Of a stretch of 64,000 nt of DNA, positions 1 to 64,000 are shown piece by piece. A program made the position numbers and the translations under genes. Within the stretch, counting starts at the first letter, position 1. Every line of letters begins with the position of its first letter. The stretch lies in the NCBI GenBank assembly GCA_015487235.1, contig WFQC01000157.1:1-64000 (forward strand), read 5' to 3'. The notes beneath the pieces were generated by a model. It did no database searches and was not told the origin of the DNA. It saw only the letters and a list, made by a program, of their open reading frames with translations. This DNA is from Alteromonadaceae bacterium (lineage in GTDB: Bacteria > Pseudomonadota > Gammaproteobacteria > Enterobacterales > Alteromonadaceae).

Positions 1-468
1 ACCATACTCTCGGCAAAATAAGTCTATACCTGAAAAGATCGATACCAATAACTCATCGAAGCTATAACTGGAAGTTACTTTACTAACACTATGCTCAGAT
101 TGGTTTTTACGGGTGAATGAAGCAGTAAAACAGGGAAAATAATGTTGTAACTCTTTTTCTGTGTTCTGTAACGGCAGTTGATGAACAAGTGCTTGATAAA
201 AGGCGTGTATAAAATCGATATCATCGGTGATATCAAATACATCAATATGAATTCCTACGCTATGTTCAGGTAATTGATGAAACACCTGCTGAATGAGCGT
301 CGTTGTACCTATACCATGCTCACCTGTAAGTAATACATTGTTTTTATTAATAATGATATCTTTGAATTGAGCAATCTCATCTCTTTCGCAAAACATATTA
401 GCTATCGTGTATTTATTAATCATTGAGTTCATTTTAGTGTAATTTTTTATGCTTTGAGATAATGACAT
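1..468 (-). CDS. Partial P-loop ATPase (AAA/archaeal-ATPase-like) with non-canonical Walker A
   Basis: The reading frame is open from an ATG at 468 to the window edge, giving 156 residues; the C-terminus lies outside. A second in-frame ATG at 432 could also be the start, and neither has a clear Shine-Dalgarno. About 20 residues after the second ATG comes an F-C-E-R-D-E-I segment, then a hydrophobic strand (NNVLLTG) running into GEHGIGTTTL at about residues 49-58. This is the place of a P-loop in small AAA/ATPase_2-type proteins, but the usual Lys is Thr. A later hydrophobic stretch (GIHIDVFDI) fits a second beta strand. Walker B is beyond the edge. It lies 146 bp downstream of the TnsE-like gene on the same strand, so both may belong to one accessory element. 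It does not resemble the N-terminus of Tn7 TnsC as I know it. The family is uncertain; the frame itself is clear. Confidence 0.6.
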   Translation of the reverse strand, partial: MSLSQSIKNYTKMNSMINKYTIANMFCERDEIAQFKDIIINKNNVLLTGEHGIGTTTLIQQVFHQLPEHSVGIHIDVFDITDDIDFIHAFYQALVHQLPLQNTEKELQHYFPCFTASFTRKNQSEHSVSKVTSSYSFDELLVSIFSGIDLFCREYG

Positions 469-614
469 TTGCTAATTATTAAAATCTTTCGTTTTGACGT
501 TTTTTTGATGAAAAATATTTATATGGATTGCAAGCTAATCCTTATTACCTCTGAGCCATTTATAATCTATTTATTTGAAACTGGAAAGCTTAACAACAAG
601 GTATTATTAGGTGA

Positions 615-2339
615 TTAATTCAACTTATCCAAAATAGTATCACTAAAATGTTGAGTGCTTTTCCAAGTATGCTTCAATGTTGTCATTTTTAGGTTATTGA
701 AATAATGGGCTATTTTATTCCATACACCTTTCTCAATAGCTAGCCTTGTTAGTAATTTATTTAGCCCTATATCGGTAATTTGATCACCAGAAGTAACGTT
801 AATAAGAGCCACTCTAAAATTTTCGCCTTTTCTTGATTCAAATTCTAATAAAATATAATGGTGATTTTGATATTCAATGTTAGCTGCTATCACTTGTCTG
901 CGACGATATGTTTTTGAATCTAAATATGCCCACTGTCTATATCGAGGAGATTTAGTTAACGGCATATATTCAATAAGGTTATTTAATGGTCTAATGTAAG
1001 CTGATACACCGTCTTTTTGATTTAATAATTCAATCGCTGCTTTGAATGATTCAAAACTTGCAGGTAATGATTTAGCACGAGTTCGTTGAGGAATAATATT
1101 ACCTCTTCCGATACTTGAATCATTTGAAGAAGGGATCCCTGTACCTAGTGCGTCAGACTCATGATCTTCATTAGGTATAACAAGACCACTCATATAACGG
1201 CATTGCTCTTTTTCAGGCTTATCTGGTTTCTTTCCATCTATTGCAGCAAAACGATTGGTTGGTAATGTGATTGTTTCGTTAGAGCACAGGGCATTAGGTT
1301 CTTGTTTGTTTTGCAGATCTTTACTGCCATCAGCTTCTTCACTTTTAGATATAGGCCAAGCACTGCTTTTAGCTTCAGGTGGTAACCTATTGTTTGGATC
1401 TGTTTCTGTATTGTTGTCGTTGTCTCTGGGAAAAGTAGCATTTTCAAAAGGAAAGGAAGCTGTACAATATTTTAACTCCAAAATTAACGTTTTCCAGCCA
1501 TCTTCTGTGATTGAACATATGTTCTTGGTTCTTGCGGTTAAATTAGTAAAACCAGTAAAGGGAAAAGCTGAAGAAACATGTATCCATCTATAATTAATAG
1601 AATTTTGCATTATATCGTCAAATGGTTGGTTGGCTCCGTAAAATGCCTCTTTCGACTTTAAAATTCTACCAATAACCCAACCTTCTTCGTCAGTGATGTG
1701 TTTTCGTAAATGCAATATACAACGAGATTCTTCTTTAATATAGCCGCTATTTTGAGGATTAATTAGTGAATTTATATTATGTTTAAAAGCCCCTGAAAAA
1801 ACAGCATGTGATAAATGAGTCGATAAAGCATAGTAAAACCTAATAACTTCTATTACTGGTATTAGAATGCCAAAAGGATCGCCTTTTGAATTCTTGATCG
1901 CTATGAGCTTTGAGTAGAGACCTTCTTTACCAAATTTATAATAATTAGGTGGGATTAAATATTTACCGCCAATTTTATGGTTGGCATTAACTATTTTAAT
2001 AGTTTCATCATTAATATTAACGTCATCAATAATTTTTTCAGTTCCCGCTTTAAACGATTGTATAAAACCATTTTTCCAAACAGAGCCAATAGAAATAAAT
2101 GGTAATTGACCAACACCTATTTGAATTGATTTTCTTTCGTTGTTGCTTGTTGCATAAATAGATATTAAATCCTTGGGCTCTTTAGTATGTAAATCAGCAT
2201 CAATAAAGGGACTGATAACAATCTGTATAAATGGTTCAGAAGGAACATTATGATTACGAATAATTGCGCCAAAGGAATCGACTCGCCAATAACGATCGTC
2301 AGAGGGAAATTCCCTTATTTTAGGAATATTCCCTGCCAT
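615..2339 (-). CDS. TnsE-like Tn7 transposition target-selection protein
   Basis: This 574-residue protein resembles Tn7 TnsE (538 residues), which directs Tn7 to replicating DNA and conjugal plasmids by binding 3'-recessed ends and the sliding clamp. The judgement rests on my memory of TnsE, not on a search. The similarity is best at the C-terminus (about residues 430-530): a helix (SFESFKAAIELL), an R-x-V-I-A-A-N-I strand, then HHYILLEFES and a VTSG segment. A weaker match is an F-PFTG segment followed by ELKYC near residues 260-295. Residues 300-420 look like a low-complexity, charged linker. There are no membrane segments. It sits 52 bp beyond the lipA stop on the same strand, with no tnsABCD on its upstream side, which is unlike Tn7, where tnsE follows tnsABCD. 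It may be an orphan or part of an element extending left. ATG start; no strong ribosome binding site. Confidence 0.5.
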   Translation of the reverse strand: MAGNIPKIREFPSDDRYWRVDSFGAIIRNHNVPSEPFIQIVISPFIDADLHTKEPKDLISIYATSNNERKSIQIGVGQLPFISIGSVWKNGFIQSFKAGTEKIIDDVNINDETIKIVNANHKIGGKYLIPPNYYKFGKEGLYSKLIAIKNSKGDPFGILIPVIEVIRFYYALSTHLSHAVFSGAFKHNINSLINPQNSGYIKEESRCILHLRKHITDEEGWVIGRILKSKEAFYGANQPFDDIMQNSINYRWIHVSSAFPFTGFTNLTARTKNICSITEDGWKTLILELKYCTASFPFENATFPRDNDNNTETDPNNRLPPEAKSSAWPISKSEEADGSKDLQNKQEPNALCSNETITLPTNRFAAIDGKKPDKPEKEQCRYMSGLVIPNEDHESDALGTGIPSSNDSSIGRGNIIPQRTRAKSLPASFESFKAAIELLNQKDGVSAYIRPLNNLIEYMPLTKSPRYRQWAYLDSKTYRRRQVIAANIEYQNHHYILLEFESRKGENFRVALINVTSGDQITDIGLNKLLTRLAIEKGVWNKIAHYFNNLKMTTLKHTWKSTQHFSDTILDKLN

Positions 2340-2363
2340 TATTTATTACCCTGCCAGTACATA

Positions 2364-2391
2364 ATAACGATGTAGTACAAAATATCGTTAT
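2364..2391. repeat. 8-bp inverted repeat just after the lipA stop, with two GTACAWAATA direct repeats
   Basis: ATAACGAT (2364-2371) and ATCGTTAT (2384-2391) form an 8-bp stem with a 12-nt loop directly beyond the lipA stop. GTACATAATA (2357-2366) and GTACAAAATA (2375-2384) repeat in direct orientation 18 bp apart. There is no T-tract on the lipA side, so it is a poor terminator. It marks the junction between the core lipA block and the accessory TnsE-like gene. Confidence 0.4.
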
Positions 2392-3408
2392 TTAGTAGTC
2401 AGAAGCGTTGTAATTTACATTTACTTCTTCACCCGCGGCTTGTTTGTCTGCATGATAACTTGAGCGCACTAACGGCCCACAAGCAGCATGTTTAAAGCCC
2501 ATTTTTATGGCTTCTTGATGAAACATATCAAAATCGTCAGGGTGAACATAACGTTCAACAGGTAGGTGATGTTTACTCGGTTGTAAGTATTGGCCAATGG
2601 TTAACATAGTTACACCATGGGCGCGTAAATCACGCATTACCTCGAGTATTTCATCGTTAGTTTCTCCTAAACCAACCATAAGACCTGATTTTGTTGGTAC
2701 ATTAGGGTTGGTTTCACCAAACTTTTTCAATAAATCAAGTGACCATTGATAGTTCGCACCAGGGCGAGCTTTGGTGTATAAGCGTGGTGCCGTTTCTAAG
2801 TTATGATTAAATACATCTGGTGGATTTTGATTTAAAATAGCTAAAGCTCTGTCCATACGGCCACGAAAATCAGGTACTAATATTTCTACTTTGGTATCGG
2901 GTGCGTGTTGTGCTATTGCTTTGATACAATCAGCAAATTGTTGTGCGCCGCCATCGCGCAAATCGTCGCGATCTACTGAGGTGATCACCACATATTTTAA
3001 CTTCATGTCTTTTAGCGTTAAGGCAAGCTTTTCGGGCTCTTGCGGATCAGGGGCAAGAGGTCGTCCATGGCCAACATCACAAAAAGGACAACGGCGGGTA
3101 CAAATATCACCTAAGATCATAAAAGTGGCAGTACCATGATTAAAACATTCTGAGAGGTTAGGGCAAGAAGCTTCTTCACACACAGAATGTAAATTATGCT
3201 TACGTAAGGCTGATTTTATTCCATCAATTCTGTCGGTGCTACGTGGTAGTTTGATACGTAACCATTCAGGTTTACGCAACATACTTTCGCGTGTTGAGGG
3301 TACAACTTTGATAGGAATATGTGCCATTTTATCGGCATCTCGCATTTTTGTGCCAGGTGCAACTCTGGTTGTTTTTTTGTTTGCTTGGCTTGTGCTATTC
3401 GTTGTCAT
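2392..3408 (-). CDS. lipA: Lipoyl synthase LipA
   Basis: Radical SAM enzyme that inserts two sulfurs into octanoyl groups on the E2 and H proteins to form lipoyl cofactor in the cytosol. Counting from the start chosen here (338 residues), the auxiliary cluster cysteines are C77, C82 and C88 (the C-x4-C-x5-C pattern). The radical SAM cluster cysteines are C103, C107 and C110 (C-x3-C-x2-C). Other family landmarks are [15 protein letters not shown] and the C-terminal [11 protein letters not shown]. An in-frame ATG upstream at 3450 lies deep inside lipB; the start at 3408 is preferred because an AGGAT lies about 9 nt upstream. It still overlaps lipB by 14 nt, which implies coupled translation. 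The first 35 or so residues are a polar extension beyond the conserved core. It lies downstream of lipB, the enzyme that makes its substrate. Confidence 0.97.
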
Positions 3409-4054
3409 TGGTTGGTAATCCTGTTTCGTAGCGAAGATCGGTTGCTGCAAATAATTGTGTTAAGTGTTTTACAAGGGCTTTGCCTGCTGCCTCAGTACTA
3501 TTGAGTGTTGAAATATCAGCACTTTGGATCATTTCGAGGCCAGCATAGCCACAAGGGTTTATACGCAGAAATGGTTCGAGATCCATATTGACATTAAGTG
3601 CTAAACCATGAAAAGAGCAACCTTTTCTAACTCGTAAGCCTAAAGAAGCTATTTTTTTACCATCAACATAAACGCCAGGCGCATCAGCTTTGGGGGCTGC
3701 AGTTATTTGGTAGTCTTTTAAAGCGGCAACAATGCCATTTTCAATTAAGGTAACGAGTTGGCGAACGCCCATTTTTCGTCGGCGCAGGTCGATCATAAAA
3801 TAAATAACTTGTTGGCCCGGGCCATGATAGGTTACTTGTCCACCTCGATCTACTTTAACCACTTCAATATCGCCTGGCATTAATAGGTGTTCTTCTTTAC
3901 CTGCTTGACCTTGCGTAAAAACAGGAGGATGCTCAACTAGCCAGAGTTCATCGGGCGTATCTTCTCTGCGATTATCGGTAAAGTGTTGCATTGCTTGCCA
4001 TACAGGGGTGTATTTCATGGTGGCAAGTTGTCGAATTATGAGAGTATTATTCAA
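3395..4054 (-). CDS. lipB: Octanoyl-[acyl-carrier-protein]:protein octanoyltransferase LipB
   Basis: Transfers octanoate from ACP to lipoyl domains, the first step of endogenous lipoate synthesis. At 219 residues the length is typical. [12 protein letters not shown] lies at about residues 70-81, the DGKKIASLG segment with the conserved Lys at about 132-139, and the catalytic Cys in NPCGYAGL at about residue 168. It is followed by lipA with overlapping ends, and preceded across a terminator-like hairpin by ybeD, the same order as in E. coli (ybeD-lipB-lipA). Cytosolic; no signal peptide. Confidence 0.97.
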
Positions 4055-4120
4055 GCGATTATCTCATCAATCAATTAGAATGTTGCATTATAGCGAAACT
4101 TTAGGAAAAGTGAGTAGATA

Positions 4121-4174
4121 AATTAAGCCGCTTTTAATGGGGTTAACTTAAAGCTAACTAAAAGCGGCTTAATT
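4121..4174 (-). terminator. Strong hairpin between ybeD and lipB
   Basis: A perfect 16-bp inverted repeat (4121-4136 with 4159-4174, arm AATTAAGCCGCTTTTA) encloses a 22-nt loop. It starts 6 bp beyond the ybeD stop on the minus strand. It is symmetrical, with AT-rich ends, so it can act as a bidirectional rho-independent terminator, separating ybeD from lipB transcription. Confidence 0.8.
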
Positions 4175-4179
4175 ATTAT

Positions 4180-4443
4180 TTACAATACGTACCTTACTTG
4201 CTCAATGGCGTTTAAGGTTTTGTATATTTTTTCAATATGTTCTTTACTGGTTACTGTTACGGGTATTGATACCGAGTGGTAATTGCCTTTAGCGCTTGGC
4301 TTAATGCTAGTTGTGTAGTCACCCGGTGTATGCTTTTGTAATTCAGCAATAATAAGATCAGGCAACTCATCACAGGCAACGCCCATAACTTTAAAGTTTA
4401 AAACGGTTGGAAATTCCAATAATTCATCAAATTTGGTATTCAT
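4180..4443 (-). CDS. ybeD: YbeD family protein (DUF493)
   Basis: This small 87-residue protein matches the E. coli YbeD/DUF493 family: MNTKFDELLEFPTVLNFKVMG at the N-terminus and a C-terminal segment ending in I-E-Q-V-R-Y-V-L. The fold is ACT-like (ferredoxin-like), known from the family, and the molecular function is not established. It lies between dacA and lipB, its invariable place in enterobacteria and Alteromonadales. An AAGAG ribosome binding site lies about 8 nt upstream of the ATG. A strong terminator follows, so it probably ends the dacA-ybeD transcript. Confidence 0.93.
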   Translation of the reverse strand: MNTKFDELLEFPTVLNFKVMGVACDELPDLIIAELQKHTPGDYTTSIKPSAKGNYHSVSIPVTVTSKEHIEKIYKTLNAIEQVRYVL

Positions 4444-4470
4444 TTTTAAAATCTCTTACTTATGTTGAAG

Positions 4471-5652
4471 CTAATCAACAAATTGTAATTTTATATAATC
4501 AACTAAGCGGCTAAACCAACTGCCTTCATTCACCTCTTGTAAGGTTACTAGAGGGTATTCAGCAATATCTTCGCCATCAAGTTGTAAAAACAATTTACCG
4601 ACAACTTCACCCTTAGCGATTGGGGCTTTAAGTTGGCGCTCTAATTTGAAGTTAGCTTGTAAATTTTTACGTTGGCCTCGTGGAATCGTGATCGGTGTAT
4701 CAGACAATATGCCTAAGTCAACTTCACTAATATCACCCATCCACACTTTATTTGAGGCAAATTTTTCACCTGCTTTATAAGGTATGATCGTTTCAAAAAA
4801 TCTAAAGCCATAATTTAATAATTTTTTACTTTCAACTTTACGCGCTCGTTCGCTTTTTGTGCCCATTACGACTGAAATTAAACGCATATTATTTTTGGTT
4901 GCTGAGGCGACTAAGCTGTAACCCGCTTGTGATGTATGACCTGTTTTTAGGCCGTCAACATTCATGCTTTTATCCCATAACAGACTGTTACGGTTATATT
5001 GTTTGATATTATTGTAGGTAAATGATTTTTGTTTATAAATTTTATATTCTTCGGGTACGTCTCTGATCAAGGCTTGTGCGAGTGTGGCCATATCACGAGG
5101 TGTTGTCATATGGCTATCGCTGTGCAAGCCATGACTATTTTCAAAATAAGTTGATGTCATACCGAGTTGTTCTGCATGCGCATTCATTAAATCAGCAAAT
5201 GCACTTTCACTACCAGCGATATGTTCAGCCATAGCTACACAAGCATCGTTACCTGAGGCAACAATAATACCTTGGTTTAATAAATTTACTGGTACTTCAG
5301 TACCTGCTTCTATCCACATTAATGAACTACCAGCAAATACGGGGTTTTGTGCCCATGCCGTTTCGCTTATTAATACTTTATCGTCATTAGAAATATTACC
5401 CGCTTGAATTTCTTTACCGATAATATAGCTGGTCATCATTTTGGTTAAGCTTGCAGGAGGAAGCTGTGTATCAGCATTGCCTTCAGCAATAACTTTACCT
5501 GTAGTGTAATCGATTAGGATATAACCTTTTGCATTAATTTCAGGGGGATTAGGAATAATAACAGCCGCTTGGCTAAAGCTGGCAACTGCAAAGGTGATTG
5601 CCGCAAAAAATTTGATTATTTTATTCGTTTTAGGGGTCATACAACTCGCCAT
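4471..5652 (-). CDS. dacA: D-alanyl-D-alanine carboxypeptidase (PBP5/6 family)
   Basis: Removes the terminal D-Ala from peptidoglycan pentapeptides at the periplasmic face of the inner membrane. The N-terminal signal peptide (hydrophobic core FFAAITFAVASF) ends near the A-A of SQAA at about residue 30. The three serine-acyl motifs are all present: S68-x-x-K71 in PASLTK, SGN at 133-135 and KTG at 236-238. A C-terminal beta domain (about 290-370) precedes the last 20 residues (SWFSRLVDYIKLQFVD), which form the amphipathic membrane anchor typical of PBP5. At 393 residues the length is normal. The start may be the ATG four codons on (5640), which has GGCGAG upstream; neither site is strong. It follows rlpA and precedes ybeD. 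Confidence 0.95.
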   Translation of the reverse strand: MASCMTPKTNKIIKFFAAITFAVASFSQAAVIIPNPPEINAKGYILIDYTTGKVIAEGNADTQLPPASLTKMMTSYIIGKEIQAGNISNDDKVLISETAWAQNPVFAGSSLMWIEAGTEVPVNLLNQGIIVASGNDACVAMAEHIAGSESAFADLMNAHAEQLGMTSTYFENSHGLHSDSHMTTPRDMATLAQALIRDVPEEYKIYKQKSFTYNNIKQYNRNSLLWDKSMNVDGLKTGHTSQAGYSLVASATKNNMRLISVVMGTKSERARKVESKKLLNYGFRFFETIIPYKAGEKFASNKVWMGDISEVDLGILSDTPITIPRGQRKNLQANFKLERQLKAPIAKGEVVGKLFLQLDGEDIAEYPLVTLQEVNEGSWFSRLVDYIKLQFVD

Positions 5653-5792
5653 ATTTTTAGATACATAAATTGAGAAATAATTAACTGAAATATTGTACCA
5701 TTTTTATTAACTAAATAAATGCTTGTTACATTTTATCTCAATTGAGTATATCGTTAGGGTACGCACTAGATTACTTAGCGTTATAGTACCAT

Positions 5793-6632
5793 TTATTCTG
5801 CGGTGTTTTTACGGGGAAAGGCTTGAGGGTAGCCGTTTTCTCGCAAATTTTGCAGTAATTGTTGCACTTCTTCTTCACTGGTCATTGGACCTATTTGTAC
5901 GCGAAAAATTCCATCTTGAGCTAACCAATTAACCTTTTTTTGATAAAGGGCAGCTAAGGCATTAGCGGTGTTTTTAGCTTTTTCAATACTTTTAGTAGCA
6001 AATACTTGAATATAATGTTGTTGAGCATCTGCAAATTGTGGCGTTTGAAAATGAGAAATAGTAGGAGCCAATGTCGCTTTGTTGTTTTCTTTTGCTCGTT
6101 GGGCTGTTAAGTAATTGATACTTTCTATTTTTACTTGAGCAGTACCCTTTTTTAACATATCAAGTTTATAAGCAGCACTGTACGAAAGGTCAATAATACG
6201 ATCATCATGAAAAGGGCCACGATCGTTTACTCGTACAATAACTGATTTGTTATTGCTTAAATTGGTCACCTTAACATAGGTAGGTAAGGGCAATGTTTTA
6301 TGGGCGGCACTCATATCATACATATTATAAATTTCACCATTTGACGTTAAATGACCATGAAATTTATTACCATAGTAAGATGCGATCCCTGTTTGTTGAA
6401 AGTTATCGGCATTAGCTAACACTTTATAGTGTTTACCCAATACGGTGTAATCTTTATTACCACCGCGGCTTTTGGGCTCATCACGAGGAATAGCATCTTT
6501 TAATTCGTGTGGATGAGGTAAGCGATCGGGTGTGCTGTCATGTTTTTGCTGATAACGCCCTGTGTTAACTGAACAGGCAGAGAGTAAAAAAAGTAATAAG
6601 CTAACAATAATCGTATGAAATTTACTGTGCAT
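5793..6632 (-). CDS. rlpA: Septal ring lytic transglycosylase RlpA
   Basis: Outer-membrane lipoprotein that cleaves glycan strands stripped of peptides at the septum. The signal peptide ends in the lipobox LLSAC with Cys20. A double-psi beta-barrel domain spans about residues 82-165 (GIASYYG, KTLPLPTYVKVTNL, VRVNDRGPFHDDRIIDLS). A SPOR domain binding denuded peptidoglycan covers about residues 205-279 (HYIQVFATKS to VQIGPM). At 279 residues it is shorter than the E. coli protein, through a shorter linker. An AAGGAT ribosome binding site lies about 11 nt upstream. It lies between mrdB and dacA, as in E. coli. Confidence 0.95.
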   Translation of the reverse strand: MHSKFHTIIVSLLLFLLSACSVNTGRYQQKHDSTPDRLPHPHELKDAIPRDEPKSRGGNKDYTVLGKHYKVLANADNFQQTGIASYYGNKFHGHLTSNGEIYNMYDMSAAHKTLPLPTYVKVTNLSNNKSVIVRVNDRGPFHDDRIIDLSYSAAYKLDMLKKGTAQVKIESINYLTAQRAKENNKATLAPTISHFQTPQFADAQQHYIQVFATKSIEKAKNTANALAALYQKKVNWLAQDGIFRVQIGPMTSEEEVQQLLQNLRENGYPQAFPRKNTAE

Positions 6633-6663
6633 ATTGATGGCTTATCCTTTTAACATGTGTGCA

Positions 6664-7785
6664 TTAGGCATTAAAACGTCGATGTGTACCTATAGCCATA
6701 ATAATACCAAAACCAGCCATTAAGGTAACCATAGACGTACCGCCATAGCTTACCAAAGGTAAAGGTACACCGACAACGGGTAATAGTCCTGAAACCATAC
6801 CAATATTTACAAAAACATAAACAAAAAAAGTCAGCGTTAAACTACCAGCAAGTAATTTAGTAAAAGCATGTTGTGCATTGGTGGCGATCCATAAGCCTCG
6901 CATGACAATAGCAAGGTAAACCGTAAGTAATAGGGTAACGCCAATTAAACCAAATTCTTCGCTGAACACGGCAAAAATAAAGTCAGTATGGCGTTCAGGT
7001 AAAAATTCAAGTTGTGATTGAGTACCTTGTAACCAACCTTTACCATGAATACCGCCAGAGCCAATGGCTATTTTTGATTGAATAATATGGTAGCCCGAGC
7101 CAAGCGGATCTTGCTCAGGGTTTAAAAAAGTTAGTACTCGTTGCTTTTGATAATCTTTCATCAAAAACATCCACAATATAGGTGCAAAAGCTGAAGCTAA
7201 GCCAACACATAATCCAATAAGTTTCCAACTTGCTCCAGCTAAGAAAATAACAAAAATTCCTGAACTGGCGATCAGTAATGATGTACCTAAATCAGGTTGT
7301 TTGGCAATTAATAAGGTTGGTATTAAGACTAAAACAAAGGCAATAAAAATATGTTGCAGTTTTGCGGGTAAATTGTACTGGCTTATATACCAAGCGATCA
7401 TCATGGGTACGACGAGTTTCATTATTTCTGAAGGCTGAAATTTCATAAAACCTAGATCAAGCCAGCGTTGTGCTCCTTTACCTACATGGCCAAACAGCAG
7501 TACGGCAGCTAATAATAATATACCAGCCACAAAGACAGGAACAGCCCATTTTTGATAACTTAATGGGGGAATTTGTGCAATAGCCAGCATAACCACTAAG
7601 CCAATACCTAAGCGAATAGCTTGGCGGATCACGATATCAAACTCTTGCCCACCTGCACTGTACACAACAAATAAGCCTAACGTCATTAAGCTTAACAAAC
7701 CCAATAACAAAGGTATATCAATATGAATTCTTTGCCAAAATGATGGTGTTTTATGTTGATCTTGTCCAGATGAACGCATTGACAT
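6664..7785 (-). CDS. mrdB: Rod-shape SEDS glycosyltransferase RodA
   Basis: Polymerises lipid II glycan chains for lateral wall elongation, in complex with PBP2. The 373-residue protein has about ten hydrophobic helices starting near residue 25. It shows the SEDS signatures: [18 protein letters not shown] near 106-123, [37 protein letters not shown], and the C-terminal [20 protein letters not shown]. It lies directly downstream of mrdA with a 9-bp gap, so the two partners are co-translated. Inner membrane. Confidence 0.96.
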
Positions 7786-7794
7786 TAGGTTAAC

Positions 7795-9720
7795 CTATTT
7801 AGTTTTTTGTTTTTTATCAAAACGATGGCCAAAATATTGATCCATTATTTGTCTGGCAACAGGGCCAGCGTTGGTTCCACCGCCCCCTTTGGCAACATTT
7901 TCTATTGCAACAGCGACGACTATTTCAGGATTATTATAAGGAGCAAAGGCTATAAACATAGCATTATCACGCTTGCGTTCCTTGATTTTACTGGCATCAT
8001 ATTTTTCATCTTGTGCTACGCTGGCTACTTGAGCTGATCCTGTTTTTCCTGCAGCGTCATAGTGAGTGCCTTTAAAAGCAAAATGTCCTGTTGCACTAGG
8101 TTTTTGCACGGTATCGTGCATGGCGCTTAATATAATATCCCAGTATTTATCGTTAGTTAGTTTGATCGGGGCTTTATTTTCATAGTTTATTTCTTGATGA
8201 ATGGCTTGTTCTACCATAGTTTCATTACCTTGTTTTATGGGGGGTAATGATTGTGTTGTGGCTTTAAGTAAATGTGGTATTTTTATTTCACCCTTGTTCA
8301 CTAAAATGCTGGTAGCTTGTGCTAACTGCAAAGGCGTTACTGACCAAAAGCTTTGTCCTATGCCAATAGATACGGTTTCACCTGTGTACCAAGGTTGATT
8401 AAAACGTCGTCTTTTCCACTGAACGCTAGGTAATATGCCGCGACTTTCTTCATGAATATCAATACCGGTATAATCACCAAAGCCAAATTTTTCCATCATA
8501 TCGCTAATGCGGTTAATGCCTAATTTAAACGCCAAGTCATAAAAATAAATATTACAAGATTGCTCAATCGCTTTATTTAAATTAACCCAGCCGTGTCCCC
8601 ATTTTTTCCAGTCACGGTATTTTTTCTCAATACCCTTGAGCTGATACCAGCCGGGATCCATAATTTTAGTTTCAGGGGTGATCACTTTGGAATCTAAGCC
8701 TAATAAGCCTATAAATGGCTTAATCGTTGAAGCAGGTGGATAACCTTGTACCGTACGGTTTATTAAAGGTAAGTTTTTTGAGTTAAGCAGTTTTTTATAA
8801 TTTTTACTGCTAATACCGTGTACAAAGAGGTTGCCATCGTAACTGGGGTTTGAATACATTGCCAGTACTTCGCCGGTACGAGGGTCAAGCGCAACTACGG
8901 CGCCACGTTTGCCTTGCATAGCACGCTTAGCCACCATTTGTAATTCAATATCAAGTGAAAGCGTTAAGTCTTTTCCCGGAATAGGCGGTGTAAAATCAAG
9001 GGTACGAATAATGCGGCCTTGATTGTTAATTTCTACTTCTTGGTGGCCTATTGTTCCGTGCAGAATATCTTCATAATATTTTTCTAACCCTAATTTACCA
9101 ATATCACGGGTGGCAGCGTAGTTTTCCGTTTTATTTTCGCGGGCAAGTTTTTGAGCATCTTTACGGTTAATGCGAGCCACATAACCTAATGAATGTGTGG
9201 TTAAGTCGCCAAAGGGATAGTAACGCTTTAGTCGCGCATCAATGACAACACCAGGAAATTTATGCTGATTTACTGAAAAAAGAGCAACTTGTTGTTCACT
9301 TAAACGTGATTTTAATTCAACGGGCTTAAAACGGCGCTTTCGGCGTAAATTTTTAAAAAATTTACGCTGATTCTCAGGCGAGATCTCAAGTAATTCACTG
9401 AGTGCTTTTACCGTTTTTTCTAAATCTTTAACTTGTTCAGGAATAATTTCTAAACTGTAAACGGGTTTATTTTCAGCCAGTAATACACCATTTCGGTCAT
9501 AAATTAAGCCTCTGTTCGGCGCAACAGGCAAAAGTTTTATGCGATTACTGTTTGAACGCGTTTGATACTTTTCATAAGATCGTACTTGTAGCTCATAAAT
9601 ATTATTAAACAGTATGAGTGATAAAATAAAAACGCCAAGTAATGCAATAAAAGCCCGACGAGCAAATAAGTTTGCTTCAGCGGTGTGATTTCTAATAATA
9701 ACGCGTTTATTTTTTATCAC
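7795..9720 (-). CDS. mrdA: Penicillin-binding protein 2 (elongation transpeptidase)
   Basis: Class B PBP that crosslinks peptidoglycan during elongation. One N-terminal membrane helix (about residues 22-42) is followed by the PBP dimerisation domain (with the NRGLIYDRNG segment at 69-78) and the transpeptidase domain. The active site is S331-T-I-K334 in GYPPAST, the second motif is S388-C-N390, and KTG lies at 559-561. At 641 residues the length is normal. The start is GTG at 9720, with AGGAT about 6 nt upstream. It begins 14 bp after the rlmH stop and runs straight into mrdB. Confidence 0.96.
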   Translation of the reverse strand: MIKNKRVIIRNHTAEANLFARRAFIALLGVFILSLILFNNIYELQVRSYEKYQTRSNSNRIKLLPVAPNRGLIYDRNGVLLAENKPVYSLEIIPEQVKDLEKTVKALSELLEISPENQRKFFKNLRRKRRFKPVELKSRLSEQQVALFSVNQHKFPGVVIDARLKRYYPFGDLTTHSLGYVARINRKDAQKLARENKTENYAATRDIGKLGLEKYYEDILHGTIGHQEVEINNQGRIIRTLDFTPPIPGKDLTLSLDIELQMVAKRAMQGKRGAVVALDPRTGEVLAMYSNPSYDGNLFVHGISSKNYKKLLNSKNLPLINRTVQGYPPASTIKPFIGLLGLDSKVITPETKIMDPGWYQLKGIEKKYRDWKKWGHGWVNLNKAIEQSCNIYFYDLAFKLGINRISDMMEKFGFGDYTGIDIHEESRGILPSVQWKRRRFNQPWYTGETVSIGIGQSFWSVTPLQLAQATSILVNKGEIKIPHLLKATTQSLPPIKQGNETMVEQAIHQEINYENKAPIKLTNDKYWDIILSAMHDTVQKPSATGHFAFKGTHYDAAGKTGSAQVASVAQDEKYDASKIKERKRDNAMFIAFAPYNNPEIVVAVAIENVAKGGGGTNAGPVARQIMDQYFGHRFDKKQKTK

Positions 9721-9734
9721 CTAAGCATCCTATT

Positions 9735-10205
9735 TTATTCTCTATGATAAGGGTGATTATTGTTGATGCTCCAAGCGCGATACAAACTTTCAGCAATGAG
9801 TACGCGTACTAAAGGATGTGGTAGTGTTAAAGGTGATAGCGACCACTTTTGCTCTGAGGCTTGAGTACATACAGGTGCTAGGCCTTCGGGGCCGCCCACT
9901 AATAAGGCAACATCTCGGCCATCAAATTGCCAGCGCTCTAGTTGTTTAGCAAGCTGTGGCGTTGTCCATGCTTTACCCGTTACTTCTAAGGTTACAATAC
10001 GGCTTCCTTTGGGAATGGCCGCCAGCATTAATTCTCCTTCTTTGGCTAATATACGGTTAATGTCAGCATTTTTTCCCCGTTTACCCGGCGGAATTTCGAC
10101 TAAATTAAAACTTAAATCTCGTGGAAAACGACGGCTATATTCATTAAAACCTTGGGTGATCCAAGCTGGCATTTTATTACCAACGGCATAAAGGGTTAAC
10201 CGCAT
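9735..10205 (-). CDS. rlmH: 23S rRNA pseudouridine-1915 N3-methyltransferase RlmH
   Basis: SPOUT methyltransferase that modifies pseudouridine 1915 in helix 69 of 23S rRNA on the assembled 70S ribosome. The 156-residue protein shows the trefoil-knot SAM site [11 protein letters not shown] near residues 106-116. Its C-terminal motif [22 protein letters not shown] is followed by [22 protein letters not shown] is the typical N-terminus. It lies between rsfS and mrdA, as in E. coli; it starts 26 bp after the rsfS stop. Confidence 0.97.
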
Positions 10206-10231
10206 GTATTATCCTAACAATATGTTTAATT

Positions 10232-10549
10232 TTATTGCCAAAGTTGTTCTAAATTATAGGTGTCGCGTGTTTCTTCTATCATAATATGAACAATGACATC
10301 ACCAAGATCAACTAAAGACCATTCACCTACGTCATTGCCTTCAAGCCCTAAAGGTTCAACGCCTGCAGTACGAGTTTCTGTTACTACATATTGCGCTAAC
10401 GATTTTACATGGCGACTTGAGTTGCCCGTGCAAATAATCATGTAGTCAGCAAAATCGGCTTTGTCTGAAATATTGAGTGTGACAATATCACGGCCTTTCA
10501 TGTCATCTAATTTGTCGGCGACAAATGCGCTTAACGCTTCACTTTGCAA
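10232..10549 (-). CDS. rsfS: Ribosomal silencing factor RsfS
   Basis: Binds ribosomal protein uL14 and blocks joining of the 30S and 50S subunits under starvation. The 105-residue protein has the family segments DMKGRDIVTLNISDKADFADYMII near the N-terminus, then CTGNSSRHV, GLEGNDVGEWSLVDLGDVIVHI and the C-terminal RDTYNLEQLW. It is transcribed with rlmH downstream. The 200 bp upstream carry a truncated palindromic element and then nadD, the usual partner. Confidence 0.96.
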   Translation of the reverse strand: MQSEALSAFVADKLDDMKGRDIVTLNISDKADFADYMIICTGNSSRHVKSLAQYVVTETRTAGVEPLGLEGNDVGEWSLVDLGDVIVHIMIEETRDTYNLEQLWQ

Positions 10550-10591
10550 AATAGTTTTCCTAATAGTTAGTTTACCTGAGTTCTGTTTAAT

Positions 10592-10683
10592 ATATACCCA
10601 TGATACTTCAAGATGCGAGTTTCAGGATGCCTGAGCGATTCATGGTCAAGGCTGAGCTAACAGCAATTTTTACTGGGTAATAG
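10592..10683. repeat. Truncated copy of a palindromic MITE-like element (copy 1)
   Basis: From ATATACCCATGATACTTCAA (10592) to about 10652 the sequence is nearly identical to the first 60 bp of the copy at 47651, and very close to the copy at 36232. The right-hand end is degenerate: only TGGGTAATA near 10675-10683 recalls the conserved CATGGGTATA end. It sits between nadD and rsfS in the middle of a conserved operon and leaves the reading frames intact. Confidence 0.6.
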
Positions 10684-10752
10684 TTTAAACAACCTTCAGA
10701 TTAGTTAATCAAAAAGTCTGGTTGGTAATAATAACATTATTTGTAAACAGAA

Positions 10753-11427
10753 TTAACTGTTATAAAGCTTTTGCTCGACAATATAGTCAAAAACAGCTTC
10801 GGGTAAATGTTGTTTAGCGATTTTAGGTGTGTTGAAGATCTCTCTAATAGCCGTTGATGAAATATCATAATGGTATTCTGGCGCGAGTAAAATACCACCT
10901 GCATCGCATATTTTAGCTTGTGATGGAGATTTTAGTTGATGCTTATTAAGCAGGTTTTTTCCTAAGTCATCAAGGTTCGTTAAAGTATAATTAGGGCGAG
11001 CGCTCACCACTAAATGGCAAAGCTGTAGTATTTTAGGGTAGTGGTGCCAAGTACAAAAATTAATAAAAGAGTCCATTCCGATAAAGAAAAATAATCGGCT
11101 ATTAGGTTGCTCTGCTTTTATTTCTTGTAAGGTTTCTACAGTAAAAGAGGGCGTATTACGGTTTAACTCTCTTGCATCGTAAGTAAAAGTAGGGTATTGC
11201 TGGCAAACTAACTTAACCATTGCTAAACGTTGTTTACTACTTGCATAGGTGGTGGGTTTATGTGGTGGAATATGGGCTGGCATTAATTTGACTTTATCTA
11301 ATGCTAGCCATTTTGCCGCAGCAAGGGTCGGTTTTATATGTCCGTAATGAATGGGGTCGAAAGTGCCGCCTAATATCCCTATATTTTCTGCGTTATTGTT
11401 GCGGTTAACTTGCTTAGTGGTATTCAT
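10753..11427 (-). CDS. nadD: Nicotinate-nucleotide adenylyltransferase NadD
   Basis: Adenylylates nicotinate mononucleotide to deamido-NAD in NAD synthesis. The nucleotidyltransferase motif GILGGTFDPIHYGH lies at about residues 17-30 (T/HxGH superfamily), and the second motif ISSTAIRE is near residue 190. The 224-residue length is typical. Its start overlaps the end of holA by 14 bp, so the two are probably translated together. Cytosolic. Confidence 0.96.
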   Translation of the reverse strand: MNTTKQVNRNNNAENIGILGGTFDPIHYGHIKPTLAAAKWLALDKVKLMPAHIPPHKPTTYASSKQRLAMVKLVCQQYPTFTYDARELNRNTPSFTVETLQEIKAEQPNSRLFFFIGMDSFINFCTWHHYPKILQLCHLVVSARPNYTLTNLDDLGKNLLNKHQLKSPSQAKICDAGGILLAPEYHYDISSTAIREIFNTPKIAKQHLPEAVFDYIVEQKLYNS

Positions 11428-12457
11428 AATTTAAAGCTAAGTGTTGTAAAGTATCACCATGATATAAACTAATACAAACGTCGGCTAATAAAATATAAGG
11501 GTTGAATTCGCTACTTGTTTTACTGAGCAAGTCGGTCTCTGCTAATCGAGCTAAAGCAAGGCGTAGCGATGAAAGTGGTATATTCGCTAAGGCTTGTTGA
11601 TACAAAGGCTTGCGCTTATCCCAAATGCGATACTCTTTAAATAGTGCAGCTTGGCTTGTTCCCTGCGTTTGCATTGTTTTCATGGCTAATAATTGCTTAA
11701 TTTCTTTATGAATAAACCAAATTAATTGATTGGTGTTTACACCTTGTTGTTGTTGTTGATCAAGAATTTTGATCACTTTTTTTAAATTACCCGCTAATAA
11801 GGCGTCAGTAAGCTGAAAAGGATTAAATTTGGCTTGATTAATAATTAACGCTTCGGCTTTTTCTAAACTGATGGGTTGTTGACCAAATAATATTGCCAGT
11901 TTTTGTAACTCTTGCTCTAGAGCTAAAATATTGCCAGAAAATAACTCAACTAATAAGGGGATTATTTGTTGATCAAGCTGTAAACCCAGTTGTTTAATTT
12001 GTTGTTGTAGCCACTGTTGTAAGGCGCGACCTTCTATATCATATAAGGGTAGGTAACAACCTTGCTCGGCTAAACGCTTAAACCATTTGCGGTTTGCTGT
12101 TGGGGCATCAAGCTTGTTGCCATGAAATAATAAAATAACATCATTATGTAGTTGTTCACTGAGTGTCAGTAATGCTTTAGCGCCTTTATCTCCGACTTTA
12201 TTCGTGACGAACTCTACTTCAATAATACGCTGATTAGCAAATAAACTTAGTGCACTGTATTCATCTATAAGTTGTTGCCAGTCAAACTTATCATCAGCAG
12301 TAAAACGAATTAGTTCATTAAAACCTTGGGCTTTGGCCTGTTGTTTTATTTGCATTAAACTGTTGTTTTTTTGCCATGCTTCATCACCAAATACTAACCA
12401 TACTGGCTTTATGCCTTGGTTAAGCGTATTACTTAATTGGTTATGATAAATTTTCAT
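11414..12457 (-). CDS. holA: DNA polymerase III delta subunit HolA
   Basis: Clamp-loader subunit that opens the beta sliding clamp. The 347-residue protein has the N-terminal pattern MKIYHNQL, then the VWLVFGDEAWQ segment and a D-x-Q-Q-L-I-D-E-Y stretch, followed by the collar domain with Q/L-rich helices (LLADVCISLYHG at the C-terminus). A GTG two codons upstream (12463) is also open, but the ATG at 12457 aligns with E. coli HolA. It lies 14 bp after the lptE stop and overlaps nadD. It is unusually rich in Gln in the middle third (QQQQQG), as is common in this group. Confidence 0.93.
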   Translation of the reverse strand: MKIYHNQLSNTLNQGIKPVWLVFGDEAWQKNNSLMQIKQQAKAQGFNELIRFTADDKFDWQQLIDEYSALSLFANQRIIEVEFVTNKVGDKGAKALLTLSEQLHNDVILLFHGNKLDAPTANRKWFKRLAEQGCYLPLYDIEGRALQQWLQQQIKQLGLQLDQQIIPLLVELFSGNILALEQELQKLAILFGQQPISLEKAEALIINQAKFNPFQLTDALLAGNLKKVIKILDQQQQQGVNTNQLIWFIHKEIKQLLAMKTMQTQGTSQAALFKEYRIWDKRKPLYQQALANIPLSSLRLALARLAETDLLSKTSSEFNPYILLADVCISLYHGDTLQHLALNYEYH

Positions 12458-12471
12458 AGGCACGCAGTATT

Positions 12472-12975
12472 TTACAAGGTAATACTTGCCATGTTACGCA
12501 AAATTCTATCAGCTGCTTGGCGCCGCATTTCACTTAACATTAAAGACAATTCTCGACTTTTAGCTAAGGCATTATCAGGATCATCTTGATAATCTCGTGT
12601 TAGTTCAAAACTGAACTTTAATGCTTCTTTATTAGGTAAGCTTAGTTGATAATTTACTGTATAAATAATTTCATATTCAGCTACTTGGCCATTATCAAAT
12701 ACTGATAAAGTTCTACGATCAAGCTTATCAGCTAAAATACGTAACTCAGGTGTTTTTGATTGAGGGCGATTAAGTATTTTTACATGATTTACTTGTAAAT
12801 GTTTTTTTACCAAACGCGTTAATTCGCCGTGAGTGTCAACAGAACTCACGTATAAGGTTTGTAGTTGCGGAGCAAGTAAATAATCACCCCGTAGTTTAAA
12901 ACCACAAGCATTGAGCAACATAGTGCTTAGTAACATACTAAGCACTATGAGTTGTTTTTTATAACCGTTAAGCAT
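12472..12975 (-). CDS. lptE: LPS-assembly lipoprotein LptE
   Basis: Plugs the LptD barrel and helps insert lipopolysaccharide into the outer membrane. The signal peptide ends in the lipobox LLNAC (Cys24), followed by GFKLRGDY, the usual LptE beginning. A C-terminal helix with M-R-R-Q-A-A-D-R-I-L-R is also typical. At 167 residues the length is normal. The gene begins 2 bp after the leuS stop, which implies coupled expression, and is followed by holA, the same order as in E. coli. Confidence 0.94.
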   Translation of the reverse strand: MLNGYKKQLIVLSMLLSTMLLNACGFKLRGDYLLAPQLQTLYVSSVDTHGELTRLVKKHLQVNHVKILNRPQSKTPELRILADKLDRRTLSVFDNGQVAEYEIIYTVNYQLSLPNKEALKFSFELTRDYQDDPDNALAKSRELSLMLSEMRRQAADRILRNMASITL

Positions 12976-12977
12976 TG

Positions 12978-15590
<2,613 letters not shown>

Positions 15591-15767
15591 TCACCTCGTC
15601 ATGTTGGCTATAAAATAGCACAAGAAAGTACATAAAGAGGCAGACAAAATTATCCCGCTAGAATACCTTATCTTATAGTTAAACAACAAGATAAATAATT
15701 CGCTTCATTATTAATTTATCGGTATATACTTGATATAAAGTACTCACTATTATTTTTAGGAAAGCCG

Positions 15768-16259
15768 ATGAATGAACCAAAAAATGATTTAACTAAATTT
15801 TATCAGCAATTAACTACATGGTTTAACGAAGTAAAAGAGCAACAACTAACCTCGTTAGTTGAAATTATAGAACAAGCTAAAAAATACCTAAGCGCTGCTG
15901 AAAATTTACCTGAAGAAAAGGTAAAACAATTTGTTGATAACTTAAAATATGATCTGGTGCAATTTTACCAACAGTCAAAAAATGAAGCACAGCATTCTGT
16001 TTATTTAGGTTTGCTTAATGAAACCTTTTGGAGTGAACTAGCGAAAATTACTGACGTGACTCAGGTTGAATGGGCTGAATTAGTAGAAGATTTTCAGCAT
16101 GATGGTATTTACCATGTTGGTGATATTATTGGTTTTGGTGTGTTAGTGTGTCAGCAATGTCAGTATGAAATTGAATATACCCATGTTAGTGAGGTTATTC
16201 CTTGTCCTAAGTGTCAACACACCACCTTTACTAGGCATAGTTTAAGTGAAAACAGTTAA
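15768..16259 (+). CDS. ybeL: Zinc-ribbon protein YbeL (DUF1451)
   Basis: This 163-residue protein of the YbeL/DUF1451 family has unknown function. The first 110 residues are predicted helical and charged, possibly coiled coil. The C-terminus has a four-cysteine zinc ribbon: CQQC at about residues 127-130 and CPKC at about 146-149. It is divergent from leuS, as in E. coli. ATG start, with an AGGAAAG ribosome binding site about 5 nt upstream. Confidence 0.9.
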   Translation: MNEPKNDLTKFYQQLTTWFNEVKEQQLTSLVEIIEQAKKYLSAAENLPEEKVKQFVDNLKYDLVQFYQQSKNEAQHSVYLGLLNETFWSELAKITDVTQVEWAELVEDFQHDGIYHVGDIIGFGVLVCQQCQYEIEYTHVSEVIPCPKCQHTTFTRHSLSENS

Positions 16260-16359
16260 ATTGAATACAGCACATATATTTATTGATAATCTACTGATTC
16301 AAAGTAAAATTGCCAGCCTTTGCAGTTAAAAATGAAAATACTTGATTTAAAAGGTTTAT

Positions 16360-18768
16360 ATGACTAAAGCCACTATCTCGCCGTCAACAAAAGATTTATT
16401 GCGTTTACCAACTCATTTACTCACAGCAGAATTGACGAATTCAGTTGTTGTACACCTTGATGATAGCGAAGAAGTAGAGCAAGGCTTTTTTGGGCATGAA
16501 CGCGCTAAAGAAGCGTTAGAATTTGGTTTGTCGATGGATACGGTTGGTTTTAATGTTTTCGCTATGGGCGAGCAAGGTACAGGCAGGCAAACCTTAATAA
16601 AACAAATGCTTTCATCACTTGCCACGCAACAAGAAACCCCACCAGAGTGGTGTTATATCAATAATTTTGATGAAAGCCACGCCCCCCAAAAGCTTTATTT
16701 AAGCCCTGGTAACGGTAAACAGTTACTGGCAAGAATGAATACCTTTATTGATGAATTGCTAGATCTTTTTCCTGAAATATTTGATAACCCTGGTTATCAA
16801 CGACAAAAGGCCGCAATAGATCGTGCTTTTAATCAAAAATATGACCAAGCCATTGCTAAAGTAGAACAAACCGCATTAAACAGTGGCGTTTCTTTATACG
16901 AAGAAGACGGTGAAATAGGTTTTTCACCAATGGTTGACGGTAAACCGCTAAATGATAAAGAATTTGCCAACTTAACCGAGCAACAACGCGAGCAGTTTTA
17001 TCAAGTATTAGCTGATTTAGAAGCCTTATTATCAGAGCAATTATTAGAGCTGCCGTTATGGAAGCGAGTTTCATCAGATAAGTTAAGAAAGCTAAAATAT
17101 GATACCACTGAGCAAAGTATTAAACCTTTGTTGAAAGAACTAGAGCATGAGTTTTCGAACAACTTAGGCATATTAAAATACCTTAAAAAAGTTAAAGAAC
17201 ATATTGTTGATGCGGTGCTTGAAATTTTAGTTGATAACCGTGATGAGCATGTTAACGATAAAGAATTACGCAAATTAATGGTAGAACGTTTTCTACCTAA
17301 CTTATTGGTAGCTCGAGAGCAAAATACAGGGGCGCCTGTTGTTTACGAACAAAATCCTACCTATCAAAATTTATTTGGTCATATTGATTTTTCTACCTTT
17401 AAAGGGAGCACTTATACCAGTTATCGCTTAATTCGCGCCGGAGCGTTACATCGTGCCAATGGCGGCTATATTTTGCTTGATGCAGACAAGCTTCTTAGCC
17501 AACCTTTGGTATGGTCACGTTTAAAGCTTGCCTTAAAAACAGGGCAAATTGCGATGGAAAACCCCTATACTGAATATATGCAAACAGGCATGTATAGTTT
17601 ACAACCTGATAAAATTCCTCTAAAAGTTAAAGTGGTACTATTAGGTGATCCTGAAATTTATTATACCTTACAAGAATATGATCAAGAATTTACCGAACTC
17701 TTTCGCGTATTAGCCGACTTTGATCGTCATTTAGAAAAAAACCAAGATAACTTACAAGCTTATGCCAAACTTATTCGCCAGCGTGCGCAACAGCTGCACT
17801 ATCCAAACATTGCAGATGATGCCATTGTAGCGCTTGTACGATACGCTTTAAGACGGGCAGAGCATCAGCAAAAAATATCTGCTAATATCGTACAGGTTAA
17901 TGATGTGCTTGATGAAGCCTTTTACTTGTGGAAGAAGAATAATGGAGGCGATAGCTTACATGCAGAGCACATACAACAAGCTTTAGCGGCTAAAAAAAGA
18001 CGAACAGGGCGTTTAAGTGAAGCTTGGCTTAGCGAGATAAAAGAGCAACAAGTGCTTATTAGCACAGAAGGTAAGCAAGTTGGCAAGGTTAACGGCTTAA
18101 CCGTTTTAGAAATAGGCGATAGCGTTTTTGGCACACCAGCACGTATTACCGCTACAGTTTATGCTGGTTCGCAAGGTGTAACTGACATTGAGCGAGAAGT
18201 AGAGCTAGGCAAATCAATTCACTCAAAAGGTATTTTACTGTTAACAGGTTACTTAGGTCATAAATATGGTCAAGAATTTCCTGTTTCTATTTCGGCAAAT
18301 TTAGCTATTGAACAATCTTATGGTCATATTGACGGAGATAGCGCCTCAATGGCCGAACTTTGCGCACTTATTTCGGCAATAACACAAATACCCATAGATC
18401 AAGGGATCGCCATTACTGGTTCAATTAATCAACATGGTGAAGTGCAATCTATTGGCGGCGTTAACGAAAAAATAGAGGGCTTCTTTCAGCTCTGCCAAGA
18501 CAAAGGGTTAACGGGTGAGCAAGGCGTTATTATACCAAAAACCAATGTGATCAACTTAATGCTCAGTGATGAGGTGATTCACGCAGTCAAGCAAGGATTA
18601 TTTTCAATTTATGCCGTTGAAGTGATTGACCAAGCACTCGAAATATTAATGTCGTACCCTGCAGGCATAAAAAGTAAAACAAAACGTTACCCTCGAAAAT
18701 CGATTCATGGTTTAGCTTTAAGTAAGCTCTCCGCTTTTTCGGCTATGCTAAATGGAGATGAAGATTAA
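16360..18768 (+). CDS. Lon-like ATP-dependent protease (LonB/YcbZ family)
   Basis: Predicted AAA+ serine protease of the Lon-related family (E. coli YcbZ). In 802 residues it carries a degenerate P-loop (AMGEQGTGRQT) at about 68-78, an ATPase region with DADKLLSQPLVW and VVLLGDPEIYY near 360-430, and a Lon protease domain in the last 220 residues. The proteolytic dyad is the Ser in GDSASMAEL, near residue 654, with the Lys in GGVNEKIEGF, near 697. It has no membrane segments, unlike archaeal LonB, so it is likely cytosolic. It stands alone between ybeL and a PilZ gene, with about 100 bp on each side. Confidence 0.9.
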   Translation: MTKATISPSTKDLLRLPTHLLTAELTNSVVVHLDDSEEVEQGFFGHERAKEALEFGLSMDTVGFNVFAMGEQGTGRQTLIKQMLSSLATQQETPPEWCYINNFDESHAPQKLYLSPGNGKQLLARMNTFIDELLDLFPEIFDNPGYQRQKAAIDRAFNQKYDQAIAKVEQTALNSGVSLYEEDGEIGFSPMVDGKPLNDKEFANLTEQQREQFYQVLADLEALLSEQLLELPLWKRVSSDKLRKLKYDTTEQSIKPLLKELEHEFSNNLGILKYLKKVKEHIVDAVLEILVDNRDEHVNDKELRKLMVERFLPNLLVAREQNTGAPVVYEQNPTYQNLFGHIDFSTFKGSTYTSYRLIRAGALHRANGGYILLDADKLLSQPLVWSRLKLALKTGQIAMENPYTEYMQTGMYSLQPDKIPLKVKVVLLGDPEIYYTLQEYDQEFTELFRVLADFDRHLEKNQDNLQAYAKLIRQRAQQLHYPNIADDAIVALVRYALRRAEHQQKISANIVQVNDVLDEAFYLWKKNNGGDSLHAEHIQQALAAKKRRTGRLSEAWLSEIKEQQVLISTEGKQVGKVNGLTVLEIGDSVFGTPARITATVYAGSQGVTDIEREVELGKSIHSKGILLLTGYLGHKYGQEFPVSISANLAIEQSYGHIDGDSASMAELCALISAITQIPIDQGIAITGSINQHGEVQSIGGVNEKIEGFFQLCQDKGLTGEQGVIIPKTNVINLMLSDEVIHAVKQGLFSIYAVEVIDQALEILMSYPAGIKSKTKRYPRKSIHGLALSKLSAFSAMLNGDED

Positions 18769-18870
18769 CGTATTTACCTTGTTAAGTAGAGCATAAAAAT
18801 CTTGTGGAATTAAAAACGAGATGATAATTTAACCGATAGAATATAATCACAAGGATTATAAGGAAGTATT

Positions 18871-19563
18871 GTGGCTGTTGAACCTAAAGCAGAGTTTACT
18901 ATTGAAGAAACAAATATTTTTGAGTTGTTACCAGGTAAAATGCTTGATGTGCAGCTTAATTACCCTGTAAAAGTTCGTATTAAAATTCCTCTTATTGGCT
19001 ATTCTCTTGGCAAATATATTATTCTGAAATACCCTTGTGAACAAAAATACGGCAATTATCGCGATGTATTAATTGAAGGTAATGTAGCGATTGTTCGCTA
19101 TTTAGTTGAAGGAGAGCATGGAAAATGCTTCGCGTTTCGTTCAACCATTAGTTATATCACCAAATACCCAGATAAACTGTTAGTGTTAACTTATCCTGAT
19201 AAAATTGAAAACCGTCAGTTGCGTGTACAACAACGGGTTACTACTCATTTACCCGCCTCAATTACGGTAACTAATGAAGATCCTAGCTTACAAGACGTAA
19301 AAATTAACGGCATTATTAGCGATATATCAACTAAAGGTTGCGGGTTTTCTTTCAAAACAGACAAAAGCAGTGTTGTGGTTAATAAACGAGATATTTTTGT
19401 GTGCGTACCGATCGCAGACGGCGACGACATTAAAATATTGGCGAAAGTATGTAATAGCCGCAATGAAGGCGGTAAAGTTAATGTAGGCATTCAATTTAAA
19501 GACGAAGATGAACAAGTAAAAGAGTTGCTTGAACGCTTATTTATCGATCCCAATGCATTGTAG
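18871..19563 (+). CDS. PilZ-domain protein with YcgR-type N-terminal domain
   Basis: Probable cyclic-di-GMP receptor. In 230 residues an N-terminal beta-rich domain (about 20-110; GYSLGKYIILKYP, AIVRYLVEG) resembles the YcgR flagellar-brake N-domain. A PilZ domain (about 115-225) has a basic RQLRVQQR stretch where RxxxR is expected and a D-I-S-T-K-G-C-G-F motif standing for (D/N)xSxxG. The start is GTG at 18871, with AAGGAAG about 7 nt upstream. No flagellar gene is near, so its target is unknown. Confidence 0.85.
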   Translation: MAVEPKAEFTIEETNIFELLPGKMLDVQLNYPVKVRIKIPLIGYSLGKYIILKYPCEQKYGNYRDVLIEGNVAIVRYLVEGEHGKCFAFRSTISYITKYPDKLLVLTYPDKIENRQLRVQQRVTTHLPASITVTNEDPSLQDVKINGIISDISTKGCGFSFKTDKSSVVVNKRDIFVCVPIADGDDIKILAKVCNSRNEGGKVNVGIQFKDEDEQVKELLERLFIDPNAL

Positions 19564-19913
19564 TTATTTGTAATAAGCAGTAAATTAATCGTGGTCTAAC
19601 AATGTGTTTGTTGTTGTCTAATATTGAAATATCCCCTTACAGAGTTGCCCATCTTCACATTTTACACAATTTCTCCTTGCTTTATTTTGAGAACACTGTA
19701 GTATTCGCGCCTCGATTATAGCTATGAGTTATGATCCTATTTTGAGTGAGGTTATACCGCCCACTAGACTTATTACAAGCTAATAACATCTTTATTTAGC
19801 AATCAACTGTGTGTCACTAATTAGCTTATATTAGCGACCTGCCAAAAGTCTTCCCGGTGGATTCCCTCGTAATTTACGCAGGAATATTCCTGCCTTAGAG
19901 AAGACGAAAATCT
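19564..19913 (+). promoter_or_regulatory. Long structured leader upstream of deaD
   Basis: These 350 bp have no gene. Near the 3' end GTCTTC (19848-19853) can pair with GAAGAC (19900-19905), enclosing a perfect 16-bp palindrome GCAGGAATATTCCTGC (19878-19893) that forms its own hairpin. GAGAAG at 19898-19903, the only Shine-Dalgarno-like stretch before the deaD ATG (19914), lies mostly inside the closing stem. This suggests that translation depends on unfolding, in keeping with the long regulated leaders known for cold-shock helicases. The part from 19564 to about 19800 shows nothing I can assign. Confidence 0.55.
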
Positions 19914-21689
19914 ATGACTGATATGAACAATGCCACTATTGGCTTTGACGCTTTAGGCTTGCCTGAAAATTTATTAACCGCTTTAGCTAATATGGGCTTT
20001 ACCAGTGCCACGGCAATTCAAGCACAAACTATTCCTCCTTTATTAGCGGGTAAAGACGTACTAGGTGAAGCACAAACGGGTACGGGCAAAACAGCAGCGT
20101 TTGGTTTACCAGCTTTAGCTCAAATTGATACTAGCATTCGCAAGCCACAATTAATGGTATTGGCGCCAACGCGAGAGCTTGCTATTCAAGTGGCAGAAGC
20201 TATAGAAAGCTTTGCCAAAAATATTAAGGGGCTGAAAGTGGCTACCTTATATGGTGGGCAATCTTATGGGCCACAATTTTCACAATTAGAGCGTGGCGCG
20301 CAAGTTGTTGTTGGAACACCAGGGCGTTTAATGGATCACTTACGCCGCAAAAGCCTCAATTTATCTCATTTATCTTTTTGTGTATTAGATGAAGCTGATG
20401 AAATGCTGAATATGGGCTTTTTAGATGACATTGAGTGGATACTTGAGCATTTACCTGAAAAAGTGCAAATGGCATTGTTTTCAGCAACTATGCCCGCTTC
20501 TATTCGCAAAATAGCTAATCGCTTTTTAAAATCGCCAGAGCATATCAAAGTAGCGGCGGTAAATAAGGCGAAAGCTAATATTAAACAATACGCATGGAAG
20601 GTGAGTGGTATTAATAAAAATACTGCATTAGAGCGTATTGCAGAAACCTTTGATTACGATGGTATGATAATTTTTGTGCGTACTCGTAATGATACGGTAA
20701 GCGTTGCTGAGCATTTAGAAAGTTTTGGTTACGCTGCCGCGGCAATTAATGGTGATATGAACCAAGCGCAACGTGAGCGTACGGTTGAGCAAATGAAATC
20801 GGGTAAATTATCGATTTTAGTGGCGACCGATGTTGTAGCGCGTGGATTAGATATTCCTCGTATTGATTTAGTGATAAATTATGATTTACCGGGTGATAAT
20901 GAAGCTTATGTTCATCGTATAGGGCGTACAGGTCGTGCTGGTCGTAGCGGTACGTCAATTGCGTTTGTTCGACCTCGTGAAATGTATTCATTACGTCATT
21001 ATGAGCGTTTAACTAACGGTACCATTGAACCTTACGAGCTACCAAGTATTCAAGAAATAGGTAAAGCACGTATTGAAAAAACACGTGTTGAATTGGCTAA
21101 TTTAGTTGCATCAAAAGACCTATCGGCCATGCGTGAAATTATTGAAAATATGGCTAATGAGTCGGAACTTTCATTGGCTGACTTAGCCGCGGCTTTATTG
21201 TATCAAAAACAAATTAAACAGCCATTACAGCCTAAAGAAGATCCAAGACCTCGTCGTGAAAGCCGAGATCGTTTTGATCGCGATAATCGAGACAGTCGTG
21301 GTAACCGAGGCCGACGTGATGATCGTGGTAACCGTGGTGAAAGAACTGAACGTGGTGAAAGAACACGTAAGCCTAAAGTTGCACGTACCGATATTGACTG
21401 GCAGTCATACCGTTTAGAAGTCGGTAAAGAGCACGGTGCGAAACCGGGTGATATTGTTGGAGCTATTGCCAATGAAATTTCATTAGACAGTAGTTATATT
21501 GGGCAGATCAGCCTGCATGATCGTCACACCATTGTTCAATTACCTAAAGGTATGCCGAAAAAATCATTTGAACAATTGAAAAAGGTTAAAATTCGTCGTC
21601 AATCACTTGAAATTTCTGTGTCAGATTCACCTATTGCGACAATGAAACCACGTCGTAGCCCGCGCAAAGACAAACCTAGAGCAAGTTAA
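19914..21689 (+). CDS. deaD: DEAD-box ATP-dependent RNA helicase DeaD/CsdA
   Basis: Unwinds RNA during ribosome assembly and mRNA turnover, especially in the cold. In 591 residues all helicase motifs are present: the Q motif near 25-40, AQTGTGKT near 57-64, PTRELA near 85, DEAD in VLDEADEML near 160, SAT near 191, and HRIGRTGRAGR near 337. An Arg/Asp/Gly-rich linker (about 440-490) links to a DbpA-type RNA-binding domain (about 495-565; GAKPGDIVGAIANE, SSYIGQISLHD). The C-terminal tail is basic. It follows a structured leader and ends in a clear terminator, so it is a single-gene unit. Confidence 0.96.
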   Translation: MTDMNNATIGFDALGLPENLLTALANMGFTSATAIQAQTIPPLLAGKDVLGEAQTGTGKTAAFGLPALAQIDTSIRKPQLMVLAPTRELAIQVAEAIESFAKNIKGLKVATLYGGQSYGPQFSQLERGAQVVVGTPGRLMDHLRRKSLNLSHLSFCVLDEADEMLNMGFLDDIEWILEHLPEKVQMALFSATMPASIRKIANRFLKSPEHIKVAAVNKAKANIKQYAWKVSGINKNTALERIAETFDYDGMIIFVRTRNDTVSVAEHLESFGYAAAAINGDMNQAQRERTVEQMKSGKLSILVATDVVARGLDIPRIDLVINYDLPGDNEAYVHRIGRTGRAGRSGTSIAFVRPREMYSLRHYERLTNGTIEPYELPSIQEIGKARIEKTRVELANLVASKDLSAMREIIENMANESELSLADLAAALLYQKQIKQPLQPKEDPRPRRESRDRFDRDNRDSRGNRGRRDDRGNRGERTERGERTRKPKVARTDIDWQSYRLEVGKEHGAKPGDIVGAIANEISLDSSYIGQISLHDRHTIVQLPKGMPKKSFEQLKKVKIRRQSLEISVSDSPIATMKPRRSPRKDKPRAS

Positions 21690-21710
21690 TTGTAATGTTC
21701 TACTCAGTAA

Positions 21711-21735
21711 AAGGCACGAAGAGTGCCTTTTTTAT
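21711..21735 (+). terminator. Rho-independent terminator of deaD
   Basis: AAGGCAC (21711-21717) pairs with GTGCCTT (21723-21729) around a 5-nt loop and is followed by a T-run, 21 bp beyond the deaD stop. Confidence 0.9.
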
Positions 21736-22083
21736 TGCCTAAATTTTAGCCATAGGGTTAACCTGATGTAATAACGTATATGATGTATTGTAATCACTTT
21801 TATTTCGAGCAAAATTCAATGCTAAAAGTGTGAATCTTTGTGCTTAATTGCAACAAGAGTCGCATTAAAAACACCTAAATATTGTGGAAAAAACAGACTG
21901 TATAGATTTTTATACACTGGCATGCTAACGCAGATATAGCCTAGCAAGAAGCTGTTTAAAAATTGCCAAAAATCGACGTAAAATTTATGTTACATCATCA
22001 ATATTATAGAGCTACGACTAAGTCTTTTTCTTTAATGCAATCAGCTTGATAATGCAGTTATCGAAGTGAAAGAGAGAGTTAAC
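21736..22083 (+). promoter_or_regulatory. Upstream region of hppD with a TyrR-like palindrome
   Basis: No gene is seen here. TGTATA-N6-TATACA at 21899-21916 is a perfect dyad with 10 of 12 matches to the TyrR box TGTAAA-N6-TTTACA as I remember it. It is about 170 bp upstream of a gene of tyrosine breakdown, which TyrR/PhhR-type regulators control in related bacteria. The link is an inference; a promoter was not identified with certainty. Confidence 0.35.
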
Positions 22084-23142
22084 ATGACAGACGTAACTAG
22101 CAATGAAAACCCTAATCCGTTAAACCTACGTGGTATTGAATTTACTGAATATGCAACACCCGATAGTGATTTTATGGAAAAAGCTTTTTATGGCTTTGGC
22201 TTTTCAAAAACGAAAAAGTTTAAAGGCCGTGATATTGAATACTTTAACCAAAATGATATTCACTTTTTATTAAATAATGAGCAACAAGGCTTTTCTCGTG
22301 AATTTGCTAAGGCGCATGGTCCAGCTATTTGTTCTATGGGCTGGCGTGTTGATGATGCTAATTTTGCTTATGAAGAAGCGGTAAAACGTGGAGCAAAATC
22401 AGCAGAAAATGAGCCTAATAAACTACCTTATCCTGCTATTTATGGTATTGGTGATAGTTTAATTTATTTTATTGATAAATTTGGTGATAAAGGGTCTATT
22501 TATGAAGATGATTTTGAGCCTTTAGAAAATCCTGTAATTAATGAAGACAAAGGGTTTCTACGTGTTGATCACCTAACCAATAATGTTTACCAAGGCACTA
22601 TGCAAAAATGGGCTGATTTTTACAAGCAGGTTTTTGGTTTTACCGAAGTGCGTTATTTTGATATTAAAGGTATTAAAACGGCGCTTATTTCTTATGCGTT
22701 ACAGTCGCCTTGCGGTACGTTCTGTATTCCAATTAACGAAGGTAAAGGCACGAATAACAATCAAATTGATGAATACTTAGAGGAATATAACGGCCCAGGT
22801 GTTCAACATTTAGCCTTTTTAACGGATGATCTTGTGGGGTCATTAGATAAGCTTGATCGCTCGATTATCGATACTCTGCATATTGTGCCTGAATATTACG
22901 ATGAAATTTTTGATCGTGTACCTTGGGTGAAAGAAGATAAAGAAAAAATTAAAGAGCACCAAATATTAGTTGATAGCCAAGCCGAAAATACCTATTTGCT
23001 GCAAATATTTACTAAAAATATGTTTGGTCCTATTTTTATTGAAATGATCCAACGTGTAAATGATCAAGGCTTTGGTGAAGGTAATTTTTCAACCTTATTT
23101 AAATCGATAGAATTAAACCAAATGGAACGTGGCGTTTTATAA
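22084..23142 (+). CDS. hppD: 4-hydroxyphenylpyruvate dioxygenase
   Basis: Non-haem Fe(II) enzyme that converts 4-hydroxyphenylpyruvate to homogentisate in tyrosine degradation, also the source of pyomelanin pigments. With the start used here (352 residues) the iron ligands are H163 (VDHL), H242 (VQHLAF) and E320 (FIEMIQR), and the two vicinal-oxygen-chelate halves are intact. A GTG six codons upstream (22066) is open, but AGAGAGAG lies just before the ATG at 22084, which marks the true start. No homogentisate dioxygenase or fumarylacetoacetase gene is beside it, so the rest of the pathway must lie elsewhere, or homogentisate accumulates. Confidence 0.95.
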   Translation: MTDVTSNENPNPLNLRGIEFTEYATPDSDFMEKAFYGFGFSKTKKFKGRDIEYFNQNDIHFLLNNEQQGFSREFAKAHGPAICSMGWRVDDANFAYEEAVKRGAKSAENEPNKLPYPAIYGIGDSLIYFIDKFGDKGSIYEDDFEPLENPVINEDKGFLRVDHLTNNVYQGTMQKWADFYKQVFGFTEVRYFDIKGIKTALISYALQSPCGTFCIPINEGKGTNNNQIDEYLEEYNGPGVQHLAFLTDDLVGSLDKLDRSIIDTLHIVPEYYDEIFDRVPWVKEDKEKIKEHQILVDSQAENTYLLQIFTKNMFGPIFIEMIQRVNDQGFGEGNFSTLFKSIELNQMERGVL

Positions 23143-23174
23143 AATAACACTGCTTTATATTTGTTGATAATAAC

Positions 23175-23212
23175 AAGCCGCAGTCACTTATAGGTGTCGG
23201 CGGCTTTTTTAT
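23175..23212 (+). terminator. Rho-independent terminator of hppD
   Basis: AAGCCGC (23175-23181) pairs with GCGGCTT (23200-23206), with extra pairing inside the loop, and a T-run follows. It lies 33 bp after the hppD stop and just before the end of the convergent carbonic anhydrase gene. Confidence 0.85.
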
Positions 23213-23235
23213 ACGAGACCATCACATCAGGTTAT

Positions 23236-23838
23236 TTAATTTATACCTGAAACAGATACTTGCAAGTCTTTTAAAATACCGTCATGCAATTTATAAACTA
23301 AGCCATGTACTGACAACGCTTGCCCCTTTTTCCATGCTGTTTGGATCATACTGCTGTTACAAACATTGGCGACTTGTTCAATAACATTAAGTTCACAGAG
23401 TAAATTACTGCGCTCTTGTGGATCGGTAATATCATCAAGTTTTTCATGATTAAAGCGATAAACGTCTTTAATATGGCGTAACCAATGGTCAATCAAACCA
23501 TGTTGTTTGCCATCAAGGGCAGCGTTAATTCCTCCACAGCCATAATGACCACACACAATAATATGTTTAACTTTAAGTACCTCAACAGCAAAATGCATCA
23601 CTGATAAACAGTTTAAATCAGTGTGGATCACTTGATTAGCAATATTACGGTGTACAAATACTTCACCGGGTGCCATTCCGAGTAATTCATTAGCTGGAAC
23701 GCGAGAGTCTGAGCAACCAATCCATAAATATTCGGGTGATTGTTGTTCAGAGAGTTGTTTAAAAAAATCAGGTTGTTCTGCTTTAATTTGTGCAGCCCAC
23801 TGACGATTATTCTCGAATAAATGATTGATTGTTGACAT
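23236..23838 (-). CDS. can: Beta-class carbonic anhydrase
   Basis: Interconverts CO2 and bicarbonate, supplying bicarbonate to carboxylases. In 200 residues the zinc ligands C42, D44 (with R46, in GCSDSRVPANEL), H98 and C101 (GHYGCGGI) are all present. The family segments APGEVFVHRNIANQV and SVHGLVYKLHDG are also present. The length is slightly below the 220 residues of E. coli Can. It has no signal peptide, so it is cytosolic. It stands alone, convergent with hppD. Confidence 0.95.
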   Translation of the reverse strand: MSTINHLFENNRQWAAQIKAEQPDFFKQLSEQQSPEYLWIGCSDSRVPANELLGMAPGEVFVHRNIANQVIHTDLNCLSVMHFAVEVLKVKHIIVCGHYGCGGINAALDGKQHGLIDHWLRHIKDVYRFNHEKLDDITDPQERSNLLCELNVIEQVANVCNSSMIQTAWKKGQALSVHGLVYKLHDGILKDLQVSVSGIN

Positions 23839-24075
23839 GTTTTTTTTAGCCTGTTGTAGTTTTGTAATCTTTTTCGAAATTATAGCAATGAAGTGATAAC
23901 CTATAACATGTTAATAGTGTAAAAAATTGCAACTAATGACTTAGCATATTGGTTTCTAAGTTAAATAATTCTGCATTATGCTCATGAATAACCCTCTAGC
24001 TAGGTTATTATTATACTTTTTATAGCACTAAGGCTTTTGAGCTATATCAGAAAGTAATAAATAAGGAAAACTATT

Positions 24076-24354
24076 ATGCCAATAGCATGCGCTCGACATA
24101 TTTTGGTGAAAACAGAAAAGCAAGCTCAAGAGTTGAAAGAAAAAATAGCAAAAGGTGCTGATTTTGGCCAATTAGCAAAAAAATTTTCACAATGCCCATC
24201 AGCCAAAAAAGGGGGTGATTTAGGGGAGCTTCGTCCCGGGCAAATGGTAAAAGCCTTTGATAATATCGTTTTTAAAAAAGCTATTTTAAAAGTGCACGGG
24301 CCAGTAAAAACAAAATTTGGCTATCACCTGATTCAAACTATTTATCGTCATTAA
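24076..24354 (+). CDS. ppiC: Parvulin-type peptidyl-prolyl isomerase PpiC
   Basis: Small 92-residue rotamase made of one parvulin domain: [15 protein letters not shown] at the start, then [33 protein letters not shown] and KTKFGYHLI at the end. This matches E. coli PpiC (93 residues). It has no signal peptide, so it acts in the cytosol. An AAGGA ribosome binding site lies about 8 nt upstream. The last 17 bp overlap, tail to tail, the small membrane protein gene on the other strand. Confidence 0.95.
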
Positions 24355-24508
24355 GCTCTTCTTGCGCTAGTTGTTTATTTCGTGCTTTAATTTTTTTTAG
24401 TTGTTGATCGGTTAATATAAACTTTTTAGCAGATCGTTTAAGTAATAAAATACCACCTAAGATCATTGCTAAAAAAAGAATAGAAATTAATAAGGTAATT
24501 AATGACAC
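24338..24508 (-). CDS. Small membrane protein (DUF2897-like)
   Basis: This 56-residue frame begins with GTG at 24508 and ends with TAG at 24338. It encodes one N-terminal membrane helix (about residues 3-23, L/I-rich with MILGGILLL) followed by a polar, Lys/Gln-rich tail (about 24-56). Size and layout recall the DUF2897 family of Alteromonadales and Vibrio; this is from memory. GAGAAG lies only 3 nt before the GTG, so the start is uncertain; an internal ATG at codon 15 would remove part of the helix. The stop overlaps the 3' end of ppiC. Confidence 0.55.
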
Positions 24509-24609
24509 AAGCTTCTCATTTTTTATTGGGTGTTTTTAATAACGGCTGTTAAACTTGAAAGGTCAACAGAGGATTAAGATCCTAATAAACATAAACTTCG
24601 GACTTTATT

Positions 24610-25773
24610 ATGTCAAATCATCTCAGTGTTAAATTGCTCATTCCTAATATTCTTGTTGGAACTGTTTTTATCGTGCTAGTACTGCTAGTGGGGGAAATGA
24701 GTAAACTATGGCTAGTTATCGGGTTAATCAGCATGTTGGTTACACAATGTGTTGTTGGTTACATTTATAACCAAAAACAACTAGGGCAACGTTTAGCTCG
24801 GCTAAAACATTATCTTGCTGAAGTGGTTAGCGTTAATGAAGCGCCGCAAGCTCCTTTGGTTGACTCAATCGATGATGAACTGGGGAAAATTACTAATGAA
24901 TTAAGTCAATTTATCAGTGATTTATCAAATGTTATTCGTGAAATTCGAGCAGAGTCTGATAGCTTACATCAAGGTTCTTCTTTGTTAGCTTCACAAATGA
25001 CAGAGTCTGTGAGTGCTGTTGAACAGTCTGTAAATCAAATAGAAATGATGGCAGGCTCTATTGAACAAGTGGCTTCTACTTCATCGGTATTATCGCACAG
25101 TGCTTCACAAGTGAATGATACAACGAGCCAAGTTATGTCATTGCTCACTAAAGGTACAGAGTCATCTAACACCAGCAAAAAAACCATTGAGTCTTTTGCT
25201 AAAGAAGTTAATGGTATGGCGCATGATCTTGCTTTGTTGCAGGAAGAATGTGATCGTATTGGTTCAGTGCTTGACGTTATTCGTGGTATTGCAGAGCAAA
25301 CTAATTTACTTGCACTTAATGCGGCTATTGAAGCGGCGCGAGCGGGTGAACAAGGGCGAGGCTTTGCTGTTGTTGCTGATGAGGTGAGGGCGCTTGCACA
25401 CAGAACGCAAGAATCTACTGTTGAAATTCAAGCCATGGTTGAAGGTTTACAGCAAAAATCAACCAATGCGGTTAGTGCTATCGACAGAGGGCAAAACCTT
25501 ACTCAGGTCAGTTTAGATAATTCTCAACAAGTATTTGATGCCTTTGAGAAAATAGCGGATGCATTTACAGAAGTAAATGAATTAACCACCCAAATAGCAC
25601 AGGGAACCCAAGAGCAACAATTATCAACTAATTCGATTAATGACAATATGAGTGCGGTGGTATCCTTAAGTCGAGAAATTAGTAATGGTTTAACCTCTGT
25701 GGCTCGCCATGCTGAAAATCAGCAAAAAACGGCCGCAGAGGTTGATATTACCTTAAATAAAATTTGCGTTTAA
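24610..25773 (+). CDS. Methyl-accepting chemotaxis protein without periplasmic sensor
   Basis: In 387 residues two closely spaced membrane helices (about 8-27 and 32-51) form a hairpin with almost no periplasmic loop. A short linker and a full cytoplasmic signalling domain follow. The tip that binds CheA/CheW is intact at about 233-265 ([20 protein letters not shown] then [15 protein letters not shown]). No HAMP domain is obvious. With no periplasmic domain, it must sense something in the membrane or cytoplasm. No other chemotaxis gene is near; a PilZ-like gene is convergent. Confidence 0.92.
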
Positions 25774-25822
25774 GCGCTCAACACGCCCTCGAGGCAACAA
25801 CAACAATTTTGGGTTACACACG

Positions 25823-26464
25823 TTAGTTGTTGTTGGTTTGGCTTGCATTGTGGCGTTTTTTGGCTAAATTCTGTAGCTGTTTTGATTGCTCATGTAAGCT
25901 GGCTTTAACCAGTAATTCTCGGTCTTCTTCTCTGATAAAATGAAAAATTACTTGGTGCTCAAATAATCTTTCCTCATCGTAAGTTGCTTCATTAACCGCG
26001 ATCACTTCACCACAACAATAAACAGCACAATTATCATCTAATAAAAAAATCTTTAGTTCTAATAATTCATTTAAGGTAAATGCTGTTTTAGCCATAAAAA
26101 CAATACCACCACCACCGAATTTAATACCTTGATAACGATACTGTTTATCATCTTGTTGGCTTAATATGTAATTGGTTAATAACGTGATTTTTTGTGATTG
26201 AAAGTTTAGGAAATCAGTTAGTTGCTTTGCAACACTTGAGAGCGATTTGATTGAACGTAGCGCACTTTGATCGATAACATTCACGTCACTAGCTAATTTA
26301 AAAGGTTGCGGCATTTGATCAATAAACTGCTCAAAACTTTGTAGTTCGTGAGTGATTTTACGAATATTAACATTAAATTTTTTATCAATAATAAAAAATT
26401 CATTAAATTGTGCGAGCTTGTTTTGATCATTGGTTGTGGGCATAGCATTTTTTACTTTAATCAA
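25823..26464 (-). CDS. PilZ-like domain protein
   Basis: In 213 residues the N-terminal half is helical and charged. The C-terminal half (about 105-190) has the PilZ-like beta pattern YRYQGIKFGGGGIVFMAK, LLELKIFLLDD and VYCCGEVIAVNE with a final H-Q-V-I-F-H-F. The RxxxR motif that binds cyclic-di-GMP in true PilZ domains is not recognisable, so binding may be lost. The ATG seven codons on (26443) is an alternative start. It is convergent with the chemotaxis gene, which suggests a shared role in motility, but nothing proves this. Confidence 0.6.
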   Translation of the reverse strand: MIKVKNAMPTTNDQNKLAQFNEFFIIDKKFNVNIRKITHELQSFEQFIDQMPQPFKLASDVNVIDQSALRSIKSLSSVAKQLTDFLNFQSQKITLLTNYILSQQDDKQYRYQGIKFGGGGIVFMAKTAFTLNELLELKIFLLDDNCAVYCCGEVIAVNEATYDEERLFEHQVIFHFIREEDRELLVKASLHEQSKQLQNLAKKRHNASQTNNN

Positions 26465-26502
26465 CAGTTAACAAGAATATTAACTTAATGGCTCGCAATA
26501 AA

Positions 26503-26530
26503 AAAGCGGTGATAGTGTAATCACCGCTTT
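26503..26530 (-). terminator. Rho-independent terminator of the DUF885 gene
   Basis: An 11-bp stem (26503-26513 with 26520-26530, arm AAAGCGGTGAT) has a 6-nt loop. On the minus strand the 3' arm ends in AAAGCGGTGA-side T-rich sequence (ttttattgcg). It lies about 110 bp beyond the stop of the DUF885 gene. Confidence 0.7.
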
Positions 26531-26641
26531 ATGAGTTTTGATACTTGTGTAATGGTCACTCAGTGATAGGTATTATTGCCTCACACTATCTTAATGAGTA
26601 TTTAAACTATAACGAAAATATAAGCTTAAGAATCAATTACT

Positions 26642-28501
26642 TTAAACTTTGGTTTTAATATAATTGTTCACCATGTTTTCGAGTACATTTAATGGTACAG
26701 GGCCATTTTTCAACACGACATCATGAAATTCACGTATATCAAATTTATCGCCAAGTACTTGTTTTGCTTGTTCTCTGAGCTCTAAAATTTTGATCATACC
26801 AATTTTGTAGGCTGTTGCTTGTGATGGCATAACAATATGACGTTCAACCATTTTAACGGCATCAGATTTTGCATTAGGTGTATTGTTAACGTAAAAATCA
26901 ATACCTTGTTCACGAGTCCACTTTTTGGTGTGAATACCTGTATCTACCACCAAACGACATGCTCGCCATAATTCCATCGCTAAACGACCAAAATCAGAAT
27001 AGGGATCTTGGTAAAAACCGATCTCTTTGGGAATTTTTTCTGAATATAAACCCCAGCCTTCTGTGTAAGCTGTATAGCTGCCAAACTTACGAAATTTAGG
27101 AATGCCCTCTAACTCTTGTTTAATGGCTATTTGCATATGATGACCCGGAATACCTTCATGATAAGCGAGTGCTGCCATTTGGTATATTGGCATAGCTTTC
27201 ATATCGTAAAGGTTTGCGTAATAAGTTCCAGGACGCGAACCATCGGGAGCAGGTTGTTGATAAAAGGCTTTACCTGCTGACTTTTCTCTAAAAGCTTCTA
27301 CACGTTTTACAATTAAGTCAGCTTTAGGTTTAGTCAGAAATAGTGCGTCTAAACGACCTTTCATTTCATCAATCAATGCCGTTGCTTCTTTTAGATAACG
27401 TGTGCGACCTGCTTCATCATCGTTGTAATAAAATTGAGGGTCTTCACGCATAAAGGTGAAAAATTCTTGCAAAGAACCTTCAAAGTGAACGGCTTCTTTT
27501 ATTTTGCGCATTTCATTATGAATTCGCTCCACTTCTTTTAAGCCAATTTGATGAATTTCTTCCGCGCTTAAATCTGTGGTAGTGGTGCGCTTTAAGGCAT
27601 TTTTATAAAATTCATCTCCTTTAGGAAGTTTCCAAACACCGTCTTTAGTGTCTGCTTTTGCCTGTAATGTAACAAGATAAGCAATTAAGTCGTCATAGGC
27701 AGGTTTTAAATAAGTCGTCAGGGCTTGTTCTGCTTGCTTGATTAATTGTGCTTTTTTATCATCGCTGAGAGATAATTTGCTTACTTTCTTTTTAAAATCA
27801 GCCAATAATGTACTATCGCTACCAGTTGAAAAAGGAGCCCCTTGAAGAATATTTTTTGAATCACGAATAACATGAGTAAATACAAATTTAGGTGCAATAA
27901 TGCCTTCTTTTTCACGTATTTTTAATTGCTCTATCAGTTGAGCAATTAATAATTGAGTGTTTTTTAAACGAGCAATATAATCTTTGGCTTGTTGCTCACT
28001 GGCAATGGTATGTTGATTAATTAAAAAGGCGGGCACTTGAGAATGTATACCACGCATTTGATTGACTGGGTAGTTATAATGGCGCCACTTAAAATCATCA
28101 ATTTGGTTTTGTAATTTTTGTACTAACAGTTGATAACTCACTTTGGTCTGAGCATCAAGTTTAGTTTCATCAAGTGCTTTGACTTTTGCTAGATCTTTTT
28201 TAGCAATTTCAAGCTCTTTTACCATGTGTTCTTCTGATAAGTCATTCCATTTGTCGTAATCTGTTTTCATACCTAAATAGGTTTGCATCATTGGATTACG
28301 CTTTACCATTGCATTAAAAATATCTTCAAATAATTGATTGGCTTTGGCTGACTCGACAGTAATATCTTCTTTATTAATCGCTTTTTGCGTTGCTGATGGC
28401 GTTTGTTTGGCTGATGCGTTGCTAGCATTAGAAGCAGAAGGTTCAGAGCAAGCGCTTAATAATAGCGTGGTAATGGTTATTGCAAGTAAAGATTTTTTCA
28501 T
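26642..28501 (-). CDS. DUF885 family lipoprotein, putative metallopeptidase
   Basis: About 619 residues from the ATG at 28501; an ATG six codons upstream (28519) is also open. The signal peptide MKKSLLAITITTLLLSACS ends in the lipobox LSAC, so it is a lipoprotein of the periplasm or outer membrane. A Ser/Ala/Thr linker follows. The DUF885 signature HEGIPGHH, near residues 446-453, resembles the zinc-binding HExxH of gluzincins. A second Glu-containing segment (SYTAYTEGWGLYSEK) follows 30 residues later, as in this family. Substrates of DUF885 proteins are mostly unknown. Single gene with its own terminator. Confidence 0.88.
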   Translation of the reverse strand: MKKSLLAITITTLLLSACSEPSASNASNASAKQTPSATQKAINKEDITVESAKANQLFEDIFNAMVKRNPMMQTYLGMKTDYDKWNDLSEEHMVKELEIAKKDLAKVKALDETKLDAQTKVSYQLLVQKLQNQIDDFKWRHYNYPVNQMRGIHSQVPAFLINQHTIASEQQAKDYIARLKNTQLLIAQLIEQLKIREKEGIIAPKFVFTHVIRDSKNILQGAPFSTGSDSTLLADFKKKVSKLSLSDDKKAQLIKQAEQALTTYLKPAYDDLIAYLVTLQAKADTKDGVWKLPKGDEFYKNALKRTTTTDLSAEEIHQIGLKEVERIHNEMRKIKEAVHFEGSLQEFFTFMREDPQFYYNDDEAGRTRYLKEATALIDEMKGRLDALFLTKPKADLIVKRVEAFREKSAGKAFYQQPAPDGSRPGTYYANLYDMKAMPIYQMAALAYHEGIPGHHMQIAIKQELEGIPKFRKFGSYTAYTEGWGLYSEKIPKEIGFYQDPYSDFGRLAMELWRACRLVVDTGIHTKKWTREQGIDFYVNNTPNAKSDAVKMVERHIVMPSQATAYKIGMIKILELREQAKQVLGDKFDIREFHDVVLKNGPVPLNVLENMVNNYIKTKV

Positions 28502-28637
28502 ACGACCTCTCTTTTTCATCCTTTTTTAGGATATTTTTATGCATTATTTTACTCGATACTGCCTAACTCAATAGAAATAACAAGTAAATTAAGTTAAGTT
28601 GTGCAAAATCTAAGATTAACTTGGTATTGTTAAATTT

Positions 28638-29075
28638 ATGTCGGTGTTGCTTAGTTACCGTAAAGCGACTATTGAAGATCTCGCTTTTTTATTACAGTTA
28701 CGTAAGGCTTCTATGACTAAACATTTAGAAGCGGCGGGCTTGTTTTTATCTGATAAAGAGCACCTTGAGCGCATTAAAGAGCACTTTAACGATTCACAAC
28801 TTATTTTGCTTAACAATAAAGCTATTGGTTTATTAAAGTTAGGCATAATGCAAGAGCGTTTACACATTCGTCAGTTTCAATTATTACCTAAATATCAGGG
28901 CAAAGGTATTGGTTATCAGGTACTTAAATCTTTGATCACTAAAGCGAGAAAACGTAATTTGCCGATCACTTTAAATGTGTTATTGGCTAACCCCGCTAAA
29001 GCATTATATCAACGTGTTGGCTTTAAAATTATTGGACAAAATGAGCTTGAGTACCAAATGTGTTATCGCCATTAA
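28638..29075 (+). CDS. GNAT family N-acetyltransferase
   Basis: A 145-residue GCN5-type acyltransferase. The acetyl-CoA site is LLPKYQGKGIGYQVLKSLI, near residues 81-99 (Q-G-K-G-I-G, the R/Q-x-x-G-x-G/A motif). The C-terminal NPAKALYQRVGFKIIGQNE is the usual fourth strand. The substrate cannot be told. It is divergent from the DUF885 gene and convergent with the HPP gene. Confidence 0.9.
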   Translation: MSVLLSYRKATIEDLAFLLQLRKASMTKHLEAAGLFLSDKEHLERIKEHFNDSQLILLNNKAIGLLKLGIMQERLHIRQFQLLPKYQGKGIGYQVLKSLITKARKRNLPITLNVLLANPAKALYQRVGFKIIGQNELEYQMCYRH

Positions 29076-29090
29076 TGCGTCAACTTTATG

Positions 29091-29594
29091 TTATAAAAAA
29101 GGATTTTCTTCTCTAAAAGTAGCAATAGCCATAGCAATAGAGAGCAGAATAATGGCATTAAAAAATACTGGTACAATAACAAAATAATAACCCATTTGAT
29201 GCACCGTTGCGCCACCTATTACTGCCGTAACGGCGGTAGCACCACCAGGTGGATGCATACAACGTAAGTGGTGCATTGCCAACATGGCTACACCAATGGC
29301 CGCAGATGAAGCAACAATGGCATTAGGGATCATATAATAAGCACTAATACCAATTAATGCTGAAACAATATGTCCGCCCACAATAGGCCAAGGTTGCGAA
29401 ACGGGGCTATTAGGAATGCCAAAAATAAGCATAGCCGAAGCCCCAGTTGAAGCTAACACCATAGGTAAGCCTTCGGCAGCCAAAATATTGTAACTAAAAA
29501 AAGAGGCAAGTAGGGTTGCGATAAATGCGCCGACAATGGAGAAGTAAATCTCTTTGTTTGGCATGGTTCGCATTGGCATGAATGTTATTCTCAC
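29091..29594 (-). CDS. HPP family integral membrane protein
   Basis: In 167 residues four hydrophobic segments follow a short polar N-terminus. The signature MHPPGGATAVTAVIGG, near 110-125, gives the family its name. Some HPP proteins are nitrite transporters in cyanobacteria and plants; whether that holds here is unknown. The start may be the ATG six codons on. Inner membrane. Convergent with the acetyltransferase gene. Confidence 0.85.
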   Translation of the reverse strand: MRITFMPMRTMPNKEIYFSIVGAFIATLLASFFSYNILAAEGLPMVLASTGASAMLIFGIPNSPVSQPWPIVGGHIVSALIGISAYYMIPNAIVASSAAIGVAMLAMHHLRCMHPPGGATAVTAVIGGATVHQMGYYFVIVPVFFNAIILLSIAMAIATFREENPFL

Positions 29595-29689
29595 CTTGTT
29601 TTAGTTAATAATAAGCATATCAGTATCTTTGAATAATACAATTAGCATAAATAGTTAACATCAATAGTCATTCATTTTTACGCGTTAAT

Positions 29690-31054
29690 TTATAGCATAA
29701 AGCCTAAATCACTTTGTTCAAAACGAGATAAGTTAGGGAAAACAGCATTTATTTCATTACTGGTTAAACCAAACCATTTGGCGAGTGTTGCCGCATATTG
29801 ATCAACAGAAGTGGTGGGGATCATTCTACCATCAAATAAATCGTCGGCTGAATTTAAGGCTAAATCGACAGGTATTTTGCCATAAATGTCACCGCCTTTT
29901 ACGGCGCCGCCCATAATAATATGATGCCCGCCCCAGCCATGATCAGTGCCATCACCATTGCTGGTTAAGGTGCGACCAAAGTCAGACATAGTAAAGCTGG
30001 TCACATTGTTATTTAAGTTTCGTGCTTGTAAATCTGCATTAAAAGCAAACAGAGCTTCACTGAGTGTTTGTAGTAATTGTGGGTGAGCGGTGGCTTGATT
30101 GTCGTGCGTATCAAAGCCTCCTAAACCAACATAAAAAATTTGGCGTTGATGACCAAGTAGCTGTTGACTACTAGCTAACTTTGCCACCATTTGTAATTGA
30201 CTTGCTAGCTGGCTTTGAGGGTAAACAACGTCGGTATCTGTTGCTGTTTCAATAGCATTTCCAACCACCCCAATATTATTTTGCGCGCGGTCATAAATGT
30301 TATTATATTCTTGCGCAAGAATGTTATTATTGGCAGCTCTTAGCTGATCGAAAATAGCAATACGCTCATTATTCCACTGTTGGGTATTATCTAAAGCATA
30401 AAAGGGCTGAACACCAGCAGGATCGATAGAGTAAACCAGTGCTTGTGTTCCTGTTTGAAAAATATTATTGCCATCAAGTGATAAGTTCATCGACAGTGGA
30501 TTATTGGTATCCATGATCAAATCAGCTATTCTACCCGCCCAACCAGAAGTGATTTCTTGCTCAGGCCATGAAGTTTGCCAGTGTTTTTGCTGATCATTAT
30601 GAGAAAATAATTGTGGTGGTAACAAACTCCAATTTTGCAATGCTTGTGTTTTAGTGACAGGTTGTAACAAAGGACCGGTATTGGCAATAAAAGCGACATT
30701 TCCTTGCTGAAATAAACTTTGCAAAGGCGCCATAGCTTGGGGTAAGCCTAAAGCGTAGGGCGTTTCAGAGATGGGCGATATAGGAAGCGTTTCATTTTGT
30801 GGATACGCTAATTGCTGACGCACCGCTTGATAAGTTTGGTAGTCACTGGTGGTTGTGGGTATAAACATATTAAAAGAGTCATTACCGCCATGTAAAAATA
30901 CACAAACAAGAGCTTTGTAGTCACTAAAACGTGTATTGCTTTGCGCTAATGCACTGTTCATTAAAGTCATATTACCTAATATAGCGGTAGCGCTTGATAA
31001 ACCCACAGAACTGGCAACTAGGCTTTTGATAAAATTGCGACGAGTTGTTTTCAT
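29690..31054 (-). CDS. DUF1501 family twin-arginine secreted protein
   Basis: In 454 residues the N-terminus MKTTRRNFIKSLVASSVGLS is a Tat signal (TRRNF), ending near the ALA of NSALAQ at about residue 38. The rest has the DUF1501 features of the sulfatase/alkaline-phosphatase superfamily: LVCVFLHGGNDSFNMFIP near 50-67, YVGLGGFDTHDNQ near 310 and SDFGRTLTSNGDGTDHGWGGHHIIMGG near 355-380. The latter supplies putative metal ligands. It begins 9 bp after the DUF1800 gene. These two families nearly always occur as a pair; the function is not established, but a secreted pair acting on a polymer is suspected. Confidence 0.9.
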   Translation of the reverse strand: MKTTRRNFIKSLVASSVGLSSATAILGNMTLMNSALAQSNTRFSDYKALVCVFLHGGNDSFNMFIPTTTSDYQTYQAVRQQLAYPQNETLPISPISETPYALGLPQAMAPLQSLFQQGNVAFIANTGPLLQPVTKTQALQNWSLLPPQLFSHNDQQKHWQTSWPEQEITSGWAGRIADLIMDTNNPLSMNLSLDGNNIFQTGTQALVYSIDPAGVQPFYALDNTQQWNNERIAIFDQLRAANNNILAQEYNNIYDRAQNNIGVVGNAIETATDTDVVYPQSQLASQLQMVAKLASSQQLLGHQRQIFYVGLGGFDTHDNQATAHPQLLQTLSEALFAFNADLQARNLNNNVTSFTMSDFGRTLTSNGDGTDHGWGGHHIIMGGAVKGGDIYGKIPVDLALNSADDLFDGRMIPTTSVDQYAATLAKWFGLTSNEINAVFPNLSRFEQSDLGFML

Positions 31055-31063
31055 AATAAGCCC

Positions 31064-32743
31064 TTATTGTTGAACACTGTATTGCGGTGAGGTAAAAATT
31101 AAAAAAAGCAAATTACTTAGTCGCTCATTTTCAGGAATATCGTTATCAAGTGTTTGCTGATAAGCCGTTTTTAAAATAGCTAAACTATTGTCATCTAAGG
31201 TACCGCCAAAAATAAGCCTATTTAAATAGTTGAGCAAATCTTCACTATTATTAGCCATTGGGCGTAGCGAATTTAAATTGATTAATATGCGGTCATCGCT
31301 AATATCTTCAGGATCTGCTTCTAAATGTCCCCACAGGGTTGAATAGGCAAAAAAGTTGTTAGTGCGAGTTAAATAATTTTCAGTCATTATTTCTAATTCA
31401 GGCGCCACTAAATTGTTATTACGAATAATCCCTGGTGGTGAATAGCTAGGAGAAAAGAAGTTAAAAACATGAGGGGCGGCTAAGGGCGCTTGATTAAAAA
31501 AGTAATGAGGCCAGTCAAATTGAAAGCGATCATTGGGTGAGCTGGCATCAAAAGCGCGCCATAAATGCACAATACTAACCAGCGGCTCTCTTATTTTGCC
31601 AAAGTTTTGTGGATTATTTTTATAGCCATTTCGGGCTTCATCATCAAGTAATATAGCTTTTATTACCGCGCCTAAATCACCTCGAACGCCCTGACCATTA
31701 TCATTAAAAGCTTGGGCAACACGCTCTATATAGTCTGGGCTTGGGTTACTGGTTACTAAACGTTGAATAAGTTGTTTACCAATAAAGGGCCCTACATTGG
31801 GATGATTAAATAAGTTATCTAGCGCAATGGCTAAATCTTGCTCTGCACTTTGGTTAGCAGGTACGGTAATACCATTGAGTAATACTTTTTCTGATTTATC
31901 ATGAAAGGCATCTACCGCGGTCATAGGGTTTATTGCGTCATAGTTTTGCGCAAAGTTATACCAAGTCGCTTCTGTTGCACCATTAAAGTTCCACCCTGTA
32001 AATACGTGAGCAAATGCTTTAATAATATTTTGATCGTAGGTTGGTATCGCTTGACCATTGCTCGTTTTAATTGTGCCATCTATATTTAATTCAACTAAGC
32101 CAATACTAAAAAGTTGCATCACTTCTCTTGCATAGTTTTCATCAGGGCGAATATTTTGAGCTTCATTTGGCTTTTGATTGCCTAGCATACTTAAATAAGC
32201 GCCCATCATTGGCGATAAAGTTACTTGCGCTAATAACTCACGATAATTGGCAAAGGCATTATTCAGTAATAAATCATAATAATTAGCGAGCCCATAGGTT
32301 TCAGAAGATAAAACACTCAACTCTGAAATAACAAAAATTTCACTTAATGCAAAAGCAACGCGTTGTCTGAGTTGATCGGGGGCGGTAATTGCGTGAGTAA
32401 ACCACGCTTCCATACGGTGCGGATGCCATAACTGTTCATCATCGGGTAAATTAAGTTGAGCTTCTAATTGTGTTAAATAAGTGACATGGCTACTTGTGGG
32501 GGTGGCTATTTGTTGGTTTAACCATTGTTCATAACCTATATCAACGAGTTTATTTACTTCATCGATGGTGGCACCAAAGGTGGCTTGGTTTAAAAAATGA
32601 GCGGCTTCAGCTTGCGTTATTGTGGGTGTTGGCGGGGGTTGTGGTGTAGGAGGAGGGTTCGGCGAAGAAGGTGTATCATTACTTGCACCGCCACAAGCGA
32701 CTAAAAGCAAAATAGCACAGCTAACAATTATATTTTTGACCAT
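31064..32743 (-). CDS. DUF1800 family lipoprotein
   Basis: In 559 residues a signal peptide with lipobox LLVACGG (Cys17) leads to a Pro-rich linker (SSPNPPPTPQPPPTPT, about 27-42). The DUF1800 domain follows (ATFGATIDEVNKL, REVMQLFSIGLVELN, HVFTGWNF, near residues 45-250 and on to the end). The Pro-rich linker suggests a surface or periplasmic protein held off the membrane. It is the first gene of a two-gene operon with the DUF1501 protein. A stable hairpin overlaps its ribosome binding site. Confidence 0.9.
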   Translation of the reverse strand: MVKNIIVSCAILLLVACGGASNDTPSSPNPPPTPQPPPTPTITQAEAAHFLNQATFGATIDEVNKLVDIGYEQWLNQQIATPTSSHVTYLTQLEAQLNLPDDEQLWHPHRMEAWFTHAITAPDQLRQRVAFALSEIFVISELSVLSSETYGLANYYDLLLNNAFANYRELLAQVTLSPMMGAYLSMLGNQKPNEAQNIRPDENYAREVMQLFSIGLVELNIDGTIKTSNGQAIPTYDQNIIKAFAHVFTGWNFNGATEATWYNFAQNYDAINPMTAVDAFHDKSEKVLLNGITVPANQSAEQDLAIALDNLFNHPNVGPFIGKQLIQRLVTSNPSPDYIERVAQAFNDNGQGVRGDLGAVIKAILLDDEARNGYKNNPQNFGKIREPLVSIVHLWRAFDASSPNDRFQFDWPHYFFNQAPLAAPHVFNFFSPSYSPPGIIRNNNLVAPELEIMTENYLTRTNNFFAYSTLWGHLEADPEDISDDRILINLNSLRPMANNSEDLLNYLNRLIFGGTLDDNSLAILKTAYQQTLDNDIPENERLSNLLFLIFTSPQYSVQQ

Positions 32744-32751
32744 AATGGCAC

Positions 32752-32777
32752 CCTAAGTGGTGTGAGAACCACTTAGG
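32752..32777 (-). promoter_or_regulatory. Hairpin overlapping the ribosome binding site of the DUF1800 gene
   Basis: CCTAAGTGGT (32752-32761) and ACCACTTAGG (32768-32777) form a perfect 10-bp stem with a 6-nt loop. It ends 8 nt before the start codon at 32743. On the minus strand AGGGTG, the only Shine-Dalgarno, begins inside the stem. There is no T-run, so it is not a plain terminator; it could hold back translation of the DUF1800-DUF1501 operon. Confidence 0.5.
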
Positions 32778-32879
32778 AGCATAATTAACTGGTTAAAAAA
32801 TATCAATAGTAATATTGTTACGCACTGTGACCTTGAGCATTTAGCCTAAAAAACTACAGCGCTACTACAACTAAATAAG

Positions 32880-34691
32880 CTAACTGGCCACCGCATTAAC
32901 CTGATTCACTGCTGGCTTTACATGATAATGGCGCAAAGCATGTTCTTTTTGTCGCCCTTGGCTAAAGGCTGTAACTCGTTTTAAGTAGCCGATAACTCGC
33001 GTGCCATGGTCAATATTGTCACTACCGCAATGACTACATTGTGCTAGGGTACGTTTATCTATTGACTCACATTCATTGCAAATAGTGATTTTTACATTTA
33101 CACAAAAATAATTACAACCTGTTGCTGCTGCGACATTAAATAGTTTTAAATAAGCCTCTTTAGAAAGGCTTTCGGCAAGATTTAAATGCAGAGCCGAGCC
33201 GCCATCTAAATATTGTGTCATGGCTTTACCATGCATAATAAACTTATCAAGGTGATTAGTTTTTTCTTCATCTTCAACCAAATAGAAGTATGAGTTATAA
33301 CAATCGCGATTAACTACATAGCCGTCTTTACGATCCCATTTTGCATTTTTTACCCCTAAATTTTCAGCAGGTACAAATTCAGTGTTAAACATGTAGCCAT
33401 AGGTTTGTTTTGCGCGCTGATTAGCTTGATAAATAACTTTTAATTGTTTGCTAACAAAGTTTTTATATTGTTCATTATTACTCACGGTTATGCCTAAATA
33501 CTCGGCAGCTTCAGCCATACCATTAATGCCTATAGTTAAAAATTGTTTGTCTAAGCTAATAAAGCCAGCGTTGTAAACAGCTAAAGCTCCTTTGGCGAGG
33601 TAATCTTCCATTAATTTTCGGTAAGCTACTTGATATTTCTGAACTTTTTCAATTTCGTGATTTAAATCACGACCGTCTTGAATTAAACGATTCATGTTAA
33701 TGGTGATCACATTAATTGAACCGGTAGCAACCCCTCCTGCCCCAAGAGTATACGAAAATGTATTGTCTGATATTTCATTGCGTAGTCGACAACAAGAAGC
33801 CAGTGAGTCGGCACTGTCTGATAGATAAACAAAAAATGAATTTCCTTCAGCTTTTTCTTGTGCTAACTGTTCGGCAAAGTGCTGATCTTTACATTGCCCA
33901 TTTTCAGTGAGCATTGCGGCGGTGATCACAGGAAACGTTAAGACCGCTTTTTCACGTTCTTTATTGATCCATGAAAGAAAAAACTGCTGTAGTTTATCTA
34001 CTGAATGCCAAACCGGTTTAGAAAAGTCAGGAAAAACAAAGTTTTCAAACATTGCTTTGAAGTAAAATTGATCAAAGAGTGAAATATTCCAGAATACACT
34101 TTGATAACCGCGTGCTGCGGCAGGTTGATTTAGTGCATAAACGACATGCTGTAAATGATTTTCAATAGCTTTTTTATGTGAGCTTAGGTAGTTTTCTCCA
34201 AATTCTTTGCGGGCAAAATAGTCAAAATAAGTGAGAAATTCTACGGTGGCAACAGCCCCTGCAAATTGTGAAGAAATAGCGAAAATAAGGTTTACAAAAG
34301 AGCCACAAAAAGATTCTAAATGTTTAGGTGCTTTTGATTCTCCACCGAGTTTGGTTAAGCCGTCTAGTAAAAAAGGATACATACTAATAGAAACACAGTA
34401 AGGTTTTAAGCTGGTTTCGTCATGCACATATATTTCATGATCTTCAATTTGACGTAAATATTCTTGGCTAAGTTGCTCACCAAATTCTTGCTTTATTTTT
34501 TCTTGTACTAAGGCTCGGTTAATTTGTACAAAGCAGTCTTTAAGTAATTCTGCTTCAAGTGTGGCAATATTTTTATCCGTTACATTGGCATTAGCATCCA
34601 TTATTGAACCGTCTGCTGCATTTTTAGCGGCAAAATAATGCTCAATAAAATCTTTTTTCTGGTTAATTTGTTGTTCACTAAGCCGCAACAT
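32880..34691 (-). CDS. nrdD: Anaerobic (class III) ribonucleoside-triphosphate reductase
   Basis: Glycyl-radical enzyme that makes dNTPs without oxygen. The 603-residue protein has a zinc site near the C-terminus (CNEC and CSHC, about 537-552). The glycyl-radical loop RVIGYL follows near residue 566, then RVTAFSQGRQKEHALR, as in NrdD proteins. At 603 residues it is about 100 shorter than E. coli NrdD, since no N-terminal ATP-cone regulatory domain is present. It overlaps the end of nrdG by 14 bp. Here the order is nrdG then nrdD, the reverse of E. coli. Confidence 0.94.
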   Translation of the reverse strand: MLRLSEQQINQKKDFIEHYFAAKNAADGSIMDANANVTDKNIATLEAELLKDCFVQINRALVQEKIKQEFGEQLSQEYLRQIEDHEIYVHDETSLKPYCVSISMYPFLLDGLTKLGGESKAPKHLESFCGSFVNLIFAISSQFAGAVATVEFLTYFDYFARKEFGENYLSSHKKAIENHLQHVVYALNQPAAARGYQSVFWNISLFDQFYFKAMFENFVFPDFSKPVWHSVDKLQQFFLSWINKEREKAVLTFPVITAAMLTENGQCKDQHFAEQLAQEKAEGNSFFVYLSDSADSLASCCRLRNEISDNTFSYTLGAGGVATGSINVITINMNRLIQDGRDLNHEIEKVQKYQVAYRKLMEDYLAKGALAVYNAGFISLDKQFLTIGINGMAEAAEYLGITVSNNEQYKNFVSKQLKVIYQANQRAKQTYGYMFNTEFVPAENLGVKNAKWDRKDGYVVNRDCYNSYFYLVEDEEKTNHLDKFIMHGKAMTQYLDGGSALHLNLAESLSKEAYLKLFNVAAATGCNYFCVNVKITICNECESIDKRTLAQCSHCGSDNIDHGTRVIGYLKRVTAFSQGRQKEHALRHYHVKPAVNQVNAVAS

Positions 34692-35217
34692 GGTGAAGTT
34701 CTCCTTGGTTATGAGTCAGATTGTTATTATTAATAGGTAAATTTTTATGCTGTATGGGTGATTCTTTTAAGAATAGGTAATTAAGTTTCTCGCCAGTTTC
34801 CATATTACGAAAAACTTGATTGGTATTTTTGCTGTCTAAACCACCTAATTCAGCTTGCCATGCACCTGTTTTTAAGTAAGTTAAATGTTGAGAAATATTA
34901 ATACTGATGTGATCTTGTCCAGAATAAAGGCAAGTTTTTAATGAGAATTTTCTAGCGATTATTAACTTTTCAACAAGTTGTGGGGCTTGCCACTCGCCTC
35001 CAAAAAACACGACACAACTAATTAATCCTTGATAGCGTTTAAGATAACTTATAAAGCGTTCATTACTTAGTGGTGTGCCATTATGCTCACTCCATAATTC
35101 TGTGCTGTGGCAACCTTTACAACCAACTTTGCAGCCAGTAATGCTAAAACAAAGACTAATTTCATTAGGTACTTCTTGAAAAACTACAGTAGGCGTTAAA
35201 CAATTAAAACTCGTCAT
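34678..35217 (-). CDS. nrdG: Anaerobic ribonucleotide reductase activase NrdG
   Basis: Radical SAM activase that installs the glycyl radical on NrdD. In 179 residues the cluster cysteines are C29, C33 and C36 (GCKVGCKGCHSTELW, the C-x3-C-x2-C pattern), and FGGEW stands for the GGE motif near 73-77. The C-terminus (about 120-179) is less conserved. It is the first gene of the nrdG-nrdD pair and lies behind a promoter region with an FNR-type site and NrdR-type boxes. Confidence 0.9.
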   Translation of the reverse strand: MTSFNCLTPTVVFQEVPNEISLCFSITGCKVGCKGCHSTELWSEHNGTPLSNERFISYLKRYQGLISCVVFFGGEWQAPQLVEKLIIARKFSLKTCLYSGQDHISINISQHLTYLKTGAWQAELGGLDSKNTNQVFRNMETGEKLNYLFLKESPIQHKNLPINNNNLTHNQGELHHVAA

Positions 35218-35248
35218 ACTATATCTTGTGTTTAATTTTATTATGGTC

Positions 35249-35264
35249 GCAATATATAGTATTT
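35249..35264. promoter_or_regulatory. Candidate NrdR box next to nrdG
   Basis: GCAATATATAGTATTT, read on the other strand, has the core TACTATATATTG, which is also present in the box at 35320. It lies 32 bp upstream of the nrdG start codon, where a repressor would block transcription. It lacks a partner box at the usual 31-32 bp spacing, so confidence is moderate. Confidence 0.45.
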
Positions 35265-35279
35265 GGCTTGGGGGGAATC

Positions 35280-35293
35280 TTGATTTAGATCAA
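35280..35293. promoter_or_regulatory. FNR-type site upstream of nrdG
   Basis: TTGAT-TTAG-ATCAA matches the FNR consensus TTGAT-N4-ATCAA exactly. It is 63 bp upstream of the nrdG start, a position that would suit activation if transcription starts about 20 bp before the gene. FNR control of anaerobic ribonucleotide reductase is known in E. coli. Confidence 0.75.
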
Positions 35294-35319
35294 TATTTAT
35301 CAATAGAAATTGAAATTGA

Positions 35320-35366
35320 ATACTATATATTGTGCTCTTTGATTTTTGTCACACTACATATAGTGT
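35320..35366. promoter_or_regulatory. Paired NrdR boxes between nrdG and yehS
   Basis: ATACTATATATTGTGC (35320-35335) and ACACTACATATAGTGT (35351-35366) start 31 bp apart, three helical turns. Pairs of 16-bp boxes at 31-32 bp are the hallmark of NrdR, the repressor of ribonucleotide reductase operons. The second box is a near-perfect dyad. The pair lies about 100-150 bp upstream of nrdG, beyond the FNR-type site. Confidence 0.7.
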
Positions 35367-35464
35367 TTTTAACTTTGAGCGAGATATAAGGTTAATAAGC
35401 CGCGATAAATTGTTAGAGTATGTTAAAATAATGGTGTTAGTTTTTTTGTTTTTGGAGCTTATTT

Positions 35465-36163
35465 TTGACTAATAATGATATTTTACGTCGCCTTCGTTAT
35501 ACCTTTAATTTTAATGATAAAAAAATGGTAGAAATTTTTGCTACGGCTGATTTTTCCGTTACGCGCGAACAGGTAGCACACTGGCTTAAAAAAGAAGATG
35601 ATGAAGGCTATGTTAATTGTACTGATCAACAATTGGCTGCCTTTTTAAACGGCTTTATTAATGAAAAACGAGGTAAGCGGGCAGGGGAACAACCCAAGCC
35701 AGAAAAAAAACTCACTAATAATATTATTTTAACGAAGTTAAAAATAGCATTAAATTTAAAAGCAGAAGATATTATTGAGCTATTACAACAAGTAGATTTT
35801 CGTATTGGTAAAGCAGAATTAAGTGCTTTTTTTAGAAAGCCAGATCATAAACATTATCGCCAATGTAAAGATCAATTTTTACGTAATTTTTTAAAGGCAA
35901 TTCAAGAAAAATATTATGTAGAACGCAGTAAAAAAATTGATTTTTCAGCGCAGAAAAAAGTGGGTAAGTCTAATAACATTCGTTTTAGTAAAGAAGCAAA
36001 CACGAGTAAAAAAACGAGTGAGGTAGACACAGTAAGAGCAAATAAAGCAAAAACAGCGAAAAAGCTTTATGTAAACCCTAAAATAACAACACAAGAGAAA
36101 ACAAAATCCGCGAGAAAAACATTAAAGCTTAAAGCTGAAGATATATGGAAAGATCAAGACTAA
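35465..36163 (+). CDS. yehS: DUF1456 family protein YehS
   Basis: In 232 residues it has two DUF1456 repeats of about 65 residues. The first starts at NNDILRRLRYTFNFNDKKMVEIF and the second, near residue 84, at NNIILTKLKIALNLKAEDIIELL; each holds one R/K-x-E-L/Q-V-x-W/F-type helix and ends with a D-Q-x-L segment. A basic, Lys/Thr-rich tail (about 160-232) is probably disordered and is longer than in E. coli YehS (156 residues). The start is TTG at 35465 with GGAG 8 nt upstream, which fits the family N-terminus. Function unknown; divergent from nrdG. Confidence 0.88.
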   Translation: MTNNDILRRLRYTFNFNDKKMVEIFATADFSVTREQVAHWLKKEDDEGYVNCTDQQLAAFLNGFINEKRGKRAGEQPKPEKKLTNNIILTKLKIALNLKAEDIIELLQQVDFRIGKAELSAFFRKPDHKHYRQCKDQFLRNFLKAIQEKYYVERSKKIDFSAQKKVGKSNNIRFSKEANTSKKTSEVDTVRANKAKTAKKLYVNPKITTQEKTKSARKTLKLKAEDIWKDQD

Positions 36164-36231
36164 CGTTTACATAAGTCACTCCAGTGCAAGCGCTCTTTGC
36201 AATTGGAATGGCTTATGCTCAAGTAGTTTGA

Positions 36232-36360
36232 ATATACCCATGATATTTCAAGATGCGAGTTTCAGGATGCCTGAGCAAATCATGCTCTTCAATCAATGCC
36301 TTGCCTAAAAGCGTTTCTAATTCCAGCTAAACCCTGTATCTTGAGGTAACATGGGTATAT
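36232..36360. repeat. Complete palindromic MITE-like element (copy 2)
   Basis: This 129-bp element starts with ATATACCCATGATATTTCAA and ends with the near-exact inverse (TTGAGGTAACATGGGTATAT), giving inverted ends of about 24 bp. The right half (CTTCAATCAATGCCTTGCC and onward) is almost identical to the right half of the copy at 47651. TA flanks both ends. It encodes nothing. It lies between yehS and trpA, in convergent tails, so it could also serve as a terminator for both. Confidence 0.75.
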
Positions 36361-36368
36361 ATATTAAT

Positions 36369-37229
36369 TTAACAATGCGTTGCCGCTTTCATGCTTTTTA
36401 CAAAATCGGCCAGTTTAGTTAGCATTATTGATGGATGATTTAAATTATCTTCAATAATTTTTACAACGGCAGAACCACTAATAGCACCGCTTGCCCCTGT
36501 TGCTAAAGCAGCTTTTACTTGTTCAGGTGTTGAAATACCAAAACCAATAACACAAGGTGCGGCTTTATAGTCTTTCAGTTTATCTAATAATTGGCTGGTA
36601 GAATTAGCACGAGTGACGACTTGTTTATTTTGCTTGTTTTCTTCATCAACGCCAGTAACACCGGCACGGCTTAATACATAAGTATAAGCTTGCCCATACT
36701 GCGCCACATTGGCGAGTGTTTTATCACTTGCATTCGGGGGCGCAATAAATATAGGCGCAACACCATATTTTAATGCCGCGTCTCTAAAAGGCTGGCTTTC
36801 ACGTATAGGTAAATCGGCTATGAGTACCGAATCAACACCGGCTTTAGCTACATCACGGTAGAAGTTATCAATACCGCGGGCAAAAACTAAATTAGCATAC
36901 AGTAACAAACCGATAGGAATATCAGGCGCATAAGCTCTTATTTTACTGAGTATGGTTAAGCAGTTGTCGGTATTAATCCCTGAATTTAACGCCCGTAAAG
37001 CAGCTTTTTGTATGGTGATACCATCAGCAGAAGGATCAGAAAATGGAATACCGAGCTCTAAGGCATCGGCACCCGCATCAATAAGCGTTTTAATGAGCGC
37101 AAAAGATTGTTCAGCATTTGGGTCGCCAATGGTAACAAAAGGAATAAACGCGCCTTGTTTTTGTTTGGCAAGTTGAGCAAAAGCTTGTTGATAGCGTGTG
37201 CTTTTAGCAGTGGTTGCAAGTGATGACAT
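36369..37229 (-). CDS. trpA: Tryptophan synthase alpha chain
   Basis: Cleaves indole-3-glycerol phosphate to indole, which passes to TrpB. In 286 residues the catalytic Glu lies in [14 protein letters not shown] near residue 57 and the catalytic Asp in VLIADLP near 137. The phosphate-binding loop GFGIST is near 231. TIM barrel, cytosolic. Its start overlaps the trpB stop by 1 nt (TAATG), and it is the last gene of the operon. Confidence 0.97.
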
Positions 37230-38482
37230 TAAGCTTCTCCTCGGTGTTTTACTTTTGGGTTTTCAAATTCATTGGTTACATTTTCTTGCGGACAAAGTAG
37301 GGCGTTTACATGGGCTAAATCTTTATCGCCTCGTCCTGATAAATTCACTAAAAAAACAGTTTCTTCTGTGACTTTATCAGCCATTTTTAATGCTTGAGCC
37401 AAAGCATGAGAAGATTCTAAAGCTGGAATAATACCTTCATTTTTAGCTAAGGCTTGAAAAGCTTCTAATGCTTCATCGTCGTTAATGGGTAAGTATTGTG
37501 CGCGTCCTGTTTCTTTTAAATAGGCATGTTGAGGGCCAACAGCAGGGTAATCAAGCCCCGCAGAAACTGAATAAGACTCTTCAATTTGGCCATATTTGTT
37601 TTGCATAATATAAGTGTAGTTTCCGTGTAACATGCCTTTAGAGCCAGCCACTAAGGTTGCGCCATGCTGGTTGGTATTAATACCTTTGCCGCCTGCTTCA
37701 ACGCCAATTAATTTTACCGTTTCTTCATGAATAAAGTCATTAAACATACCAATGGCATTAGAGCCTCCACCCACGGCAGCAATAACGTAATCAGGCAAGC
37801 GACCTTCTTCTGCCAGTAGCTGTGCTTTGGCTTCTTCACCGATCATTTTTTGAAATTCACGCACAATGGTAGGAAATGGATGAGGCCCAGCTGCAGTGCC
37901 TAATAAATAATGGGCTTTTTCATAATTAGCAGACCAATCTCGTAAGGCTTCATTTACCGCATCTTTTAAGGTGCCAGAGCCTGCGGTAACGGGGATCACT
38001 TCAGCACCCATTAATTTCATGCGAAAAACATTGGGTTGCTGGCGTTGACAATCTACCGCACCCATATAAACTTTGCATTTTAAGTTAAGTAGTGAACAAG
38101 CAATAGCCGTGGCTACACCATGTTGCCCTGCACCCGTTTCTGCAATGATTTCTGTTTTGCCCATACGTTTTGCCAACAACGCTTGCCCTAATACTTGATT
38201 AGTTTTATGGGCGCCACCATGTAATAAGTCTTCGCGTTTTAAATAAATTTTCGCTAATGGGTTTTTAACGATATTGCGACAAAGCGTTAAGGGTGTAGGT
38301 CTGCCTGCATATTTCGTTAATAGGTTATTAAATTCTGCTAAAAAAGCCTCGTCGTTTTGTGATTCAATAAAGGCTTGCTCTAATTGTTCAAGTGCTGGCA
38401 CCAAAAGCTCGCCAACATACATACCACCAAACTCACCAAAATAGGCAGGTAAGGTGTTTTGATTTATCTTTTTGGTTGTCAT
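37229..38482 (-). CDS. trpB: Tryptophan synthase beta chain
   Basis: PLP enzyme that joins indole with serine. In 417 residues the PLP lysine is in HGGAHKTNQ near residue 95. The phosphate-binding loop [10 protein letters not shown] lies near 237-246, and the [16 protein letters not shown] segment near 302-317. It lies 2 bp after trpCF and is followed by trpA. Length as in the family, with a short polar C-terminal tail. Confidence 0.97.
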
Positions 38483-38484
38483 GA

Positions 38485-39900
38485 TTAATAATTCCGTATT
38501 TTTGCAAAAATTTGGCTTAGTTTTTCAGGGCATTTATCACCGGCGCTACGCTCAACCCCTGAATTAATATCAAGACCAAATAAGTGTTGTTGCTGCATAT
38601 TTTCTAACGCTTGCTCAATATTGGTTATGGATAGTCCGCCGGCTAAAAAGCACGTCGATAAATCTTGTTGACTATCCTTGAGTATTTGCCAATTAAAGGC
38701 TTGACCACTACCTGCGTTTTTACCGTCAAGTACGCAATGTTCAACATGTTTAGATAAAGTGGGCAGTTTATTTTCAACGGCTACCGCTCGCCAAATTTGG
38801 CAATTAGGTTGTTTACATTGTTTAATTTGCACACGTAAAGCTTCAATATAGGTTTGATCTTCATTACCGTGTAATTGCACTGCATAAAGTGATAACTTTT
38901 CAATACATTCGATAATTTCTTGCCGTTTATGATTAACAAAAACGCCAACATAATTAAGTTTAGGTGCTTGGCTAACAATGTTTTTAGCTTGTTCTAACGT
39001 AATATAGCGTGGTGATTTTTCAGCAAAAATTAAGCCGCCAAACGTGCCGCCTACATGACTTACTTGTTGAGCTTGTGCTGCATGCGTTAAACCGCAAATT
39101 TTAATATTGCCATAAATAAGCTCTCGGCATGCTAAATCAATATCTTTTTCTGCCATGATTGAGCTACCCACTAAAAAACCACTGACCGCTGGGGCAAGTT
39201 TTCTGACTTGTTCGTGGGTGTAAATGCCTGATTCTGAAATTAAAATGGCTTCTTTAGGTAATTGTGGTGCTAACGTAAAAGTACGGTCGATGTCGGTTGA
39301 TAAATCGCGTAAATTACGGTTATTTATACCGATCATTTTAGCTTTTAACTTTACTGCCCGCTGACATTCTTCATTGGTTGAAACTTCCGTTAAAATAGCA
39401 AGGTTATATTGTTCAGCTAGTTGTGCAAGTGCAAGATATTCTTCATCTGTTAACACACTTAGCATAAGTAAAATAGCGTCTGCGCCATAATAACGCGCTA
39501 AATAAACTTGGTAGGGATCAATAAAAAAATCTTTATTGAGCACAGGGCAAGTCACAGTTTCACTCACTGTTTTTAAATAGTCATAACTGCCTTGAAAGTA
39601 CTTCTTATCGGTTAAGACAGAAATTGCTGCTGCATACTTATTATAGATTTGGCTGATCGCCTTTACATCAAAATCATCACGAATTAAGCCTTTAGATGGC
39701 GAAGCTTTTTTACATTCTAAAATAAAGCCCGCATAAGGTTTTTGTTGCGAGCGCCTTAAAGCGGCATACATATCTTTGTTACTTGGTGTTAGCTCATCAA
39801 TAAAATGGGCTAATGGCATTTGTTGTTTTAAAGAGGCTATTTCAAGGCGTTTATCGGCGACAATTTTTTCAAGTACATTAGTATTACTAGTCTTACTCAT
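38485..39900 (-). CDS. trpCF: Bifunctional indole-3-glycerol-phosphate synthase / phosphoribosylanthranilate isomerase
   Basis: A fusion of TrpC (about residues 1-255) and TrpF (about 258-471), as in enteric bacteria, catalysing two successive steps of tryptophan synthesis. The TrpC part shows [32 protein letters not shown] and ISESGI. The TrpF part shows KICGLTH near 258, [15 protein letters not shown] and LAGGLSITN. The frame is open nine codons upstream, but the ATG at 39900 has GGAGCG 9 nt upstream and follows the trpD stop by 1 nt. Total 471 residues. Confidence 0.96.
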
Positions 39901-39901
39901 G

Positions 39902-40930
39902 TTACTGCGCTCCTGTGTGGGTCGCATTATTTGAAAGTGCTACTAGCTGTTCAAGGGTTGTTAAGCCTTTTCCAGACATTAATACTTCATTGGCGATAGA
40001 CGCAGCTTCGGTAAGTGTTTCAGCCTTATCATGTAAATAAAGTAGAGCCGCACAATTAATGATGACCGCGGCATTGTGTGCTGCTTGGCCATTACCTGAT
40101 AAAATTGCCTTAATAACATCAGCATTTTGCTCAGGTGTGCCACCTTTAATGTCGTCAAGCGTATAGTTTTTTAGCCCAAAGTCTTGTGGGGAAATCGTTT
40201 TTTCGCTAAGTTGTCCCGCTTTTATTTCAACCACTTGAGTGTTGCCATGTAAGGCAATTTCATCTAAACCACTGCCATGCACAACCCATGCACGTTTAAC
40301 CCCCGTTAATTGTAATGCTTGTGCTAGCGGTTGCATTAATTCAGGCGTATACACACCTAACAGCATTGTGCTTGGTTGCGCGGGGTTAACTAAAGGCCCT
40401 AAGATATTAAAGAGCGTACGAATACCCATCGCTTTACGTACTGGAGCCGCATGTTTAAAACCTGCGTGGTAGGCTGGCGCAAATAAAAAGCATAAATTAG
40501 CCTGTTCAAGGCATTGTTTTGCTGTTTGGGGCGACATAAAGAGATTCACGCCGAAGGCTTCTAATAAATCGGCAGAACCCGACATGCTTGAAACGCTGCG
40601 ATTACCATGTTTTGCCATTTTTAAACCACAAGCTGCAGCTAAAATAGCCGCAGTTGTTGATATATTAATGGTATTGGCACCATCACCACCTGTGCCAACA
40701 CAATCGGCTACGGTAAAATCTAACACAGGAAAGTCAGTGGCATTATTGCGAATAGCTACCGCTGCACCAGCAATTTCAGCGGGTGTTTCCCCTTTTATTT
40801 TGAGTGCGGTTAATACACTGGCCAATAATGCTGGCGCTATGTTCCCTTGGATCACTTGTGAAAAAAAGTCTGTTGTTTGTTGCTGAGAAAGTGAGTTGCC
40901 CTCAACTAAGGTTGAAAGTGGGTTAGTCAT
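39902..40930 (-). CDS. trpD: Anthranilate phosphoribosyltransferase
   Basis: Transfers phosphoribose from PRPP to anthranilate. In 342 residues the signature GTGGDGANTINIST, near 83-96, binds PRPP. KHGNRSVSSMSGSADLLEA, near 111-129, and the D-E (GSGLDEIAL) metal site near 225 follow. It is a stand-alone TrpD, not fused to TrpG as in E. coli. It overlaps trpG by 8 bp and is followed by trpCF. Confidence 0.97.
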   Translation of the reverse strand: MTNPLSTLVEGNSLSQQQTTDFFSQVIQGNIAPALLASVLTALKIKGETPAEIAGAAVAIRNNATDFPVLDFTVADCVGTGGDGANTINISTTAAILAAACGLKMAKHGNRSVSSMSGSADLLEAFGVNLFMSPQTAKQCLEQANLCFLFAPAYHAGFKHAAPVRKAMGIRTLFNILGPLVNPAQPSTMLLGVYTPELMQPLAQALQLTGVKRAWVVHGSGLDEIALHGNTQVVEIKAGQLSEKTISPQDFGLKNYTLDDIKGGTPEQNADVIKAILSGNGQAAHNAAVIINCAALLYLHDKAETLTEAASIANEVLMSGKGLTTLEQLVALSNNATHTGAQ

Positions 40931-41600
40931 GTTGCGCTCCTAAACTGTTTGCGGTGTGCTTTTCTACCGACAACGTAAATAATCGTTGAATACTTTGTGC
41001 TAATAAATTGCTGCCATAAGTGGTTAAAATAGACTCAGGGTGAAATTGCATGCCAATAATGGCTTGTTGAGCTTGCTCAATAGCCATCACCATTTTTTTA
41101 CCGCGCGAATTGGTAAAATGAGCCGTTACCGTAAGTTGTTCAGGAATATTACTGCCAACCAACGAATGATAACGAGCCACTGGTAGAGGGTTGTCGATAT
41201 TGGCAAAGGCACCGCTTTGACAATGCTCTATCAGTGATGCTTTACCGTGTATAATTTCATCTGCGCGAATAATTTTTCCGCCATAATACTCGATCAACGC
41301 TTGATGACCTAGGCAAATGCCCAACATAGGAAAATGGCCTGCACACTTTGCAATCAATGCCATTAAACAGCCTGCTTTACTTGGTTCTCCTGGGCCTGGC
41401 GATAAAACTAATAAAACCTGTTTACCTTGTGCTTTTGCGTGTGTTATTTGCTTAAAAATAAACTCGGCAGATAAGGTGTTACGATAAACAATAGGGTCAA
41501 AACCTAAACATTGAAATTCATCGACAAGGTTGTAGGTGAATGAGTCGAGGTTATCGAGCATAAATAGTTGGCAATTATCGCTTACAATGATTTGGCTCAT
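40923..41600 (-). CDS. trpG: Anthranilate synthase glutamine amidotransferase component
   Basis: Supplies ammonia to TrpE. In 225 residues it is a class I glutaminase with the catalytic Cys in MLGICLGHQALIEYYGG near 94, and His and Glu in QFHPESI near 186-192. It also has the LLVLSPGPGEPSKAG oxyanion segment near 63-77. It overlaps trpE by 4 bp (ATGA) and trpD by 8 bp, so the three are translationally coupled. Confidence 0.97.
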   Translation of the reverse strand: MSQIIVSDNCQLFMLDNLDSFTYNLVDEFQCLGFDPIVYRNTLSAEFIFKQITHAKAQGKQVLLVLSPGPGEPSKAGCLMALIAKCAGHFPMLGICLGHQALIEYYGGKIIRADEIIHGKASLIEHCQSGAFANIDNPLPVARYHSLVGSNIPEQLTVTAHFTNSRGKKMVMAIEQAQQAIIGMQFHPESILTTYGSNLLAQSIQRLFTLSVEKHTANSLGAQHD

Positions 41601-43180
41601 GATATTTGCTCCTTACTCGCTTTTAAAATAGCACTGATCACTGCTTGCGCTTTTTGGCGGGTTTCATTGGCTTCACTTTGAGGATCAGAGTCGTAAACGA
41701 CACCCGCACCCGCTTGTACTTGCGCAAGATCATCTTTAACAAAAGCACTGCGAATAACAATGCAGGTATCCATATCACCATTGCCTGTAAAATAGCCGAC
41801 GGCACCACCGTAACTGCCTCGACGTTTTCCCTCTACTTGGCGAATAAGCTCAGTGGCTTTTACTTTGGGTGCGCCAGATAAGGTGCCCATATTCATACAA
41901 GCTTGGTAAGCATGTAAGGCATCTAAATCATCGGCTAAAGTACCGCACACTCTTGACACTAAATGCATAACGTGAGAGTAACGATCAACTTTCAGCAAGT
42001 CAGCAACATGACGCGTACCGGCTTTAGAAACACGGGCAATATCATTACGCGCTAAATCTACCAACATAATATGTTCGGCAAGCTCTTTTTTATCTTGGCG
42101 CAATGCTAATTCTATACGGCTATCTAAATCGAGCGAAAAGCTACCATCAGGCCTAAAACCACGTGGTCTTGTACCTGCAATAGGGTAAATTTCAACTTGG
42201 CGATTGTGTGCTTGATATTTAATTGCTGATTCGGGTGATGCCCCAAACATACAAAAGTCACTGTCTTGTAAATAAAACATATACGGACTGGGGTTACTTA
42301 ACTTTAATGCTTGATAAGCAGCTAAAGGATCGGAACAAGCTAAACTGAACGTGCGCGAAGGCACCACTTGAAAAATATCGCCAGCGCGAATATTTTCTTT
42401 TAACTGTTCAACAATTTGACAGTATTTTTCATCGCTAATATCTACTTTTACCTCGCAGTTAGCCGCTTGTGTTGCTATCACCTTAGTGAGGCTAAACTCT
42501 TGGTTTAATAAGCTTTTAATACTTGATAAACGGCGACTAATTTCAAAATAACATTTTTGTTGGTTTTTACCTGAAAAAACATTACCAATAATTTCAGAAC
42601 TGCGCTTTTCGTGATCAATAATTACTAAGGTTTCAGCAAGATAATAAACAAAGTCAGGGCAGCTATTTTCACCATGAGGTACTTGCGGTAATTCTTCACT
42701 TATTGCGATCATGTCAAAGGCAAATACACCGCCTAAGAATACTGCAAATGGGTGATGGTCTTTATTTTCAAGCTGAGTAAATAAACGCAAGGCTTGAAAA
42801 GGGTTAATGCTGGTTAAGCGCGCATTTTCATCAAGTGCTGCTGTTATGGTACTAAATTCTGCAATTAAGCTTGTGGCTTGTCGGGTTAATTTGGCTTGTT
42901 GTTGCAGAGCTTGTTCAGCAAAGTCGAGAGCAGCTTCGCCATTAACCGACAGTGCAGTAAAAGTAACTGTTTGACCGTTACACACTATTTTTACGGCTGC
43001 ATCAAGTAGTAATAAGCTTTTGAGTTGATGCTTTTTATCGATTTCGGCTGATTCTAATAAAATATTATGCGGTTTATTTTCACAAAGGCGTTGGTAAACA
43101 GCTAAAGGATCAGCTTGGTATTTTGCTGAACCTGAAAGCGTATTAACCGCGCCAACTTCTGTGTTAATAGTATTTAACAT
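41597..43180 (-). CDS. trpE: Anthranilate synthase component I
   Basis: Makes anthranilate from chorismate and ammonia, the first committed step to tryptophan. In 527 residues the feedback site LLESAEI lies near 41-47, so Trp inhibition is expected. The catalytic chorismate-binding domain (about 240-520) has IFQVVPSRTF, FASPESAIKY-like GASPESAI, IAGTRPRG, LVDLARNDIARV and MNLGTLSGAPKVKA. It overlaps the end of the DAHP synthase gene by 7 bp. Confidence 0.97.
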   Translation of the reverse strand: MLNTINTEVGAVNTLSGSAKYQADPLAVYQRLCENKPHNILLESAEIDKKHQLKSLLLLDAAVKIVCNGQTVTFTALSVNGEAALDFAEQALQQQAKLTRQATSLIAEFSTITAALDENARLTSINPFQALRLFTQLENKDHHPFAVFLGGVFAFDMIAISEELPQVPHGENSCPDFVYYLAETLVIIDHEKRSSEIIGNVFSGKNQQKCYFEISRRLSSIKSLLNQEFSLTKVIATQAANCEVKVDISDEKYCQIVEQLKENIRAGDIFQVVPSRTFSLACSDPLAAYQALKLSNPSPYMFYLQDSDFCMFGASPESAIKYQAHNRQVEIYPIAGTRPRGFRPDGSFSLDLDSRIELALRQDKKELAEHIMLVDLARNDIARVSKAGTRHVADLLKVDRYSHVMHLVSRVCGTLADDLDALHAYQACMNMGTLSGAPKVKATELIRQVEGKRRGSYGGAVGYFTGNGDMDTCIVIRSAFVKDDLAQVQAGAGVVYDSDPQSEANETRQKAQAVISAILKASKEQIS

Positions 43181-44190
43181 AGTGTTTTACCTGCGGCGGC
43201 AACAAAAGGTTTTATGTCTGCCATCAGTTGAGCAAAGTCGTCTGCGGTAAGTGCTTGGTGACCATCAGACAGGGCCTCTTTAGGATTTAAATGCGTTTCA
43301 ACAATAATGCCATCTGCCCCTACCGCAACGGCAGCACGAGATAACGGGTTAATTAATGATTTCACCCCTGTACCATGAGAAGGGTCAACAAACACGGGCA
43401 AATGAGATTTTTCTTTTAAATAGGCAACGGCATTTAAGTCTAAAGTGTTGCGGGTTGCCGTTTCAAAAGTGCGAATACCACGTTCGCATAAAATAACCTG
43501 ACTATTACCTGAGTTGATAATATATTCTGCCGCAAGCAATAATTCTTCGAGTGTCGCACTCATACCGCGTTTTAATAAAACAGGTTTATCTGTTTTACCA
43601 ACGGCTTCAAGTAAACGAAAATTTTGCATATTACGCGCACCAATTTGATAGCAATCAATGTAGTCATACATTAAATCAGCATCGTTGGGATCAATAATTT
43701 CTGACACAATACCTAACCCGTATTGCTTCTTGGCCATTTTTAATAATTTTAGCCCAGCTTCGCCCAAGCCTTGAAAGCTGTATGGGCTGGTACGAGGCTT
43801 AAACGCACCACCGCGTAGTAAGGCAATACCATGTGCTTTGATCATTTCGCTAATGCCCAGCAATTGTTGCTCACTTTCAACGGAACAAGGCCCGGCAATA
43901 ACCGTAAATTTACCGCCACCAATGTTAGTGTCTGCAATAGGAACAATAGAGTCGTGCGCTTGTAACTCGCGAGAGACTAATTTGTAAGGGCTTAATACGG
44001 GCTTGACTTCATCAACCATAGGATAGCTGTCTAAATGAAGTTGTCTGAGAATGCGCTCATCGCCTAAAGCACCGAGTACTGTGCGCTCAATGCCAGGCAT
44101 GTAAAGTGGTTTTAAGCCTAAACTGGCTATTTTTTCAAGAATTTCGTTAGCATCTGCTTCAGTTGCTTCGGGTTTTAAAATAATAATCAT
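43174..44190 (-). CDS. 3-deoxy-7-phosphoheptulonate synthase, type I-beta
   Basis: First enzyme of the shikimate pathway, joining PEP and erythrose 4-phosphate. With the start at 44190 it has 338 residues. An N-terminal ferredoxin-like regulatory domain (about 1-70, MIIILKPEATEADANEI) precedes the aldolase domain, with AGPCSVES near 99-106, FKPRTSPYSFQGLG near 128-141, LKRG and DPSHGTG. This layout is the AroF/AroA-I-beta type of Thermotoga and Bacillus, not E. coli AroG. The frame is open to 44304, but GATGAGAAA lies just before 44190 and the upstream part is leader sequence. As first gene of the trp operon it raises flux when Trp is low. Confidence 0.94.
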   Translation of the reverse strand: MIIILKPEATEADANEILEKIASLGLKPLYMPGIERTVLGALGDERILRQLHLDSYPMVDEVKPVLSPYKLVSRELQAHDSIVPIADTNIGGGKFTVIAGPCSVESEQQLLGISEMIKAHGIALLRGGAFKPRTSPYSFQGLGEAGLKLLKMAKKQYGLGIVSEIIDPNDADLMYDYIDCYQIGARNMQNFRLLEAVGKTDKPVLLKRGMSATLEELLLAAEYIINSGNSQVILCERGIRTFETATRNTLDLNAVAYLKEKSHLPVFVDPSHGTGVKSLINPLSRAAVAVGADGIIVETHLNPKEALSDGHQALTADDFAQLMADIKPFVAAAGKTLC

Positions 44191-44218
44191 GGTTATTTTC
44201 TCATCTAAAAGTGTGTTT

Positions 44219-44258
44219 ATACCAACTCGAAAGGTCAACGCCCTAATAGAATTGGTAT
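44219..44258 (-). promoter_or_regulatory. Inverted repeat between the second leader ORF and the DAHP synthase gene
   Basis: GAATTGGTAT (44249-44258) and ATACCAACTC (44219-44228) form a 10-bp stem with one G-U pair and a 20-nt loop. The structure starts 7 nt beyond the stop of the second leader ORF and ends 28 nt before the DAHP synthase start. It has no T-run. It could alter access to the ribosome binding site; it may also be a dispersed repeat. Confidence 0.35.
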
Positions 44259-44264
44259 TAATAG

Positions 44265-44321
44265 TCATCCAGCATAAATGGGCAATAGCCACCATAAATA
44301 CCATGTTGTTGCTTTATTCAT
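44265..44321 (-). CDS. Second Trp/Tyr-rich leader ORF upstream of DAHP synthase
   Basis: ATG at 44321 to TGA at 44265 encodes MNKATTWYLWWLLPIYAG (18 residues: three Trp, two Tyr, four Leu). GGAGATCACA just before the ATG is one of the strongest ribosome binding sites in this window. It lies after the attenuator terminator and before the DAHP synthase gene. The residue make-up points to a regulatory peptide sensing Trp and perhaps Tyr supply, or to an upstream ORF controlling translation of the next gene. Too short to judge by homology. Confidence 0.5.
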   Translation of the reverse strand: MNKATTWYLWWLLPIYAG

Positions 44322-44379
44322 TGTGATCTCCGTTGTATTACTTGAGTATTACCTGTTATTTATTTCACTCGGTAAAACG

Positions 44380-44407
44380 AAAAAACCCGCTTAAATTAAG
44401 CGGGCTT
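44380..44407 (-). terminator. trp operon attenuator terminator
   Basis: On the minus strand CCCGCTTA pairs with TAAGCGGG (44397-44404 and 44386-44393, 8-bp stem, 3-nt loop) and is followed by six T. The competing antiterminator pairs AAGTGGGTT (44460-44468 read on the minus strand, overlapping the leader stop) with AGCCCGCTT (44398-44406), nine pairs counting two G-U. AACTC inside the leader pairs with the GGGTT of the antiterminator arm. These are the 1:2, 2:3 and 3:4 alternatives of classical attenuation. Confidence 0.88.
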
Positions 44408-44466
44408 CTAAAATCTTTATGTACATTTTATTCTTTATTTTACGTACAAGCACTTTCACAACCCAC

Positions 44467-44523
44467 TTATGTTGAGTTATGCCACCACCAAATCAGAGAA
44501 ATAGTTTGTTTTGCTTGTTTCAT
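44467..44523 (-). CDS. trpL: trp leader peptide TrpL
   Basis: ATG at 44523 to TAA at 44467 encodes MKQAKQTISLIWWWHNST (18 residues). Three consecutive Trp codons sit 12 nt before the stop and 60-70 nt upstream of a terminator hairpin with T-run, exactly as in enteric trp operons. Ribosome stalling at the Trp codons would free the antiterminator arm. The ribosome binding site is weak. The gene lies between rnm (divergent) and the trp genes, the position of trpL in E. coli. Confidence 0.9.
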   Translation of the reverse strand: MKQAKQTISLIWWWHNST

Positions 44524-44592
44524 TATCTTGAGCTTGTCAGTAAACTTACAGTTAATAATAGTAAAATAAATTCCCCTATAGAAGACAATATT

Positions 44593-45480
44593 ATGACCTT
44601 AGTGTCAAGCCCCCTAAGGCAAGATTTTTCAATATTTACTAAAGATGGTTGTCGTATCGATTTACACAGTCATACTCAATATTCAGACGGTAGTTTATCG
44701 CCACAAGCTTTAATTAATAGAGCCGTTAATTTTCAGCTCGATGTTTTAGCTATTACCGACCATGATACTGTTGCCGCTTTAGCTATTGCTCATGATTATA
44801 TTAAAGCGCAGAATATACCATTAACCTTGATTAATGGTATTGAATTTTCCACACTTTGGCAGGGCTTTGAAATTCATATTGTTGGCTTGAATATTGATCT
44901 CAATAGTTTATCGTTACAAGCGTTAATTAACCAACAACAAGCGCGTCGAGAGCAGCGGGCAGTAACTTTAGGAGCAAAGCTTGCTAAATGTGGTTTTGCC
45001 GAGGTCTACCCCGAAGCCAAAGCATTAGCACAGCAAGGGTCGATTACACGTGCGCACTTTGCAAAAGCACTACTGCAACGTGGGGTGGTAACACAAATGC
45101 AAAAAGCCTTTGACAAATATATAGGTAAAGGTAAGCGAGCTTATGTGAAACCTGATTGGTGTGATATAGAAACAGCGGTTGCTACAATTCATCAAGCGGG
45201 TGGAGTGGCGATAATAGCGCACCCTTTACGTTATGATTTGTCAGGAAAGTGGCTACGTCGTTTAATTGTGCATTTTAAAGAGGTCGGGGGAAATGCCCTA
45301 GAAGTTGTTTTACCACAAATGGCACCCCAACAACGAGATTTAATGCTAAACTATTGTTTAGAATATAATTTACATGCTTCAATGGGTTCAGACTTTCATT
45401 ATCCTAGCCGTTGGAGCGATTTAGGCCGAAATCTTGCCATGCCTGAAAAAGCAATACCGGTGTGGCAACTGTGGCATTAA
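44593..45480 (+). CDS. rnm: PHP-family RNase AM / nucleotide phosphatase
   Basis: In 295 residues from the ATG at 44593 it is the YciV/Rnm family: PHP-domain exoribonuclease that matures the 5' ends of rRNA and hydrolyses 3',5'-bisphosphonucleotides. Metal motifs are DLHSHTQYSDG near 22-32, ITDHDTVAAL near 56-65, HPLRYD near 211 and GSDFHYPSRW near 263. An open extension starts at 44479, but it runs into the trp leader and lacks family similarity. It is divergent from trpL, as in E. coli. yciO follows by 15 bp. Confidence 0.93.
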   Translation: MTLVSSPLRQDFSIFTKDGCRIDLHSHTQYSDGSLSPQALINRAVNFQLDVLAITDHDTVAALAIAHDYIKAQNIPLTLINGIEFSTLWQGFEIHIVGLNIDLNSLSLQALINQQQARREQRAVTLGAKLAKCGFAEVYPEAKALAQQGSITRAHFAKALLQRGVVTQMQKAFDKYIGKGKRAYVKPDWCDIETAVATIHQAGGVAIIAHPLRYDLSGKWLRRLIVHFKEVGGNALEVVLPQMAPQQRDLMLNYCLEYNLHASMGSDFHYPSRWSDLGRNLAMPEKAIPVWQLWH

Positions 45481-45495
45481 AGAAGGAATAGTATT

Positions 45496-46116
45496 ATGAG
45501 CCAATTTTTTTATGTTCACCCTGAAAACCCACAAGGGCGGTTGATGAAACAAGCTGCTGATATGATCCGCCAAGGTGCTGTTGTGGTTTATCCTACCGAT
45601 TCTGGTTATGCAATTGGATGCCACATTGGCGATAAAAAAGCTCTTGAGCGCATTTGTCGCATTCGAGATATTTCTAAAACGCATAATTTTACTTTAGTTT
45701 GTAGAGACTTATCTGAAATTTCTGAGTATGCTCGTATTGATAACACAGCATTTCGGTTGTTAAAACATAATACTCCAGGGCCTTATACTTTCATTTTTAA
45801 AGGCTCTAAAGAAGTGCCGAAACGTTTATTAAATGAAAAACGCAAAACGATAGGTATTCGTATTCCTGATAATAAAATAACCCAAGCATTATTGGCTGAA
45901 TTAAAAGAGCCGATTATGTCTACCACCTTGATTATGCCTGGTGCAGATATGGCTGAATATGATCCTGAACATATTCGTGATATTTTAGAGCATCAAGTTG
46001 ATTTAATTATTCATGGTGGCTATTTAGGTGAAAAACCGACCACAGTAATTGATTTTTCTGAAGGTGATGCGGTTATTTTACGTGTTGGTGAAGGCGACCC
46101 AACACCCTTTGAATAA
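45496..46116 (+). CDS. yciO: YciO family L-threonylcarbamoyladenylate synthase-like protein
   Basis: In 206 residues it is a YrdC/Sua5-fold protein of the YciO branch: AADMIRQGAVVVYPTDSGYAIG near 17-38, RICRIRDISKTHNFTLVCRDL near 50-72, and GPYTFIFKGSKEVPKRLLNEKRKTIGIRIP near 90-120. YrdC makes threonylcarbamoyl-AMP for tRNA t6A; YciO is a homologue with less certain activity. It lies in the rnm-yciO pair of E. coli. An AAGGA ribosome binding site lies about 9 nt upstream. Confidence 0.94.
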   Translation: MSQFFYVHPENPQGRLMKQAADMIRQGAVVVYPTDSGYAIGCHIGDKKALERICRIRDISKTHNFTLVCRDLSEISEYARIDNTAFRLLKHNTPGPYTFIFKGSKEVPKRLLNEKRKTIGIRIPDNKITQALLAELKEPIMSTTLIMPGADMAEYDPEHIRDILEHQVDLIIHGGYLGEKPTTVIDFSEGDAVILRVGEGDPTPFE

Positions 46117-46136
46117 AAGCTTTTAATAACCCTTTA

Positions 46137-46994
46137 ATGACTACTGATACCAATAACACCATGAATAAAAAAATGCAGGGTGAAATGCAACAACAAGCGC
46201 TGCCTTTCGCCTTTATTCATGGTGAAGGTATTGTTGAAAAGCCCCAAGATTTATTTATTCCCCCTGATGCTTTAGAAGTTATTTTAGAAAACTTTGAAGG
46301 CCCGCTTGATTTATTACTGTATTTAATTCGCAAACAAAAGCTTGATATTATCGACTTACCAATTGCACAAATTACTCAGCAATATATGAACTATATTGAG
46401 CTAATGACAGACTTAAAACTAGCATTAGCGGCTGAATACTTGGTTATGGCAGCTATTTTAGCTGAAATAAAATCACGGTTATTACTACCGAAACTTAAAA
46501 CTGAAGACGATGAAGAAGATCCTCGAGCAGAACTCGTTCGTCGTTTACAAGAATATGAAGTGATCAAGCAAGCGGCTCAAACGCTTGATCAAATACCTCG
46601 ATTAGAACGTGATTTACATACGGTTAATGTATTATTTGCAGACAACTTTACCCAAACAACGACACCACCAGAAGTTGACTTAAGCGATTTGGTTAATGCG
46701 CTTAAAGGGCTTTTAAAGCGTTGTGAAGCTTTTGAACATCACCATATTCAAGGTGAAGTATTATCAACTCGAGAACGTATGACAAAAGTGCTTGAACAAT
46801 TAACCGCTGCAAGCCAAGCCAAGCAACCTTTTGTTGAATTTAGCTGCTTGTTTGATTTTAAAGAAGGTAAAGCAGGTGTTGTTGTGACTTTTTTAGCTAT
46901 TTTAGAATTGGTTAAAGAATCATTAATTGAATGTATTCAAAGTGAAGTACTGGGGCAAATACAATTAACATTATCAACACAGGGTGATTATTAA
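46137..46994 (+). CDS. scpA: Segregation and condensation protein A
   Basis: Kleisin partner of SMC or MukB-like proteins. In 285 residues the N-terminal helical domain has FEGPLDLLLYLIRKQKLDIIDLPIAQIT near 54-82, followed by EYLVMAAILAEIKSRLLLP near 100-118, an acid-rich loop (KTEDDEEDPRAELV) and a C-terminal winged helix (about 215-280). The first 45 residues are a polar extension. The alternative start at MNKKMQG (9th codon) cannot be excluded. The stop overlaps the scpB start by 1 nt. Confidence 0.94.
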   Translation: MTTDTNNTMNKKMQGEMQQQALPFAFIHGEGIVEKPQDLFIPPDALEVILENFEGPLDLLLYLIRKQKLDIIDLPIAQITQQYMNYIELMTDLKLALAAEYLVMAAILAEIKSRLLLPKLKTEDDEEDPRAELVRRLQEYEVIKQAAQTLDQIPRLERDLHTVNVLFADNFTQTTTPPEVDLSDLVNALKGLLKRCEAFEHHHIQGEVLSTRERMTKVLEQLTAASQAKQPFVEFSCLFDFKEGKAGVVVTFLAILELVKESLIECIQSEVLGQIQLTLSTQGDY

Positions 46995-47581
46995 TGGCCA
47001 AACACAATGCAGAGACACAAGCTGAACTTTATACTTCAGCACAAAAAGCATTAATAGAAGCGGCTATTTTTATTACAGATAAACCGCAAACGCTTGATTA
47101 TTTACAACAACATTTTTCGCTTTCGCGTAAACAACTCAAGGCAATTATTAAAGCATTACAACAAGATTATCAGCATCGAGGTATTGAATTAGTCGAAGTT
47201 GCTTCAGGTTTTCGTTTTCAAGCAAGGGCACAATTTAGTCATGATTTAGCGGTATTGTTTGAAGAAAAAGCACCTAAATACTCACGCGCATTACTTGAAA
47301 CACTGGCTTTAGTTGCTTACAAACAACCAATAACGCGCGGTGAAATTGAAGATATTCGTGGTGTTGCGGTAAGCAGTCATATTATGAAAACCTTATTAGA
47401 GCGAGATTGGCTAAAAATACTCGGGCATAAAGAAGTGCCTGGTCGTCCTGCGTTATATGGCACGACAAAAGCATTTTTAGATTATTTTAACTTATCATCA
47501 CTTGAACAATTACCCGAATTAAAAACACTCAATATGGAACAAAAGTTTTCACTGGCAATGGAAAATGTTACCGATAACTAG
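46994..47581 (+). CDS. scpB: Segregation and condensation protein B
   Basis: Winged-helix partner of ScpA. In 195 residues the two winged-helix domains are clear: LIEAAIFITDKPQTLDYLQQHF (15-36) with LVEVASGFRFQ, and ALLETLALVAYKQPITRGEIEDIRGV (93-118) with RDWLKILGHKEVPGRPALYGTT. It overlaps scpA. The gap to rluB holds a palindromic element and a terminator-like hairpin. Confidence 0.95.
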   Translation: MAKHNAETQAELYTSAQKALIEAAIFITDKPQTLDYLQQHFSLSRKQLKAIIKALQQDYQHRGIELVEVASGFRFQARAQFSHDLAVLFEEKAPKYSRALLETLALVAYKQPITRGEIEDIRGVAVSSHIMKTLLERDWLKILGHKEVPGRPALYGTTKAFLDYFNLSSLEQLPELKTLNMEQKFSLAMENVTDN

Positions 47582-47650
47582 GATGCATTTATTTAGATTG
47601 AACAAAATTTAAACTCAAAAGGTTAATATGCTCTAATCATTAATGATCTT

Positions 47651-47917
47651 ATATACCCATGATACTTCAAGATGCGAGTTTCAGGATGCCTGAGCGATTC
47701 ATGGTCAAGGCGCATCTTTTTATTAATGGTGCTCCCTTAAAAATAGATGCAACGAAGAGCATGATTTGCTCAGGTATCCCTGTAGGGCTGGTTTAGAAAC
47801 GCTTTATGCTACATTATTGATTTCGACAAGGGAACAACCATTCTCTTCAATCAATGCCTTGCCTAAAAGCGTTTCTAATTCCAGCTGAATCCTGTATCTT
47901 GAGGTAACATGGGTATA
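47651..47917. repeat. Long palindromic MITE-like element with nested inverted repeats (copy 3)
   Basis: This 267-bp element has the same ends as copy 2 (ATATACCCATGATACTTCAA and GAGGTAACATGGGTATA). An internal block near 47757-47814 (GAGCATGATTTGCTCAGG and GTTTAGAAACGCTTTATGC) is the inverse of segments in copy 2 (CCTGAGCAAATCATGCTC) and in its own right arm (AAAAGCGTTTCTAA). So it carries a nested, inverted unit. It fills most of the scpB-rluB gap (47582-48072), which has no gene. Confidence 0.7.
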
Positions 47918-47936
47918 GCTATCCTTACTAATTTAC

Positions 47937-47967
47937 GTCACCCTGACGAAAGTCAGGATCTTTTTTA
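47937..47967. terminator. CCTGAC-GAAA-GTCAGG palindrome followed by T-run
   Basis: CCTGAC (47942-47947), GAAA loop and GTCAGG (47952-47957), then ATCTTTTTT. This can stop transcription coming from scpB. The same palindrome family occurs at 51943 and 55928. Confidence 0.6.
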
Positions 47968-48008
47968 GCTTTTTTTCTCGAACGCTCAAAAATCATCTTA
48001 AAAATTGT

Positions 48009-48014
48009 TATACT
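48009..48014 (+). promoter_or_regulatory. Candidate -10 element of rluB
   Basis: TATACT preceded by TG (TGTTATACT), 59 nt before the rluB ATG, is a good extended -10. No strong -35 lies 17 nt upstream (CTCAAA). Confidence 0.4.
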
Positions 48015-48072
48015 AGGAACAGTGAATACTGAGTCAGAAAGAACACCTTACTGACGTGAAAAGAGAATAACA

Positions 48073-49110
48073 ATGCCAAGTAAAAAAGCACCTGCTAAGT
48101 CTATAAAAAATATGACTAAAAAGCCGAGTGGTAAAACCAACCGAGTAACTTCTGCTAAAAAACAACCTCAGCATAAATTAAAGTCCGCTAAAACAAGCAG
48201 TGCACAATCTTCAAGCCGCCCAGTAACGAATACAATGGGTGATAGTACAGAGAAATTACAAAAAGTGTTAGCGCGAGCAGGTAAAGGCTCTCGTCGATCT
48301 TTAGAAGAAATGATCAGTGCTGGGCGAGTCAGTGTTGACGGTAAAACAGCTTATTTAGGCGATCGTGTTACAGGTAAAGAACAAATTCGTATTGATGGTC
48401 ATTTGGTTAATTTAGTGGCCGCTGATGAGCAAATGTGTCGTGTATTAATGTACAACAAACCAGAAGGTGAAATGTGTACACGTAAAGACCCAGAAGGTCG
48501 ACCGACAGTATTTGACCGTTTACCAAAGCTTGATGGTGAACGCTGGATAGCGGTTGGGCGCTTAGATATTAATACATCAGGTATGTTATTGTTTACTACC
48601 GATGGTGAATTGGCTAATCGCTTAATGCATCCGTCTCAACAAATTGAGCGTGAATATGCCGTACGTGTTTTTGGTGAAATAAATGAAGCAATGCTACAGC
48701 GCTTACGCACTGGTGTTAAATTAGAAGACGGCCCCGCACGCTTTAAAAAAATAACCTATCGCGGTGGTGAAGGGCGTAATCATTGGTTTCATGTTGTTTT
48801 AACCGAAGGCCGTAACCGTGAAGTTAGACGCCTATGGGAAAGCCAAGAAGTACAAGTAAGCCGCTTAATTCGTGTGCGTTATGGTGATATCAATATGCAA
48901 AGACAGCTACCGCTTGGTGGTTGGGCTGAATTACCGTTAAAAGAGGTTAACTACTTTCGCCAATTAGTTGGCTTACCTTTAGAGACAAAAAGTAAAGTGA
49001 GAGTCGATGAGAAAATGATGGATAACGCTAAAAACCGCCGTATTCGTCGTTCAGTTAAAAAGCACCAATTAAGACACAAACAGCAGGCAACACGCCGCCG
49101 TCGTTCTTAA
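48073..49110 (+). CDS. rluB: 23S rRNA pseudouridine-2605 synthase RluB
   Basis: Makes pseudouridine 2605 in 23S rRNA. In 345 residues a basic Lys/Ser/Ala tail (about 1-60) leads to an S4 RNA-binding domain (about 61-115, [22 protein letters not shown]). The catalytic domain has [27 protein letters not shown] near 165-190 with the catalytic Asp, and [15 protein letters not shown] near 245. The C-terminus is Arg/Lys-rich. rnd follows by 30 bp. Confidence 0.95.
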
Positions 49111-49140
49111 TTTGTTACGATCAAGCAGTAGAGGTATCGA

Positions 49141-50304
49141 GTGCAATATCAATTAATTGAAGATCAACAAGCGTTAAATGTGCTTTGTCAGCAGCTTGAG
49201 CAAAGTAAACTATTGGCAATAGATACAGAATTTGTTCGCACTCGCACTTATTATCCTAACCTTGGATTATTGCAGGTTTATAATGGTGAAATACTGGCTT
49301 TAATTGATCCTTTAGTTATTGATGATTTAAACCCGTTCTGGCAACTGCTTACCAATGCAAATATTCGTAAAGTGTTACATGCTTGTTCAGAAGATTTAGA
49401 AGTTTTTCTTAGCACCGCTAACTGCAAGCCCGTAAATTTAATAGACAGCCAAATTATGATGGCTTTTTTAGGGCATGGTATTTCAATGGGCTATGCCGCA
49501 ATGATTCAACATTTTACTGACGTTGAATTAGATAAATCTGAATCGCGTACTGATTGGTTAAAAAGACCTCTTAGTGAGCGTCAATTAGAATATGCGAGTG
49601 CCGACGTGCAGTATCTTTTTGATATTTACCCTCAATTAGCCGCACAATTAGCAGAAAAAAACTTGTTTGATAGTGCATTAGAAGAAACTCAAAAGTTAAT
49701 AGATAAAAAATTTGCTACGGTAAATGAAGAGCTACTTTATTTAGATATTAAACAAAGCTGGCGTTTAAATGCCGAGCAGTTAAATCGACTGAAACACCTT
49801 GCTAAGTGGCGTTATAATCGCGCTAAACAACGTAATTTACCCTTAAGCTTTATTGCAAAAGACACAACATTAATTGCGCTAGCGCAACGTAATCCTAAAA
49901 ATATAGGGTTTATGTTAAGTCTTGAAGGTGTTGAAATGTTAGATGTTCGTCATCAAGGTAAAACAATGTTAGCGGTGTTAAAGCAAGCGGAGAAAGATAC
50001 ACCAGCGCAATACCCCAAACCGATTATGCGTTTAGATCAATACCCAGGTTATAAGGGCATTTATAAAAAAGTAAAAAATTTTATTGAACAGCAAGCAAAA
50101 CAAGCCGATTTAGCCATAGAAATAGTTGCCTCTAAAAAGCAAATTAATAAATTTTTAAGCTGGTACTTTAAACTTAATGATGCAGAGTTGCGTAGCGATG
50201 AGGTTGACTTTTTACAAGGTTGGCGCTGGCAGTTATTTGGTCAAAAGCTACAAGCCTTTGCTGAAAATGGTTTTTATGATGCAGAACTAGATTCAGTATT
50301 ATAG
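49141..50304 (+). CDS. rnd: Ribonuclease D
   Basis: 3'-5' exoribonuclease that trims tRNA ends. In 387 residues the DEDD catalytic domain has LLAIDTEFVRTRTYYPNLGLLQVY near 24-47 (D and E), LHACSEDLEVF near 79-90 (D) and EYASADVQYLFDIYP near 150-164 (D and Y). An HRDC domain (about 205-290; KHLAKWRYNRAKQRNLPLSFIAKD) follows. The start is GTG at 49141, as supported by alignment with E. coli Rnd; GAGGT lies about 7 nt upstream. Downstream is ycgL, as in E. coli neighbours. Confidence 0.94.
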   Translation: MQYQLIEDQQALNVLCQQLEQSKLLAIDTEFVRTRTYYPNLGLLQVYNGEILALIDPLVIDDLNPFWQLLTNANIRKVLHACSEDLEVFLSTANCKPVNLIDSQIMMAFLGHGISMGYAAMIQHFTDVELDKSESRTDWLKRPLSERQLEYASADVQYLFDIYPQLAAQLAEKNLFDSALEETQKLIDKKFATVNEELLYLDIKQSWRLNAEQLNRLKHLAKWRYNRAKQRNLPLSFIAKDTTLIALAQRNPKNIGFMLSLEGVEMLDVRHQGKTMLAVLKQAEKDTPAQYPKPIMRLDQYPGYKGIYKKVKNFIEQQAKQADLAIEIVASKKQINKFLSWYFKLNDAELRSDEVDFLQGWRWQLFGQKLQAFAENGFYDAELDSVL

Positions 50305-50509
50305 CGTCAAAGCAAGCAGTTTCTAATATGAAGGTGTCTAATATCATTTTTCCTATGCAAATTTTAGATCATTTACTTAATAGACTAGGATCTTAATCAT
50401 TAATTACAATATTTTACGTTTAAGCGCTTATTTTATCTGATAAATAACGTGAATCTAAATTAAACTGCGTGTTATATTGATACTTTTCCAACAGTAATAG
50501 GTCTCCATT

Positions 50510-50809
50510 ATGCTATGTACTATTTATAAAAGTGCCAAAAAAGATCAAACCTACCTTTTTGTTAAACAACGCGATGACTTTTCTGACGTGCCTGAACCCT
50601 TAATGGAAACTTTTGGTACACCTGTTTTAGTTACCATGATCAACCTAGCAACCAAAGATAAACTGGCAATGTCAGATATTAATAAAGTGCGAGCTGCGTT
50701 AAAAGAAAAAGGCTTTTTCTTACAATTACCCCCACCTGTTGAAAACTTGCTAGAGCAGCATAAGGCGCAAATGAAAGCGCAAACCGCTTCAGAAAATCAA
50801 AACCACTAA
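50510..50809 (+). CDS. ycgL: YcgL domain protein
   Basis: In 99 residues it matches the YcgL family: MLCTIYKSAKKDQTYLFV at the start, PEPLMETFGTP near 28-38 and VRAALKEKGFFLQLPPPVENLL near 61-82. The fold is alpha/beta; the function is unknown. It lies between rnd and a lytic transglycosylase. A TAATAGGTC ribosome binding site is weak. The transglycosylase start follows the stop by 11 bp. Confidence 0.92.
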   Translation: MLCTIYKSAKKDQTYLFVKQRDDFSDVPEPLMETFGTPVLVTMINLATKDKLAMSDINKVRAALKEKGFFLQLPPPVENLLEQHKAQMKAQTASENQNH

Positions 50810-50820
50810 GGAAAGTGACT

Positions 50821-51879
50821 ATGCCAAAGATTAAAAAAGCAAGCTTATTGGTTTTATTCTCCTCATTTGTTGTATTTAGTAGCCATAGTGTTCTCGCAAA
50901 TACCACTTCAACGCAAAAAACTGACAAGCCAAGTTATGAACAATACGTTGAGCAATTAAAGCTAGAGGCCAAACAAAAAAATATTAGTGATAAGGTAATA
51001 GAGCAAGCTTTTGCCCATATAAAATACTATAAACGGGCAATAAAAGCAGATCGTAATCAACCAGAAAAAGTAGAAACGCTTGATACTTATTTACCTAAAC
51101 GCTTACCTAAATGGAAAATAGATAAAGCGCGAGAGCTGTATAAAAAACATCAATCACTATTAAGTAAAATAGGGGAGCAATATGGTGTTCAACCGCGCTT
51201 TATTGTTGCCTTGTGGGGGTTAGAAACTAACTTTGGTCGTTATACGGGTAACTATAATGTAGTTTCCGCCTTATCAACGCTTGCGTACGATGGGCGTCGC
51301 GAAGCCTTCTTTAAAAAGCAATTATGGGCAGCATTAAAAATTATCGAAGAAGGTCATATTAGTGCAGATAAAATGATCGGCTCTTGGGCTGGTGCTATGG
51401 GACAAAATCAATTTATGCCAACGTCATTTCTTGCTTATGCGGTTGATGGTGATGGTGATGGTAAAAAAGATATTTGGACAAATACTGCTGATGTTTTTGC
51501 TTCGGTTGCTAATTACTTAAAGCAAGAAGGTTGGAATGATGAGCTTACTTGGGGTCGACAAGTTAAATTACCCGAAGGCTTTGATACTTCTTTAGCTATA
51601 CCTAAAAGGACGGGTAGTCGTAAAAAGTGGTTAGCGGCATGGAAAGAAAGAGAAAAACCATTAAAAGAGTGGCAAGCTTTAGGGGTTCGCCGTACCGACG
51701 GTACAAATTTACCGCAAGTGGATATTAATGCTGTATTAATTTTTCCTGATGATGAAAAGGGGCGTGCTTATTTGGCTTACAGTAATTACAAAAGCCTAAT
51801 GCATTGGAATTTATCTTATTATTTTGTTTCATCGGTAGGGCATTTATCTGATCGTATTAAATTTCCGCCAATTAAATAA
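50821..51879 (+). CDS. MltB-type lytic murein transglycosylase
   Basis: Cleaves the peptidoglycan glycan between MurNAc and GlcNAc with formation of anhydro-MurNAc. In 352 residues a signal peptide (KKASLLVLFSSFVVFSSHSVLA) is followed by the SLT_2 catalytic domain. The catalytic Glu lies in ALWGLETNFGRYTG near 132, and AGAMGQNQFMPTSFLAYAVDGDGDGKKDIWTN follows near 185-216. No lipobox Cys is present, so it is soluble in the periplasm, unlike E. coli MltB. No C-terminal peptidoglycan-binding domain is seen. GTG at 50815 would add two codons. Confidence 0.92.
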   Translation: MPKIKKASLLVLFSSFVVFSSHSVLANTTSTQKTDKPSYEQYVEQLKLEAKQKNISDKVIEQAFAHIKYYKRAIKADRNQPEKVETLDTYLPKRLPKWKIDKARELYKKHQSLLSKIGEQYGVQPRFIVALWGLETNFGRYTGNYNVVSALSTLAYDGRREAFFKKQLWAALKIIEEGHISADKMIGSWAGAMGQNQFMPTSFLAYAVDGDGDGKKDIWTNTADVFASVANYLKQEGWNDELTWGRQVKLPEGFDTSLAIPKRTGSRKKWLAAWKEREKPLKEWQALGVRRTDGTNLPQVDINAVLIFPDDEKGRAYLAYSNYKSLMHWNLSYYFVSSVGHLSDRIKFPPIK

Positions 51880-51942
51880 TGGTTAGAGCTTTATAGCAAA
51901 GCTCTATTTCGTTATTTTTACATGACTACTCATTTTTATATT

Positions 51943-51966
51943 GTCATCCTGACGTAGGTCAGGTTC
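51943..51966. repeat. Short dispersed palindrome (CCTGAC/GTCAGG family)
   Basis: GTCATCCTGACGTAGGTCAG and onward to 51966. It is an imperfect palindrome with the same arms as the copies at 47937 and 55928, between the transglycosylase gene and ycgN. No coding role. Confidence 0.6.
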
Positions 51967-52008
51967 TGACTTATAATAGGGTATAAACAGGTTTAACCAA
52001 TTTTACAC

Positions 52009-52530
52009 ATGACTAAAAACACTTCTTCTAGCGCCCCTTTTTGGCAAACAAAATCACTTAAAGAAATGAGTAAAGCAGAATGGGAATCGCTATGCGATGG
52101 CTGTGCTAAATGTTGCTTAAATAAGTTTATTGACGATGAAACAACAGATGAAGCCACAGAGCTACAACCAACAGATCACATTAAAGAGGGTGAGCAATTG
52201 GTTTATTCCAATATTGCCTGCTATTTGTTGAATGAAAAAACCTGTCAATGTTCACAATACAATAAACGCACACAATTAGTACCTGATTGTGTGCAGTTAA
52301 GCCAAGATAATTTAGATCAAATATTTTTTATGCCACCCAGTTGTGCTTATCGTCGTTTAAATGAAGGACGAGGTTTACCTTCTTGGCATCCTTTGCTGCA
52401 TAACGGTAAGAAATCAGCTATGCATAAAGCGGGTATGTCGGTACGTGGAAAAATAGTAAAAGATAATGATATAGAGCTAGATGATTTTGAAGATCATATT
52501 GTTACATGGCCATTGAATGATTTAGATTAG
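52009..52530 (+). CDS. ycgN: YcgN family cysteine-cluster protein
   Basis: In 173 residues it matches YcgN/UPF0260, with a cysteine set likely to bind zinc or an iron-sulfur cluster: CDGCAKCCLNKF near 29-40 (three or four Cys), CYLLNEKTCQCSQY near 72-85, CVQLS near 96 and PSCAYRRL near 113-120. The function is unknown. It lies near ycgL, as in E. coli. The start is ATG at 52009; no strong ribosome binding site is visible. Confidence 0.92.
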   Translation: MTKNTSSSAPFWQTKSLKEMSKAEWESLCDGCAKCCLNKFIDDETTDEATELQPTDHIKEGEQLVYSNIACYLLNEKTCQCSQYNKRTQLVPDCVQLSQDNLDQIFFMPPSCAYRRLNEGRGLPSWHPLLHNGKKSAMHKAGMSVRGKIVKDNDIELDDFEDHIVTWPLNDLD

Positions 52531-52862
52531 AGGTTAAATTCCTGCTAACTACGTTGTTACCTGCTTGTGTGGAATAACCACACCGCACAGACTCTGCCTT
52601 GTATAAATACCAAACAAACTGTTGCAAAAATATACTCCAAAGATAAACGCGCCCTATTATTTATCTGAAGTTTTTACCATAGCTCAGAGTCCGATAAAAT
52701 CTCACGATAATGACTTCATTTTTCTGAATAATTTTACCTTATTCATTGACTAAATAGCCAAAATAGCTTTTTTACATAAATTGCCTGTATGATTTTTCTT
52801 CAATTAGTGGTAAAACATTAATCTAATAAGAAAAACTCATTAAAATAATAAGTAGGTGACTT
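52531..52862. other. Gene-free region between ycgN and pntA
   Basis: These 332 bp show no convincing reading frame. GTGTGG-AATAA-CCACAC (52567-52583) is a 6-bp hairpin with a 5-nt loop, without a T-run. A TTGACT near 52746 may be part of the pntA promoter. Nothing else can be named. Confidence 0.5.
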
Positions 52863-54404
52863 ATGATTATAGGCATACCCAAGGAATCTCTAACGGGTGA
52901 AAATCGTGTTGCGGCTTCACCCTCCACAGTTAAAGGTTTACTCAAGCTTGGCTTTAGTGTTCAAATTCAAAAAGGAGCAGGTACTAAGGCCAGTTTTACC
53001 GATGAAGAATACACCGAACAAGGCGCCGAAATAGTAACCAAGAAAAAATGTTGGCAAGCTGATATTATTTTTAAAGTAAATGCCCCTAAGCTTGATGAAG
53101 TTGAGCTATTAAAAGAAGGTGCAATACTGGTTAGCTTTATTTCACCTGCACAAAATCCTGAATTACTTGAAGCTTTAAAAGTTAAAAAAATTACCACCTT
53201 AGCGATGGACATGGTGCCGCGTATGACGCGTTCACAGTCAATGGATGCATTAAGTGCGATGGCAAATATTGCAGGTTATCGTGCAGTTATTGAAGCAACC
53301 CATCATTTTGGTCGCTTTTTAACCGGGCAAATAACGGCGGCTGGTAAAGTTGACCCAGCCAAAGTGATGGTAATAGGTGCAGGTGTTGCAGGGCTTGCCG
53401 CTATTGGTACAGCAGGCAGCTTAGGTGCTATTGTTCGTGCGTTTGATACTAGGCCTGAAGTGAAAGAGCAAATAGAAAGTATGGGGGCCGAGTTTTTAGA
53501 ACTTGATTATGAAGAGCCCGAACAAACCGGTAGTGGTGACGGTTACGCTAAAGAAATGAGTAAAGCTTTTATCGAAGCTGAAATGGCGCTTTTTGCTGCA
53601 CAAGCTAAAGATGTTGATATTATAATAACTACAGCGATGATCCCCGGTAAACCTGCCCCCAAATTAATTACCGAAGCAATGGTGCATTCAATGAAGCCTG
53701 GTAGCATTATCGTTGACTTAGCTGCTGCTGGTGGCGGTAATTGTGAATTAACTATTGCGGGCAAGGTAAACAACGTAAATGGCGTTAAAATTATAGGTTA
53801 TACTGATTTAGTTTCGCGCCTACCCAATCAAGCTTCACAACTTTATGCTAACAATTTATTGAATTTGACGAAGTTACTTTGCAAAGAAAAAGACGGTACG
53901 TTAGCAATAGACTTTGATGATGTTGTTGTGCGAAATATGACGGTTGTAAAAGAGGGGGAAATAACATTTCCACCGCCTCCTATTCAAGTGAGTGCCGCGC
54001 CAGCAAAACCAGCGTCTAAAAAAGCAGAAGCAAAAGCCTTAGCGCCAGAAAAACCAGAAGAAACAAGCCACAAAAAACATTGGTTTATGCTTGCAGGCGC
54101 TGTGTTGTTTGCTTGGGTTGCGAGTGTTGCGCCTGCTGATTTTCTTTCTCATTTTACTGTTTTTGTACTTTCTTGTGTTATCGGCTACAACGTCGTATGG
54201 AATGTTAGCCACTCACTACACACGCCTTTAATGAGTGTTACTAATGCCATATCAGGCATTATTATTGTGGGCGCTTTATTGCAAATAGGGCAAGACAATA
54301 TTGTGATACAAATACTTGCGGCAATTGCAGTACTTATTGCCACTATTAATATTGTGGGTGGCTTTATGGTTACTGATCGCATGTTAAAAATGTTTAGAAA
54401 ATAA
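52863..54404 (+). CDS. pntA: NAD(P) transhydrogenase subunit alpha
   Basis: Proton-pumping transhydrogenase that reduces NADP with NADH. In 513 residues domain I (about 1-380) binds NAD(H): [40 protein letters not shown] near 170-190, and [17 protein letters not shown] with the glycine-rich loop. A linker rich in Ala/Lys/Glu (about 385-405) is followed by four membrane helices (about 407-505). Length is as in E. coli PntA (510). GTAGGTG lies about 5 nt before ATG. Twelve bp separate it from pntB. Confidence 0.97.
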
Positions 54405-54415
54405 GGGGCTTAATA

Positions 54416-55843
54416 ATGGAATTTTCACAAGAATTTATTAGTGCCGCTTATATTATTGCTGCATTGTTATTTATTTTTAGTTTAGCGGGGTTAAGTAAAC
54501 AAGAAACCGCGCAAACAGGTAATTGGTACGGCATTGTTGGTATGGCAATCGCCTTACTTGCTACTATTGCTGATGAACGCGTTTCAAGTGTTGGCGTTAT
54601 TTTTGTTGCCATGGCTATTGGTGCTTTTATTGGTTTGCGACTTGCTCGAAAAGTTGAAATGACACAAATGCCTGAACTTGTTGCTATATTACATAGTTTT
54701 GTTGGTTTAGCTGCGGTATTAGTTGGCTATAATAGTTACTTTGAAGCAACACATGTCGTTAATAATGAACTGGCACAATTAGCTATAACTGTTATAGATC
54801 CTAAAGCGCAAATAGCCATGAATATTCACCTTGTTGAAGTGTTTTTAGGAGTCTTTATTGGTGCAGTTACTTTTACAGGTTCAGTGGTAGCTTTTGGTAA
54901 ATTACGCGGCATTATCAATTCAAGCGCCTTAATGTTACCCCATCGTCATAAAATGAATCTTGCTGCTGGCGTTATTTCATTTATTTTAATGATTGTTTTT
55001 GTGCAAAATGGTGGTGGTAATATGCCACTATTTTTGATGACAATTATCGCTTTAGTTTTTGGTTGGCATTTAGTGGCATCTATTGGTGGTGCAGATATGC
55101 CGGTTGTTGTTTCAATGCTAAATTCTTATTCTGGTTGGGCTGCGGCCGCTGCGGGCTTTATGCTCAGTAATGATTTATTAATTGTTACTGGGGCATTAGT
55201 GGGCTCATCGGGTGCAATACTCTCTTATATTATGTGTAAAGCAATGAATCGCTCTTTTATCAGTGTAATAGCGGGTGGTTTTGGTACGAATGTTGAAGTA
55301 GCAGCTGATGTTGACTATGGTGAGCACATTGAAACTAATGCAGAATCTGTGGCAGACTTACTCAAAAATGCTAAGTCAGTTATTATTACACCAGGCTACG
55401 GTATGGCAGTTGCGCAAGCCCAATATCCTGTTTACGAAATGACACAAAAGCTAATTGAAAAAGGGATAAAAGTACGTTTTGGTATTCACCCTGTTGCAGG
55501 TCGCTTACCCGGACACATGAATGTATTACTGGCTGAAGCGAAAGTGCCTTACGATATTGTGCTTGGTATGGATGAAATTAATGATGACTTTGAAGAAACC
55601 GATGTCGTTTTAGTTATTGGGGCAAACGACACGGTAAACCCTGCCGCAGCTGAAGACCCAACTAGCCCTATAGCTGGTATGCCTGTATTAGAAGTGTGGA
55701 AAGCTAAAAATGTTGTGGTATTTAAACGCTCTATGAATACAGGCTATGCGGGTGTACAAAACCCCTTGTTTTTTAAAGAAAATACCCAAATGCTATTTGG
55801 TGATGCTAAAGACAGCGTAGAGAAAATCTTTAAAGCTCTATAA
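54416..55843 (+). CDS. pntB: NAD(P) transhydrogenase subunit beta
   Basis: Membrane and NADP(H)-binding subunit. In 475 residues about nine helices (1-270) hold the proton path, and domain III (about 285-475) binds NADP(H): [19 protein letters not shown] near 330-348, [20 protein letters not shown] near 360-380 and [13 protein letters not shown] near 398-410. It ends in a clear terminator, so pntAB is one unit. Confidence 0.97.
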
Positions 55844-55875
55844 TTTCTTTAAACTTTTCTTCGCTTTACTGACAA

Positions 55876-55903
55876 AGCCCTAAACTTATTTTAGGGCTTT
55901 TTT
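55876..55903 (+). terminator. Rho-independent terminator of pntAB
   Basis: AGCCCTAAA (55876-55884) pairs with TTTAGGGCT (55890-55898) around CTTAT and is followed by a T-run, 32 bp after the pntB stop. Confidence 0.92.
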
Positions 55904-55927
55904 ACACAGAATTGAGTCTATTTATAA

Positions 55928-55988
55928 GATCCTGACTTTCGTCAGGATGACAAGGGCAAATACGTCATACTGAATTTATTTCAGCATC
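55928..55988. repeat. Two short dispersed palindromes in tandem
   Basis: AGATCCTGACTTTCGTCAGG and onward (55928-55952) has the CCTGAC/GTCAGG arms of the copies at 47937 and 51943. It is followed by CTGAATTTATTTCAG, a related short palindrome ending near 55988. They separate pntB from the regulator and cas genes, at the edge of the accessory region. Confidence 0.6.
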
Positions 55989-56039
55989 TAAGTTTTTAAA
56001 CCCTAAAACCTCCTTTTATGACGCAAATCAATTGTTTTT

Positions 56040-56063
56040 TCTATAAACACATGTTGTTATAGA
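56040..56063. promoter_or_regulatory. Candidate operator of the WYL regulator
   Basis: A 24-bp imperfect dyad with 7-bp outer arms TCTATAA (56040-56046) and TTATAGA (56057-56063) and a matching centre ACATGT; 20 of 24 positions are symmetrical. It ends 33 bp before the ATG of the WYL regulator. BrxR/CapW-type regulators bind such inverted repeats at their own promoters. No second copy was seen before cas1. Confidence 0.5.
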
Positions 56064-56096
56064 TACACAGTTGCAGTCTCTAAAATATAATGGATT

Positions 56097-56927
56097 ATGA
56101 GTAAAAAATTAGCAGAATCGCGCTTTCACTTCATTGAACAACTTATTTGGTGGGAAGGGCAAATAAACACCAGCCCATTAATCGAAAAATTTGATATTAC
56201 TCGAGCACATGCTAGCAGTTTATTAAAAGCCTATAGAGAACAATACCCTAATAATTTATATTATGACCAATCAGCAAAAGCTTATGTTATTAATAAACAC
56301 TTTCAAGCGAATATAAACCTTGCTGACTTTTCCGATTATTTAAAAATAGTAGCTGACAGCAGTAACCATATACAGTCAAAGCTTGCCATTTGTGCCTTTG
56401 AAGTAGAAGCCCCATTAAGAAATATAAACGCCGAACAAGTGCGCCCCATTTTAAAAGCCATAAGAGAAAAATTAGCCATTGATATTGGTTATATTTCTCT
56501 TTCAAGCCCCGATTATCTCGATAGAATTATAGAACCCCACGCACTAATTTTTGATGGGTTGCGTTGGCATGTACGCGCTTTTTGTTGTAAAAACCAAGAT
56601 TTTAGAGACTTCACCTTATCGCGTTTTAATGGTGAAGCTATTTTTGAAGGCAAAGCAACTCATAGCGCAGAACAAGACAAAAAATGGAAAACTATGGTTG
56701 ATATTGTTATTCAACCAGACCCCCGTTTAAATGCTAAACAACAAGAGATTATCGCTAACGATTTTCAAATGGAAAACGGCAAAAAAATAATTCGTACTCG
56801 CGCAGCACTGGTTAATTACTTACTACTTCGCTTGCGTATCGATGGTTATAAAAATACGCCAGAAGAACAGCAAATAATACTAACGCCAGAATGTCAGAAA
56901 AGTATCAGCCAATATTTACCTAAATAG
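56097..56927 (+). CDS. WYL-domain transcriptional regulator (BrxR/CapW-like)
   Basis: In 276 residues an N-terminal winged helix (about 5-70) has FDITRAHASSLLKAYREQYP near 35-54, which resembles the recognition helix region of BrxR-type regulators. The WYL domain (about 115-195) has the variant RWHVRAFC near 154-161 and DFRDFTLSRF near 167-176. A C-terminal dimer domain (about 200-276) completes it. This three-domain layout and length match BrxR/CapW, repressors next to phage-defence operons such as BREX and CBASS. Here it stands 102 bp before cas1, in the same direction, so it may sense nucleic acid or a nucleotide signal and control the type I-F operon. This is an inference from position. 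Confidence 0.82.
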   Translation: MSKKLAESRFHFIEQLIWWEGQINTSPLIEKFDITRAHASSLLKAYREQYPNNLYYDQSAKAYVINKHFQANINLADFSDYLKIVADSSNHIQSKLAICAFEVEAPLRNINAEQVRPILKAIREKLAIDIGYISLSSPDYLDRIIEPHALIFDGLRWHVRAFCCKNQDFRDFTLSRFNGEAIFEGKATHSAEQDKKWKTMVDIVIQPDPRLNAKQQEIIANDFQMENGKKIIRTRAALVNYLLLRLRIDGYKNTPEEQQIILTPECQKSISQYLPK

Positions 56928-57029
56928 CTCTTACACTACCTGTATAGTTTTTTTACGGGTTAAAAATACAGTATTGAGCCATAAACAAAAGCCAAGTAAT
57001 TTAAGTGAAAACAAGGAGACGTTGTATTT

Positions 57030-58013
57030 ATGAAAGACTTATCACCAAGTGATTTAAAAGCTATTTTGCATTCAAAACGTGCTAATTTGTTTTATCTTGA
57101 ATATTGTCGGGTAATGCAAAAAGACGGGCGTGTATTGTATTTAACCGAGGCACAGAAAGAAAACTTATATTTTAATATTCCTATTGCTAATACCACAGTT
57201 TTACTTTTAGGGAACGGCACCTCAATTACTCAAGCTGCAGTAAGAATGCTTGCACAAGCAGGCGTATTAATTGGGTTTAGTGGCGGTGGTGGTACACCCT
57301 TATATATGGCGAACGATGTTGAACAACCTATAGAATGGTTTACGCCACAATCAGAATATCGTCCTACAGAATACTTACAAGGTTGGATGAAGTTTTGGTT
57401 TGATGATGAAAAACGTCTTGCTGCCGCCAAACAATTCCAACAAGCGCGTATTGAATTTCTTCATAAAATTTGGGGTAAAGACCGAGATTTAAAAAACGAA
57501 GGCTTTACCATGAACGATAGTGGCATTAAAAGCGCACTAATGCGTTTTAACGAACGCATGGCAACGGCGATAAAATCATCAGACATATTACTTACCGAAG
57601 CACAACTTACCAAAGCACTCTATAAATTTGCGGCTAATACGACTAAAACAGAAGGCTTTACGAGACAACACAATTCAACCGACTTAGCGAATGATTTTTT
57701 AAATCACGGCAATTATTTAGCTTACGGCTTAGCTGCTACCACACTTTGGGTCTTAGGTATTCCGCATGGTTTTGCCGTAATGCACGGGAAAACCCGTCGT
57801 GGCGCATTAGTATTTGATATTGCTGATTTAATTAAAGATGCCATTGTATTACCGTGGGCATTTGTTTGTGCTAAAGAAAATGCTACCGAACAAGAATTTC
57901 GTCAACAAGTATTACAAGCTTTTACCGATCATAAAGCGCTAGATTTTATGTTTGAGCAAGTTAAAACCGTTGCATTGCAGGGGCAAGAAGCCAATGAGGA
58001 AATGCCGTTATGA
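57030..58013 (+). CDS. cas1: CRISPR-associated endonuclease Cas1, subtype I-F
   Basis: Integrates new spacers together with Cas2. In 327 residues, typical for Cas1f, it begins MKDLSPSDLKAILHSKRANLFYLEYCRV. LLLGNGTSITQAAVRMLAQAGVLIGFSGGGGTPLY follows near 54-88. The C-terminal metal site is formed by NHGNYLAYGLAATTLWVLG near 228-246 and HGKTRRGALVFDIADLIKD near 255-273 (His and Asp). An AAGGAGA ribosome binding site lies about 10 nt upstream. It overlaps the next gene by 4 nt. Confidence 0.96.
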   Translation: MKDLSPSDLKAILHSKRANLFYLEYCRVMQKDGRVLYLTEAQKENLYFNIPIANTTVLLLGNGTSITQAAVRMLAQAGVLIGFSGGGGTPLYMANDVEQPIEWFTPQSEYRPTEYLQGWMKFWFDDEKRLAAAKQFQQARIEFLHKIWGKDRDLKNEGFTMNDSGIKSALMRFNERMATAIKSSDILLTEAQLTKALYKFAANTTKTEGFTRQHNSTDLANDFLNHGNYLAYGLAATTLWVLGIPHGFAVMHGKTRRGALVFDIADLIKDAIVLPWAFVCAKENATEQEFRQQVLQAFTDHKALDFMFEQVKTVALQGQEANEEMPL

Positions 58014-61000
58014 TGGTTACTTTTATCAGTCAATGTGAAAAAAACGCCCTCAAGAAAACCCGTAGAGTACTTGATGCTTTTGCTAATCGCATTGGTGATA
58101 ACACATGGCAAACGGTGATCACTGAAGACGGCTTACAAACGGTTAAAAAAATGCTCCGCCAAACTGCCAGTAAAAGCACCGCAGTGAGTTGTCATTGGAT
58201 TCGCTCACGCGCCAGAAGTCAATTTTTGTGGGTGGTGGGCAATAAAAGTAAGTTTAATGCTGAGGGCGTAGTGCCGGTGAATAATACAGGTAAAGAGTTG
58301 ACACAATTTATGGATAACAATCAATGGAAAACGATTGAAGTAATTAAATACTCCGTCGCTATTGCCGGTTTATTTCATGATTTTGGTAAAGCGAATAGTT
58401 TATTCCAGAATAAATTGCTTCCTAAAAAGTTGCGCAATAAAGGTTCAAAGACATATGAACCATTTCGTCATGAGTGGATTTCTCTTAGATTATTTCAAGC
58501 GTTTGTGGAAACATACGGGAATGATAAGCAATGGCTTACAGCATTGACAAATATTAATCCTGATGAAATAAATCAATGCTTTAGAGATGGAAAAAAACTA
58601 GATGGGAAAGTGGGTAGTAATCATCCATTTATAAGTTTACCCCCTTTTGCAAAGTTAGTTGCTTGGCTAATTTTAACTCACCATAAATTGCCATTATCAC
58701 CAAGCTGGAAAGATGGTGTTGATGCAGCACCAATAGAAGATATTGATGAATGGGTTACAGAAGATTTTAGTGCTATTTGGAATTCTTATAATTGCAATGA
58801 GTTGCAAGAATTTGTAATTGATAATTGGACTTTTGTTGAATCTGGGCTGCCATATCAAAGTGATGCATGGCGTTATAATGCTAAGGATATTGCACTTTCG
58901 GCATTAAAAATAGTTTCAAGTATAGATTGTGTCGACTTTTTATCTGATCACATATTTACTTCGCATACAGCACGCTTATGTTTAATGCTGGCTGATCATT
59001 ATTGGTCAAATGATAAACGTGATAGAGAAGAACGCTGGCGCTCATCAAACTATGAGGTGTATGCCAATACACACAGTAAAACTAAGGCGTTAAAACAACA
59101 GTTAGATGAGCATTTAATTGGCGTTGCATTTGAAGCTAAAAAAATTGCTTTAGCTTTACCTTCTTTTAAACATGAGCTGGTATCACTTGAAAATAATGAC
59201 TTTCTAGAGAGCAAAGTATCTAAAAATGATGAAGATAAGTATCTCCAATTTGGGTGGCAAAACCAAGCTCAAAAATTAGCAAAAATATTGAGTAAAAATA
59301 CTCAAGAAAATGGTTTTTTCGGAATAAATATGGCATCCACTGGGCGAGGAAAAACTTTAGCTAATGCCAAAATTATGTATGCGTTAGGTGAAAAATCAGG
59401 TAAAAGACGGTTTAGCGTAGCTTTGGGGCTGCGCACGTTAACATTGCAAACGGGGCGGGAATATCGAAATCAATTAGAACTTACTGACGAACAGTTAGCA
59501 ATAGCGGTTGGTGGTATAGCGGTAAAACAATTATTTGAAAATGCAGAGACCACTAAAGTCGATATGCAAGGGACTGACTATGAATACAGAAGCGACACAG
59601 GTAGCGAGTCTCAGAACGACTATTTAGATCGAGATTTACATGTTGATTATACGGGCAAGCGAATTCAACATAGTTTATCGACGTGGACTACTGAAAACGA
59701 ACGAATTGAAAAGTTAATTCAAGCCCCTATCTTGGTATGTACAGTAGATCACTTAATTCCAGCCACTGAAGGTATAAAAGGAGGTAAACAAATTGCGCCA
59801 ATGCTACGACTGTTGACTTCAGATTTAGTGATTGATGAGCCCGATGATTTTGGCTTAGAAGATCTGCCTGCACTCTGTCGCTTAGTTCATTGGGCAGGAA
59901 TGTTAGGTAGTCGAGTTTTACTCTCTACAGCGACTATGCCTCTAGCATTAACGTATGCTGCTTTTCAAGCCTATCAAGCTGGCTGGTCGCAGTATGCCAA
60001 GGCTAATTTGGGCGGTTGGAACGGTGAAATAACTTGCGCATGGTTTGATGAAAATAAAACTAAAGACCAGCAAATTACTACGTTTTCTTCGTATGAAAAC
60101 GCGCACAAAAAATTTATTAGGGAACGGATAAAATATTTAGATTCTACTAAGTGTGAAAAACACCTTGCTGAGATTGTAGCAATTACAAAAAGTGTTGAAA
60201 GATCTGTTGTTCAAGCCGTTGCAGAAACATTTCAATCAGGTGCACTAAAACTACATAACCAGCATTATATCAACATAGGCAATAAGCATATATCCATTGG
60301 ATTAATTCGTATGGCAAACATTGATCCTATGGTTGCCGTTGCAAAGGAATTTTTAAAATTAAAAGTGGGTCAACCCGATACAAGAATTCATTTGTGTGTG
60401 TATCACAGTAAATTTCCTTTGGCAGTTAGGTCTTATCTTGAACGTAAGCTTGACCTGTATCTAAAGCGAAACTCGAAAGAAAATGTATGGCCACCAAAAG
60501 AGTTTGTGGATAACCTACAGAATTTTGAAGAAGCACATCATATTTTTATTGTGTTAGCTTCTCCCGTAGCAGAGGTTGGCAGGGATCATGATTACGATTG
60601 GGCGATTATTGAACCAAGTTCAATGCGGTCAATTATTCAAATTGCCGGTAGGGTTTTAAGACACCGAAATAAAGTACCAACATCGCCAAATATTTTATTG
60701 TTAGATAAGAATATTAAAAATTTAAACGGTAAATCGGTATGCTTTGATGAGCCAGGTTTTGAGCTTAAAGAACTTAAAATGGATAAGCATGATTTAAAAG
60801 AGGTTTTAGACGAGCATCAATATCAAAAAATCAACTCAATTCAACGCATAATGTCACCAACTAATTATAAAGAAAATGCGAAAATTAATTTAGTCGCATT
60901 GGAGCATAAAGCATTGGAATTACAGCTGTTAGAGTCTAAAAATGCAGCAAAGTGTTGGTGGGTAAATTCACCATTTTGGTGTGGAGAAATTCAGAATCAG

Positions 61001-61348
61001 CAAAAATTTAGATATTCACGCAAAGATGAAGCTTTTCATTTATTTATTAACAATGATGATTTTCTGTATTTTCAACGGAAAAATGAGAATGTTTATCCTG
61101 CCGAATGGGGCGCGAACAACGGCGTAATTGAATTGAATGATTTACTTAGTCTCAATTCAAGTAACTCAATATGGGTTGAGCTAGATAGTCAAAAAATTTA
61201 CCAAAGATTGGCGAATGATTTTGATCAATCATTAGAACAAATAGCCAAGTCGTTTGGTGAAGTTAGAATTACTGAAAATAAAAATATTTCATATACATAC
61301 ACATATCACGAGTTTTTAGGGTTGTTTAGGGAATTAGATTATGATTGA
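58010..61348 (+). CDS. cas3f: Cas2-Cas3 fusion nuclease-helicase, subtype I-F
   Basis: Fusion found only in type I-F. Of 1112 residues, about 1-90 are the Cas2 domain (MVTFISQCEKNALKKTRRVLDAF at the start). The HD nuclease has AGLFHDFGKANSLFQNK near 119-135 (H123, D124) and HEWISLRLF near 155. The helicase has a P-loop (ASTGRGKT) near 443-450, the Walker B box VIDEPDDF (DEPD for DExD) near 607, SATMP near 645 and IIQIAGRVLRHR near 873-884. All active-site motifs appear intact, so it should be active in target shredding. It overlaps csy1 by 8 nt. Confidence 0.96.
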   Translation: MMVTFISQCEKNALKKTRRVLDAFANRIGDNTWQTVITEDGLQTVKKMLRQTASKSTAVSCHWIRSRARSQFLWVVGNKSKFNAEGVVPVNNTGKELTQFMDNNQWKTIEVIKYSVAIAGLFHDFGKANSLFQNKLLPKKLRNKGSKTYEPFRHEWISLRLFQAFVETYGNDKQWLTALTNINPDEINQCFRDGKKLDGKVGSNHPFISLPPFAKLVAWLILTHHKLPLSPSWKDGVDAAPIEDIDEWVTEDFSAIWNSYNCNELQEFVIDNWTFVESGLPYQSDAWRYNAKDIALSALKIVSSIDCVDFLSDHIFTSHTARLCLMLADHYWSNDKRDREERWRSSNYEVYANTHSKTKALKQQLDEHLIGVAFEAKKIALALPSFKHELVSLENNDFLESKVSKNDEDKYLQFGWQNQAQKLAKILSKNTQENGFFGINMASTGRGKTLANAKIMYALGEKSGKRRFSVALGLRTLTLQTGREYRNQLELTDEQLAIAVGGIAVKQLFENAETTKVDMQGTDYEYRSDTGSESQNDYLDRDLHVDYTGKRIQHSLSTWTTENERIEKLIQAPILVCTVDHLIPATEGIKGGKQIAPMLRLLTSDLVIDEPDDFGLEDLPALCRLVHWAGMLGSRVLLSTATMPLALTYAAFQAYQAGWSQYAKANLGGWNGEITCAWFDENKTKDQQITTFSSYENAHKKFIRERIKYLDSTKCEKHLAEIVAITKSVERSVVQAVAETFQSGALKLHNQHYINIGNKHISIGLIRMANIDPMVAVAKEFLKLKVGQPDTRIHLCVYHSKFPLAVRSYLERKLDLYLKRNSKENVWPPKEFVDNLQNFEEAHHIFIVLASPVAEVGRDHDYDWAIIEPSSMRSIIQIAGRVLRHRNKVPTSPNILLLDKNIKNLNGKSVCFDEPGFELKELKMDKHDLKEVLDEHQYQKINSIQRIMSPTNYKENAKINLVALEHKALELQLLESKNAAKCWWVNSPFWCGEIQNQQKFRYSRKDEAFHLFINNDDFLYFQRKNENVYPAEWGANNGVIELNDLLSLNSSNSIWVELDSQKIYQRLANDFDQSLEQIAKSFGEVRITENKNISYTYTYHEFLGLFRELDYD

Positions 61349-62786
61349 ACCGCAAATAAATAGTTGGACTGATGCTATTGTTCAGTTCTTTGAAAATGAA
61401 ATTAAAGAGTCTGAACTTTATAAAGCTAGAGCAGCTTACGAAAAAAAGCTTACTGCTTTAAAAACTGAAAAAGCTCCAAAGAATATAAGTAAATTGGAAA
61501 AACATATTGAATCTAATAAACAAGCATTATTAAAAATTCGAGAGAATAATATTTCAGATGATATAAAAGGTTTTGTGTATAACTGGGTTATTAAAAATAA
61601 ATCACCTTATAAAGTGCCAGAACCTAATAAATTAATCACTAAGGTTACGCACCCACTTAAATTCTCTCACTCCGCTGATATCAATGCTGGTATAAATGAT
61701 AGCAAAATAGAGGCTTTAGATTATTTATCTACAGGAGCAATTCAAAATAGAGATTATGATCTTACTCACCATAATGGCGCAATCATTCAGTTAGTGCGAC
61801 TTTTAGGAGTAAGCTTTAAAAATGAGATGATTTATGACTGTGTGATTGAAAATGATTTCAGTTTTTTAAACGATTTTAGGTTGCTGAAAGATGAAATGAA
61901 AACTTGGGAAAGTCAGTTTAAAGCTTGGATCGCTGACAAATCAATAAAGACAGTTGGCAGGGCAAAACAAATTTATTTTCCTCATCTGCATAACCAATAT
62001 GTACGACAGTACCATTTATTAGCGATTTTACACTCATCTACTTTGAGCCACGAAATCTATAAGCGGGCTTATGTACAACGTTTTAGTGATTTAAATCGCG
62101 ATATTATGAATCAGAAAAAAAAAGATAAATATCACCAGAATGTTTCAATTAGTTACCCAAGTTTGGCGACTGTTGAATATGGTAACGGTCAACCTCAGAA
62201 TGTTTCACTGTTGAATATAACAGCTAACGGATTAAGTTATTTACTTCCTTGCTCGCCACCTAAATACAAGAAAATCACAAAGCCACCCATGCAAGTAAAA
62301 ACTGTATTTGATGATAAAGCGTTTAGTAAAACTCGAGTGAAAGACACTTTAACTTACATGGCTGATTTTTTAGTTCGGTTTTCTTTGGTAAATAAAAGTG
62401 TTAAAGCTTCTGAAAAAAAGAAATGGCTAGAAAAATGGTGTGGTCAAATTGTCGAGGAGTTTTTTCAATATGTGTACAGTATGCAGGAATTTAAAGCGGG
62501 TTGGTCTTTATCTAAAGAATGTAAATTACGTCAAGAATACAAGTTGTTATTAGATCCATTTCATGCTGAAGAACGGGCGCTTGAACAGTTAAATGAAAGT
62601 GCTTGGCAGGGAGATGTTATCAATGATTTTGCTAATTGGTTAAACAGAGCATTGGAAAAAAGTAATAAAAAGTTTACAGGTACGGAATGGCATAAAAAAG
62701 TTTGGCGTGATTGTTTTGCACCTGAATTACGCGATTTTAAAGATGAAATAAAACAGCTAATAAAGGTGGAGGAAGTTTCGAAATGA
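61341..62786 (+). CDS. csy1: Type I-F Cascade large subunit Csy1 (Cas8f)
   Basis: Forms the head of the Csy complex with Csy2 and reads the PAM. In 481 residues the family shows here as HPLKFSHSADINAGI near 111-125, SLATVEYGNGQPQNVSLLN near 272-290, and LLPCSPPKYK near 300. A charged coiled segment (about 20-70) precedes. It is about 45 residues longer than the P. aeruginosa protein. The C-terminal half is rich in W and E. It overlaps csy2 by 4 nt. Confidence 0.9.
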   Translation: MIEPQINSWTDAIVQFFENEIKESELYKARAAYEKKLTALKTEKAPKNISKLEKHIESNKQALLKIRENNISDDIKGFVYNWVIKNKSPYKVPEPNKLITKVTHPLKFSHSADINAGINDSKIEALDYLSTGAIQNRDYDLTHHNGAIIQLVRLLGVSFKNEMIYDCVIENDFSFLNDFRLLKDEMKTWESQFKAWIADKSIKTVGRAKQIYFPHLHNQYVRQYHLLAILHSSTLSHEIYKRAYVQRFSDLNRDIMNQKKKDKYHQNVSISYPSLATVEYGNGQPQNVSLLNITANGLSYLLPCSPPKYKKITKPPMQVKTVFDDKAFSKTRVKDTLTYMADFLVRFSLVNKSVKASEKKKWLEKWCGQIVEEFFQYVYSMQEFKAGWSLSKECKLRQEYKLLLDPFHAEERALEQLNESAWQGDVINDFANWLNRALEKSNKKFTGTEWHKKVWRDCFAPELRDFKDEIKQLIKVEEVSK

Positions 62787-63943
62787 CTCAATTTATTCTT
62801 ATCAATAAAATTCAAGTGCAAGATGCTAATTGTGTAGCAGGGTTAACTTGGGGCTTTCCTTCAATTAATGGCTTTCTTGGTTTTGTTCATGCCTTAGCAT
62901 TAAATAATCAAAAATCTTCTTTTTCTAAAATCGGCATTAGTAATCAGGTTATGGTGGTTGTACACGAACATCAGCACCACACTTATGAAAATGATTATCA
63001 AATTACTCGGTTTAGCCAAAAGCGAGGCGCTAATTTTTACTCTGACACAAAAAGTGATAAACGCAGTAAAACCATGACACGCATTGAAGAAGGGCGTATG
63101 GATATGCTCATTTCGTTGTTAATTCCTATTGAAGGGCGTGTTAGTGCTAACAGCAAAGATGCGTTTGTTGATTATCTAAGTCACGCTGTTTCTACGATGA
63201 GGATAGCTGGTGGCTCAGTCATAGCAATAAAAGAAATAGACGTTTTAGCATTAGATGATACCAATAATAGTAATCAGCTTCTAGTTAAGCGTAAATTAAT
63301 GCCGGGTTATATTTTGCAAGATGCATCAGAGGAATTTCTAAAGCACTATGATAAGTCAAAATTATTAGGGCTTGACCAAATTGATGCGTGGTTAGATTTT
63401 GCAAGTATTAAGTATAAAGCGCGACCTGATTATAAAAAACTGACAGGCTATTTTAAAAAATTAGATGAGTCTGAAGAACAAAAAGAACAAGAGATTGTTC
63501 AAACATGGCAAGAGCATTTGAGTAAGCCGTACGACCAATCCTCGATACCTAGTGAGTTAAAACATTTTTTTTCTGAAAAGGCAAACTCAATTCCAGATGA
63601 TGTTTTAAAGCAGTGGCAAGAATACATAGTTCCAAATGCAGAGACTGACGCTAATTGGGAGTTGGTAGCTAAACCAGCACAAGGGTATTTAGTGCCCATT
63701 ATGAATGGTTATAGGCGAATATCGGAAGATGTAAGTGAAATTGAAAACTTGAGGGGGATTAAGTCCACCCCTGAAAAACAAGGTGATTTTGAGAATGCTT
63801 ATTTTGCCGAGGCTACATACAGTATCGCTAAATGGGTATTTGTTAGGCGTATTAAATTTGAAAACTTGAAGCAATATTTTTGGCGGCATGAATACAACTC
63901 AGAGGTTGGATTGTATTCATGTGTTATGTCAAACAGTATTTAA
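62783..63943 (+). CDS. csy2: Type I-F Cascade subunit Csy2 (Cas5f)
   Basis: Binds the 5' handle of the CRISPR RNA with Csy1. In 386 residues it begins with the RAMP-like N-terminus MTQFILINKIQVQDANCVAGLTWGFPSINGFLGFVHAL, and GLTWGFPSINGF is typical of Csy2. The segment RIEEGRMDMLISLLIPIEG follows near 102-120. A charged stretch near 225-250 (DESEEQKEQEIVQTW) is probably a loop insertion. It ends with YNSEVGLYSCVMSN. At 386 residues it is longer than the roughly 330 of P. aeruginosa Csy2. It is 27 bp before csy3. Confidence 0.92.
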   Translation: MTQFILINKIQVQDANCVAGLTWGFPSINGFLGFVHALALNNQKSSFSKIGISNQVMVVVHEHQHHTYENDYQITRFSQKRGANFYSDTKSDKRSKTMTRIEEGRMDMLISLLIPIEGRVSANSKDAFVDYLSHAVSTMRIAGGSVIAIKEIDVLALDDTNNSNQLLVKRKLMPGYILQDASEEFLKHYDKSKLLGLDQIDAWLDFASIKYKARPDYKKLTGYFKKLDESEEQKEQEIVQTWQEHLSKPYDQSSIPSELKHFFSEKANSIPDDVLKQWQEYIVPNAETDANWELVAKPAQGYLVPIMNGYRRISEDVSEIENLRGIKSTPEKQGDFENAYFAEATYSIAKWVFVRRIKFENLKQYFWRHEYNSEVGLYSCVMSNSI

Positions 63944-63970
63944 TTGTAATTATGTTAAAAAGGAAAAGTT

Positions 63971-64000
63971 ATGTCAGCTAAAAAAACTAAAGCAACAGAA
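63971..64000 (+). CDS. csy3: Start of Csy3 (Cas7f), cut by the window edge
   Basis: ATG at 63971, with AAAGGAAAAG upstream, opens MSAKKTKATE and runs off the window. Only ten codons are seen, so the name rests on position: csy3 follows csy2 in type I-F operons, with cas6f (csy4) and the array expected next. Confidence 0.6.
   Translation, partial: MSAKKTKATE

Follow-up and report, generated by a model that had tools for sequence, protein, structure and literature searches.

In the DNA analysed here—64,000 nucleotides from an Alteromonadaceae bacterium, positions 1 to 64,000 of contig WFQC01000157.1 (assembly GCA_015487235.1), hereafter the window—a type I-F cas operon is preceded by the gene of a BrxR/CapW-type WYL regulator, whose predicted operator lies behind its own gene and in front of the predicted cas promoter. 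The whole explanation that we favour, in which BrxR controls the cas promoter through this dyad, most likely by activation, is given a probability of roughly 0.58. The evidence is computational and consists of the family of the regulator, its linkage to cas genes, a conserved dyad, the identity of the dyad core with a proven site and a fixed spacing to a predicted promoter. Local control of cas by BrxR, which an earlier note on this DNA had suggested, is well supported by the linkage and by the conservation of the dyad before cas. The genes concerned are the following.

56097..56927, + strand: brxR/capW-like gene, 276 aa, wHTH-WYL-WCX
57030..58013, + strand: cas1f; best PADLOC model Cas1fv (602 bits, vs 492 for Cas1f)
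58010..61348, + strand: cas2-3f; its first ~100 aa (Cas2 domain) also match Cas3fv
61341..62786, + strand: csy1 (cas8f)
62783..63943, + strand: csy2 (cas5f)

Judged by its sequence, the brxR product is a full-length member of the BrxR/CapW family of WYL regulators. It matches Pfam WYL (1.2e-11), and among solved proteins it comes closest to CapW of P. aeruginosa (7tb5, 1.2e-42) and BrxR of Acinetobacter (7t8k, 2e-42); the match to solved BrxR/CapW proteins is nearly full-length (residues 7-262, E 1e-42) and extends to further solved members. Its recognition helix reads T35-R36-A37-H38, with R36 aligned to R38 of Acinetobacter BrxR. Both homology and position thus bear out the regulator that the earlier note had placed directly ahead of a type I-F cas operon, 102 bp from cas1: as is typical of the family, full-length homology coincides with an adjacent defence operon on the same strand, cas1f starting at 57030 after the brxR stop. 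No other WYL gene is present in the 3.07-Mb assembly, and searches of phages and plasmids for BrxR returned distant relatives only (<60%), among which two Pseudomonas plasmids carry a dyad upstream of brxR.

Downstream of csy2, csy3 (assigned by position and size only) is followed by csy4, which the end of the contig truncates at 65502; the type I-F1 gene set of cas1, cas2-3, csy1, csy2, csy3 and csy4 is therefore present with csy4 incomplete. A search of the assembly for an I-F-like CRISPR repeat returned none; the contig stops inside csy4. As a separate observation, cas1 and the Cas2 domain of cas2-3 (57030-58330) resemble type I-Fv, as they do in L084, L007 and L012: the Cas2 domain is 83-92% identical to that of I-Fv loci and Cas1fv is the best cas1 model, while the helicase part and the Csy proteins are of type I-F1. 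Adaptation and effector parts seem to have recombined at the Cas2-Cas3 fusion.

The arrangement recurs well beyond the window. Across 395 genomes of the order, 19 of 65 Cas1f loci have a BrxR gene directly upstream on the same strand, and 18 of these 19 genes lie ≤350 bp from cas1f; the regulator is thus linked to cas genes elsewhere, the point on which the proposal of the earlier note could have failed. A search with the window protein yielded ten loci, and cas1f is the next gene in all nine whose contig extends past brxR. No upstream BrxR occurs at any Cas1f locus of family f27, to which a large share of the 65 belongs, so that the trait is lineage-dependent. Proximity of CRISPR-Cas to BrxR had been counted before, in 21 of 210 systems and within 50 kb (Picton et al. 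2022, PMC9122601); the main text of that survey mentions neither I-F nor a downstream position of the operator.

A palindromic target of the family type does accompany the window regulator, but behind brxR rather than in front of it, and it is followed by a predicted promoter.

56938..56960: predicted BrxR operator, 23-bp dyad ACCTGTATAGTTTTTTTACGGGT, centre 56949, 10 bp behind the brxR stop
56969..56976, + strand: conserved block CAGTATTG, whose TTG begins the -35
56974..56979, + strand: predicted -35 of the cas promoter, TTGAGC, +25 from the dyad centre
56997..57002, + strand: predicted -10 of the cas promoter, TAATTT, +48 from the dyad centre

A motif search in 28 brxR-cas1 intergenic regions recovered the block with a log-likelihood of 462, compared with 124-134 in shuffled sets. 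Its consensus is ACMTGTAAA-N5-TTTACAKGT (or ACMTGTCGC..GCGACAKGT), followed after a short gap by CAGNRTTG. The training set of the resulting weight matrix (PWM) consisted of cas1f loci; two of them, L010 and L081, turned out to be I-E loci with a cas1f stub. The 56938-56960 dyad is the top match of this PWM over the whole window locus, and in nearly every locus nothing else in the stretch examined scores higher than the block.

The dyad can be compared with a target proven by crystallography, that of Acinetobacter BrxR (PMC9122589), which on its plasmid (L144) reads ATACCGTAAA-AATAA-TTTACTGTAT. Applied to this plasmid, the PWM picks exactly the proven site upstream of brxR as its top match, but weakly (2.4 bits), and the GTAAA-N5-TTTAC core is identical in sequence and spacing between the proven site and the consensus of the CRISPR loci. 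R38 of the Acinetobacter protein contacts G and T at ±7 and ±6 (Luyten et al., PMC9122589). Q takes the place of the corresponding R36 in just two loci, L075 and L093, and these are also the sole CRISPR loci in which both halves of the dyad are without G/C at ±7, a covariation that is suggestive only, because it reflects one evolutionary event. Both loci belong to one genome (G228), which harbours an I-F and an I-C locus, each with a separate BrxR that combines the rare Q-type recognition helix with a matching altered dyad.

The position of the dyad behind brxR is specific to CRISPR loci. At a threshold of 14 bits (99.9% of the background lies below 12.3), it was found there in 34 of 38 CRISPR-linked loci and in none of the 25 non-CRISPR BrxRs of the first set (maximum 2.6), nine of which have a family-type dyad upstream of brxR instead (>9 bits). 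The four exceptions are L091, in which brxR is split, L077 and L019, in which the dyad is one base shorter, and L082. In L091 (4489-6619), an insertion of ~1.3 kb splits brxR, and the dyad in front of cas1 is intact. L082 has its dyad upstream of brxR and a brxR-cas1 gap of 3 bp; it is the only CRISPR-linked BrxR in the canonical BrxR group of the tree, and because of this placement and its upstream dyad it is apparently a separate recruitment. Joining the other 39 CRISPR-linked BrxR rows in one clade gives a slightly better likelihood (AU p 0.57), which is compatible with a single origin of these regulators but no proof of it.

Nor is the dyad restricted to type I-F. Although trained on cas1f, the PWM also found it in I-E, I-C and I-G-like loci, and in I-C, I-E and V-A loci of a fresh set. 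Overall, the first cas gene has the dyad ahead of it in I-F1, I-Fv (L007, L084), I-E (L117, L118 by PADLOC; L114, L119, L123, L124 by gene order), I-C (L116, L093 by PADLOC; L115 by gene order), I-G-like (L135, whose helicase was judged by eye from a partial ORF) and type V-A loci. The last of these (L198/L204; oriented 2119-10261 in L204) has the order brxR-dyad-cas12a-cas4-cas1-cas2-array, with Cas12a typed by PADLOC and NCBIfam and the remaining genes by gene order. The fresh set came from phylum and family searches, and with the threshold fixed beforehand 8 of 16 cas-linked BrxRs and 1 of 27 others were positive (Fisher p 6e-4), the single positive among the others being the V-A locus with its dyad before cas12a; of the eight cas-linked loci below threshold, seven have a weaker or more distant copy, by eye only. 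The loci are related, and all of these locus counts are therefore not independent.

The spacing between dyad and predicted promoter is fixed as well. Counted from the centre of the dyad, 25 of 37 loci have their best -10 by a sigma-70 matrix at +48 to +50 (mean 1.2, maximum 6 in 200 shuffles), and TTG is found at +25/+26 in 33 of 37; the window's own -10 (TAATTT) is weak. The predicted cas start lies at ~57009, placing the dyad at about -60 and leaving the core promoter free, as far as predicted promoters can tell. Class I activators such as CRP act from about -60. A site of this type, centred near -61, upstream of the -35 and in fixed phase, is what the dyad amounts to on the predicted promoters, whereas the upstream dyads of non-CRISPR BrxRs mostly lie over or after the predicted promoter. 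Activation is thus the better reading of this geometry, because the dyad sits near -60, its spacing to the -35 is fixed and the core promoter is free.

Other readings of the block were dropped along the way: neither TACAGT or CAGNRT as a -10 nor a sigma-adaptation geometry as in PafBC agrees with TTG being a -35 with its -10 16-17 bp later. Stronger promoters in loci without BrxR were considered as support for activation and abandoned, as predicted promoter strength showed no difference between I-F loci with and without BrxR. Nearly all CRISPR-linked loci keep the CAG preceding the -35 (within 56969-56973) as strictly as they keep the dyad. Upstream of cas1 in L108, brxR has shrunk to a short N-terminal remnant; the dyad is kept and the TTG of the -35 has become TTA.

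We infer the following course of events. A homodimer of the CRISPR-dedicated BrxR would bind the dyad at 56938-56960 and thereby control the promoter before cas1, whose start would lie ~60 bp downstream of the dyad centre, and most likely it would activate cas transcription in a class I-like manner through contact with RNA polymerase. The brxR gene itself would probably be transcribed from its own upstream promoter, outside the autoregulation typical of BREX and CBASS: the 250 bp upstream of the window brxR contain no family-type site and thus depart from the canonical autoregulated layout. By family precedent, the ligand would be single-stranded DNA (ssDNA) arising from damage or infection. 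Such a signal is plausible by analogy, because CapW/BrxR, DriD and PafBC are described as responding to ssDNA and the WYL motif RWHVRA is retained in the window protein together with its surroundings.

Known regulators of I-F and I-E CRISPR-Cas systems are mostly global, and the earlier note had set local control apart from them. Local control has held up, yet the contrast proved too simple because an FNR-like box, treated here as a lead only, lies upstream of brxR in the window and in close relatives.

56018..56031: FNR-like box ATGACGCAAATCAA, centre 72 bp before brxR

A box of this kind 68-72 bp before brxR is common to the window, L006, L007, L011 and L012, and with ≤1 mismatch it occurs at 7 of 40 CRISPR-linked BrxRs (0.4 expected). 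FNR is an activator of the type I-E system in Citrobacter rodentium (PMC12669028), and in the window control by FNR and BrxR may be layered.

The alternative that deserves most attention retains the regulator and the operator and reverses the sign, making BrxR a repressor of the cas promoter that is released by ssDNA. All three characterised BrxR/CapW proteins are repressors (PMC9122588, PMC9122589, PMC9122601), which counts against activation; CapW/BrxR are described as repressing until ssDNA binds (PMC13373217), and the WYL pocket is largely conserved in the window protein. Yet the dyad lies off the predicted -35 and -10, at about -60 with fixed phasing, and no second conserved operator that could serve looping was seen, so that we regard repression as unlikely, though well worth keeping in mind. 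A different form of repression follows from the earlier note, which had pointed to a 24-bp dyad just before brxR.

56040..56063: dyad of the earlier note, TCTATAAACACATGTTGTTATAGA, 10 of 12 pairs (20 of 24 positions) symmetrical; not part of the best explanation

Bound there, the regulator would cover its own promoter and shut down the whole brxR-cas operon, and the dyad does overlap a -10-like sequence, TGTTATAGAT, much as CapW sites overlap -10 elements. The symmetry of 20 in 24 is real, but the role as an operator fell away: in the 100 bp upstream of brxR such a dyad is close to chance (p~0.07, dinucleotide shuffles), and neither L014 nor the two closest relatives, L005 and L006, whose proteins are 76% identical, showed one at the matching place. 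As it is, moreover, unlike BrxR half-sites, and the PWM finds no site upstream of brxR in this clade, we hold this variant to be very improbable.

The two remaining explanations dispense with a protein bound behind brxR or with regulation altogether. That the block is an RNA element (a terminator or attenuator) or a CRISPR-derived guide like CreR would suit its position between two genes and its copies in L087 and L088, which are perfect GC-rich inverted repeats. However, no T run follows it, L085-like copies have unequal halves that a DNA dyad would tolerate and a hairpin would not, the block agrees with the proven BrxR target, and other systems carry it upstream of brxR; no repeat-like sequence was found between brxR and cas1 for a CreR-type guide. 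The chances of this explanation are slimmer still. Slimmest of all are those of a mere defence-island neighbourhood in which brxR and cas adjoin and regulation plays no part: many islands do contain BrxR genes (PMC9122601), but the shared strand and close spacing, the conservation of the dyad behind brxR in the CRISPR context only and a clade compatible with a single origin all speak against it.

Activation of cas by BrxR from behind its own gene would set the window regulator apart from its relatives. BrxR of Acinetobacter sp. NEB394 (7t8k/7t8l), which belongs to a BREX locus, shares full-length homology, the recognition arginine and the GTAAA-N5-TTTAC core with it; its site, though, is upstream of brxR, at ~-51 to -27 of the brxR-BREX start, where this BrxR is proposed to act as a repressor, while the window dyad lies behind brxR and in front of cas. 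CapW of CBASS (7tb5, 7tb6, 9c5g) has the same domain order, WYL pocket and adjacent defence operon, and its reported ligand is ssDNA, but its sites overlap the -10 of its operon's promoter and its recognition motif (SVPQ, STPQ) lacks the arginine. Closer in the proposed mode of action are the WYL regulators DriD and PafBC, activators of DNA damage genes that are themselves activated by ssDNA; DriD is a homodimer contacting the beta subunit and the alpha C-terminal domain of RNA polymerase. Both differ from the window BrxR in not being linked to defence and in their target sites. Sll7009 of Synechocystis, a WYL repressor of a type I-D locus, is likewise a WYL regulator at a CRISPR locus, of a different subtype, and has no significant similarity to E. 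fergusonii BrxR according to Picton et al. (PMC9122601). That CRISPR-Cas occurs near BrxR is already known, as counts, from the same survey, whose search for inverted repeats covered no more than the 200 bp ahead of brxR and would have missed a downstream operator. The CRISPR-dedicated clade, the operator behind brxR and the -60 geometry were not found in the freely accessible literature searched, and a 2023 review of CRISPR regulation mentions neither WYL nor BrxR.

How the same block came to precede so many systems is illustrated by genus g4, in which BrxRs that are 94-97% identical, with the same dyad and promoter, stand before an I-F (L189), an I-E (L192) and two different I-C operons (L193, L195). 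Similar pairs occur at 79-83% (L118, I-E, with L087 and L088, I-F; L123, I-E, with L085 and L086, I-F). In L010 (8922-16813) and L081 (5252-13764), the brxR-operator-promoter block is followed by a 5′ stub of cas1f and then by an I-E operon, and these stubs, on our reading of the loci, are a direct trace of subtype replacement. Together with a layout common to at least five subtypes, this suggests a single portable switch that can serve one CRISPR system as well as another. A more far-reaching proposal, which we advance tentatively and at somewhat less than even odds, is that a CRISPR-dedicated BrxR lineage evolved from an autoregulated repressor into a class I activator responsive to DNA damage, and that regulator, operator and cas promoter now make up a portable socket behind which whole systems (I-F1, I-Fv, I-E, I-C, I-G, V-A) are swapped under unchanged control.

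Standing before several class 1 subtypes and also before one class 2 system, a dedicated, linked switch would amount to a common answer to the question of when CRISPR is turned on. It would let CRISPR answer to the signal that also governs BREX and CBASS, and it would explain how newly acquired CRISPR systems come under immediate control. With a precisely defined predicted operator, these loci offer a natural series in which the switch is constant and only the cas genes behind it differ.
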